Shown here piece after piece: positions 1-48,184 of a stretch of 48,184 bases of DNA (position 1 is its first letter; every line of letters begins with the position of its first letter). The notes below the pieces were generated by a model. It was not told where the DNA came from, made no database searches, and saw only the letters and a list, made by a program, of their open reading frames with translations. This DNA is from a bacterium (GTDB lineage: Bacteria > Armatimonadota > Zipacnadia > Zipacnadales > UBA11051): assembly GCA_021372615.1 (NCBI GenBank), contig JAJFUB010000159.1:1-48184 (forward strand). The letters run 5' to 3'. Both the position numbers and the translations under genes were made by a program.

Positions 1-2600
1 CCGAGGAGCTGAAGACGAGCGCCTGGCAGCCGGGGCGGCATACCGTCACGCTGAATGTGGACATCCCTCGGGAGGCTCCCGCGCGCACCCCGGCGACACT
101 GCTGCTCTCGCGGCCCGACGGCGCGGTGGGGTTGACGAGCAGCCTCCCTGGCACGACCAGCGACCCGTGGGGGCTGCATGTGACGTTCGACGCGAGGCGG
201 GCGGCGGTCGCGGTCGGTGACCGCTCCCACACGGCCCCGACGCAGGTTGACTTCCCGGATGCGAAGATCAAGACGATTGCGGGGAACCCGACGCTGACGG
301 TGGACGGCAAGGTCGAGGCCCCCGTGATCTGGGCCTCGTCGTACGGCAACCTGCGGCGCTATGCCGAGTATGCCGCGACGGGCGTCAAGTACTTCCGCCC
401 ACACATCGAGGGGGACGCCATCCCCGCGCCCGGCGAGCAGGAGGACTACGACCGCTGGTGGTTCGCGCAGGTGGACCGCATGGTCAACGCGGCGCTGAGC
501 GTGGATCCGCAGATCAAGCTCATCCCCGCCGTGGACATGGACCCCAACCCGGATTGGCTGTTCGTCAACAACTCCGAGCAGTTCCTCAGCGGCCGGGGGC
601 AGGTGCTGATCCCCCTCGTCCTGCAGATGCCCGACCGGGCGCAAGTGCGGCCGACGTTCATGTCACAGGCGTGGCGGAAGGCCGGGGCCGAGGCGCTCAC
701 GCGGCTGGTCAGGCATATGCGCGCCCAGTCGTATGCGCCGCACATCATGGGCCTGATCTTCTTCGCCGGGCGCGCGGGCGAGAACTACTACGGCGGCAAC
801 GAGCTGAACCTGTTCATCAACGACCGGGGGGAGTATGACAGCCAGCCCCGCGAGCGCTGGGACACTGGCGACTTCTCCGTGGCCGCCCGCCGCACGTTCC
901 GCGACTTCCTGATCGCCAGGTACAAGACCGACGCGGCGCTGCAGCAGGCCTGGCAGAACCCGAACATCCACTTCGACGACATCCTCGAGCCGGCCCGTTT
1001 CGTCCGCGAGGAGGTCGTGAACACACTCATGTGGGCCCCCAAGCCGCAGGACGCGGGCGTGATGCGCGACCCGCTGGCCCCGGGCGTGGGCACGCTGCCG
1101 ATGGACTACTTCCAGTGCTTCTCCGAGGCCATGATGGACTCGTTCAACACCTGGGGCCAGGCCGTCAAGGAAGCCTCGGACAATCGCCTCCTTACGGGCT
1201 GCTACTACGGCTACACGCTGGCGCAGCTCTTCACGTCCGTGCCGGGCTTCCACGGTCACACGGCGGTGGATCGCGCCGCCCGGGCGCCCTATCTGGACAT
1301 CTATGTGAGCCCGGCTGAGTATGACAACTCGCGTCGCGCGGGCGGCCACCTGTGGGGTCACAACATCATTGACAGTCTGCGCCTGCACAACAAGCTGTGG
1401 GTCTACGAGGCCGACACACGCACCTACCTGTCGGACATCGTGCCCAAGCAGTACAGCCTGCCGGAGACGCTGGAGGTGCTCAAGCGCGATGCGTGCGCCT
1501 CGATGCTGCGCGGGTCGGGCTGGTGGTGGCTGGAGTTCGCCTCCGGGCAGCGCGGCGCGGCGGCCGCCGAGTGGTTCATGGACCCGGACATCGCCAAGCT
1601 GGCGACGCAGATCAAGCAGCTCTACGACTTCGCCCTCACACTGCCGGACCGGGGCCCCTCGGCGCAGATCGCGATCTTCTACCACGGCGAGTCGCAGACA
1701 GCCCAGGACCTGATGTCCACGCTGGGGCTCAACCTGCTGATCGGCCGCGAGACCCTCATCAACGGTGTGCAGCGGATCGGCGCTCCGTACGACCTGTACA
1801 ACCTCGCGGACCTCAAGACGCTGGCGGAGTCGGGGAAGCTGGCGCAGTACAAGCTGTGCCTGTTCCTCAATCCCTTCTACCTGCAGTCGGAGGAGCTGAA
1901 GCTGCTCGACCTGGCCAAGGGCGGCGGGCGGACGCTGGTGTGGCTCTGGGCGCCCGGCCTGGCCCAGGCGGGCAAGCACCCGGCGCCGGCGAATGTCGAG
2001 AGCGTCATCGGTATGACGGGCCTGAAGCTGCTCAACGAGCCGGTCGAGCCGACGATGCGCTTCACCGACATGAGCGCTGCGCCGGCGGCCGGTCTGCCGC
2101 AGGCGGAGTTCTCGCCGCGTGGCTTTGGTCCGGGCGCAACCTGGGCGCGCTTCGGGAATGCCCTCCAGCCCCTGCCGTACCTCGACCCCGCCCAGGCGGG
2201 CGACGCGAGGATCATCGGACGGTGGGTCTTGGACGGGAAGGTGCGGGACGACATGGGAGCCTTCGCGATCCGTAAGTTGCCGACGTGGACGTCGGTGTAC
2301 TCCGCCTGCCCGTACCTGTCCGTCGAGCTGATGCGCAACCTGGCGAAGATGGCCGGGGTACACGTGTACCGCGACGCCAACGACATCCTGTGCGCCGACC
2401 GGCACTTCGTGTGCCTGCACACCGGCGGGGCCCCGGCAACGGACACCCTCCGCCTGCCTGCTGCAACGCCGGTCTATGACGTATTCCGGCACATGCTGCT
2501 GTCGCCGCGGACCGACAGCCTGAAGCTGGGTGTGCCGCCCTACACGACCGCGCTGTACTACCTGGGCGACCCGGCGAAGCTGGAGGCGGCGCTGAAGTGA
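1..2600 (+). CDS. GH42-like glycoside hydrolase, 5' end outside the window
   Basis: The frame is open from base 3, and the first in-window start (GTG at 57) is preceded in frame by TSAWQPGRHTVTLNV, which reads like beta-sandwich sequence, so the gene very probably begins before the window. About 865 residues are visible. A TIM-barrel-like part (roughly 85-520 counted from GTG57) includes GLIFFAGRAGENYYGG, where the glutamate is a candidate acid/base. It is followed by a Rossmann-like segment (about 545-660) resembling the GH42 trimerisation domain, with IAIFYHGESQ and LVWLWAPGL, and a beta-rich C-terminus. It probably acts on beta-galactosides or related plant glycans, likely outside the cytoplasm. 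The substrate cannot be told from sequence, and another clan GH-A family is possible. Confidence 0.72.
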   Translation, partial: EELKTSAWQPGRHTVTLNVDIPREAPARTPATLLLSRPDGAVGLTSSLPGTTSDPWGLHVTFDARRAAVAVGDRSHTAPTQVDFPDAKIKTIAGNPTLTVDGKVEAPVIWASSYGNLRRYAEYAATGVKYFRPHIEGDAIPAPGEQEDYDRWWFAQVDRMVNAALSVDPQIKLIPAVDMDPNPDWLFVNNSEQFLSGRGQVLIPLVLQMPDRAQVRPTFMSQAWRKAGAEALTRLVRHMRAQSYAPHIMGLIFFAGRAGENYYGGNELNLFINDRGEYDSQPRERWDTGDFSVAARRTFRDFLIARYKTDAALQQAWQNPNIHFDDILEPARFVREEVVNTLMWAPKPQDAGVMRDPLAPGVGTLPMDYFQCFSEAMMDSFNTWGQAVKEASDNRLLTGCYYGYTLAQLFTSVPGFHGHTAVDRAARAPYLDIYVSPAEYDNSRRAGGHLWGHNIIDSLRLHNKLWVYEADTRTYLSDIVPKQYSLPETLEVLKRDACASMLRGSGWWWLEFASGQRGAAAAEWFMDPDIAKLATQIKQLYDFALTLPDRGPSAQIAIFYHGESQTAQDLMSTLGLNLLIGRETLINGVQRIGAPYDLYNLADLKTLAESGKLAQYKLCLFLNPFYLQSEELKLLDLAKGGGRTLVWLWAPGLAQAGKHPAPANVESVIGMTGLKLLNEPVEPTMRFTDMSAAPAAGLPQAEFSPRGFGPGATWARFGNALQPLPYLDPAQAGDARIIGRWVLDGKVRDDMGAFAIRKLPTWTSVYSACPYLSVELMRNLAKMAGVHVYRDANDILCADRHFVCLHTGGAPATDTLRLPAATPVYDVFRHMLLSPRTDSLKLGVPPYTTALYYLGDPAKLEAALK

Positions 2601-2624
2601 CGGGGCAGAGGGAAGGGACGGCGT

Positions 2625-2771
2625 CCTCACCCCTTCCCCTCTCCCTCGCGCTCGACGCGGCCGAGCGCTCCGGAGAGGGGCGGTCGGATGTCGCTTGGTG
2701 GCTCCGAAGGCACACAGTGGCCGGAGGGTCCCCTCTCCGGAGCGTAGCGAGGGAGAGGGGGAGGGGTGAGG
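2625..2771. repeat. long imperfect inverted repeat
   Basis: The left arm (2625-2680) begins CCTCACCCCTTCCCCTCTCC and ends GCTCCGGAGAGGGG. The right arm (2730-2771) is close to its reverse complement, lacking about 14 bases in the middle. The roughly 50-base spacer is unremarkable. The element lies between two plus-strand genes. It could act as a transcription terminator or mRNA-stabilising hairpin, or be a REP/MITE-like mobile palindrome. No U-tract follows. Confidence 0.75.
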
Positions 2772-2835
2772 AGGCGTTCGCCGTTCCGGCAGGTCGCGGG
2801 CTGCACTCGTCGAAAGGTCCCCCCGGAGGCTCATC

Positions 2836-3855
2836 ATGCACACTCGCCGGCTCTGTCTCGTTGCCCTGTTGCTCTGCCTCGCCAGCGCCCTCATGGCCGC
2901 CCCCCTGACGATCCACTACCGCCACGCGAGCGGCAAGTGGCTGCCGTTGCCGTGTGCGGTGGACGAGGCCCGGGGCGTGGTGTCGTTCACCCTCGACCCC
3001 AAGGCTATCGGCGGCGGCTCGACCACTGTGCTGCTCGGCGAGCTGAAGGGCGTCGTGCTGGATGACGAGCGGCCGCCGCGCGTGACCGGCGTGAAGGTGG
3101 ATGACCGCGCGGTGCGCGTCAGCCCCGCCACCGACCTGGACTGGCTGGCGGAGACGCCCCGTACCCTCACCATTGGTCTCGCCGATGACCTGAACGCCCT
3201 CGACCTGTCCGCCCTGAAGGTGCTGCTGAACGGCAAGCCACTGACGCCGTCGCAGTATGCCCGCGAGTTCTCGCAAGGCGGCAAGAGCCTGCGCCTCGTG
3301 CTACCGGTGGCAGACCTGCTGGCCGGTGACGACCGCTTCGTCAACACGGTCGAGGTGCGCGCCCTGGACGTGTCCCCCATGCAGAACGGCGCGGCCTTCA
3401 AGCTGACTTACCGGCATCTGGGCGCAGTGAAGGAGTCCCCGACGCTGATCGCCGAGAGTTCGTACTCGGGCTATGAGAACCTGTCCGTGCTGACCGATGG
3501 CAAGGTAATGAAGCCGGGGGAGACGACGTACGGCTGCACGTGGGCCGCCGAGGAAGTGCCGGGCGACCACTGGCTGGTCTTCGCCTGGCCGGGCGAGAAG
3601 ACGTTGAGCGGGGTCGAGATCTTCTGGGCCACCTACCAGGGCACCTACCATGCCTCGCAGAAGCTGCTGGTGCAGACCTGGGACGGCAAGCAGTGGGTGA
3701 CGCAGAAGACGCTGACGAACCTCAAGGCCGAACAGAGCACGGCGATCGAGCTGGCGCCGGTGAAGACCACACGACTGCGCTTGCTGCAGCCTGACGGCAT
3801 GGGCAACCCCGTGCGCCCGAACATCATGTGGATTACGGAAGTGAAGGTGCCGTAG
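2836..3855 (+). CDS. Secreted protein with C-terminal F5/8 type C-like domain
   Basis: This 339-residue protein starts with a clear signal peptide (MHTRRLCLVALLLCLASALMA), so it is exported. GGAGG lies eight bases before the ATG. Residues about 25-200 look like beta-sandwich material with no family I recognise. Residues about 205-339 (ESSYSGYENLSVLTDGK, a WPGEKTLSGVEIFW strand, TTRLRLLQPDG near the end) match the discoidin/F5/8 type C jelly-roll pattern, which usually binds carbohydrate. No catalytic domain is apparent. Its position after a GH42-like gene suggests a role in glycan binding. The fold call is moderate and the ligand is unknown. Confidence 0.65.
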   Translation: MHTRRLCLVALLLCLASALMAAPLTIHYRHASGKWLPLPCAVDEARGVVSFTLDPKAIGGGSTTVLLGELKGVVLDDERPPRVTGVKVDDRAVRVSPATDLDWLAETPRTLTIGLADDLNALDLSALKVLLNGKPLTPSQYAREFSQGGKSLRLVLPVADLLAGDDRFVNTVEVRALDVSPMQNGAAFKLTYRHLGAVKESPTLIAESSYSGYENLSVLTDGKVMKPGETTYGCTWAAEEVPGDHWLVFAWPGEKTLSGVEIFWATYQGTYHASQKLLVQTWDGKQWVTQKTLTNLKAEQSTAIELAPVKTTRLRLLQPDGMGNPVRPNIMWITEVKVP

Positions 3856-3863
3856 CCACGGCG

Positions 3864-4091
3864 CCCACCCCCGCCGCTACGCGGCGCCCCCTCCCCGCGG
3901 GGGAGGGGTAACGTCAACGTCAACGGCAATGACGCCACCGCCGCCTCCGGCGCTCCCATCCCCCGAAGACATGAGGAGCACCGGCCAACACGCCGCCCCC
4001 CGAGCCGTAGCCTCGTCCCTCCCCGCAGGGAGGGGACAGGCCTTGCCCCTCCCCCGTGGGGAGGGGTCGCGCCGGAGGCGCGGGGGTGGGT
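3864..4091. repeat. Composite inverted repeats between convergent genes
   Basis: The gap between two convergent genes carries nested palindromes. CCCTCCCC/GGGGAGGG-type hairpins occur near 3888-3908, 4017-4035 and 4045-4067. An outer pair reads CCCACCCCCGCCGC on the left (from about 3865) and GCGCGGGGGTGGG on the right (to about 4090). A bidirectional terminator is the obvious role. The base is GC-rich with no U-tract, so Rho-independent termination would be weak. Confidence 0.6.
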
Positions 4092-4103
4092 CGCCGTCAT
4101 CCG

Positions 4104-5447
4104 TCACGGCACGTGGATCAGCCCGCACCGGTCGCCGTCAATCACCATCAGGAGCCGCATCTTCGCGTCCCACTGCACCTCCGCGCCCAGCGCCTGCGCC
4201 ACGGGCTTGAGCGGCGCGTAGAAGCCCCCCTCCTTCATCAGCGGCGCCACGCCCAGCGCCAGCGGTCCCGCATTGCTCTGTGCCGTGGCGTTCCCCAGCG
4301 TCAGCCTGATGCTCTTGTCCCCATGCGTGATGCTCAGCGTCTTGGTCCCGGCGTTCCACTGGCTCTGGGCTTCCAGGAACGTCACCACCGGGCCCATCAT
4401 CACCAGCGTCGTGCCACCGACGACCACCGTCTTGCAGTCGGGGATGAAGCCCTTCTGGGTGAAGGTGCGCTCCTGGGCGGCCATCTGGCCGGGGTCCACC
4501 ATCACGGCGCTCTGGGATTGGTACCAGTACGCGCCCCCGCCGCCGATGAAGGTGAGCGGATCGGCCGTCTCACGGTCCGCGCGGCCAGCCAGCACGAGCT
4601 TCCCGCCAGCGATCTTGAATGGCCACGAGCCATACGGCGCCCCATCCATCGCGATCTTCAGCGTGTACGCCCCGTCCTGGGACAGGATGGCCTTGGCCGG
4701 GAGGAACCCACCGGGCGTCGGACTCTGCGGCGGGTAGACGAACTCGAGGTCGTAGCGCGTCCACTTGTCGTTGAGCCACAGCTTGAGGTCCGGGCGACCG
4801 GTCGCGATGAGCTTCTTGTCGGCATCTCGCACGATCTCCGTCCGCGGAGCGACCCCATCGCGGTTGCCGGTCTCATGGCGGCGCAGGAAGAGCTTCCACA
4901 CGAACTGGTTCTCCGGGTCGTCGTTCCCATACAGGAAGTAGCCCCAGGAGTTCCAGTCGCCCATCGTCAGCAGCTTGTCGCCGACCTGCTTGACGGTGAA
5001 GGGGAAGCTGTAGAACTTGCCGGCGGTGAGGAAGAAGTCCAGCATGTAGTCTCCGGCTGCCAGCTTGGTTGTCTCCCCATCCGCTCGCTGGCCACCGATC
5101 GTGACGCTGCTATAGGGCAGCAGCCACAGCGGCGGCTTCATCTTCTCCGCGTCGAAGTCGAAGCGGGCGAGTTCCGTGCCGCCCACCTGCGACAGCGTGG
5201 CCCAGAGCTTCCGGGCCGGGTCGTCGGACAGGTGGGAGTAGCTGCCCTGGGGCGGCTCGGGCAGGTACAGGGCCTGCAACTGGTCGAGGCGGAAGGCGCC
5301 TGACTGCGGGTCCACCTGCACGCCCTTGAGCAGCATGGCGTGCAGGAGGCCGGGCGTTGCTTCAGGGAAGGCCGCGGCCAGACCGGGGCAGATGACGGAG
5401 AGGGACACGAAGACGGCAAGAACCAGATATCCGACTGCGTTCTTCAT
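4104..5447 (-). CDS. Secreted protein with copper amine oxidase N-like C-terminal domain
   Basis: The 447-residue product has a signal peptide (MKNAVGYLVLAVFVSLSVIC, cleavage near AAA at about 26). The central 300 residues are rich in aromatic beta-strands and carry no known domain that I recognise. The last roughly 100 residues (VVVGGTTLVMMGPVVTFLEA, WNAGTKTLSITHGDKSI, FYAPLKPVAQALGAEVQW) match the stalk or copper-amine-oxidase-N repeat. That repeat is usually a non-catalytic surface or cell-wall module. GGAG lies eight bases before the ATG. The gene diverges from the phosphodiesterase at 5648 across a 200-base gap with no convincing promoter. Function unknown; an exported adhesin or binding protein is the best guess. 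Confidence 0.62.
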   Translation of the reverse strand: MKNAVGYLVLAVFVSLSVICPGLAAAFPEATPGLLHAMLLKGVQVDPQSGAFRLDQLQALYLPEPPQGSYSHLSDDPARKLWATLSQVGGTELARFDFDAEKMKPPLWLLPYSSVTIGGQRADGETTKLAAGDYMLDFFLTAGKFYSFPFTVKQVGDKLLTMGDWNSWGYFLYGNDDPENQFVWKLFLRRHETGNRDGVAPRTEIVRDADKKLIATGRPDLKLWLNDKWTRYDLEFVYPPQSPTPGGFLPAKAILSQDGAYTLKIAMDGAPYGSWPFKIAGGKLVLAGRADRETADPLTFIGGGGAYWYQSQSAVMVDPGQMAAQERTFTQKGFIPDCKTVVVGGTTLVMMGPVVTFLEAQSQWNAGTKTLSITHGDKSIRLTLGNATAQSNAGPLALGVAPLMKEGGFYAPLKPVAQALGAEVQWDAKMRLLMVIDGDRCGLIHVP

Positions 5448-5647
5448 GGGTCACGCTCCAATCGTGCTGGGGGATGGTCACGACCGCCCCCCCAAAGTGT
5501 ATCCACAGCAATATGGTTCGCACCGTCAGGCCCCACACCTCCGTATCACATCGCCTCTGTGCAGTTCCCTTGCCCCAGGGAGGCTTGCCATTCGGCCCCG
5601 GCGAAAGTCCCCCTGGTTACAGATCTGTCGCACCAGGAGGAGACGAG

Positions 5648-6346
5648 ATGGAACTGATGGCTCACCGTGGCGCCTCAGGCTTGGCGCCCGAGAACACGCT
5701 GGCAGCCTTTGAGCTGTGCCTGCAGTACCGGCCCGAATGGACCGAACTCGATGTCCACGCCAGCGCCGATGGCGAGATCATCGTCATGCACGACGGGACG
5801 GTAGACCGCACGACCGATGGCAGCGGCCCGATCTCATCCATGACACTGGCCGAACTCAAGGCCCTCGACGCCGGAAGCTGGAAGGCCGCCGAGTTCGCCG
5901 GCGAGCCCGCGCCGACGCTGCGTGAAGTGGTGGCCGCGGTCGGGAAGAAGGTGCGGATCAATGTGGAGATCAAGGGCGGACCGGACCTGCCGTACGTCGC
6001 CGAGCACGTCGTGGCCATCCTGTCCGAGGGCGGCATTCTGGCCGAGAGCATGATCTCCTCGTTCGACCTGTCCGCCGTCCAGGCCGTGCAGGCGCTGACC
6101 CCTGAGCCGGCCCTGGCGCTCATCACCGGCAACGCCGGGGACCTGGAGATCGCCGCCCGCGAGGGCCTCGGGTGGCTGAACCTGCAGTTCGCCGGCGTGG
6201 ACGCTGCCCTGGTGCGGGCCGCCCATGACGCCGGCGTGCGGGTATGCGCCTGGACGATCAACGACCTGTCGCGCTGGGACGAGTTCGCGGCGATGGGCGT
6301 GGACGTCCTGTGCACCGACATGCCGCACCTGGCCCCGCGACCGTGA
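5648..6346 (+). CDS. Glycerophosphodiester phosphodiesterase
   Basis: The 232-residue cytoplasmic enzyme hydrolyses glycerophosphodiesters from phospholipid turnover to glycerol-3-phosphate and an alcohol. Canonical GDPD residues are all visible: H6-R7 (MAHRGASG), E33-x-D35 (ELDVH), H48 (VMHDG), then VEIKGG and CAWTIN further on. The frame is open upstream to 5474, but the start is set at ATG 5648 because AGGAGG sits seven bases before it and the GDPD family begins at about this point. The length is normal for a single-domain UgpQ-like enzyme. No glycerol transporter genes are adjacent. Confidence 0.9.
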   Translation: MELMAHRGASGLAPENTLAAFELCLQYRPEWTELDVHASADGEIIVMHDGTVDRTTDGSGPISSMTLAELKALDAGSWKAAEFAGEPAPTLREVVAAVGKKVRINVEIKGGPDLPYVAEHVVAILSEGGILAESMISSFDLSAVQAVQALTPEPALALITGNAGDLEIAAREGLGWLNLQFAGVDAALVRAAHDAGVRVCAWTINDLSRWDEFAAMGVDVLCTDMPHLAPRP

Positions 6347-6359
6347 GGAGGTCGTCGGA

Positions 6360-6417
6360 GCGCGGCTCTCCAGAGCCGCACGGGTCGTCGGGAGGCTGCG
6401 GCTCTGGAGAGCCGCGC
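6360..6417. repeat. Inverted repeat family A, copy 1
   Basis: Two perfect 21-base arms (6360-6380 and 6397-6417) flank a 16-base spacer. The left arm reads GCGCGGCTCTCCAGAGCCGC plus A. Each arm is itself nearly palindromic around TCCA. A second copy lies at 15576-15641. The copy sits between two plus-strand genes and could act as a terminator or as a small mobile palindrome. Confidence 0.85.
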
Positions 6418-6453
6418 ACCAACGGCAGAGCCGAGTAGCCCAAGGAGAACCGC

Positions 6454-8865
6454 ATGAGCACAACTGAAGCGATCTGCCTCGCCGCGCTGCTGGCCTGCGC
6501 GCCGTTGCTGGCGCAGACGGGGCGCGGGGGGGACGTCCCCGTGCTGCCCGGTCGGGAGATCAGCTGGGGCATCGGCGGCTGCGGCGGGGCATACTTCCAC
6601 GCGCAACCCGGCGAGTTGATCGTCGAGGTCGAGAAACGCGACCGCAACCGGAGCGGCCGCCCGAGCGACCTGCGCGCCACCCTCGTCGGCCCCGACCGCG
6701 CCGTGCTGCAAGATGTCACCATCCCCTTCGCCGGGCAGGCGCAGGGCAGCGGCGTCGGGCCCGCGCAGCGTGTGCGCCTGACCGCGCCGGTGACGCGGCC
6801 CGGCGTCTACGGCCTGAACATCACCGTCTCCAACGATCGCTACGGTGACAACATCATCTGGGGCCTGTGGACCAACTGTCCGCGCTATCTCATCGAGACC
6901 TCGCGCGGGCATCGCGACCGCGCGCACGAGGAGCCCATCGTCTTGCTGCGCGAGGACCAGCCATGTGATGTGTGCTTCCTCCCGCGCGCCGGGGAGTTCG
7001 GCCTGGACATCGCCGGGCTGCCGGCGGCCGTGACGCAGGTCACCGTCAGCGATGCGGCGGGGACTGTCGTGGCCGACCTGGCCGTGACCAAGGGCGAAGT
7101 GAAGCACACCTTCGCCGCCAACGTGCAGCGCGAGCACACGCCGTGGCGGCTGCACCTGACGCAGGGGCGCGGGGTCGTCCAGATTGACGGCGTGACCCGC
7201 TGGAAGCCCGACGATCTGTACCGCGACCTCGCCTGCTGGACGCCGAACCCGCAGTCGTGGTTCCCGCTGCTGGAGAACCGCTGGCTGCTGACGCCTTACC
7301 GCCGCATGGTCTACGCCCGGCCCGGCGCCCAAGGGCAGGTCACGCTGCAGGTGCACAACAGCCTCGTGAGGGAGCGGGCGGTGCGGCTGAGCCTGGATTT
7401 CCCCGGCCCGCGCTGGGACGCCCGCCTGGACACGGCGCGCGTCGTGGTCGCCCCGCGTGGCGACGCACCCGTGACCGTGAGCCTGCCAGCCCCCGCCGCC
7501 GGGCAGGAGCGCGTCTGCCATGTCCGCGTGACGCCGGAGGACGATCCCGGCTTCAGCACCTACTGCACGCTGACCGTCCGCGGGGGCGAGGCCCCGGCAC
7601 GCCAGCCGCTGCCGAGGCCGCTTGCCCTGCGCCCCTACGAGCATGAGAACGAGCAGTTCGGCTACGTGCCCGACTACCCGACCGACAGCCAGCCGTACTT
7701 CGACCACGCCAACCGCCCATACATCCGCACCTACAATGGCATCGCGACGAAGCGCGACGGCAAGTGGGTGACGACCGACCTCGCCCAGGCTGTGACGAAG
7801 CGCGTGCCGGACTTTCCGGCCGGCGCCTTCACGATGCCTTCGACCAAGATCGCCTTCGACCGGGATGACGACGTGTACCTGATCGCGCGCTCGGGCGCGC
7901 AGGCGGCGTTGCTGCATTCGCGCGACCAGGGCCGGACCTTCACGGCGTACCTGATCCCGGGCCGCGAGGACCGCTCGCGGCACTTCGACATCGAGGTCTT
8001 CACCGGGCACAACGAGTGCGACGGCCCGCCGCCGATCCTGCGCTACACCGCGGTTCCGCAGGAGCCGGACCCGAAGCTGTTCTGGCGCCGCGTGAGCGAG
8101 CTGGAGCTGTTCCTGCCCCGCAAGACCGCCACCGGGATCGAGCTGGGCGAGCCTCTCCTCCTGTCGCGCAGCACACTGGGCTCGTCGCAGCACTCCGGCA
8201 TCCCCAACTGCCTGGCCTCGCGGGACGGCAAGGTGCACATCATCTGGGGCGAGGCTACCGACCCGGCGGAGAAGGTGCCGGGCGTGCCGGCCTATGTGGC
8301 GACGTGTGACCGGGCGACCCGGACGGTGACCAAGCCGGTGCTGATCGGCTACGGCCCGCCGGCCAATGACGTGCACAACTCGCCGTCGCTCACGCTGGAC
8401 AGCCAGGGCTACCTGCACGCGCTGGGCGGCACACACGGACAGCCCTTCCCGTACGCGCGATCCCTGAAGCCCAACGACGCCAGCGGCGGGTTCACCGAGG
8501 CAGTCACGACCTCCGAGCATGGCGGGCAGACTTACATCGGGCTGCTGTGCGGGCCGGACGATACGCTGCACCTCGCAGCCCGCCTGGCCGGCACCGGCGC
8601 CCCCTTCCCCGGCGCCACATACCTGGCCCTCGCTCTCCAGCAGAAGCGCCCCGGCCAGCCGTGGGAGGCGCCCACGCCGCTCATCATGCCGCCGTTCTCC
8701 GAGTACAGCGTCTACTACCACCGGCTCACCTGCGACCGCAAGGGCGCGCTGTACCTGTCGTATGACTACTGGTCCACGTACTGGTTCTACCGCAATGACC
8801 ACCGCGGCAGCCGCCGCGTCGTGATGATGTCGCCCGACGGGGGGAAGACCTGGCGCCTGTGGTAG
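6454..8865 (+). CDS. Secreted Asp-box (BNR) repeat protein
   Basis: This is an 803-residue exported protein. A short hydrophobic leader (ICLAALLACAPLLAQ) follows the ATG, and AAGGAGAA lies before the start. The N-terminal half (about 30-400) is beta-rich without a recognised domain. The C-terminal half resembles a sialidase-type beta-propeller, with Asp-box motifs SRDQGRTF (about 489) and SPDGGKTW near the C-terminus (about 793). This fold serves sialidases, lyases and non-catalytic sugar-binding proteins. No arginine triad of true sialidases could be assigned. The sulfatase 46 bases downstream supports work on a sulfated or acidic glycan. The specific activity is unknown. Confidence 0.65.
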   Translation: MSTTEAICLAALLACAPLLAQTGRGGDVPVLPGREISWGIGGCGGAYFHAQPGELIVEVEKRDRNRSGRPSDLRATLVGPDRAVLQDVTIPFAGQAQGSGVGPAQRVRLTAPVTRPGVYGLNITVSNDRYGDNIIWGLWTNCPRYLIETSRGHRDRAHEEPIVLLREDQPCDVCFLPRAGEFGLDIAGLPAAVTQVTVSDAAGTVVADLAVTKGEVKHTFAANVQREHTPWRLHLTQGRGVVQIDGVTRWKPDDLYRDLACWTPNPQSWFPLLENRWLLTPYRRMVYARPGAQGQVTLQVHNSLVRERAVRLSLDFPGPRWDARLDTARVVVAPRGDAPVTVSLPAPAAGQERVCHVRVTPEDDPGFSTYCTLTVRGGEAPARQPLPRPLALRPYEHENEQFGYVPDYPTDSQPYFDHANRPYIRTYNGIATKRDGKWVTTDLAQAVTKRVPDFPAGAFTMPSTKIAFDRDDDVYLIARSGAQAALLHSRDQGRTFTAYLIPGREDRSRHFDIEVFTGHNECDGPPPILRYTAVPQEPDPKLFWRRVSELELFLPRKTATGIELGEPLLLSRSTLGSSQHSGIPNCLASRDGKVHIIWGEATDPAEKVPGVPAYVATCDRATRTVTKPVLIGYGPPANDVHNSPSLTLDSQGYLHALGGTHGQPFPYARSLKPNDASGGFTEAVTTSEHGGQTYIGLLCGPDDTLHLAARLAGTGAPFPGATYLALALQQKRPGQPWEAPTPLIMPPFSEYSVYYHRLTCDRKGALYLSYDYWSTYWFYRNDHRGSRRVVMMSPDGGKTWRLW

Positions 8866-8911
8866 CTCACAAGCGCTCGGGTCTGCAGACAGCCGGCCCC
8901 CAGGAGGAGAC

Positions 8912-10261
8912 ATGGCAACGGCAAAGCCCAACTTCATCGTGATCTTCGCCGACAACCTCGGCTATGGCGACTTCGGCTGCTACGGCTCGACCGTGCACCG
9001 CACGCCTCACGTGGACCGTATAGCGGCCGAGGGCGTGCGCTTCACCAGCTTCTACAGCACCTCCGGGGTGTGCACGCCCTCCCGGGCGAGCATGATGACC
9101 GGCTGCTACCCGCGGCGGGTCAACCTGCACACCGGGGTCAGGGGCTGCGTGCTACAGCCGGTGGACCCCAAGGGCCTGCACCCCGACGAGCAGACCGTGG
9201 GCGATGTCCTGCGCGCACAGGGCTACGCCACGGCCTGCATCGGCAAGTGGCACCTGGGCGACCAGCCCCCCTTCCTGCCTACCCGCCACGGATTCGATCA
9301 CTACTTCGGCATCCCCTACAGCGACGACATGACCGCCCGGCCGCAGTTCCCGCTGTGGCCCGAGCTGCCCCTGATGCGCAACGAAGAGGTCATTGACGCC
9401 CCCGTGGACCGGGACTACCTGACCCGGCGCTACACCGAGGAGACCTGCACCTTCATCCGCGAGCATCGCGACCGGCCGTTCTTCATCTACCTGCCCCACG
9501 CCATGCCCGGCAGCACCAACCGGCCCTTCTCCAGCCCCGCCTTCCAGGGCCAGTCGGCCAACGGGCCCTACGGCGACTGCGTCGAGGAGATGGACTGGTC
9601 CACCGGCGAGATACTCCGGACACTGGATGAACTCGGCCTGGATGAGAGCACGCTCGTGATCTGGACCTCGGACAACGGGGCGGTCGAACTGAACCCCGTG
9701 CAGGGCAGCAATGCGCCGCTGCGCGGCTGGGGCTATGACACCAGCGAGGGCGGGATGCGGATGCCGTGCGTCGCGCGCTGGCCGGGCCACATCGCCCCTG
9801 GCGGCGTGACCGACGAGTTGACCTCCACGATGGACGTGCTGCCGACGCTGGCCTCGTTGGCGGGCGCGGCGCTGCCCGACCGGCCGATTGACGGGCAGGA
9901 CTGCAGCGCGCTGCTGACCGGCGGCGCGTTCACCTCGGCGTACGACGAACGTGGGTTCTTCTACTACGCCCTCGGACAGCTCCAGGCCGTCCGCGCCGGG
10001 CAGTGGAAGCTGTACCTGCCGCTGGCCGAGAAGATCATCGGCCCGTCGGGCAAGACGGCCCCGTGTGAGTTGGCCCTGTACGACGTACGGCACGATCTGA
10101 GCGAAGAGCACGAGGCGTCGGCGGAGCATCCCGAGGTCGTTGCGCGGCTGCTCGCGCTGGCCGAACAGGCCCGCGAGGACCTGGGCGACCTCGACCGCGA
10201 GGGCGTCGGCCAGCGCCCGTCCGGCTGGGTGGACAACCCGACTCCGCGTGTGCTAAGCTGA
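8912..10261 (+). CDS. Sulfatase (arylsulfatase family, Cys type)
   Basis: This 449-residue enzyme hydrolyses sulfate esters. The formylglycine motif CTPSR is at residues 54-58, Cys54 being the residue converted to formylglycine. The metal-binding ADNLGYGD is at 13-20, GKWHLG at 111-116, and a second metal site appears as TSDNGA at about 251. GAGGAG precedes the ATG closely. No signal peptide is present: the protein begins MATAKPNFIVIFAD directly at the first core strand, so it appears cytoplasmic. That implies uptake of sulfated oligosaccharides. A formylglycine-generating enzyme must lie elsewhere. The substrate is unknown. Confidence 0.9.
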   Translation: MATAKPNFIVIFADNLGYGDFGCYGSTVHRTPHVDRIAAEGVRFTSFYSTSGVCTPSRASMMTGCYPRRVNLHTGVRGCVLQPVDPKGLHPDEQTVGDVLRAQGYATACIGKWHLGDQPPFLPTRHGFDHYFGIPYSDDMTARPQFPLWPELPLMRNEEVIDAPVDRDYLTRRYTEETCTFIREHRDRPFFIYLPHAMPGSTNRPFSSPAFQGQSANGPYGDCVEEMDWSTGEILRTLDELGLDESTLVIWTSDNGAVELNPVQGSNAPLRGWGYDTSEGGMRMPCVARWPGHIAPGGVTDELTSTMDVLPTLASLAGAALPDRPIDGQDCSALLTGGAFTSAYDERGFFYYALGQLQAVRAGQWKLYLPLAEKIIGPSGKTAPCELALYDVRHDLSEEHEASAEHPEVVARLLALAEQAREDLGDLDREGVGQRPSGWVDNPTPRVLS

Positions 10262-10298
10262 CCGCATCAGCAGACCGACTCGCACCAGGAACCACGCC

Positions 10299-11408
10299 AT
10301 GAGCGACACCATCGTTACCAGCACCGAACTGCCGCAGATCTCGGGCCTTCGCCTGTCTCAGGTCAGTGTCCCTTCGTCCCTCGATGGCGCCGCGCAACCG
10401 ATCATCATCGGCGTCCCCGAGACCCCCTGCGCCACACCCACCCCCCTGTTGGTGGGCCTGCACACCTGGTCAGCCGATGTGCGCCAGCAGACCCAGGCCT
10501 TCGGACCGCTCTGTGCACGCTACGGTTGGCTCATGGTCCTGCCCAACTTCCGCGGGCCGAACCTGACGTCCAACCCGCAGGCGCAACTGGCCGGCGGCTC
10601 ACTCGCGGCCCAGCGCGACATCGCCGATGCCGTGGCCCACATGCAGCGTGAGTACACGGTGGATGAACGGCGTCTCTACGTCATCGGCGGCTCCGGCGGC
10701 GGGCACATGTCGCTGCTCATGGCCGGCAAGTATCCGGACCTTTGGGCGGGCGTGTCCTCCTGGTGCCCCATCTCCAGCGTGCGCGAATGGCACGAGCAGG
10801 GGAACAGCTACGCTCCGCATGTCGAGGCCGTCTGCGGCGGCGCGCCGGGCGCCTCGGCCGAGGTGGACTTCGAGTATGAGCGCCGCAGCCCTCGCACCTT
10901 CATCACCAATGCCGCGAGCACCCACGTGCGCATCAGCCATGGCGACAAGGACCGCTGCATCTATGTCGCGCAGACCTGGCGCACCTACGAGAAGCTCCTG
11001 GACCTCCCGCACCGGGTGGAGTTCTATAGCTGGACCGGCGGGCACGAGATCATCAACGAGTGGGGCTTCGCCTGGCTGTCCCAGCAGGTCAAGCCGGCCG
11101 AGGCGCCGACCCGCCTCGATCTCGTCAGCGATGAGGGCAAGTGGTACTTCTGGCTCTACCTGGAGCCCGACGCACCGCTCTCCCTGGCGCACGTCCACGC
11201 GAACTGGGTCGCTGACGACACGCTGGAGTTGACCGTCGAGCACAGCGCCGTCACGCGCGTCAACCCGGCAGGCTTTGTGGCCGGGAAGCTCACAGGCGCG
11301 GAGCGGGACGGCCAGGCTGTGCCGCTCTCTGCCCTGGAGTGCGCCGAGGGCCTGCTGACGCTCCCGCCGTGCTCAACCGCGACACATTGGCGCCTCACCT
11401 TCGGATAG
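10299..11408 (+). CDS. Alpha/beta hydrolase, prolyl oligopeptidase-like
   Basis: This 369-residue protein has no signal peptide and so is probably cytoplasmic. The nucleophile elbow GGSGGGHMS places Ser132 as catalytic serine. An acid is likely at D216 or D218 (ISHGDKDRC), and H249 (WTGGHE) completes the triad. The first 250 residues form the hydrolase; residues 265-369 look like a beta-sandwich (VHANWVADDTLELTVEHSAV). AGGA precedes the ATG. The stop is three bases before the next start, so the two are probably co-translated. It may be an esterase or peptidase acting on sugar esters or small peptides. The exact substrate cannot be told. Confidence 0.75.
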   Translation: MSDTIVTSTELPQISGLRLSQVSVPSSLDGAAQPIIIGVPETPCATPTPLLVGLHTWSADVRQQTQAFGPLCARYGWLMVLPNFRGPNLTSNPQAQLAGGSLAAQRDIADAVAHMQREYTVDERRLYVIGGSGGGHMSLLMAGKYPDLWAGVSSWCPISSVREWHEQGNSYAPHVEAVCGGAPGASAEVDFEYERRSPRTFITNAASTHVRISHGDKDRCIYVAQTWRTYEKLLDLPHRVEFYSWTGGHEIINEWGFAWLSQQVKPAEAPTRLDLVSDEGKWYFWLYLEPDAPLSLAHVHANWVADDTLELTVEHSAVTRVNPAGFVAGKLTGAERDGQAVPLSALECAEGLLTLPPCSTATHWRLTFG

Positions 11409-11411
11409 ACC

Positions 11412-12398
11412 ATGCGCAAGCGTCTCTTTGACGGCCTCGACCAGGGCCTGGGCGAGGAGATCGTGTTGCTCGAAGGCCTGCCGCCGGTAGCGCCGCCGGA
11501 GGCCACCTGCGACTTCTGCCAGGCGCTGCACGAGGCGCTCGGGCTGCTCGGGCGCGAGGTGTCGCTCGCCCGCGTGATGGGCCTGACCGGGGCGGCGTTC
11601 ATGACGCCATGGGGGGAGGGCATGGTCGCCAGTTGGTCTGCGGCGCGCGTGGACCGCTACCTGTCCGAGGCTCTGGCAGCGCTGGGCCTGCGGGCGCGGC
11701 GCGAGCAGTCGCCGGTGGAGGAAGCACTGGCCCTGTGCCGCGAGCCGTTGCGGGCCGGGCAGCCGGTGTTGGCCCGCGGGCCAGACGATGGGTGGGCAAC
11801 GGTCGTGGGGCTGAAGGGGGAGGAGTTGCTGGGCCGCGTCCCCGGTTCCGGCAGGCCCTACGAGCGCCTCACGCCGCCTGTGCAGGAACTGATCTTGTGC
11901 GACGAAGCCGAAGCGCCGCCGCCCCTCCTGGCGGCGAACCTGCAGGCCCTCGCCCGCGCCGATGTCCTGCTGGGCGAGGCTGAGGAAGCCTGGCTGCAGT
12001 GGCGGGAGGCGCTGGCCGAGCCCGCGCCCTACGGGGCGGGGGCGGGGCGCCTGGAGCGCTTCCTGGCCGAGCAGCACCTGACGGCCTGCGTCGTCGAGGC
12101 TCGAGACGCCGCGCACGTATTTCTGGCCGAGACGGCGGCGGCGACGGACTACGACCTGGCCGAGGCGCTTGACACCGCCGCGGAAGCGGCTGACATCGCC
12201 GTGTCCCTCGCCGAGACGCTCCTGGCTGCACCCGATGCCATCGCCCTGGCCCATCTGCCGGAGGATGAGTCCTGGCTGGACCGGCGGCGGGAGCAACTGG
12301 GCGCGCTCAGCCGCTGTGATGAGCGGTTGCGTTCGGCGATCCTCGAGGCGCTGGACCTGGCAGGTGAAGAGCATCAGATGTCGAACCTGCCAGTGTAG
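11412..12398 (+). CDS. Unknown protein with C39/BtrH-like N-terminal region
   Basis: This 328-residue soluble protein has no signal peptide. Residues about 30-75 (EATCDFCQALHEALGLLG, then VMGLTGAAFM) follow the pattern of the papain-like BtrH/C39 N-terminal fold, with Cys33 or Cys36 a possible nucleophile. A histidine partner is not evident, so activity is uncertain. The C-terminal part (about 170-315) is alpha-helical and alanine/glutamate-rich. The start lies three bases after the hydrolase stop, which argues for translational coupling and a shared job. The family resemblance is from memory and weak. Confidence 0.45.
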   Translation: MRKRLFDGLDQGLGEEIVLLEGLPPVAPPEATCDFCQALHEALGLLGREVSLARVMGLTGAAFMTPWGEGMVASWSAARVDRYLSEALAALGLRARREQSPVEEALALCREPLRAGQPVLARGPDDGWATVVGLKGEELLGRVPGSGRPYERLTPPVQELILCDEAEAPPPLLAANLQALARADVLLGEAEEAWLQWREALAEPAPYGAGAGRLERFLAEQHLTACVVEARDAAHVFLAETAAATDYDLAEALDTAAEAADIAVSLAETLLAAPDAIALAHLPEDESWLDRRREQLGALSRCDERLRSAILEALDLAGEEHQMSNLPV

Positions 12399-12419
12399 AC
12401 ACCCAGGGAGGTACCACCC

Positions 12420-13199
12420 ATGCAACGCCTGCTGACAGTCGCGTTGGTCTGCCTGCTCGTCGCCGTGGCCGCCTCGGCCGACGAGTTCCGGGACTACCCG
12501 GAATTCCGCTATGCCTCCGGGCTGCCCGGCGGGAGCCACGGCGTCACGCCCGACGGCCACGTCGGGTTTGACGGGGCCATGCAACTGAACATCCCCGTGG
12601 GCTATACGCCCGGCTGGGGCAACTTCATGCTCACCGCCTCCGCCGCGGCGATCAACGGGGGCTTCCCCACGGGCTTCTCCGGCACGGACAACAACGGCAC
12701 GCTCACCGTGGGCTTCGGCATGTTCAATGAGCACCGGCTGTGGTTCTCGGAGATGGGCACGGGCAAGGGCGACGAGAGCCTCGAGCCGGTCGAGAACCTC
12801 CAGTTCGAGATCGTGCCGGAGACCGAGGACCGCCCGGCCATCGCGATCGGCGTCGTGGACATTCTCGATCGCCGCGCCGCCACGCTGGACCACCCCCTGG
12901 AGGGCGCCGGCCGCTCGTTCTACATCGTCGGCACCCGCGAGGGCGGCACACCCGACAAGCCGCTGTACTACACGCTGGGCTACGGCAACGGCCGCTTCCA
13001 CTGTCGGCCCTTCGGCGGCATCTCCTACCAGCCCGCCTCGCGCGCCAAGCTGTTCGCCGAGTATGACGGCTGGGTGGGCAACGTCGGGGGAGCCTACGAT
13101 GTCCTGAGCAGCGAGGAGTGGCACGGCATCTTCGGGATCTCGCTGGTGGATTTCGAGCGCGTGGACCTGACCTTCGCCATCACCAAGACGAGTTTCTAG
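12420..13199 (+). CDS. Putative outer-membrane beta-barrel protein
   Basis: This 259-residue protein has a signal peptide (MQRLLTVALVCLLVAVAASA|DE). The mature part consists of alternating hydrophobic strands with glycine/aromatic turns (MLTASAAAINGGFPTGFS, LTVGFGMFNEHRLWFSE, FGGISYQPASRAKLFAEYDG). It ends VDLTFAITKTSF; a terminal phenylalanine is typical of barrels recognised by the BAM machinery. It resembles small YjbH-like barrels. GGGAGG sits before the ATG. If the call is right it supports a diderm envelope. The fold is inferred from pattern only. Confidence 0.55.
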   Translation: MQRLLTVALVCLLVAVAASADEFRDYPEFRYASGLPGGSHGVTPDGHVGFDGAMQLNIPVGYTPGWGNFMLTASAAAINGGFPTGFSGTDNNGTLTVGFGMFNEHRLWFSEMGTGKGDESLEPVENLQFEIVPETEDRPAIAIGVVDILDRRAATLDHPLEGAGRSFYIVGTREGGTPDKPLYYTLGYGNGRFHCRPFGGISYQPASRAKLFAEYDGWVGNVGGAYDVLSSEEWHGIFGISLVDFERVDLTFAITKTSF

Positions 13200-13218
13200 A
13201 GCAGAGGGCGGCGTGTGT

Positions 13219-13356
13219 CTGTAGGGCGGGGGCTTGTACCCCGCCCAAGTCGTGCGGTCGGCGGGCGGGGCTTGTACCCCGCCGCGAGCGGCACTGACCC
13301 AACGGCGGGCGGGGTACAAGCCCCCTGAGATCGCAAGCGATCTCTACGCCCTACAG
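13219..13356. repeat. Inverted repeat family B, copy 1
   Basis: The element begins CTGTAGGGCGGGGGCTTGTA and ends GATCTCTACGCCCTACAG. It contains three blocks of the GGGCGGGG(C)TTGTACCCCGCC type, the last in opposite orientation, plus a small hairpin GAGATCGC/GCGATCTC at 13327-13344. A shorter, oppositely oriented copy is at 20334-20433. It sits just upstream of rbsK and falsely extends that open frame. Confidence 0.88.
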
Positions 13357-13398
13357 GGCCGTCGGCGCAGCACCCCCCGCCACAGGAAAGCGATCCAC

Positions 13399-14352
13399 AT
13401 GGCTGCCAGAGTCGTCGTGTTGGGGAACATCAACCAGGACTTCGTGGTGCGGGCTGATCGCATGCCGCGCCCGGGGGAGACCATCCTGGGGAGCGATGTG
13501 AAGTTCGTGGCCGGCGGCAAAGGCGCCAATCAGGCCGTCACCGCCGCCCGCCTGCAGGCCGAGACGGCCCTGATCGGGCGCGTGGGGCAGGACGCCTTCG
13601 GGCCGATCCTGCTGGAGAACCTGCGCCGCGAGGGCGTCGAGGCTCGCTACGTCGGCTCGGATGACAATGTCGCCACCGGCATGGCCTTCATCGCGCTCGC
13701 GCCTGATGGGCAGAACAGCATCTTGTCGGTGGGCGGCGCCAATCTGGAGTGCGCGCCCCGGTACATCGAGGACGCTACCCCGGTCATCCGCCATGCCGAT
13801 GTCGCTCTCGTGCAGTTCGCCGTGCCTCTGGCGAGTGTCGAGTTGTTCGTGAAGATCGCGGCCGACGACGGCGTCCCGGTCATCATGGACCCCACCCCGG
13901 CGATGGGGCGGCTGCCGCAGAACTGGACGCGCGCCACCGTGCTGACCCCCAACGAGACTGAGGCCGAGATGGTCGTCGGCTATGCCGTGCCGGACACTGC
14001 CACTGCGGTCAAGGCCGCGCGCGACATCCACGCCCGCGGCGTGAAGATCGCGCTGGTCAAGCGGGGCGCCGAAGGCTGCGTCGTGTGTACCGATGAGGGC
14101 ACGCGCCTGATCCCCGGCTTCGCGGTCGAGGTGTGTGACACGACGGGCGCGGGCGATTCGTTCGCGGCGGGGTTGGGAGTGGCGCTGGCCGAGGGGCTGG
14201 CGGTGGACCAGGCCGTGGCCTTCGCCAACGCCTGCGGGGCTCTGGCCTGCACGAAGTTCGGCGCCCAGCCGAGCCTCCCCCAGCGCCGCGACGTGGAGCG
14301 CTTCCTGCAGGAGCGTGGGGGGCTGGAGGCGGTTCAGCCGGTCGCGCTGTAG
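13399..14352 (+). CDS. rbsK: Ribokinase (PfkB family)
   Basis: This 317-residue cytoplasmic kinase phosphorylates ribose, or a similar sugar, at the expense of ATP. PfkB signature 1 appears as GGKGANQA at 39-46, and signature 2 as DTTGAGDSF at 247-255 with Asp253 as catalytic base. VLGNINQDFVVRADRMPRPGET is the usual family opening, split here as residues 8-29. The frame is open upstream to 13234, but that part is repeat-encoded. ATG 13399 is preceded by AGGAAAG and matches the family start. No ribose transporter is adjacent. A different pentose or nucleoside as substrate is possible. Confidence 0.9.
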   Translation: MAARVVVLGNINQDFVVRADRMPRPGETILGSDVKFVAGGKGANQAVTAARLQAETALIGRVGQDAFGPILLENLRREGVEARYVGSDDNVATGMAFIALAPDGQNSILSVGGANLECAPRYIEDATPVIRHADVALVQFAVPLASVELFVKIAADDGVPVIMDPTPAMGRLPQNWTRATVLTPNETEAEMVVGYAVPDTATAVKAARDIHARGVKIALVKRGAEGCVVCTDEGTRLIPGFAVEVCDTTGAGDSFAAGLGVALAEGLAVDQAVAFANACGALACTKFGAQPSLPQRRDVERFLQERGGLEAVQPVAL

Positions 14353-14396
14353 GGGGGAGCGGGCGAGAGGACTACGCCGGAGCATGCCCCAGAGAG

Positions 14397-14451
14397 AGTC
14401 ACGGGTGTCCGCCACAGCGCGCGGCGCGTAGGCGGACGGGGCCCCGTGACT
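14397..14451. terminator. Two-tier hairpin between convergent genes
   Basis: AGTCACGGG (14397-14405) pairs with CCCGTGACT (14443-14451), and inside it GTCCGCC (14407-14413) pairs with GGCGGAC (14431-14437). It lies between rbsK (+) and the zinc-ribbon gene (-), so a bidirectional terminator is likely. A TTCGTCGTT stretch follows on the plus strand. Confidence 0.6.
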
Positions 14452-14470
14452 TCGTCGTTCTGCATTCCCC

Positions 14471-15004
14471 TCACGACTCGTTTGCCTGCGGCAGGAACAC
14501 CTGGGTGCCGCAGTACTGGCAGCGGGCCATGCCCTTGCCGGCCAGCTCGATGGCGCCGCCGCAGTTGGGGCACTTGTCCCCGCTGATCTGCTCGGCCTCC
14601 AGGGCGATGATCTCGCGCCCCGACCAGTTCACGTAGCCGGTGAACAGCTTCATCCCCACCACGGCGTACAGCGCCTCCTCGACCACCTGCGGCGTGACGC
14701 CCAGTTCCTGCGCCAACTCCTCGAACTTACAGCGGCCGCGCGTCATCACGCGCTGGAGAATGTTCTCCTGCAGGCGCACGTCGCGGCGGCGGCGCCGCTC
14801 GATGTTGCTCTGCCGCCAGAAGACCGCGCCGACGGTCCAGAAGAACAGGGCCGGGATGAGGCCGAAGAAGACCAGGCCCAGGATGACCGGGCCGGGGCCC
14901 TGCAACTGCCCGCCCGTCAGGCCGGTGAAGACGAAGGCGGCCATGCCGCCAAGCCAGACCAGGCCGACGAGCAGCAAGGCGATCGCGATGGTACGGAAGC
15001 TCAT
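14471..15004 (-). CDS. Membrane protein with winged-helix-like region and zinc ribbon
   Basis: This 177-residue protein has two transmembrane segments (about 5-27 and 38-62). A basic RRRRR stretch near 69-74 leads into a cytoplasmic part. Residues 79-125 (ILQRVMTRGRCKFEELAQELG) look like a helix-turn-helix or winged-helix module. A C-terminal zinc ribbon follows, with Cys145-x2-Cys148 and Cys162-x2-Cys165. The start is at ATG 15004 with GGGGAG eight bases upstream; longer frames run into the nitroreductase. It is the last gene of a long minus-strand run. Function unknown; a membrane-bound sensor is conceivable. Confidence 0.6.
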   Translation of the reverse strand: MSFRTIAIALLLVGLVWLGGMAAFVFTGLTGGQLQGPGPVILGLVFFGLIPALFFWTVGAVFWRQSNIERRRRRDVRLQENILQRVMTRGRCKFEELAQELGVTPQVVEEALYAVVGMKLFTGYVNWSGREIIALEAEQISGDKCPNCGGAIELAGKGMARCQYCGTQVFLPQANES

Positions 15005-15024
15005 GCGGTTCTCCCCGTCGCCCT

Positions 15025-15534
15025 TCACCACTTCTCGCGGTGGACGTGGTCCATCGGGCCCGGGCCCTGGTTGCCGGCGGTTCCAGTCGGGAAGCCCAGG
15101 GAGAAGATGCACAGGACGCGGATGGCGTCGGGAATGCCCAGCACCTTGCGCACCGTGTCCTCGCGGTCATAGCCGCGCTCGTCGCTGCCGCGAATGCCCA
15201 CCCAGCAGGTGCCCAGGCCCAGGGCGGCGGCCTGGATCATGGCGTTCTCGGTCGCGGCCGAGCAGTCCTCGATCCACCAGTGATCCGACTCACACTCGTT
15301 GGCGCACACCGCCATGACGACTGGCGCCTGCGCGCAGAAGCCGGCATACTGGTGCACCTGCGCCAGTGCCTCGCGCTTGGCGCGGTCCGTCACGACGATG
15401 ATATGCCAGGGGCGGATGTTGACCCCCGAAGGGGCCGAGAACGCGGCCTCGACGATGGCCTGTAGCGCCTCTTCGGGCACCGGGTCAGGCTTGTACTGCC
15501 GTACGCTGCGCCGCTGCTTGATGGCGTCGAGCAT
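15025..15534 (-). CDS. Nitroreductase family protein
   Basis: This 169-residue FMN-dependent oxidoreductase opens with the family signature MLDAIKQRRSVRQYK and continues with SAPSGVNIRPWHIIVV and ALGLGTCWVGI, all typical FMN-binding stretches. The start at ATG 15534 is supported by AGGAGG nine bases upstream. The upstream-open extension (to 15705) is made of inverted repeat A2 and is rejected. It probably reduces quinones, nitro compounds or flavins; the physiological substrate is unknown. The length is on the short side but complete. It is separated from the VOC gene by the A2 repeat. Confidence 0.88.
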   Translation of the reverse strand: MLDAIKQRRSVRQYKPDPVPEEALQAIVEAAFSAPSGVNIRPWHIIVVTDRAKREALAQVHQYAGFCAQAPVVMAVCANECESDHWWIEDCSAATENAMIQAAALGLGTCWVGIRGSDERGYDREDTVRKVLGIPDAIRVLCIFSLGFPTGTAGNQGPGPMDHVHREKW

Positions 15535-15575
15535 CAATACCACCTCCTGTTCCCTGTGACGGGCGTGGCGCCGTC

Positions 15576-15641
15576 GGAGCGCGGGTCTCCAGACCCGCAT
15601 GGGCCCGCGCCAGGCGTTGCGGGTCTGGAGACCCGCGCTCC
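15576..15641. repeat. Inverted repeat family A, copy 2
   Basis: Two perfect 24-base arms (15576-15599 and 15618-15641) flank 18 bases. The arm begins GGAGCGCGGGTCTCC. Compared with copy 1, the arm core reads GGGTCTCCAGACCC instead of GGCTCTCCAGAGCC, so the changes preserve pairing. It lies between the VOC and nitroreductase genes on the minus-strand run. Confidence 0.87.
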
Positions 15642-15686
15642 CACGACGCTCCCCCGGGACCCGGTAGTGCGGACTTCCAGGTCGCC

Positions 15687-16073
15687 TCAGGCGAGCGTCT
15701 GCCACAACTCGAGCATCAACCCGTCGGGGTCCTCAAAGAACGCGATCCGCGAGTTGATCTGCGTGTCGAAGGGCTCGGTGGTGATCTTCACCCCGGCCGC
15801 CTTCAGGCGCGCGACCTCGGCGTCCACGTCGTTGGTCTGCAGGCACAGGTGCTTGAAGCCCAGCATCTTGGGCTGGTTGACATGAGCTTGGTGGTCGGCG
15901 CTCTGCAGCAACTCGACAGCCACGCCCTGTAGGCTGACGAAGATGATGACGCGGCCCCGCTCGGGGAAGTCGAAGCGGGCCCCGCGGGTGAAGCCGAGGA
16001 GATTGCAGTAGAACTCCGCGGAGCGCTCGGCATCGCTGACTTCGACGGCGAAATGGTGGATCTGCTCAGGCAT
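15687..16073 (-). CDS. VOC (glyoxalase/dioxygenase) family protein
   Basis: This 128-residue single-module protein shows the two beta-alpha-beta-beta-beta repeats of the vicinal oxygen chelate fold. Possible metal ligands are His6 or His7 (IHHFAVEVSD), a glutamate in VAVELLQ (about 54), a histidine in GFKHLCLQ (about 74) and a glutamate in LMLELWQ (about 123). GGGAG lies seven bases before the ATG. It could be a lactoylglutathione lyase-like enzyme, an epimerase or a resistance protein; the sequence does not decide. It starts 21 bases after the isomerase-like gene ends and is probably co-transcribed. Confidence 0.82.
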   Translation of the reverse strand: MPEQIHHFAVEVSDAERSAEFYCNLLGFTRGARFDFPERGRVIIFVSLQGVAVELLQSADHQAHVNQPKMLGFKHLCLQTNDVDAEVARLKAAGVKITTEPFDTQINSRIAFFEDPDGLMLELWQTLA

Positions 16074-16094
16074 CTCTCAACTCCCAAATGTGAA

Positions 16095-17009
16095 TCAGGC
16101 GAACTCGCCCAGCGACGTGAGGTACTCAATCGAGGCCACAATGTCGGCGTGGTAGTCCTCGATGCTGTCGGACTCCGTGGCGCGATGGAAGGTCTCGACT
16201 TCGAGGCTGAAGGGTCCGGTGAAGCCGGCGGCGTGGAGGATGTCAAAGGTGCCCCGGAAGTCCACTTCGCCTTGCCCCAGGCGCGGCAGCACATGCTCGG
16301 ACCGCGTCTGGCCCCGCATGATGTCCTTGAGGTGGACATGGGTGATGTAGGGCGCGAGGGCCTCCGCGGCCTCCAGGCCGTAGCTGGCCGGTTGGCTCTC
16401 GTTGTAGAACAGGATGTTGGCCGTGTCGAGGTTGACCCCCACGTTGGGCAGGCCGACTTCCTGCATGGTGCGCAGGGCCTCGGCAACGCTGCCCATGAGC
16501 GCCCCGTGAACCTCCAGCGCCAGGTGCACGCCCCGGGTGGCGGCGTACTGCCCGACCTCGCGGAGCAGGCCATAGCAGATGGCGCGGGCGGCCCGTGTCT
16601 CCGCATTGTCCGGCAGCGTCTCGCCGGCGGCGGGCGCCGGCAGGTCCTCGCGGTGGCAGCCCAGCACGATCGCGTCGCAGCCCAGCGCCACGGCGAAGTC
16701 CACGCGGCGCTTGATGATGTCCGCGCCGCCCGGATAGCCCAGGAAGCCGAACACATCCACGCTGTCCACGACGAAGCCGTCGATGGCGAGCAGGGCCCGC
16801 AGGTCGGGGAGGCTGTACTGCCACTGCCCGCTCAGCGGCGCATCTACCATGAGTTCGGGGATGAGAGACTTGGGGCGGGTCTGCTCGACGGGCACCTCGA
16901 CCCGGCGCAGCGAGGTCTGCCTGATCTGCGCCAGGCACTCGGCCAGGTCGAAACGGCCCCAGGTGTAGCTGTTCAGGCTGACGGCGAAGACGTTCTGCGC
17001 CACCGGCAT
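16095..17009 (-). CDS. Sugar phosphate isomerase/epimerase-like TIM barrel
   Basis: This protein of about 304 residues belongs to the xylose isomerase-like/AP endonuclease 2 superfamily. Metal-site motifs are visible: LEVHG, GVNLDTAN, THVHLKD and SLEVETFH, giving the expected Glu-Asp-His-Glu pattern. It would isomerise or epimerise a sugar or inositol derivative in the cytoplasm. The start is ambiguous: ATG 17009 lies only two bases after GGAGG, while an in-frame GTG at 17003 has an eight-base spacing and may be the real start. It follows plsC by 26 bases. The substrate is unknown. Confidence 0.8.
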   Translation of the reverse strand: MPVAQNVFAVSLNSYTWGRFDLAECLAQIRQTSLRRVEVPVEQTRPKSLIPELMVDAPLSGQWQYSLPDLRALLAIDGFVVDSVDVFGFLGYPGGADIIKRRVDFAVALGCDAIVLGCHREDLPAPAAGETLPDNAETRAARAICYGLLREVGQYAATRGVHLALEVHGALMGSVAEALRTMQEVGLPNVGVNLDTANILFYNESQPASYGLEAAEALAPYITHVHLKDIMRGQTRSEHVLPRLGQGEVDFRGTFDILHAAGFTGPFSLEVETFHRATESDSIEDYHADIVASIEYLTSLGEFA

Positions 17010-17035
17010 CGCCTCCAGGGGGAGAGCAGGAGATC

Positions 17036-17734
17036 CTACTGCGCTATCGTCCGGGGCGGAGCGACCTCGCCCACGCGCTCGTACTGCCTTTGCTGTAACT
17101 CGTAGATGGCCTGCATGACCGCCTCGGTCAGGTCCTGGAGCGCGGCCTTGTCCGGATGGTCGCCCCCGAAGCGGTCGGGAGAGATCGGCTCGCCGTAGTC
17201 CACCTGGACGCGCCCCCGGTGAAGGCCGCCCTTGCCCCGGCGTATGATCTTGTCCGTCTCTTTGAGCGCCGCCGGGATGATCGGCACATGGGCGCGCGTG
17301 GCCATCAGCGCCGGCCCGATGTTGCCCGGTTGCAGCGACCCGTCGGGGCTGCGTCCGCCCTCGGGGAAGACGACGAGCAGTTCGCCCTGCTCCAGCAGCT
17401 CGATGCCGTGGCGGATGGCCTCGCGGTCGGTCGTGCCGCGGTCCACGGGGAAGGCATAGCACTTGCGGATCATCTCGCCCAGCACCGGGACCTCGAACAG
17501 TTCCTTCTTGGCCATGAAGTACGTCCGGCGGGGGACGAACCCCGCGCCCAGGACCGGGGGATCGAGGTACGAGATGTGGTTCGAGCAGATGACGGCGCCG
17601 CCCCGGGAGGGGATGTTTGCCCGCCCGGTGACGCGGTAGCCACCCATGAGGCGGCACAGTGTCCGCGCGAGCCAGGCGCCGAAGTAGTAGTGGGGCCACG
17701 TCCAGCGGCGCACGGGCTCGGGGGTCTTACGCAT
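17036..17734 (-). CDS. plsC: 1-acyl-sn-glycerol-3-phosphate acyltransferase
   Basis: This 232-residue enzyme acylates lysophosphatidic acid to phosphatidic acid at the inner membrane. The acyltransferase box NHISYLD is at 52-58 (catalytic His53/Asp58), the substrate-binding FPEGGRS at 123-129, and MAKKELF at about 74-80. A hydrophobic N-terminal segment (about 16-32) may dip into the membrane. The ATG overlaps the end of the tyrA-cmk frame by eight bases. A cmk-plsC pairing is conserved in many bacteria, which supports the call. Confidence 0.93.
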   Translation of the reverse strand: MRKTPEPVRRWTWPHYYFGAWLARTLCRLMGGYRVTGRANIPSRGGAVICSNHISYLDPPVLGAGFVPRRTYFMAKKELFEVPVLGEMIRKCYAFPVDRGTTDREAIRHGIELLEQGELLVVFPEGGRSPDGSLQPGNIGPALMATRAHVPIIPAALKETDKIIRRGKGGLHRGRVQVDYGEPISPDRFGGDHPDKAALQDLTEAVMQAIYELQQRQYERVGEVAPPRTIAQ

Positions 17735-19280
17735 GTTGCCGCTCCCGCACGATCTGCACGATCTGCGCTACGACCTGCGCGGCGGTGAGGTCATCGCTGC
17801 AGATCTCGAGGGCATCATCGGCCCGCCGCAGCGGCGCCACGGCGCGCGACGAGTCGCGCTGGTCGCGGACGTTCTGCTCGTGGAGGATGTCCTCGTAGGT
17901 TACTTCCAGGCCCATGTCGCGTAGCTGGCGATAGCGCCGCCGGGCGCGCTCCTGGGGGCTGGCGGTCAGGAATATCTTCACCTCGGCATCGGGCAACACC
18001 ACGGTGCCGATGTCGCGTCCCTCCATGACGATCCCCCCGCCGGCCGCCATCTGCCGCTGGGCGATCACCAGGTTGTGCCGCACCAGCGGGATGGCCGAGA
18101 CGGGCGACGACAACCGCCCCACTTCCGGCAGCCGCACCACCGACTCGACATCCTGCCCGTCCACGAATAGATGGCGCTCGCTTTCCACGGTGCGGAACTC
18201 ATAGTTGAGCTGGCCGGCAAGGCGGCCGATCTCATCATCATTCAGGCCGGGCGCCAGGCCCTTCCCTTTGGCGAAGTAGGCCACGGCGCGGTACATGGCG
18301 CCGGTGTCAATGATCGTGTAGCCCAACTCGTGGGCCACGTCGCGCGCCACCGAGCTCTTGCCGGCTCCAGCCGGGCCGTCAATCGCGACTCTGACACCGG
18401 GACAGGGCATGTCACGACCTCCACCGGCGGCGGTGAGGTGGTCGCGGAACTGCTTGGCCTGGGCCAGCAGCCCCACCAGCGCCGCCACATCATCGCTTTG
18501 CAGGGCCTGGCGCAGGTCGGCCAGGGCTTGCTCGGCGCGGGTGCAGGCCTGCAGCACCTGCGCCTGATTGCTCAGGAAGATATCCTTCCACAACTCCGGC
18601 GAGGAAGCGGCGATGCGCGTGCTGTCGCGCAGGCCGGCGCCGGAGAAGTCCGCCAGCGCGCGGGGCTCGTCACTGCGGCTGAGGCCCAGGGACAACGCCG
18701 CGGCCCACAGGTGGGGGAGATGGCTGGCCAGGGCCACCAGGTGGTCGTGCTCTTCGGGAGTGGCCAGCAGGGGGCGCGCCCCCAGGGCCCTGACGAACTC
18801 CAGCAGCCGGGACAGCAGCTCCTCGTCCGCCTCCTGGGGCGTCAGGATGTACGAGCGGTCCACGAACAGGTCGGCGCTGCTGGCCTGAATGCCGCTTTTC
18901 TCCGACCCCGCCATGGGGTGCCCGCCAATGAAGCTGGCCGGCAGGAAGCGCGCGCCGTCGCGGCAGATCTGCCCCTTCACACTGCCCGCGTCGGTGACCG
19001 CGCAACCGATCGAGACCGCCGGGGCGATCTGCTCCAGAATGCCGGCGATGGCGCACACCGGCGCCGACACATACACCAGGTCGGCGCCGCGCACGGCGGC
19101 CAGGAGGTCGTCACTGACCTGGTCCACCGCGCCGGCAGCTACCGCGCCCTGCCGCGAGGTCTCCGAGCGGCTGTACCCCACAATCTCCCCGACCAGGCAG
19201 CGCTTGTGCGCGGCCAGGCCCACCGACCCGCCAATCAGCCCCAGCCCCACGATGGCGAGACGTTCATAGAGAACCGACAT
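17727..19280 (-). CDS. Prephenate dehydrogenase-cytidylate kinase fusion
   Basis: One 517-residue frame holds two enzymes. Residues 1-290 form TyrA: the NAD-binding GLGLIGGS (12-19), GGHPMAGSEKSG (about 118) and SHLPHLWAAAL are family marks, for prephenate to 4-hydroxyphenylpyruvate in tyrosine synthesis. Residues 291-517 form Cmk: the P-loop GPAGAGKS (302-309), DTGAMYRAVAY and VMEGRDIGTVV, for phosphorylation of CMP/dCMP. The linker is only TAAGGGRD. Met291 (ATG at 18410) has its own GGAGG seven bases upstream, so separate Cmk could also be made. The start ATG directly follows the aroF stop. A one-base indel would recreate a TGA stop just before Met291, so an assembly frameshift must be excluded. 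Confidence 0.85.
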   Translation of the reverse strand: MSVLYERLAIVGLGLIGGSVGLAAHKRCLVGEIVGYSRSETSRQGAVAAGAVDQVSDDLLAAVRGADLVYVSAPVCAIAGILEQIAPAVSIGCAVTDAGSVKGQICRDGARFLPASFIGGHPMAGSEKSGIQASSADLFVDRSYILTPQEADEELLSRLLEFVRALGARPLLATPEEHDHLVALASHLPHLWAAALSLGLSRSDEPRALADFSGAGLRDSTRIAASSPELWKDIFLSNQAQVLQACTRAEQALADLRQALQSDDVAALVGLLAQAKQFRDHLTAAGGGRDMPCPGVRVAIDGPAGAGKSSVARDVAHELGYTIIDTGAMYRAVAYFAKGKGLAPGLNDDEIGRLAGQLNYEFRTVESERHLFVDGQDVESVVRLPEVGRLSSPVSAIPLVRHNLVIAQRQMAAGGGIVMEGRDIGTVVLPDAEVKIFLTASPQERARRRYRQLRDMGLEVTYEDILHEQNVRDQRDSSRAVAPLRRADDALEICSDDLTAAQVVAQIVQIVRERQHA

Positions 19281-20303
19281 CTACATCTCCGCCCCCACAA
19301 TCTGGACGACCTGACGGATCTGCTCCATGAGCACGGCGAAGCGTTTGGGGGTGAGGGATTGCGGGCCGTCGCAGCGGGCCTGGTCGGGGTGGGGATGGAC
19401 CTCGACCATGAGGCCATCGGCCCCGCCGGCCAGCGCCGCCAGCGCCATCGGCCCGACCAGCCGGTGGGTGCCGGTGGCATGGCTGGGGTCCACGATGATC
19501 GGCAGGTGGGTTTCCAGCTTGGCCGCGGCCATCCCCGCCAGGTCCAGCGTGAACCGCGTCACCGTGTCAAACGACCGGATGCCGCGCTCGCACATGATGA
19601 TGCTGAGGTTGCCGGTGGTGGCGATGTACTCGGCGGCCTTCAGCCACTCCTCGACGGTAGCGGCAAAGCCGCGCTTGAGCATCACGGGCTTGCCGGTGGC
19701 GCCGGCTTCGCGCAACAGGTCGAAGTTCGACATGTTGCGGGCCCCGATCTGGATGGCGTCGCACATCGAAGCGACCAGCTCGATCTGCCGCGGCTCCATG
19801 GCCTCGGTGATCGTGGGCAGGCCCGCTTCCTGGCCGGCCGCCATCAGCAGCTTGACGCCATCCTCGCGCAGGCCCTGGAAATCGTAGGGGCTGCTGCGGG
19901 GCTTGAAGGCGCCACCGCGGAGCACATGGGCGCCCGCGGCCTTCACGGCCTTGGCCGCCTCGCGCACCTGCTTCTCGGTCTCGATGGTGCAGGGCCCGGC
20001 GATGATGCCGACATGCCCGGACCCGAACTCCGCGTCACCCACCCGCACGATGGTCCCCTGGGGGTGATGGTCGCGGCTGACCAGCTTGAAGGACTTAAGG
20101 ATCGGCACCACGCGTTCGACGGCGGGGAGCTGGGAGAGCTGCTCGGCGACCTGCTGCTTCTCGCGCTCGTTGGCGCCGATGGCCCCGATGATGGTGCGCT
20201 CGACGCCGGCCGAGACGTGATGGCCGTACCCCCGGGCCTCCAGGCGCTTGATGACATCCTGGGTCTGTTTCTGGGTGGCCCCGGGGGCCATGACGATGAT
20301 CAC
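19281..20303 (-). CDS. aroF: 3-deoxy-7-phosphoheptulonate synthase (DAHP synthase)
   Basis: This 340-residue enzyme catalyses the first shikimate-pathway step from PEP and erythrose-4-phosphate. An N-terminal ferredoxin-like regulatory domain (about 1-70, VIKRLEARGYGHHVS) precedes the AroA-beta barrel with IIAGPCTIE, RGGAFKPRSSPYDFQG, QIGARNMSNF and IIVDPSHATG. The start is GTG 20303: AGGAGG lies seven bases upstream and the encoded MIIVMAPGAT opening is typical. Upstream codons, giving AGYKPPEIASDLYALQ, come from repeat B2 and are excluded. It abuts tyrA-cmk without a gap. Confidence 0.95.
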   Translation of the reverse strand: MIIVMAPGATQKQTQDVIKRLEARGYGHHVSAGVERTIIGAIGANEREKQQVAEQLSQLPAVERVVPILKSFKLVSRDHHPQGTIVRVGDAEFGSGHVGIIAGPCTIETEKQVREAAKAVKAAGAHVLRGGAFKPRSSPYDFQGLREDGVKLLMAAGQEAGLPTITEAMEPRQIELVASMCDAIQIGARNMSNFDLLREAGATGKPVMLKRGFAATVEEWLKAAEYIATTGNLSIIMCERGIRSFDTVTRFTLDLAGMAAAKLETHLPIIVDPSHATGTHRLVGPMALAALAGGADGLMVEVHPHPDQARCDGPQSLTPKRFAVLMEQIRQVVQIVGAEM

Positions 20304-20333
20304 GACGACTCCTCCTGCCTTACGACGCGGCCA

Positions 20334-20433
20334 CTGTAGGGCGTAGAGATCGCTCGCGATCTCAGGGGGCTTGTACCCCGCCCTGTATGGCACATACCCA
20401 ACGGAGGGCGGGGTACAAGCCCCCGCCCTACAG
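20334..20433. repeat. Inverted repeat family B, copy 2
   Basis: This 100-base element begins CTGTAGGGCGTAGAGATCGC and ends AAGCCCCCGCCCTACAG. It contains two opposed GGGCGGGGTACAAG blocks and a GAGATCGC/GCGATCTC hairpin at its left end. It is the reverse orientation of copy 1 at 13219. It sits between hisC and aroF within a minus-strand operon, where it could attenuate or protect the transcript. Confidence 0.88.
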
Positions 20434-20444
20434 CACGGCTCTCC

Positions 20445-21536
20445 CTACGCGAGCACTTCGCGCAGGGCCGCGATGAACTTACGGTTCTGGTCCATGGTGC
20501 CATACGACACGCGGATCATGGTGTTCAGGCCCCAGATGTCGCCGGTGCGCACCGTGATGCCTCGCCGCATCAGCCCGTCGTACACCGCGCGGCAGTCCTG
20601 CTTGACGTTCACCAGCAAGAAGTTGGCCTGGGTGGGCACATAGGACAGGCCCATGGCCTCGAACTCGCCATACCAGTACTGCTTCGACTCCCGTGCCTGT
20701 TCCTGCGTGGCGCGGACGTGGGCCGCGTCATCGAGGGCGGCGAGGGCTGCCGCCTGCCCCACGGTGCTGACATTGAAGGGCGCGAGCACGAAGCGCAGGC
20801 CCTCGATCACGCGCGGCCCGGCCGAGCAGTAGCCGACCCGCAGCCCGGCCAGCCCGTAGATCTTGCTGAAGGTGCGCATGACGACAGCGTTGCGCCCGGC
20901 GCGGACGTAGTCCAGGCAATTGGGGAAGGCGGGGTCGTCGGCATACTCATAGTACGCCTCGTCGAACAGCACGATGACATCCTCGGGCACGCGCGCCATG
21001 AAGTCATCCACCTGCTGCTGGGTGACGATGGTGCCGGTGGGGTTGCACGGGTTACCGATGATGATGATCTTGGTCCGGTCCGTGACGGCGTCGAGCATGG
21101 CGTCTAGATCGTGGTCGAAGCCCTTCGCGGGAACCTGCTTGCACACCGCGTCGCAGACATGCGCGGTCATCGGGTAGAGCGCGAAGGGGAACTCGGAGTA
21201 GATCATCTCATCCCCGGGGTTCAGGAACGCCAGCCCGAGCATGTGGATCAGTTCGTCGGAGCCGCGGCCGACCATGATGCTGTCCGCGGACACGCCCATG
21301 TGCGCGGCCAGCTTGGCCGACAGCTCGCGGCAGACCGGGTCAGGGTAGACATGGACATCGCCGGCGGCCGCGCAGATGGCCTCGACGGCCTTGGGTGACG
21401 GCCCCAGGGGGTTCTCGTTCGAGGCCAGCTTGATGACTTCGGTGAGGCCGAACTCCTCCATGACCTCCTGGGAGAACTTGCCGGGGGAGTACGGAGTGAT
21501 GCGACGTACACACTGACAGACGAGGTCCTTGGACAT
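20445..21536 (-). CDS. hisC: Histidinol-phosphate aminotransferase family
   Basis: This 363-residue PLP-dependent class I/II aminotransferase has SNENPLGPSP (39-48), GRGSDELIHML, NPCNPTGT (162-169) and the PLP-lysine motif TFSKIYGLAGLRVGY with Lys225. The length is normal for HisC. GGAG lies six bases before ATG. No other his gene is nearby. Placement ahead of aroF and tyrA suggests that it may also, or mainly, transaminate phenylpyruvate and hydroxyphenylpyruvate, as many HisC-like enzymes do. Confidence 0.9.
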   Translation of the reverse strand: MSKDLVCQCVRRITPYSPGKFSQEVMEEFGLTEVIKLASNENPLGPSPKAVEAICAAAGDVHVYPDPVCRELSAKLAAHMGVSADSIMVGRGSDELIHMLGLAFLNPGDEMIYSEFPFALYPMTAHVCDAVCKQVPAKGFDHDLDAMLDAVTDRTKIIIIGNPCNPTGTIVTQQQVDDFMARVPEDVIVLFDEAYYEYADDPAFPNCLDYVRAGRNAVVMRTFSKIYGLAGLRVGYCSAGPRVIEGLRFVLAPFNVSTVGQAAALAALDDAAHVRATQEQARESKQYWYGEFEAMGLSYVPTQANFLLVNVKQDCRAVYDGLMRRGITVRTGDIWGLNTMIRVSYGTMDQNRKFIAALREVLA

Positions 21537-21588
21537 GCGCTTCTCCAGTCAAACGCACCGTGCAGCACAGCCGCGAGGTGCGACTAAG

Positions 21589-21619
21589 GGGCCGAATGAG
21601 GAGGCGCCCCATTCGGCCC
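21589..21619 (-). promoter_or_regulatory. Hairpin in the predicted hisC leader
   Basis: GGGCCGAATG (21589-21598) pairs perfectly with CATTCGGCCC (21610-21619) across an 11-base loop. It lies between the predicted start site of the hisC transcript (about 21630) and the hisC ATG at 21536, so it would form in the mRNA leader. It could instead terminate the GNAT transcript from upstream. No leader peptide or T-box was recognised. Confidence 0.5.
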
Positions 21620-21636
21620 TGAGGTCTCTAGCCACG

Positions 21637-21665
21637 TTTGTAACACAAAACGGCCTGGCTTACAA
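21637..21665 (-). promoter_or_regulatory. Candidate hisC operon promoter
   Basis: On the minus strand, TTGTAA (-35, 21665-21660) and TACAAA (-10, 21642-21637) are separated by 17 bases. The -10 is part of a small palindrome TTTGTGTTACAAA. The site begins ten bases after the GNAT stop codon and would drive hisC, aroF, tyrA-cmk and plsC. Confidence 0.5.
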
Positions 21666-21674
21666 GGAAAGGCC

Positions 21675-22232
21675 CTATTCCGACGCTGCCTGCGGCCAGC
21701 GCTCCGGCCACTTCGCCCGGAATTCGTCGCGCAGCAGCCCCATCTCCAGGATGTCCTGGTAGGCCCCGTGGCGGTAGAAGGCCTCCCGGAGCCGCCCCTC
21801 GTGCACGAAGCCGACCTTCTCGTAGCAGCGGATGCCGCGCGGGTTGAAGGCGTAGACGCACAGGGCGATGCGGTGCAGGTTCATCTGGGCGAAGCCGAAG
21901 CCGCACAGCGTGACCATGGCGTCGGTGCCGTAGCCCTGGCTCCAGTACTCCTTCTCGCCAATGGAGATACCGAGCATGGCGCAGCGGCTGACGGGGTCAA
22001 TGGAGTGCAGCCCGCACGAGCCGATGAGGCGCCCCTCGAGCGTCTCGATGCCTACGAGCAGCTCCTTGGCCGGGTCACGCTCCTGCTGCACCCAGCGTTG
22101 CTCATCGGCAAGCGACCGCGGGAAACGCCGGCCGAGGGTGTGGTTGACCTCCGGATCGTTCATCCAGCGCTGCACCGCTTCGGCATCGGCCGGCTCAAGG
22201 GCGCGCAAGTTGATCTTCTCGCCGCGGATCAT
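21675..22232 (-). CDS. GNAT acetyltransferase, RimJ/RimL-like, tandem copy 1
   Basis: This 185-residue acetyltransferase has the acetyl-CoA-binding stretch in the EYWSQGYGTDAM segment (about 95-106) and FNPRGIRCYEKVGFVHEG, typical of the RimJ/RimL branch. GGGAGG lies six bases before ATG 22232; the longer open frame to 22265 has no ribosome site. It aligns without gaps to the next gene, differing at 45 of 185 positions by hand count (about 76% identity). The acceptor is unknown: N-terminal amines, small molecules or nucleotide sugars are all possible. Confidence 0.88.
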   Translation of the reverse strand: MIRGEKINLRALEPADAEAVQRWMNDPEVNHTLGRRFPRSLADEQRWVQQERDPAKELLVGIETLEGRLIGSCGLHSIDPVSRCAMLGISIGEKEYWSQGYGTDAMVTLCGFGFAQMNLHRIALCVYAFNPRGIRCYEKVGFVHEGRLREAFYRHGAYQDILEMGLLRDEFRAKWPERWPQAASE

Positions 22233-22260
22233 GGGGGACCTCCCCGATGGGGTGTGGGCA

Positions 22261-22288
22261 AGCATAGACTGTGCGGCGCGGCAGACAA
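22261..22288 (-). promoter_or_regulatory. Promoter of GNAT copy 1
   Basis: On the minus strand, TTGTCT (22288-22283) and TATGCT (22266-22261) are spaced by 16 bases. The same arrangement, with the same -35, occurs before GNAT copy 2, so the duplication carried its promoter. Confidence 0.6.
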
Positions 22289-22316
22289 GGCAGCGGGCGT
22301 ACCACGGCGGTTACCC

Positions 22317-22874
22317 TCACTCCGACGCTGCCTGCGGCCAGCGCTCCGGCCACTTCACCCGGAACTCGTCGCGCAGCAGCCCCATCTCCAGCAGGTCCTG
22401 GTAGGCGCCGTGCTTGTAGTAGGCCTCGCGCAGCCGCCCCTCGTGCACGAAGCCCACCTTCTCGTAGCAGGCGATGCCCCGGGGGTTGAACGCGAATACA
22501 TGCAGCCCGATGCGGTGCAGGTTCATCTGCCCGAAGCCGAACGCACACAGCGTGAGCATGGCATCGGTCCCGTAGCCCTGACCCCAGTACTCCTTCTCGC
22601 CGATCATGATGCCCAACGAGGCATTGTGGCTCACCGGGTCAATCCGGTGCAATCCGCAGGAGCCGATGAGCTGGCCCTCCGCGATCTGGATCCCGAACTG
22701 CAACTCCTTGGTGTTGTCGCGTTCGCGCTCCAGCCAGCGCTGCTCTTCCAGCAGCGACCGGGGGAAGCGCCCGCCGAGAGTGTGGACAACCTCGGCGTCA
22801 TTGATCCAGCGCCACAGGGTCTCCAGATCGGTCTGCTCCAGCGGACGGAGGGTGATTCTCTCTCCGGCTACCAT
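22317..22874 (-). CDS. GNAT acetyltransferase, RimJ/RimL-like, tandem copy 2
   Basis: This 185-residue paralogue of the gene at 21675 has the same motifs (EYWGQGYGTDAM, FNPRGIACYEKVGFVHEG) and an identical last twelve residues, KWPERWPQAASE. Differences concentrate in the first 95 residues, and the C-terminal half is nearly identical. GGGAGG precedes ATG by six bases. The two copies have separate promoters and may act on different acceptors. Function beyond acetyl transfer is not evident. Confidence 0.88.
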   Translation of the reverse strand: MVAGERITLRPLEQTDLETLWRWINDAEVVHTLGGRFPRSLLEEQRWLERERDNTKELQFGIQIAEGQLIGSCGLHRIDPVSHNASLGIMIGEKEYWGQGYGTDAMLTLCAFGFGQMNLHRIGLHVFAFNPRGIACYEKVGFVHEGRLREAYYKHGAYQDLLEMGLLRDEFRVKWPERWPQAASE

Positions 22875-22902
22875 GCGCGGCCTCCCTTCGTGGGTTTGGG
22901 GA

Positions 22903-22930
22903 AGTATAGATCGGAGACGGCGCCAGACAA
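22903..22930 (-). promoter_or_regulatory. Promoter of GNAT copy 2
   Basis: On the minus strand, TTGTCT (22930-22925) and TATACT (22908-22903) are spaced by 16 bases, matching the copy 1 promoter. It lies 12 bases from, and diverges from, the tRNA promoter. Confidence 0.62.
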
Positions 22931-22941
22931 GGTGTTTTCAC

Positions 22942-22970
22942 TTGACCCTGTGTCCGGTGCGTGCTATGCT
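22942..22970 (+). promoter_or_regulatory. Promoter of tRNA-Pro
   Basis: TTGACC (22942-22947) and TATGCT (22965-22970) are spaced by exactly 17 bases, with the tRNA starting ten bases after the -10. This is a near-consensus housekeeping promoter. Confidence 0.8.
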
Positions 22971-22980
22971 AACTCTCCGT

Positions 22981-23058
22981 CGGGGCGTGGCGCAGTTTGG
23001 CTAGCGCGCACGGTTCGGGACCGTGAGGTCGCCGGTTCAAGTCCGGCCGCCCCGACCA
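22981..23058 (+). tRNA. tRNA-Pro(CGG) with encoded CCA
   Basis: A full cloverleaf is visible. The acceptor stem CGGGGCG pairs with CGCCCCG, and the D stem GCGC with GCGC. The anticodon stem CACGG/CCGTG encloses the loop TTCGGGA, giving anticodon CGG. The T arm is GCCGG TTCAAGT CCGGC. The discriminator is A at 23055, followed by an encoded CCA. It reads CCG proline codons, frequent in this GC-rich genome. Confidence 0.97.
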
Positions 23059-23080
23059 TCTGTCCAACACCATCACATCT

Positions 23081-23106
23081 GCGGGCTCGCAAGAGCTCGT
23101 TTTTTT
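23081..23106 (+). terminator. Rho-independent terminator of tRNA-Pro
   Basis: CGGGCTC, a GCAA tetraloop and GAGCTCG form a seven-pair stem (one G-U), followed directly by seven T. It is the only textbook intrinsic terminator in the window. Confidence 0.92.
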
Positions 23107-23200
23107 GTGCCGGCAGGATGCCGGCGCTCCCAGGGCAGGAGGCCATACTCGCCCCGTCGAAACCTGCCGTGCGTGTCCCCGCATCCCGAGGTATTCCGCC

Positions 23201-24331
23201 ATGTCTGAAGTAGTCAGCCTGCTGCGCGACCTGGTCGCCATCCCCAGCATCAACCCCTGCGGGGGCCCCCTCGACGACACCCATGGCGAAGCGCGGGTCG
23301 TGGACTTCGTGGCCGGTTGGCTCGCGGCCCGCCAGCTCGATTTCGAGCTGACCGAGCCCCTGCCGGGTCGGCCCAACCTCATCGCCCGGCTCGCCGGGCG
23401 CGGCGGGCCCTCGCTGGTCTTCGAGGCCCACACCGACACCGTCGAAGTCCTCAACATGCAGATCGAGCCCTTCGTGCCGGAGCTGCGCGACGGGTGCGTC
23501 TATGGCCGCGGGTCGTGCGACTGCAAGTCCTCGCTGGCGGCCATGCTGATGGCGCTGGAGCAGACGGCCCGCCAGGGCGCGCCCCCCGGCGACGTCACGC
23601 TGGTCGCCGCCTGCGATGAGGAGTTCCGCTACCGGGGCGTCAAGCACGTGGTGGACAGCGGCTTCCGGGCCGATGGCGGGGTCGTGGGCGAGCCCACGGA
23701 CCTGCGCGTCATCATCGCCCACAAGGGCGCGCTGCGGGGCCAGATCATCACCCACGGCCGGGCCGCGCACAGCAGCGAGCCGGACAAAGGCGAGAGCGCG
23801 ATCTTCCACATGGCCCGCGTCCTCACGGCACTCGAGCAGTACGGCCAGGAGCTGAGCCGCCGCCCGAAGCACCCGCTGTTGCAGGGCCCCACCGTCAGCG
23901 TCGGCCTCATCAGCGGGGGCAACGCCCCCAACATCGTTCCCGACCGCTGCGAGATCTCCCTCGACCGCCGGGTCCTGCCTACCGAGGAAGCCCCCGGGGT
24001 CGAGGCAGAGTTGCGCGCCTGGCTCGCCGAGCACGCGCCGGTGCCCTGGGAGCTGCAGGTGACGCTGGCGGACAACGGCATGGACGGCGCCCCCGACAGC
24101 GCCATCGCCCGGCGGGCAGCGGCGGCCGTAGACGCGGTGTTGGGCCGCCACGAGATCGCCGGAGTGCAGTACGGCACCGACGCCAGCAAGCTGGCCAAGG
24201 GCGGCACGCCGTCGGTGGTCATCGGTCCGGGCAACATCGCCCAGGCGCACACGGCGGTGGAGTGGGTCGAGGTGGGGCAGGTGCAAACAGCCGTCGAGGT
24301 GTACCGGCGGCTGATGTGCTGCCCGCAGTGA
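23201..24331 (+). CDS. M20 family metallohydrolase (ArgE/DapE-like)
   Basis: This 376-residue zinc-dependent amidohydrolase carries the metal and catalytic residues: His77 and Asp79 (FEAHTDT), Asp107 (RGSCDCKS), Glu140-Glu141 (ACDEEF), Glu164 (VVGEPTD) and His350 (AQAHTAVEW). A lid domain sits in the middle (about 175-290). GAGG lies before ATG 23201. Open sequence upstream (to 23105) overlaps the tRNA terminator and is not part of the gene. It would deacylate N-acetylornithine, succinyl-diaminopimelate or a dipeptide; the sequence does not decide, and no arg or dap genes are near. Confidence 0.9.
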   Translation: MSEVVSLLRDLVAIPSINPCGGPLDDTHGEARVVDFVAGWLAARQLDFELTEPLPGRPNLIARLAGRGGPSLVFEAHTDTVEVLNMQIEPFVPELRDGCVYGRGSCDCKSSLAAMLMALEQTARQGAPPGDVTLVAACDEEFRYRGVKHVVDSGFRADGGVVGEPTDLRVIIAHKGALRGQIITHGRAAHSSEPDKGESAIFHMARVLTALEQYGQELSRRPKHPLLQGPTVSVGLISGGNAPNIVPDRCEISLDRRVLPTEEAPGVEAELRAWLAEHAPVPWELQVTLADNGMDGAPDSAIARRAAAAVDAVLGRHEIAGVQYGTDASKLAKGGTPSVVIGPGNIAQAHTAVEWVEVGQVQTAVEVYRRLMCCPQ

Positions 24332-24447
24332 CATGACACCCGCCGGGGGAGGACGCCGGGGGACAGCCGGCGAAATGGCCGGCACACACCAAGGAAGCAT
24401 CCCTGCAGGCGACCGTCTCGCCCGGGGGTTCAAGGAGAGGAAGACAC

Positions 24448-25653
24448 ATGGCTGAAGAGAACCGCATTGTCGTTGAGGTCAAGGCCGGTCCGCATGACCG
24501 CAAGAACTGCTTCGTCTCGTATCTCGCCCACTGCGGGTGCGATTGCGAGGCAGGGCACATCGTCGAGGAACTGGACGCCGCGGGTAAAGCCGTCAGGCAG
24601 ATCCCGGCCCAGTGCCTCAGCGACCTCTGCGGCTGCGGCGACGAAGAGTGCGACTGCTGCTGCGAAGTCGTCTGGATGATTGACGAGCTGAGGGCCGGCG
24701 AGAGCAAGCGCTACGCCATCAGCGTGGGCCAGAGCGAGGCCGCCGGCGGCGTGGAGATTGACCTGCAGGACGCCCGGCAGGCCGACTTCAAGGTCAACGG
24801 CGAGCTGTTCACCAGCTACGTCTTCCAGGAGGGCATCGCCCGCCCGTTCTGCTACCCGGTCTTCGGCCCGGAGGGCAAGATCATCGTGCGCGAGGTCAAC
24901 CTCCCCCAGAAGGAAGGCATTGACCACCCGCACCACAAGGGCATCTGGATCGCTCAGGGCCACGTCAACGATGGCGAGGACAACTGGAGCGAGCTGAACG
25001 ACCACGCCACCACGCAGACCCAGCAGGTGATGGTGCTGTCCGAGGGTCCGGTCTTCGGCGAACTGATGGCCTTCGGCGACTGGATCAGCGGCCGGCGCGG
25101 CGTGCACAAGAAGCTGCTCGAAGAGCACACCCGTATCCGCGTCTACAACACCCCCGGCAACGCCCGCATCATGGACTGGGAGATCACCTTCTACGCCTCC
25201 GAGGGCGGCTTCTTCTTCGGGGACACCAAGGAAGCCGGCACGCTGTCGGTGCGCCTGGCCGAGAGCATGGAGGAGCGCAACACCGGCACCATCCGCAACT
25301 CCTTCGGCGCCATCAGTGAGGCCGAGAACTGGGGTAAGCGGGCCGAATGGGTGGACTACTACGGTGAGGTCGAGGGCGTCCAGATGGGCCTGACGCTCAT
25401 GGACCACCCCGGCAACCACGGCTATCCGGCCCACTGGCATGTGCGCAGCTACGGGCTGTTCACCGTCAACCAGTGGGGCCTGCACGACTTCACCGGCGAC
25501 CCGTCGGTGCGCGGCGACCTGGTCGTCAAGGACGGCGACGCCCTGACCTTCAAGTTCCGCGTGTTCATCCACTCCGGCGACACCGATGCGGCCGATGTGG
25601 CGGGCCAGTACATGAACTTCATCTTCCCGCCCACGGTGACGGTGGTCGAGTAA
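24448..25653 (+). CDS. PmoA-like (DUF6807) protein with cysteine-rich N-terminus
   Basis: This 401-residue protein has no signal peptide. Residues about 100-395 match the PmoA-like/DUF6807 beta-sandwich, with the signature DHPHHKGIWIAQGHVNDGED near 155 and GNHGYPAHWHVRSYG near 325. Members often sit beside sugar-degradation genes, and their biochemical role is not established. Unusually, residues 21-72 contain eleven cysteines (21, 29, 31, 33, 56, 61, 63, 68, 70, 71, 72), as if a metal or cluster-binding insert replaced the normal first strands. AAGGAGAGG precedes the ATG. Despite the family name it is not a methane monooxygenase subunit. Confidence 0.75.
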   Translation: MAEENRIVVEVKAGPHDRKNCFVSYLAHCGCDCEAGHIVEELDAAGKAVRQIPAQCLSDLCGCGDEECDCCCEVVWMIDELRAGESKRYAISVGQSEAAGGVEIDLQDARQADFKVNGELFTSYVFQEGIARPFCYPVFGPEGKIIVREVNLPQKEGIDHPHHKGIWIAQGHVNDGEDNWSELNDHATTQTQQVMVLSEGPVFGELMAFGDWISGRRGVHKKLLEEHTRIRVYNTPGNARIMDWEITFYASEGGFFFGDTKEAGTLSVRLAESMEERNTGTIRNSFGAISEAENWGKRAEWVDYYGEVEGVQMGLTLMDHPGNHGYPAHWHVRSYGLFTVNQWGLHDFTGDPSVRGDLVVKDGDALTFKFRVFIHSGDTDAADVAGQYMNFIFPPTVTVVE

Positions 25654-25664
25654 CCCCGGCAGCC

Positions 25665-25686
25665 GTCGCGCTCTCGCGAGCGCGAC
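25665..25686. terminator. GC-rich hairpin after the DUF6807 gene
   Basis: GTCGCGCTC and GAGCGCGAC form a perfect nine-pair stem around TCGC, 12 bases after the stop codon. No U-tract follows, so termination strength is uncertain. Confidence 0.5.
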
Positions 25687-25719
25687 GTTGCCGCTATGAA
25701 CCGTCTCTGCAGAACCCCA

Positions 25720-25745
25720 GGGGCCCGGTCATCCGACCGGGCCCC
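25720..25745. terminator. Second GC-rich hairpin upstream of the repeat protein
   Basis: GGGGCCCGGTC and GACCGGGCCCC form a perfect eleven-pair stem around ATCC, 34 bases after the previous hairpin. Together they could end the upstream transcript. The next gene starts 100 bases later. Confidence 0.5.
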
Positions 25746-25844
25746 GCCGCCTCTGTCTGAGGAGCGCATCCCGCAGGACAGTCCCCCGGGGCCGACGAAG
25801 AACGGCTCACTGGCTGTGCCAGACGGCACCATCGGGAGGCCCCC

Positions 25845-28115
25845 ATGCGGTGGATGCTCGGTCTGTCGTTTCTGCTCGCGCTAGTCGTTGCCGTCAGCGC
25901 TGACCCACTCGTCGTGACCGGCGTCGTCACCGGCCCGGATGGCCGGCCACTCACTGGCTGTCGCGTGTTCGCGATGGGCTCGACGACGGCAGGCAAGTAC
26001 GAGACCGCCACCGCCACCACGGGCGCCGACGGCGCGTTCGACGTGACCCTCCCCAATCTGAAGCCTGGTGGCCGTTGCCAGGTCGTGGCCTGCCACGGGA
26101 CTCTCCCGGTGGCCTGGGCCAATGTGCGCCCGGGCGAACCCGTCGCGCTCTGTGTGCAGGGCCCCGCCGCCGGCTGCTCGGGCCTGGTCACCGATGAAGC
26201 CGGGACGCCCATCGCCGGCGCTGCCGTCCGCCTCGGCACACTCATCCGCCGCTACGAGCTCCATTGGTCCGAGTACGGGCGCAAGCTGTGCTGTGGCGAC
26301 GAGAGCCCCCTCGCCACCACCACCGACGCCCACGGACGCTTCGCGCTCGGCAACCTGCCTGATGGGGCGCAGGCGGCGCTCGTGGTGAGGGCGCCGGGCT
26401 ATGCCGAGACAGCACGGCGGCAGATTCCGGCGGGGGCCAGTGACGTTCACATCTGCCTGCTCGCCCCGGCCAGCATCTCCGGCCACGTGCTCTGGCAGGG
26501 ACGCCCGATCGCCGATGCGCTCGTGACCGCCGAGGGGGCCGAGGCCGTGACCACCGGGCCAGACGGCGCCTTCACCTTCCCCAACGTCGCTCCCGGCACC
26601 CGCGATCTGTCGGCCCGCGCGGACGCCCGGGGCCTCATCGGCGTCAGTGATGCCCCCGTGCGCGTCAGCCCTGGCCAAAGCGTCACGGGGGTCGTGCTCA
26701 ACGTGCAGCAGGCCGCGATCATCAAGGGCCGCTGCGTCGAGGCCAAGACGAAGCGCCCCTATGCCGGCGCGCGCGTCTGGGACCGCAGCCTGACGCCCGG
26801 CGGCGTCTTCTACGACAACGCAGTCAGCGCCGCGGACGGCACGTACAGCCTCAAGGCCGTGCCGGGCGAGAGTGAGGTCGTGTGCAACACCGAATGGCGC
26901 GAACCGCCGCTGTACGGTGTCGCCAAGTCCGTACAGCAGCTCCACCTCGCCGCCGGCCAGACCGGGCAGGCCCCGGACATTCTCATTGAGGTCGAACCGA
27001 CCGTGCAGGGACAAGCGCTCCTGCCCGACGGCACGCCGGCGGCAGGCATCCAGGTGGGCACGATCTCGCGCATTGACTACGGCGTGGCGCCGGCGGAGTT
27101 CTACTGCGCCCGGACCGACGCACAGGGGCATTTCGCGCTCCAGGTCATCGCGGGGAGCACCAGCCTCGGGCCGCCGTGGGGGATCGTGGTCCGCGACGCG
27201 GCACGCGACCTGGCGGCGATGCCCTTCCCGACCAGCGCCGACAAGCCGCTCACGGTCCAGTTGCAGCCCGGCGCCTGGCTGGAGACCAAGGTCGTGACCC
27301 CCGTCGGAGCACCGGTGCCCGGCTGGCCGGTCGAGCTGAAGTGCGGGACGGAGCACACCTGCGCCATCCCGGGGGCCTGCAGTGCCGCCGACGGCACGTT
27401 GCGGCTCGGGCCGCTGCCGGCCGGGGTGGCCCTGCGCGTGCGGCTCGCCGACCACCTGGCGCATCTGTGGGTGAACAAGACCACCTGGGACGAGGCTTCC
27501 TTCACCCTCAAGGCCGGCGAACATCGGCAACTCGAGCCGCTCGTCGTGGAACCACAGGGGCGCACGGTCCGCGGGTGGGTGGGCGATGCCGCCCAGCATC
27601 CGCAGGCCGGGGCGCTCGTGGTGGGGGAGAAGTGCCCCTGGCCCGTCGTCACCGACGCGCAGGGGCGCTTCGAGTTGAGCGGCCTGCCCCTGCAAGGCAA
27701 GGCCCGGGTCATCGCCATGCACCCGACGCAGCCGCTCTTCGCCGGGGTGAGCCTTGAGCCCGATGGCAGCGTCGAGCCCGGCCTGGTGCTCCTGCCGCCG
27801 GCCACCATGACCGTCCGCGTCAAGCAGCCCGACGGCACGCCGCTGAACACCGCCCAGTGCGGCGAGAGCGGGATGGAGAGCGTGCACTTGATCTCAGACG
27901 AACTCGCCTGCCGGCTGAGCGCCGCCGGCGCGAGCGGCAGCTACGGCTTCAGCACCGAGGGGGGTGTCCTGCGCCTGGAGGGCCTCGTCTCCGGGCTGTC
28001 CTACAAGATCTGGGTGATTGACCGCAATCGGAAGTTCAACAGCCAGGAGCTGGGGTTCTACGTCGAGCCCGGCCAGGACGTGGACCTGGGCGAGGTGACT
28101 TTGAGCGCCAAATGA
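25845..28115 (+). CDS. Large secreted protein of carboxypeptidase-regulatory-like repeats
   Basis: This 756-residue protein has a signal peptide (MRWMLGLSFLLALVVAVSA). The rest is a chain of roughly seven beta-sandwich modules of the CarboxypepD_reg type, each with a G.V....G.P..GA.V pattern and a DA.G.F.L..LP turn: for example VVTGPDGRPLTGCRV near 27, VTDEAGTPIAGAAVRLG near 113 and VVTDAQGRFELSGLPLQG near 604. No catalytic domain, anchor or sorting signal is visible. GGGAGG sits before the ATG. It probably serves as a structural or binding protein on the cell surface. The exact number of modules is approximate. Confidence 0.72.
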   Translation: MRWMLGLSFLLALVVAVSADPLVVTGVVTGPDGRPLTGCRVFAMGSTTAGKYETATATTGADGAFDVTLPNLKPGGRCQVVACHGTLPVAWANVRPGEPVALCVQGPAAGCSGLVTDEAGTPIAGAAVRLGTLIRRYELHWSEYGRKLCCGDESPLATTTDAHGRFALGNLPDGAQAALVVRAPGYAETARRQIPAGASDVHICLLAPASISGHVLWQGRPIADALVTAEGAEAVTTGPDGAFTFPNVAPGTRDLSARADARGLIGVSDAPVRVSPGQSVTGVVLNVQQAAIIKGRCVEAKTKRPYAGARVWDRSLTPGGVFYDNAVSAADGTYSLKAVPGESEVVCNTEWREPPLYGVAKSVQQLHLAAGQTGQAPDILIEVEPTVQGQALLPDGTPAAGIQVGTISRIDYGVAPAEFYCARTDAQGHFALQVIAGSTSLGPPWGIVVRDAARDLAAMPFPTSADKPLTVQLQPGAWLETKVVTPVGAPVPGWPVELKCGTEHTCAIPGACSAADGTLRLGPLPAGVALRVRLADHLAHLWVNKTTWDEASFTLKAGEHRQLEPLVVEPQGRTVRGWVGDAAQHPQAGALVVGEKCPWPVVTDAQGRFELSGLPLQGKARVIAMHPTQPLFAGVSLEPDGSVEPGLVLLPPATMTVRVKQPDGTPLNTAQCGESGMESVHLISDELACRLSAAGASGSYGFSTEGGVLRLEGLVSGLSYKIWVIDRNRKFNSQELGFYVEPGQDVDLGEVTLSAK

Positions 28116-28164
28116 GCGGGGGACGGGTGGTTGGCGTCCCGTCGGGGAGCAGTTGACCGGGGCC

Positions 28165-28392
28165 TCAGACCGGACGCGGGCCCGGCGGCTGGTTCTTCAT
28201 CACGTCTTCGCTGTACTTGAGGCCCGCGCGCACGCGGGCCAGGCGGCGGAAGAAGATGACCAGGAGGGCCACCGTCTCACCGATGCACAGGGTGGGGAGA
28301 TACCAGGCCGGGCGGAAGCCGAAGATCAGGGGCCACCAGAGCACGATGCAGGCGATGATGACAATCCACTCGATCAGTTCGTCGCGTTCCAT
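28165..28392 (-). CDS. Small two-helix membrane protein
   Basis: This 75-residue protein has two predicted membrane segments (about 10-27 and 32-48) and a basic tail RRLARVRAGLKYSEDVMKN. The start at ATG 28392 is preceded by GGGAG five bases upstream; a GTG two codons earlier is also open. It lies 81 bases after the gene at 28474 on the same strand and converges with the repeat-protein gene. I do not recognise the family. The coding call rests on strand context, ribosome site and helix pattern. Confidence 0.5.
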   Translation of the reverse strand: MERDELIEWIVIIACIVLWWPLIFGFRPAWYLPTLCIGETVALLVIFFRRLARVRAGLKYSEDVMKNQPPGPRPV

Positions 28393-28473
28393 GGACACTC
28401 CCGTCAGGCGCTAGCACACAGGGCGCCACCGCGCACCCTTCACTCTTCACTCTTCCGTCTTCACTCTTGCCGT

Positions 28474-29469
28474 TCAGACCCCGGCTTCGCCGCTGGGCTC
28501 GAGCTGCTTGATGGCCGTGATGGCCTCGTGGATGGTCAGGCGCAGGCAATCATCCAGCGGCATGTCATCCAGATCCCCCGTGTTCGTGGCGAGGGCCGGG
28601 TCTATGTCCACGATCTGCCCCCGCTCGTTCTGCTCGGGCTGCAGCGCCACCGGTGAGCCGAAGCGCCGGCGGAAGGTCTCCAGCCGTCGCGTGAGGGCCT
28701 CGGCCTCGTGCGCCAGTTCCTGCACGGGCTCGGGGTTCAGTGTCGGGCGGTTGCGGCGCACGGTATCCAGCCAGGTCGCGCGGTTGGGGGCGTCCAGATA
28801 GCCCTGGGCGATCAACGCCATCTCGACATGGCTGCGCAGGTCGCTGCAGCACGTGCCACGCTCCCAGAAGGTCATCTCCTGGCGGATAGCCTTCAGCATG
28901 CGCTCCAGCAGCTCCTCCAGCGAGAAGTGCTCGTCGGGCGGGGCGGCGGTCTCGTCATCATCCTGCTTGCCGCGCGTCCGGTTCTTGCGGCTCAGCTCGA
29001 AAGCCACCTGCAGGCTCTCATTGAGCGGGGAGGGGGGGAGAGGCTTCTCCTGGCGCAGCCGCAGCTCCCACTGCTTGTGCGGATAGGGCGGCATGAAGGT
29101 GGCGTCGCGTCGGGCATAGCGCCAGGTCAGGCAGCCCTCGTGGATGAGGTCCACCAGCATGGCGTACAGCAACTGCCGCGCGAAATCGTCCGTGTCCAGC
29201 TCGTCCTGCGTCTGGCAGGCATACGCCCGGTCGCGCGGCGCGCTGCCCATCGGCCGGCGACCGACGGGCTTGACGAAGTCATGGGCGTACAGGTAGATCA
29301 GACCGTCGGCGCGCACCGGGTCCTCGGCGGACGCTGGCGTCATCCGGGGCGGCGGCGGCTGGTCGGCCAGCTCTCCCAGGCGCTGTTTTGCCCGCCGCAG
29401 CAGGCGGAAGATCAGCACGAACAGCCAGACCCCGATGGCGGCCAGTACGATGGCGATGGCAATCTGCAT
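28474..29469 (-). CDS. Unknown protein with one N-terminal membrane helix
   Basis: The product is about 331 residues from ATG 29469. Residues 1-24 (MQIAIAIVLAAIGVWLFVLI) form a membrane anchor, followed by a charged cytoplasmic part. Visible features are GLIYLYAHDFVKP near 57, an acidic low-complexity patch (RGKQDDDETAAPPDEHFSLEELLERM, near 170-195, split by proline) and a helical region with QELAHEAEALTRRLETFRRR. No catalytic motif is evident and I do not recognise the family. No strong ribosome site precedes the start. It follows folE2 by 50 bases on the same strand and may share its transcript. Confidence 0.55.
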   Translation of the reverse strand: MQIAIAIVLAAIGVWLFVLIFRLLRRAKQRLGELADQPPPPRMTPASAEDPVRADGLIYLYAHDFVKPVGRRPMGSAPRDRAYACQTQDELDTDDFARQLLYAMLVDLIHEGCLTWRYARRDATFMPPYPHKQWELRLRQEKPLPPSPLNESLQVAFELSRKNRTRGKQDDDETAAPPDEHFSLEELLERMLKAIRQEMTFWERGTCCSDLRSHVEMALIAQGYLDAPNRATWLDTVRRNRPTLNPEPVQELAHEAEALTRRLETFRRRFGSPVALQPEQNERGQIVDIDPALATNTGDLDDMPLDDCLRLTIHEAITAIKQLEPSGEAGV

Positions 29470-29519
29470 GGTGTGGTCAGCCGGTCCCCGGTTCGCGATC
29501 CCCGGTCCCTGACTGATCC

Positions 29520-30293
29520 CTATCCTTCCGCGTAGGCGTAGGCGACATGGTTGTGAATCGACTCGAAGCTCTCGCACTCCGCCGCGAACCAGGTCACGCC
29601 GTCGAGGCCCCGCAGGGCCAGGACCGTGTCGCGCACGACGTCCTCGACGAACTTGGGGTTGGCGAAGGCGGCTTCCGTGACGTACTTCTCATCCGCGCGC
29701 TTGAGCACGGGGTAGATCTCGCAACTGCCCTGTCGCTCCAGCAGCGGGATGAGGTCCTCCAGCCAGATGAGGACCCCGGGGCGGGTGCGCAGGCGGACCG
29801 ACAGCGAGGCGCGCTGGCTGTGGGCGCCCTGGTCGGAGATCTCCAGCGAGCACGGGCACACCGTCAGGATGGGCACCGTCACGCCGAGGGTGAAGGTGTA
29901 GGCGCCGTCGGCCAACTCGGCCCGGAAGCGGCACTCGTAGTCCATCTGGCACGGCTCGCCCGTGGCCGGGGCGCGCTTGTCCAGGAAGTAGCGGAACGAC
30001 AGCTCCACCTGCGCCGCCGGCGCATCGAACGCCGCCGCGATCTCCCGCACCATCTGCTCCATCTGCACGGTGGAGACGGCCTTCTTGCTCCACTGCAGCA
30101 GGATCTGCAAGAAGCGGCTCATGTGCGTGCCGCGCTCGCTGTGGGGCAGTTGCACACTGGCGTCTAACTCGCCCAGCAGGTGGGCCAGCCGGCCCCCCTT
30201 CTCACGGATCATGATCGGCAAATGAAGCTGGCGGATGCCGACGCGGTCAATCTCGATCCCGCGCTGGTCGCCTTCAGAGGCAATGTCTCGCAT
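29520..30293 (-). CDS. folE2: GTP cyclohydrolase FolE2 (type IB)
   Basis: This 257-residue enzyme converts GTP to 7,8-dihydroneopterin triphosphate, entering folate (and queuosine-type) synthesis. The FolE2 active-site stretch TVCPCSLEISDQGAHSQR is present with Cys146 and Cys148; other marks are HMSRFLQILLQW and FVEDVVRDT. FolE2 works without the tightly bound zinc needed by FolE and is often zinc-regulated. The start at ATG 30293 lies two bases beyond the expected transcription start, so the mRNA is probably leaderless and no ribosome site is needed. Longer upstream-open sequence crosses the promoter and is excluded. Confidence 0.92.
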   Translation of the reverse strand: MRDIASEGDQRGIEIDRVGIRQLHLPIMIREKGGRLAHLLGELDASVQLPHSERGTHMSRFLQILLQWSKKAVSTVQMEQMVREIAAAFDAPAAQVELSFRYFLDKRAPATGEPCQMDYECRFRAELADGAYTFTLGVTVPILTVCPCSLEISDQGAHSQRASLSVRLRTRPGVLIWLEDLIPLLERQGSCEIYPVLKRADEKYVTEAAFANPKFVEDVVRDTVLALRGLDGVTWFAAECESFESIHNHVAYAYAEG

Positions 30294-30302
30294 GTCGAGG
30301 GC

Positions 30303-30331
30303 ATTGTACACTGCCCCGCGCGGGGCGACAA
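30303..30331 (-). promoter_or_regulatory. folE2 promoter with palindrome in the spacer
   Basis: On the minus strand TTGTCG (30331-30326) and TACAAT (30308-30303) are spaced by 17 bases. A perfect 14-base palindrome, GCCCCGCGCGGGGC (30313-30326), fills most of the spacer and touches the -35. The predicted start site (about 30296-30294) is next to the ATG at 30293. The palindrome could be an operator. Confidence 0.62.
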
Positions 30332-30402
30332 GAAGGGGCCGCGACCGCGGACGCGGAACCATCCCGTACCCAGGCAGCCACTTCCACCGACGGAGACAGC
30401 CG

Positions 30403-32166
30403 ATGGACCACTCGCTGCTGCATTCCCAGTTCCAGGGGGAGATCCTGAGCGCCGCGCTCGTGGCCGAGCCCGAGGAGCGGCGGACCGACGACCTGGACCT
30501 GACGCGCATGGCCGGCCAGGCCCTCAACTACCTGAGGGGCAACCCCGACCCGGCGCGCGACTACGAGTGCAAGTTCGAGCTAGGGCCGCTGGGCATTCCG
30601 GCCCATGCCCCCCAGAGCGTGCCGCCCAACGAGTACGGCTACGACCCCATCTCCCTGGGCGACACCGACTGCCGCATGATGCTGCAGTACGGGCGGATGC
30701 GCGCCATGGCCGGCGAGGACACGCCCTGCGCCGTGGAGTTGGGTGTGCGACAGCGGGTGCTCGGCTACCTGGGCGACGATGGCCAGGCCTGGATCAACCC
30801 CGCCGCCTGGACCGGGTCCCCGGTCGAGGGCTACTGGGTCAGCAAGTGGGCCGGCGGCAAGATCATGACGCTGCTGGCCCATGACTTCGCCGCCACCGGC
30901 GACGCCGTCGCCAAACAGCGCGCGCGGAAGCTCTTCGAGGGCCTCAAGGGCCTCGCCCTCTGGGACGGCCCCCGGGCCTTCTATCCCGGCGGCGGTGTGC
31001 CGGTCAGGGACGGCCAGGTCCTGCTCCAGGGCTGGGCCGAGCACCACAGCAAGAACTACCCCGCCGTTGTCGAGCCGTGCCTGGAGTATGCCGAGCTGTG
31101 CGGAGACAACGAGGCCCTGGACTTCGCCATCGCCATGACCGAGGGCTTCCTGGCTGACAGCCAGCCCGGTCAGGACGAACTGCGGATTGACCCGGAGACA
31201 GGCGCTTTCCAGGGACATGTCCACCTGCACACCCATGCCCTCATCGGCGTGGCCCGGCTGGGCCTCCTGACCGGCGAGCAGCGCTATCTGGACTGGGCCC
31301 AGAAGGCCTATGAGTTCGTGCGCCGCCACGGCACCGACTACGGCTGGTACCCCGAGCACATCCCGCAGTCCCAGCACGGCGCCGAGACGTGCGTGGTGGG
31401 GGACATGGTGGGGATCGGGGTGTGGCTGGCCCAGCGCCACCCGCACGTCTTTGACCATGTGGCGCGCACGATCTACAACTACCTGAGGCGGACGCAGTTC
31501 TGCCTCACCGGCGAGTTCGTCGCCCTGTTCGAGCGCGTGCATGCCGAGCGGCCGGGCGGGGCGCTCCAGCAGGCGCTCGCCGAGCTGCGGAAGCTGGAGG
31601 GCGGGTTCGTGTCAGCTCCGGCCCCCGACGACTGGGTCAAGCGCGACGCCACGCTGGGCGCCACGGGACGCGCTCACAACGGGATAGACATGATGGGCTG
31701 CTGCCCGCCTGAGGGGATGCGGGGACTGTGGGAGGCGTGGCGGTGGACCGTGCAGGAGCTGCCGGGTTGCGTTCGCGTCAACCTGCCCTTCCACCGCGAC
31801 CACCCGGCGGCCATCGTCACGGCCGGCGCTCCGGAGCAGGGCTGGCTGGTGGTGAAGCTGCGACGTGATGCCGATGTGCAGGTGCGGACACCGGCCTGGG
31901 CCGACCGCGCCGGGGTGACGGTGCTGCGCAACGGGCAGCCGGCGCCGGTGCAGTGGGCCGGCCCCGACGACGCCTACGTGGCGTGTCCCGGCATGGCGCG
32001 CGGGGAGACGCTGCAAGTGCACTGGCCCGTGGCGGCCTTCGTGCAGCGCCAGACGCTGCTCAGTGTGCCGGGGGGCGAGGTGGACTTGACGGTCCAGTGG
32101 GAGGGCAACGAGGTTGAGGCGGTAGACCCGTGCGGCAAGTACCTGCCGCTGTTCGAGCACAGATAG
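30403..32166 (+). CDS. GH127-like beta-L-arabinofuranosidase-type hydrolase
   Basis: This 587-residue cytoplasmic protein has the (alpha/alpha)6 barrel pattern of GH127 and related families. The zinc-thiolate active site is recognisable: Glu328 and Cys330 in AETCVVGD, Cys433 and Cys434 in MGCCPPEG. In characterised GH127 enzymes the equivalent cysteine is the nucleophile. C-terminal residues about 455-587 form beta-sandwich modules. GGAG lies eight bases before ATG 30403. It would release L-arabinose from plant glycan fragments, though GH127 relatives have other specificities. The FAH-type gene begins nine bases after its stop, implying co-transcription. Confidence 0.82.
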   Translation: MDHSLLHSQFQGEILSAALVAEPEERRTDDLDLTRMAGQALNYLRGNPDPARDYECKFELGPLGIPAHAPQSVPPNEYGYDPISLGDTDCRMMLQYGRMRAMAGEDTPCAVELGVRQRVLGYLGDDGQAWINPAAWTGSPVEGYWVSKWAGGKIMTLLAHDFAATGDAVAKQRARKLFEGLKGLALWDGPRAFYPGGGVPVRDGQVLLQGWAEHHSKNYPAVVEPCLEYAELCGDNEALDFAIAMTEGFLADSQPGQDELRIDPETGAFQGHVHLHTHALIGVARLGLLTGEQRYLDWAQKAYEFVRRHGTDYGWYPEHIPQSQHGAETCVVGDMVGIGVWLAQRHPHVFDHVARTIYNYLRRTQFCLTGEFVALFERVHAERPGGALQQALAELRKLEGGFVSAPAPDDWVKRDATLGATGRAHNGIDMMGCCPPEGMRGLWEAWRWTVQELPGCVRVNLPFHRDHPAAIVTAGAPEQGWLVVKLRRDADVQVRTPAWADRAGVTVLRNGQPAPVQWAGPDDAYVACPGMARGETLQVHWPVAAFVQRQTLLSVPGGEVDLTVQWEGNEVEAVDPCGKYLPLFEHR

Positions 32167-32175
32167 GGAAGAGGC

Positions 32176-33114
32176 ATGACGATGGCTTTGCGACTGGCAA
32201 ACTACCTACTGGCCGAACGGCCGGATCTCCCGCCCCGCGTTGGGGCACTGGCCGGGGAGGGCCTGATTGACGTGGCCGAGGCCTGCGAAGAGATGGACGC
32301 GGAGTGTGGCTGCACCGGCTCGGTGCTGGCCCTGCTGTGCTGCCCGGACTGCCTGGCGATGGTCCGGGAGGCGCTGGCGGGCGCGGAGCCGCACATCGCC
32401 CTGGACGCGGTGAAGCTCCTGGCCCCCGTGCCGCGGCCGGGGAAGCTGTTCTGCCTGGCCGGCAACTATGAGGAGCACATCCGTGAAGGTGGCCGGCAGG
32501 AGGTCCACGGGTCCGACCGGGCCACCCCCCGGGTGTTCATGAAGCCGGTCCCGAACACCGTGTGTGGCCAGGGCGACCCCATCCCCGTCGCCAGGACCAC
32601 GCAGTTCCTGGACTACGAGGGCGAGTTGGCGGTCATCATCGGCAAGGGGGGCAAGTATATCCCGGCCGCCGAGGCGCTGGACTACGTGTGCGGCGCCACC
32701 TGCCTCAATGACGTCTCCGAGCGACGGCTGCACGTCTGGGACCGCCCGGAGGACCGCCCCTGGGATCGCTTCTTCGACTGGCTCAACGGCAAGTGGTATG
32801 ACAACTTCGCGCCGATGGGCCCCTGCGCCGTGCCCCTCCCTGATCTGGGTGATGTGCAGGACCTGCGGCTGGTGACCCGCGTCAACGGCGAGACCGTGCA
32901 GAACACGAGCACGGCCCAGATGATCTTCACCGTGGCCCAGCAGATCGAGTACATCTCCCACATGCTAACCCTCGAGCCGGGCGATGTCATCGCCACCGGC
33001 ACGCCGGCGGGAGTGGGCATCGCGCGAGGAGTTCCTCTGCAAGCCGGCGACGTGGTGGAGGTGGAGGTTGAGGGCATCGGTGTGCTGCGTAACCCCGTGG
33101 CGCCGGAGCCCTGA
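32176..33114 (+). CDS. Fumarylacetoacetate hydrolase (FAH) family protein
   Basis: This 312-residue enzyme has the FAH fold with metal ligands Glu148 and Glu150 (LDYEGELAVIIG) and Asp179 (CLNDVSER), and LEPGDVIATGTPAGVG near 270. Relatives hydrate or cleave 2-keto-3-deoxy acids from sugar oxidation, which fits the preceding arabinosidase-like gene and suggests non-phosphorylated pentose breakdown. GGGAAGAGG precedes the ATG; ATG 32182 is an alternative. The N-terminal region carries an unusual Cys cluster (44, 46, 55, 56, 59). The precise reaction is unknown. Confidence 0.85.
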   Translation: MTMALRLANYLLAERPDLPPRVGALAGEGLIDVAEACEEMDAECGCTGSVLALLCCPDCLAMVREALAGAEPHIALDAVKLLAPVPRPGKLFCLAGNYEEHIREGGRQEVHGSDRATPRVFMKPVPNTVCGQGDPIPVARTTQFLDYEGELAVIIGKGGKYIPAAEALDYVCGATCLNDVSERRLHVWDRPEDRPWDRFFDWLNGKWYDNFAPMGPCAVPLPDLGDVQDLRLVTRVNGETVQNTSTAQMIFTVAQQIEYISHMLTLEPGDVIATGTPAGVGIARGVPLQAGDVVEVEVEGIGVLRNPVAPEP

Positions 33115-33193
33115 GCGCAGGAACCACCTTGGCCCCCTCGGGTGTTTGCCCGGTATAGGTGCTTCGAGACTGGACCTACAGGGTGAGAACGAC

Positions 33194-34495
33194 ATGTCGC
33201 GGCGTCTCATCGGCCTGATTGTGCTGCTGCCAATGCTGGTCGCGCTGGGCGGCTGTGTCAGCCGGACCTCCGCTCCCTCGACGGATGTCGTCCTGATGCT
33301 GCGGGCCACGCCCTCCCAGATGAAGGTGTGGGAGGAAGCCACCAAGAGCTTCACGGAAGCGACCAAGATCGGCGTCACCATCCAGAACGAGCCCTACGAC
33401 AGCTACTTCACCAAGCTGCAGACGATGATCGCGGGGGGCAAGCCGCCCGATGTCGTCTTCATGGAGTCCACCCGCTTCCCCGAGTTCGTCAGCAAGGGCG
33501 CACTCGAGAACCTCGACACGTACCTCAAGGCGCAGCAGGACATCAAGCCCGACGACTTCTTCCCGGCGGCCTGGCAGGCGTACCAGTACCAGGGCGACAC
33601 CTACGGTCTGCCCAACGATCTGGCCGTCCTGGCGATTGCCTACAACGTGGACCAGTTCGAGGTGGCCGCGGCGCCCGCACCCAAGCCCGACTGGACGTGG
33701 GCCAACTACCTGAAGCTGGCCCATGGGATGACGGTGGACCGGGACGACGATGGCCGCGTGGATGTCTGGGGGACGACCATCTGCCCGTGGTGGCAAGTGT
33801 ATGTCTGGCAGAATGGGGGAGAGCTGGTGGACGACGTGCAGGCGCCGCGGCGCTCGACGTTGAGCACTCCGGCCGCCCAGCAGGCGCTGCAGTTCCTGGC
33901 CGACCTACACGCCAAGGAGAAGGTAGCCCCGAGCATGTCGCTGACCCGCGGGATGGGCCGCGTCGAGGCCTTTGCCGCCGGTCAGGTGGCCATGATCTAC
34001 TGCGGCCGCTGGGACACGGTACAGATGAACAAGATCGAGGGGCGCTGGGAGACTGCGCCGCTGCCGCGCGGGAAGGTCGCCGCCAACCTCGGCCTGGGCT
34101 CGTGCTTCAGCATCGTCAAGGGCGCCCCCCATGCGCAGAACGCCTGGAAGCTCGTCTCCTTCCTGGCCGGCAACGATGGCCAGAAGCAACTGCTGGCTGG
34201 CGGCTTCTCCACCCCCGCGCGTGAGGTCCTCGTGCACTCCGAGTACTTCACCGGCGGCCTGCTGAACAGCGGCCCCGGTGCCTTCGCCCAGGGGCTCAAG
34301 GTCATGCGCCCCGTGCCCTTCACCACGCGCTACACCGAGATCAGCAACATCTGGGAGCAGGAACTCGACCTGCTATGGTCGGGCCAGGCCACAGTCCAGC
34401 AGGTGACGCAGCGGATAGACGAGCGAGTGGACAAGGTCCTGGCTGAGGCGCAGCCGGCAACCGCCTGGCTGCTACCGCTATCCCCCTCCCTGTGA
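33194..34495 (+). CDS. ABC sugar-transport solute-binding lipoprotein (family 1)
   Basis: This 433-residue protein begins with a lipoprotein signal, lipobox LGGC with Cys21 as lipidation site. The mature part shows the extracellular solute-binding family 1 pattern: MKVWEEATKSFTEATKIGV, YFTKLQTMIAGGKPPDVVFM, YGLPNDLAVLAIAYN and AMIYCGRWD. It would deliver a sugar or oligosaccharide to an ABC importer. The permease and ATPase genes normally following are absent; the next gene is convergent pdxT. AGGGTGA precedes the ATG. The last codons (LLPLSPSL) fall in a repeat element, so the C-terminus may be repeat-derived. Confidence 0.88.
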   Translation: MSRRLIGLIVLLPMLVALGGCVSRTSAPSTDVVLMLRATPSQMKVWEEATKSFTEATKIGVTIQNEPYDSYFTKLQTMIAGGKPPDVVFMESTRFPEFVSKGALENLDTYLKAQQDIKPDDFFPAAWQAYQYQGDTYGLPNDLAVLAIAYNVDQFEVAAAPAPKPDWTWANYLKLAHGMTVDRDDDGRVDVWGTTICPWWQVYVWQNGGELVDDVQAPRRSTLSTPAAQQALQFLADLHAKEKVAPSMSLTRGMGRVEAFAAGQVAMIYCGRWDTVQMNKIEGRWETAPLPRGKVAANLGLGSCFSIVKGAPHAQNAWKLVSFLAGNDGQKQLLAGGFSTPAREVLVHSEYFTGGLLNSGPGAFAQGLKVMRPVPFTTRYTEISNIWEQELDLLWSGQATVQQVTQRIDERVDKVLAEAQPATAWLLPLSPSL

Positions 34496-34521
34496 GACGC
34501 GCAGCGTCTCCGGAGGGGGCC

Positions 34522-34582
34522 GGGGGGTAGGCCGCCGTACTCCCCCTCCCTTCAGGGAGGGGGTTGGGGGGTAGGCCGCCGT
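34522..34582. repeat. Direct repeat with bidirectional hairpin
   Basis: GGGGGGTAGGCCGCCGT occurs at 34522-34538 and 34566-34582. Between them CCCCCTCCCT and AGGGAGGGGG (34542-34563) form a ten-pair stem around TC. It separates the convergent solute-binding and pdxT genes and is a probable bidirectional terminator. The shorter form GGGGGTAGGCCGC recurs at 37483-37495. Confidence 0.7.
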
Positions 34583-35167
34583 TCAGCCTTCCGCAACGAT
34601 CTGCAGGAAGAACCGCTGTACGCGCCGGTCGTCCGTCAGCTCCGGGTGGAACGCCGTCCCCAGCAACTTCCCCTGCCGTACCGCCACGATGCGGTCGTTG
34701 AAGACCGACAGCACTTCCACGCCCTCGCCGGCTGACTCCACGTACGGGGCGCGGATGAACACCGCGCGCGTCTCTCCGCCCTCGAGGCCCCGGAACGGCA
34801 GGTCGGTCTCGAAGCTGTCTACCTGGCGCCCGAAAGCGTTGCGCCTCACGCGGCAGTTGAGCAGCCCCAGTCGCTGCTGCTCGGGGTAGTCGGCGATGTC
34901 TTTGGCCATGTAGATCAGGCCGGCGCAGGTGCCCCAGAGGCCCATGCCGCGGGCATGGGCGGCGATGATGGCCTGATCCACCCCGAACCGCTCGCACAGC
35001 TTGCCGATGGTGGTGGATTCGCCCCCGGGAATGATGAGACCGTCAAGGGTGGCGATCTCTGCGGCCTTCTTGACGGGGAAGGCCTCGGCGCCCTCGACTT
35101 CGTTCATGGCGGCAATGTGTTCCGCGAAGTCGCCCTGAATGGCGAGTACTCCAATACGCTTGCTCAT
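34583..35167 (-). CDS. pdxT: Pyridoxal 5'-phosphate synthase glutaminase subunit
   Basis: This 194-residue glutaminase releases ammonia from glutamine for PdxS. The class I amidotransferase-type triad is complete: Cys81 (GTCAGLIYMA) with His174 and Glu176 (FHPELTDD); GGEST at 48-52 forms the oxyanion region. Its synthase partner pdxS is 3 kb away on the same strand rather than adjacent, with a plus-strand gene and three small minus-strand genes between. No strong ribosome site is seen before the ATG. Confidence 0.95.
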   Translation of the reverse strand: MSKRIGVLAIQGDFAEHIAAMNEVEGAEAFPVKKAAEIATLDGLIIPGGESTTIGKLCERFGVDQAIIAAHARGMGLWGTCAGLIYMAKDIADYPEQQRLGLLNCRVRRNAFGRQVDSFETDLPFRGLEGGETRAVFIRAPYVESAGEGVEVLSVFNDRIVAVRQGKLLGTAFHPELTDDRRVQRFFLQIVAEG

Positions 35168-35302
35168 ACTGACAACTCAACTCTCTACAGACAGGGCCTC
35201 GGTCCCGTCAGGCATGGCGCTGGCGCTCAACCCGGGCCACGACTTGTGCCCGGCCGGCGCACGATGTGCTACAATAGCTCAGCCAGGCCCATCGTGCAAG
35301 GC

Positions 35303-37498
35303 ATGACTGCCCATCTGCCGGGGCCGGAAGTCTGCCCGGACGCCTGCGTGGCGCCCGGGGGAGAGGGTAGGGCCGTGACCGGCGCCGACGACAGGCAGAG
35401 CGCACCGTCCGCGACGTCTCCGACCGCCTGGCACGCCCGCCGCCTGCCGGCGCTCAGTCCCCGGGTCAGGCGCGACCTGGCAGCCCTCGGCTTCTTCACC
35501 GTCGCCACCCTCGTCCTGCTCTACCGCATGGTGCTGAACCTCGACGTCTTCGCACCTGATCCCGGCGATCCCCTCCTCAATGGCTGGATCATGGCCTGGG
35601 ACGTGCATGCCCTGACCGGCGGGCTGAGGCACTTCTTCGACACCAACATCTTCTTCCCGTATCCCCTGACGCTGGCCTACTCCGAGACGCTACTGGGCGA
35701 CCTGCCCCTCGCCGGCCCCCTCATCGCCCTCACCGGCAATCCCCTGCTGGCGTGCAATGCCGTGGTGCTGGCCAGCTTCATTCTGGGTGGCTGGTGCATG
35801 TACTTCGCGGTCAGTCGGATGACCGGGAGCGGCTGGGCCGGACTGATCGCCGGGACGGTGTACGCATTCCAGCTCGAGCGCTTCGCCGCGCTCACGCACG
35901 TGCAACTGCTGACGACGCAGTGGCTGCCCCTGATCGTCTACTTCGCTGACCGCCTGCTGCGCGAGGGGCGCTGGCGGGACTGGCTGGGGCTGGCAATGTT
36001 CTTCAGCCTGCAGTTCCTGTGTGGGATGAACGTCGGGCTGTTCGCGGCGTTGCTGCTCGCTCTGCTGGTGGCCGGTTACCTGGTAGCGGGGCTGGCTCGG
36101 CTGTCGCCGCGTCTGCTCCTCCAGGGCGGGGCCTTCCTGGCCGTGACGCTGGCCGTGAACCTGCCGCTGGCGGCCCCGTACTTCACCCTGGCGCGACAGA
36201 TGCAGATGCAGCGGTCGGTGGCCGACCTGCCGTTGTTCAGCGCCGCCCCGCTGAACTACCTCACCCCCGACCCGGCCCACTGGCTCTACGGCAGCGTGGG
36301 CCGGACGCTCGCCTGGGGCGAGATGCGCGGCGGCGAACACTTCCTCTTCCTGGGCCTCATCGCCTGGGGGCTGGCGCTACTGGCCCTGCTGGGACGCGCG
36401 GAGAGCGGTGCACAGCGGCGGCGGGTGTGGGTGTTCGCCGGGGTGACGGCCGTGCTGATCGTCCTGTCGTGGGGGCCGAAGCTGGGCAGTGTGTCGCTGC
36501 CGTATACCCTCGTCTTCGACTACCTGCCGGGCTTCCGCAGCATCCGGGCACCGGCGCGGCTCGTCACGATGGTGGCGCTGCTGGTCGCCTTCCTGGGCGG
36601 CGTCGGGGCGCACCGCCTGCTCGGCCGAGTCGGGTCGTGGCGTCGCTACGTGGCCCCGCTCCTGTGCCTGCTCGCCATGGTCGAGGCCGGCTTCATGAAC
36701 TGGCCCGGCGTGATCGTCCCTCCGCCCAACCAGGGTCCCGCCGTGTACCAGTGGCTGGGGCAGCAGCCGGACCGCCCCGTCGTCCTTGAACTCCCGATCC
36801 CGAGCCACTCGGCACTCCAGGCCTTCACGCAATGCGCCCGGCAGTACTACTCCACCGGGCACTGGCAGCGCACCGTCAACGGCTACAGCGGCTTCCTGAC
36901 CAGGGCCTACGGCGCGATTGCCGCCGCGTCGCAGCGCTTCCCGGATGAGGCGACGCTGCGGTGGCTGCAGGGGCTGCGGGTGGACCTGGTGATCCTACAC
37001 CGGGGAGACTACGAGGCGGGGCAGTGGGAGGCGCTGCAGGCGGCTCTGCCCGCCTGGGCCGATCGCCTGCAGCCGCTGCAGGACTTCGACGATGCGCGCG
37101 TGCTGCGGGTCGCCCTGCCGCCGTGGAATGCAGGCGTGGCGCGGCCGGAGTTCGGGGGGAAGCTGCGGCTCCTGGGCTATGCGCCGCCCTCGCCGGGCCG
37201 GAAGCCGGCGACGCTGGAGCTCTTCTGGCAGGCCCGCACGGCGCCGGGCGACTACGACGTGGTGCTGCAGCCGGCAGATGACTCGGCGCTGACCGTCGCC
37301 CTGTCGGCTGACGGCGGTGCGCCGGCGCAGTGGCACATCGGCGAAGTGGAGATACAGGACGTGCCGTTGCCGCCGACCGGCCAGGAGTGGCGAACGGTGG
37401 CCCTGACCGTACGGGACAGGGCCACCGGGATAGCGCTACCCATTACGGCCGAGGGGCAGGCTCTGGAGACTGTGCAACTTGAGGGGGTAGGCCGCTAG
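35303..37498 (+). CDS. Large multi-pass membrane protein, GT-C/YfhO-like
   Basis: The product is about 731 residues from ATG 35303. A hydrophilic N-terminus (about 1-60) is followed by around ten membrane segments to about residue 470, then a soluble C-terminal part. The first loop holds DPGDPLLNGWIMAWD, an acidic pair typical of lipid-linked sugar glycosyltransferases. SIRAPARLVTMVALLVAF near 415 resembles the YfhO group. The C-terminal region (about 600-731) is beta-rich. A TACAAT at 35270-35275 may be its -10, without a good -35. It sits between pdxT and the hicA side of the pdxS cluster on the opposite strand. Substrate and sugar are unknown. Confidence 0.6.
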   Translation: MTAHLPGPEVCPDACVAPGGEGRAVTGADDRQSAPSATSPTAWHARRLPALSPRVRRDLAALGFFTVATLVLLYRMVLNLDVFAPDPGDPLLNGWIMAWDVHALTGGLRHFFDTNIFFPYPLTLAYSETLLGDLPLAGPLIALTGNPLLACNAVVLASFILGGWCMYFAVSRMTGSGWAGLIAGTVYAFQLERFAALTHVQLLTTQWLPLIVYFADRLLREGRWRDWLGLAMFFSLQFLCGMNVGLFAALLLALLVAGYLVAGLARLSPRLLLQGGAFLAVTLAVNLPLAAPYFTLARQMQMQRSVADLPLFSAAPLNYLTPDPAHWLYGSVGRTLAWGEMRGGEHFLFLGLIAWGLALLALLGRAESGAQRRRVWVFAGVTAVLIVLSWGPKLGSVSLPYTLVFDYLPGFRSIRAPARLVTMVALLVAFLGGVGAHRLLGRVGSWRRYVAPLLCLLAMVEAGFMNWPGVIVPPPNQGPAVYQWLGQQPDRPVVLELPIPSHSALQAFTQCARQYYSTGHWQRTVNGYSGFLTRAYGAIAAASQRFPDEATLRWLQGLRVDLVILHRGDYEAGQWEALQAALPAWADRLQPLQDFDDARVLRVALPPWNAGVARPEFGGKLRLLGYAPPSPGRKPATLELFWQARTAPGDYDVVLQPADDSALTVALSADGGAPAQWHIGEVEIQDVPLPPTGQEWRTVALTVRDRATGIALPITAEGQALETVQLEGVGR

Positions 37499-37749
37499 CC
37501 GCGCTTGCCGACCCGGGCCAGCCACGCGCCGACCACGGCTCCGACGAACATCGCCAGCGGCAAGAGGCTCTGGGGGAGCAGGTGCTCCCGCACTTGCGGA
37601 GCCGCCTCCTGCCCGTGCGCCAGCCCCATCTGATGGCCGGCGATCGCCACATCCACCGCCACGAAGACGCCGAACCCGACCAGCGCGCCGAAGATCGCCG
37701 CGAGCACCATACGGAAGGCGCGGGTCCACGACACCCCACGTACCCTCAC
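37495..37749 (-). CDS. Small two-helix membrane protein
   Basis: This 84-residue protein has two membrane segments, AFRMVLAAIFGALVGFGVFV (about 11-30) and LLPLAMFVGAVVGAWLA (about 62-78). It starts at GTG 37749 with GGGGGAGGG some ten bases upstream. Its last four bases overlap the end of the convergent membrane-protein gene. It lies 34 bases below hicA on the same strand and may be the last gene of the pdxS-hicB-hicA transcript. Family not recognised. Confidence 0.5.
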   Translation of the reverse strand: MRVRGVSWTRAFRMVLAAIFGALVGFGVFVAVDVAIAGHQMGLAHGQEAAPQVREHLLPQSLLPLAMFVGAVVGAWLARVGKRG

Positions 37750-37783
37750 GGCTCACCACCCTCCCCCTGCTGCCCACGCCTCA

Positions 37784-38005
37784 CTACAGGGACGCAATGA
37801 ACTCCTCGACGGTCATGTCGGCCCGCTTCACCAGAGCGGACAGCAGCCCGGGCTTCAGCAGATCGTGGTCGGGTACCGACAGGTGCTGGCCCGTCTGCGG
37901 GTGGCGCAGTATGAAGTGGCTGCCCTGCGTCCTGACGTGCCGGTAGCCCGCCCTCTCGAACACTGCCCGCGCCTTCCGCCCCGAGATGCGCGGCAGCCTG
38001 GGCAT
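37784..38005 (-). CDS. hicA: HicA-type mRNA interferase toxin
   Basis: This 73-residue protein has the compact HicA double-stranded RNA-binding-like fold. The pattern ISGRKARAVFERAGYRHVRT then GSHFILRHP, with His30 as the catalytic histidine, and LSVPDHDLLKPGLL is characteristic. It would cleave mRNA when not bound by HicB. Its ATG overlaps the hicB stop as TGATG, so translation is coupled. The order is antitoxin first, the reverse of many hic loci. Confidence 0.88.
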   Translation of the reverse strand: MPRLPRISGRKARAVFERAGYRHVRTQGSHFILRHPQTGQHLSVPDHDLLKPGLLSALVKRADMTVEEFIASL

Positions 38006-38244
38006 CAGCTCGCGACCTCCACCGGGACGCTGGCCAGGAAGGTCGTGCCCGCCGGCAGGGGGTCGCCGTGAGCGACCATCGAGAGCAGGCATCCCTGAGC
38101 CGCCTCGCGGATGTTGCTCAGCGCCTCCTCGACGGTATCACCCTCACTCAGACACCCGGGGATGTCCAGGCACTCGGCGACATAGCCCCCGGCCTCTGCG
38201 TCAAGACGGATGATCACAGACAGGTTCAGGTACTGTGCTGACAT
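38005..38244 (-). CDS. hicB: HicB-like antitoxin, no DNA-binding domain
   Basis: This protein of about 79 residues has the degenerate RNase H fold of HicB: VIIRLDAEAGGYVAECLDIP, then GCLSEGDTVEEALSNIREA. It ends after the fold, so the usual C-terminal helix-turn-helix or ribbon-helix-helix is absent and autorepression is unlikely. ATG 38244 is two bases past the pdxS stop; ATG 38247 overlaps that stop as TGATG. Expression therefore depends on pdxS translation and transcription. Confidence 0.85.
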   Translation of the reverse strand: MSAQYLNLSVIIRLDAEAGGYVAECLDIPGCLSEGDTVEEALSNIREAAQGCLLSMVAHGDPLPAGTTFLASVPVEVAS

Positions 38245-38246
38245 CA

Positions 38247-39134
38247 TCACCACCCTCGGTTCGCCAGGCGCTCCTCTTCCGGCATGGTGCGGACGTCGAG
38301 GCCGGGCATGGCGCCCTTGAGGCCACGGCAGGCCTTCGCAACTTCCATCGGGTCCTGGTAGTACGTGCAGGCATGGACGATGGCCTGCGCGCGCTCGGCC
38401 GGGTCCTCGCTCTTGAAGATGCCGCTGCCCACGAAGATGGCCTCGGCGCCCAGCTGCATCATCAGCGCCGCGTCGGCGGGCGTGGCGATGCCGCCGGCCG
38501 AGAAGTTCGGCACCGGCAGCTTGCCCGTCTCGGCGATCTGCTTGACCAGCTCGAACGGAGCCGCCAGGTTCTTGCTCTCGGTCATCAGCTCATCATCGCG
38601 CAACTGCGTGAGGTGCTTCATCTCCGTCATCACGGTGCGCATGTGGCGGGTGGCCTCGACGATGTTGCCGCTGCCGGCCTCGCCCTTGGTGCGGATCATC
38701 GCCGCGCCCTCGCCGATGCGACGGAGCGCTTCGGCCAGGCACGTGCAGCCGCACACGAACGGGACCTTGAAGTCGTGCTTCCAGATGTGGAAGCTCTCGT
38801 CGGCGGGTGTCAGCACTTCGCTCTCGTCAATGAAGTCCACGCCGATGGCCTCGAGCACCTGGGCCTCGGCGAAATGACCGATGCGGGCCTTAGCCATGAC
38901 GGGGATCGTCACGACCTCCATGATCTTCTCGATCACCGACAGGTCGGCCATGCGGGCTACGCCGCCCTCCTTGCGGATGTCAGCGGGCACCCGCTCGAGC
39001 GCCATGACCGACACCGCGCCGGCGTCTTCGGCAATCTTGGCCTGCTCCGGCGTGGTCACGTCCATGATCACGCCGCCCCGCAGCATCTCGGCCAGGCCAA
39101 CCTTGTTTCGCCAAGTGGATACGTCAGTCACCAT
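38247..39134 (-). CDS. pdxS: Pyridoxal 5'-phosphate synthase, synthase subunit
   Basis: This protein of about 295 residues assembles PLP from ribose-5-phosphate, glyceraldehyde-3-phosphate and ammonia. Family marks are strong: [65 protein letters not shown] and [17 protein letters not shown] precedes three possible starts (ATG 39137, ATG 39134, GTG 39131); 39134 is chosen for spacing. The stop overlaps or nearly overlaps hicB. A promoter is predicted at 39218-39246, leaving a leader of about 75 bases with a CGGCAG/CTGCCG hairpin (39168-39186). Confidence 0.96.
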
Positions 39135-39217
39135 CATCGCCTCCTGGGCTGTAGACACAACACAACGCGGCAGTGTGTGGCTGCCGTCGTGAGATTCAAC
39201 TCCTGATACGGACACCC

Positions 39218-39246
39218 ATCTTACTGCAAACCGCACCCAGTGGCAA
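39218..39246 (-). promoter_or_regulatory. pdxS promoter
   Basis: On the minus strand TTGCCA (39246-39241) and TAAGAT (39223-39218) are spaced by 17 bases, giving a start near 39211. It would drive pdxS, hicB, hicA and perhaps the small membrane gene. Confidence 0.65.
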
Positions 39247-39317
39247 GGGGCGCTGGGCGGCTTCCGACACGGCCTTGGGGCGCATCTCCGGCCAACGTGG
39301 CCACGCGCAGATTTCGC

Positions 39318-39346
39318 TTGCTACACTCTGATTAGAGTGCTATAAG
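39318..39346 (+). promoter_or_regulatory. Prepilin gene promoter with spacer palindrome
   Basis: TTGCTA (39318-39323) and TATAAG (39341-39346) are spaced by 17 bases. Sixteen of these form CACTCTGATTAGAGTG, a perfect six-base inverted repeat around GATT, which could be an operator. Transcription should start near 39353-39355. Confidence 0.7.
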
Positions 39347-39355
39347 AGTCCTCGA

Positions 39356-39415
39356 TGAGTGCCAGGGGAGTCTGCCGCTGCGGCCCGCCCGTCCGCAGTT
39401 ACCCCCTGGCACTCA
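39356..39415 (+). promoter_or_regulatory. 5'-terminal stem-loop in the prepilin mRNA leader
   Basis: TGAGTGCCAGGGG (39356-39368) pairs perfectly with CCCCTGGCACTCA (39403-39415), 13 pairs. Inside, CTGCGG (39378-39383) pairs with CCGCAG (39393-39398). The stem starts one to three bases after the predicted transcription start and ends 39 bases before the ATG, leaving the GGAG ribosome site free. It may stabilise the mRNA or act as a regulatory RNA element. Confidence 0.72.
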
Positions 39416-39454
39416 CAACGACTACACGCCTCTGGCTCGAACGGAGACAGGACC

Positions 39455-40198
<744 letters not shown>

Positions 40199-40227
40199 GC
40201 CTGTCACCGGGGGTGGACAACGCAGGA

Positions 40228-40258
40228 ACTGCCGGGGCCGGAGGGGAACCCCGGCAGT
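40228..40258 (+). terminator. Hairpin after the prepilin gene
   Basis: ACTGCCGGGG (40228-40237) pairs perfectly with CCCCGGCAGT (40249-40258), 30 bases after the stop and followed by ATCCCTTTGTGTT. It likely ends or attenuates the prepilin transcript before the GT9 gene. Confidence 0.65.
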
Positions 40259-40299
40259 ATCCCTTTGTGTTGGCAACCACGAGGAGACCGCGCCCTGCC

Positions 40300-41499
40300 G
40301 TGAGTCTGCACTTCATGCGTTTGATGGACCGCTACCTGGGGATCCTGGCCTGCTGGCTGCTGACCGGGCATCGCCACACGCTGGGGCGCCTGCTTGGCCG
40401 GCGACAGGTGCAGCCCCCGCGGGCCATCCTGCTCATCAAGCTGTGGGGCCTGGGGAGCGTGCTGCTGACCGGACCGGTCCAGCGGGCCCTCAAGCAAGCC
40501 TATCCCCAGGCGAAGCTGATCTTCCTGACCTTCGCGCAGAACCGTTGGGCCGCCGAGGCCCTGGGCCTGGCGGATGAGGTGTGGACGATCGGCACGCGCG
40601 GGGTGCTGGGGGCGCTGAGCGACCTGTCCACGATCCTGCGGCGCTGCCGCCGCGAGCATGTGGACCTGGCGCTGGACCTCGAGTTCTTCTCCCGTCTGCC
40701 GGCCGTGCTCACGTACCTGTCGGGTGCGCCGCGCCGCCTGGGCTACTGGGCCCGCGGCAAGTCCTGCGGCGACCTGTTCACCGACCGCTGCACGTACAAC
40801 CCCTACCGCCATGTGACTGAGATCTTCGGCGCCCTGTCCGAGCTGGCCGGCGCTCCCTGCGACGCGGCCACACCGGTCGCGCCGCGAGTGGAGGCGGCCG
40901 ACCTGGCCTCCGTGCGCGCCAAGCTTCGCGAAGCCGGCCTGGCCGATGACACTGCCTTCGTCGTCCTGTCCCCCAACGTCAGCGACTTCGGCGCCGAGCT
41001 GCGGCGCTGGCCCCAGGAGCGGTGGGCGGAGTTGGCCGACCGGCTCCGGAGCGAGGCGGGCCTGCCCTGTGTCATGGTCGGCGCCCCGAGCGATGTGGCC
41101 TATGTGGACGGCATCGCGGCGCTCTGCGCGCCCGCGACCGGCGTCCACTCACTGGCCGGCCAGACGAGCATGGGCGAGCTGGCGGCAGTGCTGAGCCTGG
41201 CCGGCGCGCTGGCGGCTTGCGACTCGGGTCCCGTCGCCCTCGCGGCGTGTCTGGACACGCCCACGGTGGCGCTCTTCAGCACCGAGACCCCGGTCCTGTA
41301 CGGGCCACGCGGGCCTCACCACCGCGTCATCTATAAGGGCCTGTACTGCAGCCCCTGTCTGAGTGTGTTCAACGACAAGGTCGTGGACTTCACCTGTGAC
41401 AACCGCTGCGTGCAGGACATCACGGTGAGCGAGGTGCTGGCGGCGGTACGGGAGATCGTGCGCACCCCGGCCGCACCTGAACCGGCGGAGAGACACTAA
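40300..41499 (+). CDS. Glycosyltransferase family 9 (heptosyltransferase-like)
   Basis: The product is about 399 residues. GT9 marks are AILLIKLWGLGSVLLTGP (near 42), RRLGYWARGKSCG (near 148), VVLSPNVSDFGAELRRWP and the donor-binding region ACDSGPVALAACLDTPTVALFS (near 310, in two halves). It would transfer heptose or another sugar from a nucleotide donor onto an envelope glycan. The start is uncertain: GTG 40300 (13 bases after AGGAG) or ATG 40315; open frame farther upstream crosses the terminator and is excluded. The next gene starts three bases after the stop. Confidence 0.82.
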   Translation: MSLHFMRLMDRYLGILACWLLTGHRHTLGRLLGRRQVQPPRAILLIKLWGLGSVLLTGPVQRALKQAYPQAKLIFLTFAQNRWAAEALGLADEVWTIGTRGVLGALSDLSTILRRCRREHVDLALDLEFFSRLPAVLTYLSGAPRRLGYWARGKSCGDLFTDRCTYNPYRHVTEIFGALSELAGAPCDAATPVAPRVEAADLASVRAKLREAGLADDTAFVVLSPNVSDFGAELRRWPQERWAELADRLRSEAGLPCVMVGAPSDVAYVDGIAALCAPATGVHSLAGQTSMGELAAVLSLAGALAACDSGPVALAACLDTPTVALFSTETPVLYGPRGPHHRVIYKGLYCSPCLSVFNDKVVDFTCDNRCVQDITVSEVLAAVREIVRTPAAPEPAERH

Positions 41500-41502
41500 G
41501 CC

Positions 41503-42840
41503 ATGGAGCAGCCGACAGCCTCGGCCGATCAGACGCCCCCGGCGGCCCGGTGGCAGCCCCTGCGCGACCGCGTCGTGTGGGCTATTCTGGCCGTCTATCT
41601 GGCCCTCGCGGTGACGTACAGCTTCACCATGGCTCTGGGGCACGCGCCGGACGAAAGCTCGCGCCACTTCCCGTATGTCAAGTTCCTGGCCACCCAGTGG
41701 CGTCTGCCCGTGGGCGATGAGGGCGCCGAGGGGGGCGCGCTGGACATCCACCCGCCGCTGTACTATGCCCTCCTGACGCCGGTGTATCTGCTGTTCCGGC
41801 CGTATGGCGACATGGCGGCGCTGCGCGCCCTGCGGCTGACCTCACCGCCGCTGATCCTGCTGACGCTGCTGCTATGGCTGCCGGTGCTGTACCGCGCGTG
41901 CGGGAGGCGGCGCGGTCCCACGCTGTTCGCCTTCGCGCTGACCGCGTGGTGGCCGCACCTGTTTGTGCCGGCAGGGGCGCTGAACAATGATGTCGGGCTG
42001 CTGGTCATGTCGGCGCTGCTGGTGTATCTCATCGTCGTGCGCGACTGGGAGCGGCGGGATGTGGGTTCGGCGGCGCTGTGGGGCGCGGTCGTCGGGCTTG
42101 CGACACTGATGAAGACCTCGGCCCTGCCGCCGGGGGTGCTCGTCCTGGCGGCCGCGCTGGTGATGCAGCACGGGAAGCGCTGGTACGCCGACGGGCGCTT
42201 GTGGGGGCGGCTGGCCGCCGGGGTGGGCGTGGCGCTGCTGGTGTGTGGCTGGTGGCTGGGGCGCAACTACATGCTCTATGGTGAGTTCAGCCCGGTGCCG
42301 GTGCCGGAGTTCGCGCGCCCGATTCCCGAAGGCGTGAGCAAGCTCGAAGCCGTAGCGGTGGGCCTGGTCGGGCGGCTGCTACTGCGTGCAGTCAACGGCC
42401 TGTGGACGAGCGTGTGGGCGCAGGTGGGGTGGTTCCCACCGGCCGCTGCGCCCTTCGTCTACCGGGGACTGCTGCTCGTGACGCTGTTGGCCCTGGCCGG
42501 TTGGGTTCGAGCCCTCGCCTGCCGCCGGAGGGCCGTCGTCGCGGCGGAGGACCACCCGGCCCTGATCTTGCCGCTGCTCGGCTTTGGTCTGCTGCTGGCG
42601 GCGGCGTTGTACATCGCCACCTTCGTACACCTGGGGGTCTTCCAGGGAGGGCGCTACCTGCTGCCGTTCCTGCCGGGGCTGACGGCGTTCCTGACACTGG
42701 GCCTGCAGAGCCTCATCCCACCCCGGCCGCGCCTGCCCCTGGCGCTCACCTTCCTGGCGCTGTTCCTGGCGCTCAGCCCCCTGGCCTGGTACCGGCTGAT
42801 CACATACTGGAATCCCTTCGTCCTGGGGCATCTGCAGTGA
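41503..42840 (+). CDS. GT-C type membrane glycosyltransferase, putative
   Basis: This 445-residue protein has about ten to eleven membrane segments. The first large loop carries HAPDESSRHFPYVKFL (near 46), an acidic Asp-Glu motif like that of lipid-carrier-dependent GT-C enzymes (ArnT/PMT type). GALNNDVGLLVMSALLVYL near 158 is another family-like stretch. It would glycosylate a lipid or protein at the outer face of the inner membrane using a polyprenyl-phosphate sugar. It lies three bases after the GT9 gene, so the two are probably translated together. The substrate is unknown. Confidence 0.65.
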   Translation: MEQPTASADQTPPAARWQPLRDRVVWAILAVYLALAVTYSFTMALGHAPDESSRHFPYVKFLATQWRLPVGDEGAEGGALDIHPPLYYALLTPVYLLFRPYGDMAALRALRLTSPPLILLTLLLWLPVLYRACGRRRGPTLFAFALTAWWPHLFVPAGALNNDVGLLVMSALLVYLIVVRDWERRDVGSAALWGAVVGLATLMKTSALPPGVLVLAAALVMQHGKRWYADGRLWGRLAAGVGVALLVCGWWLGRNYMLYGEFSPVPVPEFARPIPEGVSKLEAVAVGLVGRLLLRAVNGLWTSVWAQVGWFPPAAAPFVYRGLLLVTLLALAGWVRALACRRRAVVAAEDHPALILPLLGFGLLLAAALYIATFVHLGVFQGGRYLLPFLPGLTAFLTLGLQSLIPPRPRLPLALTFLALFLALSPLAWYRLITYWNPFVLGHLQ

Positions 42841-42889
42841 CGCCGCGCCCGCGCGTGCCCCTGCGCCGGACGCGCTTCCGAGGATACCG

Positions 42890-44380
42890 ATGAAGCGACT
42901 CGGGTTGGTCTGCGCAGCGGCCCTGGTGGGCCTCGTGGAGTTGGCCCTGCTGCTAGCGCGCCTCATCGTGCCGGAGATTCAGCGCCGCGTGCTGGCGCCG
43001 AGTGCCTGGCTGGTCCTGCCCCTGCTGGGTCTTGTGCTGCTAGGGTACGCGCTGATGCAGATGTGGCGGCGGCCGGGGCCGACGCGCCAGGTCGGCGCCT
43101 ATCTGCTCGTGGCTGTCATTGGGCTGACCTTGCTGGCTGGCGGCCTGACGGTCACCCATGAGTGGGGCTTCGGCTATCTGCCCGCCCTCGTCCTGAACCC
43201 GGCCAGCAACAGCTACTATCAGACGGCCCGCGAAGCCGGCAGCCTGTCCGATCTCCTGCGCGACTACGATGCCAAGATGACCGGCTTCTCCTCCCATGCC
43301 CAGACGCAGGGCGCCGGGCCAGTTGTGTGCTTCGGGCTGCTGAGCCGCCTGCTCGATGCCCTGCCGACGACGCAGCCGGTGGCCGAGACGCTGCTGGCGC
43401 TGCGGCCCGGCGTCACGGGGGACTTCCTCGCCAAACAGTACTCGCGGTTCTGGAGCTACGACATCTCCGCGCAGCAGGTGGCTTCGGCGCTGGGGTGTGG
43501 CTGGACGATGGTGTTGCTGGCGGCACTGGCGCTCATTCCGCTCTACGCGCTGGGCTATGGACTCGGGGGTGGAAAGCTGGCCGTCGCCGCCGTCGGGGCC
43601 TATGCCGTGCTGCCCAGCCTGACGCTGTACTCGGGGGCGATGGACCAGGCCTACCCGCTGGTGGTCGCGGGGACCATGCTGGGGTTCGTGCGGGGCTACC
43701 GGGCCTGCGCAGCGGGCCGCCAGCGCGCCGCCGTGGGCTGGGCGCTCCTGGCAGGCCTGCTGCTGGCCCTGGGGCTGTTCCTGTCGCTGGGCATGGGGGT
43801 CGTGGGCGCGGGCTTTGTCATCATCATCGGGCTGGTGGTGCTGCTCCAGCGCGACGCGAGCGAGCGCGTGCCTCTGCTGCGGCGGCTCGGGCCGGTGTTG
43901 CTCGCCGGGCTGGCCCCCGTGCTGGTCGTCTTCGCCGGGCTCAAGCTCGTGGCCGGCTATGACATGCTCAGCGTCATGCGGGTGTCGGACGCCTACCGCA
44001 TGTACGGCTACAACCACCTATGGGGGCGGCCGTACATGCCGTTCCTGTGGCGCAACCTCATCGAGGCGGCGGCGTTTGTCGGGCCGTTGCTGGCGGCGGG
44101 GGCATGGGGGACATGGCTGGCCTGGCGCGACCGGGCAAGCCACGCGCTGCTGGCCGCGGTGATCATCGCCCTGCCGGTCATGCTGATCGTGCTGGATGTC
44201 AGCGGCAAGATCCGCGGCGAAACCAGCCGCATGTGGCTCCTGCTGGCGCCGTGGTTTGCGCTGACGTGTGGGGTGGCCGGCACCGAGGAGGGGGCCGGCT
44301 CACGGGTCGCCTGGGTGGCCCTGATGGCCGCGGCGTACACCGTGATCGTGCGGCACTGCGTCCATGTGTGGGGGTTCTAG
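42890..44380 (+). CDS. Multi-pass membrane protein, GT-C-like, paralogue of the 46639 gene
   Basis: This 496-residue protein has about eleven membrane helices. The outer loop after helix three contains NPASNSYYQTAREAGSLSDL and HAQTQGAGPVVCFG. Near the C-terminus SGKIRGETSRMWLLLAPW gives a conserved GE-x2-R-x-WL pattern. Both landmarks recur, in the same order, in the protein encoded at 46639 (VQTHPPGPVLFYY and SGSTLGEVGRIWLFL). The pattern suggests membrane glycosyltransferases, but no activity can be named. It follows the 41503 gene by 49 bases. Confidence 0.55.
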   Translation: MKRLGLVCAAALVGLVELALLLARLIVPEIQRRVLAPSAWLVLPLLGLVLLGYALMQMWRRPGPTRQVGAYLLVAVIGLTLLAGGLTVTHEWGFGYLPALVLNPASNSYYQTAREAGSLSDLLRDYDAKMTGFSSHAQTQGAGPVVCFGLLSRLLDALPTTQPVAETLLALRPGVTGDFLAKQYSRFWSYDISAQQVASALGCGWTMVLLAALALIPLYALGYGLGGGKLAVAAVGAYAVLPSLTLYSGAMDQAYPLVVAGTMLGFVRGYRACAAGRQRAAVGWALLAGLLLALGLFLSLGMGVVGAGFVIIIGLVVLLQRDASERVPLLRRLGPVLLAGLAPVLVVFAGLKLVAGYDMLSVMRVSDAYRMYGYNHLWGRPYMPFLWRNLIEAAAFVGPLLAAGAWGTWLAWRDRASHALLAAVIIALPVMLIVLDVSGKIRGETSRMWLLLAPWFALTCGVAGTEEGAGSRVAWVALMAAAYTVIVRHCVHVWGF

Positions 44381-44410
44381 CGTCATGTCCGCCTGAGGTG
44401 CCCGATCATC

Positions 44411-44462
44411 CAGTAGGGCAGGCGGCTCGCCCGCCCGCGCGGGCGGGCCGCCCGCGCTACTG
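44411..44462. repeat. GC-rich palindrome between convergent genes
   Basis: The element is bounded by CAGTAG and CTACTG and contains CGCCCGCCCGCGCGGGCGGG (palindromic) plus GGCGG/CCGCC arms. It lies between the 42890 gene (+) and rfaE2 (-), so a bidirectional terminator is likely. Confidence 0.65.
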
Positions 44463-44493
44463 CAGTGCCGCAAGGGATGTGCCGGACACGACA

Positions 44494-44994
44494 CTAGGCC
44501 GGCGGTTCGTCGCCTCGCGCCGTGTCGTTCCCGTTGCGTAGCCCCTGGATCAGCCGCGTGGTGGAGCGATTGTCCACCAGTTGCGCCAGCACGACCTCCC
44601 CCCCGTGAGCCTCGACCTCATCGGCCTCGATCAGCCGCCGTCCGGCGTAGTCGGCGCCCTTGACGTGATAGCGCGGCTTGACGGCCTTGATCGTCTCGCG
44701 CGGGTCGTCCTCATCGAAGATGATGACGAAGTCCACCGGCGGCAGGGCGGCGAGCACCTCGGCTCGCTCATCCTGGCTGACGATAGGCCGATCGGGCCCC
44801 TTGAAGCGCTTCACCGAGGCGTCCGAGTTCAGGCCCACGACGAGGGTGTCGCCGAGGCTGCGGGCGAAGTTGAGCAGGCTCATGTGGCCCACGTGCAGCA
44901 GATCGAAGCACCCGTTGGTGAACACGACCCGCGCGGTGGGCCTCAGGGTATCGCGGAACGCCGCGAAGGCTTCACGACTGACGATCAGACCCAT
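44494..44994 (-). CDS. rfaE2: D-glycero-beta-D-manno-heptose 1-phosphate adenylyltransferase
   Basis: This 166-residue nucleotidyltransferase matches the C-terminal half of HldE. TNGCFD is at 26-31, the nucleotidyl HVGH at 34-37, and VVGLNSDASVKRFKGPDRPI, QDERAEVLAALPPVDFV and HVKGADYAG follow. It makes the ADP-heptose precursor used in lipopolysaccharide cores or surface glycans, matching the GT9 gene nearby. The kinase half is missing and must be encoded elsewhere. AGGAG lies eight bases before ATG 44994. Confidence 0.93.
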   Translation of the reverse strand: MGLIVSREAFAAFRDTLRPTARVVFTNGCFDLLHVGHMSLLNFARSLGDTLVVGLNSDASVKRFKGPDRPIVSQDERAEVLAALPPVDFVIIFDEDDPRETIKAVKPRYHVKGADYAGRRLIEADEVEAHGGEVVLAQLVDNRSTTRLIQGLRNGNDTARGDEPPA

Positions 44995-45079
44995 GGGTGT
45001 GGCTCCTGACGAAGCGTCGTCTCACTCAGCATAGCGCCCGGCGGTGGCCGACGGTTCCCGGGGCGGCGCCGGCACGCCC

Positions 45080-46471
45080 TCAGTGGAGCGCGGCGTACCA
45101 GGCGTGGAGGTGGGAGGCCATCCAGATGGTCACCGCGGCCAGCAACACCAGCAGCAGCCAGAACAGCACGTCCCTCACCCACCGCCGACCCGCCAGCCAC
45201 GTCACCCGCTCGCCCAGGCCCACGAGCAGGAGGCAGAGCCAGGGCGCGGCGTTCAGGGCATAGCGCCCCCCCACGATGAGCGCAATGTCCCAGAGGAGCG
45301 CTTGTCGGGCGATGATCGCCCACAGCAGCAAGGGCGCCGTTGCGGCCAGGCCCAGGCACAGCGGCCCCACCTGCCAGGCGGGGCGCTGCTCATCAGGAAG
45401 GCGCGCCACGCGCAGTCGCGTCACAGTCATGACAGTCGCGAACAGGACAGCCAGCCCGCCGATGAGCCACCCGACCCAGATCTTCTGCATGAAGCCGACG
45501 CTCTGCCACGTCCACTCCGGGACGATGGCGGTCACCGGCACCAGCCACACGACCGGCGCCAGCTCCCGGACGGCCCGCAGCGGATCCAGCAGCAGCAGGT
45601 TCCGCAGGTCCTGCTCCAACTCGCGGGGGGTGTTGGACTGGATCAGGAACACCCCGTACGTGAGGGTGTTGTGGACCAGCAGCCACGCCCCGCCGGCCGC
45701 GAAGGCGGCCAGCAGAACCGCGGGAGCGCGGTAACGCCAGGCCCCCTGCGCCCGGACGTACACCGCCCACAGGACCAGGGGCAGCACGTACCACACGGTC
45801 ATCTTGACGACGCCCCCCACCCCGATCACGGCCCCCAGCCACAGGCAGCGCTGCCAGGTGACCGGCCGCTGCCCGGTCAGGATGGGCGCCAGGAGTAGGA
45901 AGGCCCACGCGCTGAAGATGTAGGCCAGGTTCTCGTTGTTGACCACGGCTGCGGTCAGAGCAAACTGTGGAATGAAGGCCAGGAGCGCCAGGGCGAGGAA
46001 GACCACTCGCGGCCGTTGGGACACGAAGCACCGCAGCGACAGATAGACCAGGACCAGTGTGACACCGGCCATGAGCGCACTGGTCGCGCGCAGCACACGC
46101 TGGGCCCGGAGGTACTGACTGCTCAGCAGCGCCGCCCGCGTCGGGCCCACCGGGAGCGACAAGGGGCGGACGTGGGGGTCCAGCGCCAGATAGGCCGGGG
46201 CGAGGAGCAGGTAGTACAGTGGCCCATGCTGCGCCAGATGGATGTCATCCAGCGTGGGGACGCGGTGCTCCTTGGCCACGATGTACAGATACTCCATGTG
46301 GTACGGCTCATCCGGGCCATAGTCCGGAGTGACGCACGCCTGACCGAGGTAGAGGTACAGAGCCAGCGCAGGCACGAGCACCGCGAGCAGTGGCCAGTGC
46401 TCCCGGAGACAGCCGCCCGGCGTCTTCGGCTGCGGTGACAGGTCCTCTGGGACGCCGCATGTCGCGCTCAT
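45080..46471 (-). CDS. GT-C type membrane glycosyltransferase, putative
   Basis: This 463-residue protein has about ten membrane segments. The loop after the first carries TPDYGPDEPYHMEYLYIVAK (near 48-67), an Asp-Glu motif placed as in GT-C enzymes; VVNNENLAYIFSAWAF near 180 resembles the GALNNDVG stretch of the 41503 protein. It likely transfers a polyprenyl-linked sugar at the outer membrane face. Start at ATG 46471, with AGGAGG twelve bases upstream, somewhat far. It follows nothing upstream; a 167-base gap separates it from the divergent gene at 46639. Confidence 0.62.
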   Translation of the reverse strand: MSATCGVPEDLSPQPKTPGGCLREHWPLLAVLVPALALYLYLGQACVTPDYGPDEPYHMEYLYIVAKEHRVPTLDDIHLAQHGPLYYLLLAPAYLALDPHVRPLSLPVGPTRAALLSSQYLRAQRVLRATSALMAGVTLVLVYLSLRCFVSQRPRVVFLALALLAFIPQFALTAAVVNNENLAYIFSAWAFLLLAPILTGQRPVTWQRCLWLGAVIGVGGVVKMTVWYVLPLVLWAVYVRAQGAWRYRAPAVLLAAFAAGGAWLLVHNTLTYGVFLIQSNTPRELEQDLRNLLLLDPLRAVRELAPVVWLVPVTAIVPEWTWQSVGFMQKIWVGWLIGGLAVLFATVMTVTRLRVARLPDEQRPAWQVGPLCLGLAATAPLLLWAIIARQALLWDIALIVGGRYALNAAPWLCLLLVGLGERVTWLAGRRWVRDVLFWLLLVLLAAVTIWMASHLHAWYAALH

Positions 46472-46638
46472 CGCCTGGCATGTCCTCCTGTGGTTGCGGC
46501 ACGCGCCCGCAGGGCTGAGGGGCATTTCCCCATCGGCGGCTACTGGCCCTGCCTCGGGCCGGGCGCAGGCAGCTTCGCTGGCGGAACCCGTCCTTCGGCC
46601 GCCGGTGTTATCGCTTTGTGTTAGGTTCACTGCCCACG

Positions 46639-48171
46639 ATGAGCTGCCCTGAGCATACTGACCCGACCAACGGGGCCACCGCCTCGGCGCGGCGCACGGC
46701 GCTGCTGCTGATCGGCCTGGGGCTGGCGCTGAGCCTCGGCGTGATCGTGCTCCTGGCGCTCAGGCTGCTGCCGACCGGAGTGCCGGGTGAGTGGGAATGG
46801 CCCTGGCGCGACGCGAGCCTCAGCGGCTCCGGACGCGCCTGGTCGGTCGTGCCGATGTACGCCCTGCTGCTGGTGGTGCTGCTGTGGCTGCTGCGGCGCC
46901 CGACGGTGTCACGCCGCGCCGCGGCGGGCTTCGTGGCGCTGTGCTGCCTCGCGGCGGCCGGCTCTATCGTCGTGCTGGAGACCGATGAGCCGGTGTGGCC
47001 GTTGCACCTGGCCACCACGACTGCCAGTCTCCCCGCCACCGGCTACTTCAGCTTCGCCACCGCCACGCCCGATGTCCACAGCATCTTCGCCGCCCTGTCG
47101 GGGGAGAGCGGCCAGTTGTCCATGCCCCCCCGCGTGCAGACCCACCCGCCTGGTCCGGTGCTGTTCTACTACGTGGGGCTGCGCGTGCTGGAGCAGGTGC
47201 CGGAGCTGACGCTGGCCGTCGAGAGCTGGGCGGCCCGAGCCTACGCACTCACCCCCGCCCGCTTCCAGGCGCTCAGCCGCTGGACCGCCATGCCGAGCGT
47301 ACAGGCGTACCACTTCGCCCCGGCCGTCATACTCGGGCTGGCCTGCACGCTGCTCGGAGCGCTGCTACCCCTGCCGGTGTACCTCGCGCTCGCGCCGCTA
47401 CAGGGTCGCCGGGCCGGGCTGATGGGCGCCCTGGCCGCGGCGGCTGTCCCCTCGGCGGTCGTCTTCATCCCCGGCATTGACGGTGCGGCCGCCGTATTGG
47501 CGATGGTTCCGGTGGCGCTATGGCTGCGGGGGCTGGGGGGGCGTGGGTACGGCTGGTTCGTGGGCGCGGGCGTGGCGATGGCCGCGGCCCTGCTTTGGTC
47601 CTTCGGGCTGCTGGCTGTGGCAGTGGCGATGGCGGCCAGCGCGATCCCATCCCTGCGCGACCCCGCCTCACGCCGCCGCATCGTCACCGGCGCTGTGGTC
47701 GCCGCTGCGGTCGTGGGCGTCATCCTCGTGCTGTTGCTGGGTGGCGGCTACAACGTCCTGGGGAACATCAGGGTGGCGGTGGCGTGGCAGTCGGCGGACA
47801 TCGCCCACAGCAAGCGCAGCTACTTCGCCTGGCTGACAGGCAACCTCTATGACGTGATGCTGTTCATGGGCCCGGCGCTGCTGCTCACGGCCTGTGCGGC
47901 GTTGCCGCTCGCGCGCCAACTGTCGCTGCGTGCGCGCTGCTATCTCGTCGGGGCGTTCGTCAGTCTGGGCCTGGTGTGGCTGTCCGGCTCGACGCTGGGC
48001 GAGGTGGGGAGGATCTGGCTCTTTCTGATGGCGCTGCTGCTGCCCGGCGCGGGGATGGCGTTGTCCGAGTTGGGTGAGCGCACCTCGCGGCCGCTGCTGG
48101 TGGTGCTAGTGCTGGCGCAGGCCGTGCTCATCGCGCTGCTGCACGACCGGCTGGCGCTCGTGCAGGCGTGA
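46639..48171 (+). CDS. Multi-pass membrane protein, paralogue of the 42890 gene
   Basis: This 510-residue protein has about twelve membrane segments. Shared landmarks with the 42890 product are VQTHPPGPVLFYYVGL (near 165) and SGSTLGEVGRIWLFL (near 445). PATGYFSFATATPDVHSIF aligns with NPASNSYYQTAREAGSLSDL. A start at ATG 46639 is chosen; GTG 46618 is also open and neither has a clear ribosome site. It probably belongs to the envelope-glycan group. The stop is 13 bases from the window end, so following genes are unseen. Confidence 0.55.
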   Translation: MSCPEHTDPTNGATASARRTALLLIGLGLALSLGVIVLLALRLLPTGVPGEWEWPWRDASLSGSGRAWSVVPMYALLLVVLLWLLRRPTVSRRAAAGFVALCCLAAAGSIVVLETDEPVWPLHLATTTASLPATGYFSFATATPDVHSIFAALSGESGQLSMPPRVQTHPPGPVLFYYVGLRVLEQVPELTLAVESWAARAYALTPARFQALSRWTAMPSVQAYHFAPAVILGLACTLLGALLPLPVYLALAPLQGRRAGLMGALAAAAVPSAVVFIPGIDGAAAVLAMVPVALWLRGLGGRGYGWFVGAGVAMAAALLWSFGLLAVAVAMAASAIPSLRDPASRRRIVTGAVVAAAVVGVILVLLLGGGYNVLGNIRVAVAWQSADIAHSKRSYFAWLTGNLYDVMLFMGPALLLTACAALPLARQLSLRARCYLVGAFVSLGLVWLSGSTLGEVGRIWLFLMALLLPGAGMALSELGERTSRPLLVVLVLAQAVLIALLHDRLALVQA

Positions 48172-48184
48172 CGTCCCCCGTCCC

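Follow-up and report, generated by a model that had tools for sequence, protein, structure and literature searches.

A probable inherited fusion of the operon neighbors tyrA and cmk in two genera of one bacterial family

TyrA is known to occur fused to AroQ, to AroF (EPSP synthase), to HisHb, to ACT, and to a regulatory domain (Song et al. 2005, PMC1173090). That tyrA, the EPSP synthase gene (there called aroF), and cmk share one bacterial gene string has long been known, and the TyrA review names cmk as a syntenic neighbor only, not as a fusion partner (PMC1173090). Fusions of Cmk are represented in NCBIfam with AroA (PRK11860), PanC (PRK13477), and Der (PRK09518) as partners. The gene described here resembles TyrA-AroF (PRK14806) in that tyrA is joined to a syntenic neighbor, the partner is C-terminal, and the TyrA core is ordinary; unlike the known TyrA fusions (with AroF, AroQ, HisHb, or ACT), it has as its partner Cmk, which lies outside aromatic synthesis. 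It shares with the NCBIfam Cmk fusions the covalent attachment of Cmk to an enzyme of another pathway, and with PRK11860 and PRK13477 the C-terminal position of Cmk, but differs from them in having TyrA as the N-terminal partner. None of the listed NCBIfam models spans the two halves, and the bifunctional models all stay below their cut-offs: the bifunctional TyrA-AroA model PRK14806 scores 249.9 bits against a cut-off of 902, with the TyrA part alone matching, and the bifunctional AroA-Cmk model PRK11860 scores 186.7 bits against 943, with the Cmk part alone matching. No description of a prephenate dehydrogenase-cytidylate kinase fusion was found in the literature searched, although domain-architecture databases may record one. 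TyrA-Cmk is thus a new pairing within familiar types of fusion, and its explanation is an ordinary one.

The window (the whole stretch of DNA analyzed, 48,184 nucleotides) contains a minus-strand open reading frame (ORF) without internal stops that encodes a complete TyrA and a complete Cmk (Table 1). The earlier note had placed both enzymes in one uninterrupted 517-codon frame, and this is borne out by the ORF and by its Pfam domains. PDH_N covers residues 21 to 169 (3e-37; 127.9 bits against a gathering score of 26.5), PDH_C covers residues 174 to 273 (7e-22; 78.1 bits against 22), and Cytidylate_kin covers residues 298 to 512, nearly its whole profile. The TyrA part, with both domains above gathering, carries the GxGxxG nucleotide motif as GLGLIGG and the HPxAG motif within GGHPMAG, as members of the family do; the Cmk part scores 234.1 bits against the equivalog TIGR00017 (cut-off, 135.55) and has the P-loop GPxGxGKS as GPAGAGKS. 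Among solved structures, the closest to the two parts are prephenate dehydrogenases and cytidylate kinases of the ordinary kind, with a nearly full-length match for each. We infer that both enzyme activities are present. No second copy of the TyrA-Cmk protein or of Cytidylate_kin was detected elsewhere in the 171 contigs of the source genome; duplicate copies of TyrA or Cmk were considered and rejected, since the search returned no further matches. Within the fusion gene, the search for RNA elements gave just one subthreshold chance match.

Table 1. Positions of the fusion gene, its parts, and its operon neighbors in the window
Feature	Position	Strand	Evidence and remarks
hisC-type aminotransferase, at the head of the conserved string	20445..21536	-	TIGR01141; order conserved
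DAHP synthase gene, next upstream	19281..20393	-	NF006421; its TAG is immediately followed by the tyrA ATG
tyrA-cmk fusion gene	17727..19280	-	517 codons; open frame, Pfam/NCBIfam, same fusion in G001
TyrA (prephenate/arogenate dehydrogenase) part, residues 1-282	18435..19280	-	PDH_N + PDH_C; solved relatives 4wji, 7mqv, 5uyy
Linker, about residues 283-295	18396..18434	-	Alignment and AlphaFold2 model; hinge 286-293, pLDDT under 50
Candidate internal start for free Cmk (227 aa)	18408..18422	-	GGAGG, 7-nt spacer, in-frame ATG 18410 (codon 291); absent in G001
Cmk ((d)CMP kinase) part, residues 296-517	17730..18395	-	Cytidylate_kin 7e-71; TIGR00017; P-loop GPAGAGKS 302-309
plsC-type acyltransferase, next downstream	17036..17734	-	PF01553; order conserved; overlaps cmk end by 8 nt

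G001, a genome from another genus in the GTDB family of the source genome, carries the same fusion at full length and without a stop, as a 519-aa ORF with 66% identity to the source protein, in the same operon and in the same gene order as in the source genome. No second match to the fusion protein and no second Cmk were found in G001. Between the two genomes, the TyrA halves are 61% identical and the Cmk halves 78%, which is near the range of unfused pairs at similar distance and means that neither half of the fusion is in decay. The earlier note had held that the fusion was either recent or an artifact, a choice that G001 removes by sharing a junction of equal length with halves that have diverged this far. 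Because of that divergence between two genera, the fusion is not very recent, and it is not widespread either (2 of the 291 phylum genomes searched).

The family search covered seven species: the source genome (G000), G001, and five species of a third genus, g3. tyrA and cmk are fused in the first two and separate in all five g3 species, in four of which they lie near each other; in the fifth (G003) they are on different contigs. The earlier note had taken separate genes in all close relatives as a finding that would count against a fusion, and the picture is mixed, with G001 fused and g3 not. In both domain trees the two fused proteins pair (support of 95/86 for TyrA and 100/99 for Cmk), and the g3 proteins stand apart from this pair with support of 100/99. 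Because the fused proteins pair in both trees and the g3 genes are unfused, the sequences are most simply read as reflecting a single fusion event that preceded the split of the two genera. Beyond these two genomes, no further in-frame fusion was found in the class (46 genomes) or in the phylum (291 genomes). For each genome the phylum search scored only a few top candidates, and it could overlook a fusion that has diverged strongly or has a long linker. Two apparent fusions were rejected (G005 and G279): their matches span the whole query, but a stop separates tyrA from cmk. Loci from Omnitrophota that seem joined by span were rejected as well, since tyrA and cmk are yet in separate frames. 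One Omnitrophota locus (L040:985-1849) has a tyrA adjoining cmk that is broken by a stop into two pieces, either an assembly error or a pseudogene. No plasmid-borne fusions covering 80% of the query were found.

The source operon runs hisC, DAHP synthase, tyrA, cmk, plsC, and the way its genes abut and overlap (Table 1) looks as it would in a tight operon. In most of the order's other families, aroA stands between tyrA and cmk: the fully read loci of families f2, f3, f5, and f6 have DAHP synthase, tyrA, aroA, cmk, and plsC; in one f6 genome (G011), cmk is on another contig. An arrangement without aroA, in which tyrA adjoins cmk, occurs in the source family and in f7 (same class) and also farther away, in two other members of the phylum and in Omnitrophota; unfused neighboring tyrA and cmk occur in g3, in G279, and in Omnitrophota. 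The source genome has a separate aroA on contig C86 (TIGR01356), plus a separate murA; loss of aroA was rejected because the gene sits on this other contig. Either aroA left the operon in the source family or it entered the operon in the others, and both ways the adjacency of tyrA and cmk would predate the fusion.

The window also holds a dispersed palindromic repeat, GGGGCTTGTACCCCGCC ... GGCGGGGTACAAGCCCC, at 13229-13324 and 20366-20424 (two 59-nt copies, 86% identical). Its 17-base arm has 148 occurrences in the genome with at most one mismatch, compared with 2 for the reversed control, and the arms often form facing pairs about 42 nt apart, which is REP- or MITE-like. One of the copies stands between hisC and the DAHP synthase gene. 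The mechanically assigned start of the DAHP synthase ORF, GTG 20393, falls inside the repeat (20366-20393). With the G001 homologue beginning MIIVM, translation probably starts about 25 to 35 codons further in. Upstream of hisC, two similar tandem GNAT-like acetyltransferase ORFs (21675-22265 and 22317-22874) are, by eye, an apparent duplication.

The linker had been put at about eight residues. Measured from FRDxL in the TyrA core to AIDGP in the Cmk core, it is about 15 to 16 residues, approximately the natural TyrA tail and Cmk leader of unfused genes combined: unfused TyrAs in the family stop a few residues past FRDxL, and unfused Cmks begin a few residues before AIDGP. The linker is thus little more than both of them joined end to end. 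In the alignment, the FRDxL-AIDGP codon count is identical in the source genome and G001, and the residues are different. An AlphaFold2 model built from 18 sequences has a mean pLDDT of 89 and two confident domains, with a pTM of 0.58; it predicts a flexible hinge and no fixed arrangement of the TyrA and Cmk domains. TyrA proteins dimerize by way of PDH_C, which Pfam lists as their dimerization domain, and Cmk is usually monomeric, so the likely form is a TyrA dimer bearing two Cmk arms.

We give a probability of about 0.88 to the following reading: the fusion is genuine and inherited, it joins operon neighbors, and it encodes a bifunctional protein with independent domains, providing equimolar synthesis and not channeling. 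The fusion probably owes its origin to the adjacency of the two genes. In an old operon (hisC, DAHP synthase, tyrA, with or without aroA, cmk, plsC), tyrA and cmk would have been neighbors; the ancestor of the two genera, in which aroA did not separate them, would then have lost the tyrA stop, so that the tyrA frame ran on into cmk. The resulting protein would combine, on a short flexible hinge, a prephenate (or arogenate) dehydrogenase at its N terminus with a CMP kinase at its C terminus, two domains that would fold and work independently; equimolar synthesis of the two enzymes is the only consequence that we infer. Under this reading the source genome may also make a little free Cmk from ATG 18410, but the reading does not need it.

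An error of sequencing or assembly, in which an indel at 18411-18440 merged two genes, is scarcely to be entertained. A TGA in another frame does end one base before ATG 18410, as the earlier note observed, and arithmetically one indel would indeed give back two genes, but this has no relevance here. A different genus has the same fusion with an equal-length junction at 66% protein identity. Two independent errors of equal net length in the same place would be required, which is not credible, and we reject this explanation. That the fusion couples tyrosine synthesis and CMP phosphorylation metabolically, through channeling or shared allosteric control, is very improbable, if slightly less so. 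The earlier note had drawn a tie between the two from the fusion, provided that the fusion was real; all that speaks for it is that the enzymes are covalently linked and have stayed so in two genera. The reactions of TyrA and Cmk have no common intermediate, so channeling is not expected; moreover, the predicted hinge leaves the domains free, the g3 relatives manage without the fusion, and adjacency in a conserved operon is cause enough.

Synthesis of two products, the fusion and a free 227-residue Cmk, is a more serious possibility, though still an unlikely one. GGAGG stands seven bases before the in-frame ATG, as had been noted; the full GGAGGT is well spaced, and the ATG is exactly at the expected start of Cmk. 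In 32 ORFs chosen mechanically from the window there are 226 internal in-frame ATGs, of which only 4 have a Shine-Dalgarno (SD) match of at least 5 bases at 4 to 11 nt. The other three are at codons 32 to 58 and may be misassigned starts, and 18410 alone is deep in its gene, which makes the site locally unusual by a test that was post hoc. Against its use, the G001 junction has no in-frame ATG, GTG, or TTG, and the bases may merely be those of the GGGRD linker (GGT GGA GGT). Because G001 has neither a start codon at the junction nor a second Cmk that we could find, its Cmk must, as far as the sequence tells, be made and work as part of the fusion, and free Cmk is not a product that the fusion genes have conserved. 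A retained Cmk start, as previously suggested, is thus specific to the source genome at best, although the ATG and its SD match exist there; the site could be left over from the former cmk start, could be functional, or could stem from the glycine-rich linker. It is somewhat more doubtful still that the whole of a broader claim is correct, namely, an undescribed bifunctional TyrA-Cmk enzyme spread over at least two genera by inheritance, one of which also makes free Cmk by way of the internal start.

With the inherited fusion as the preferred reading, one bacterial family documents both the unfused and the fused state of an operon pair. The case is also a warning that functional coupling is not to be read into every fusion, since the partner here is off-pathway and adjacency explains the joining. 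As a rare character, the fusion marks a clade of two genera.
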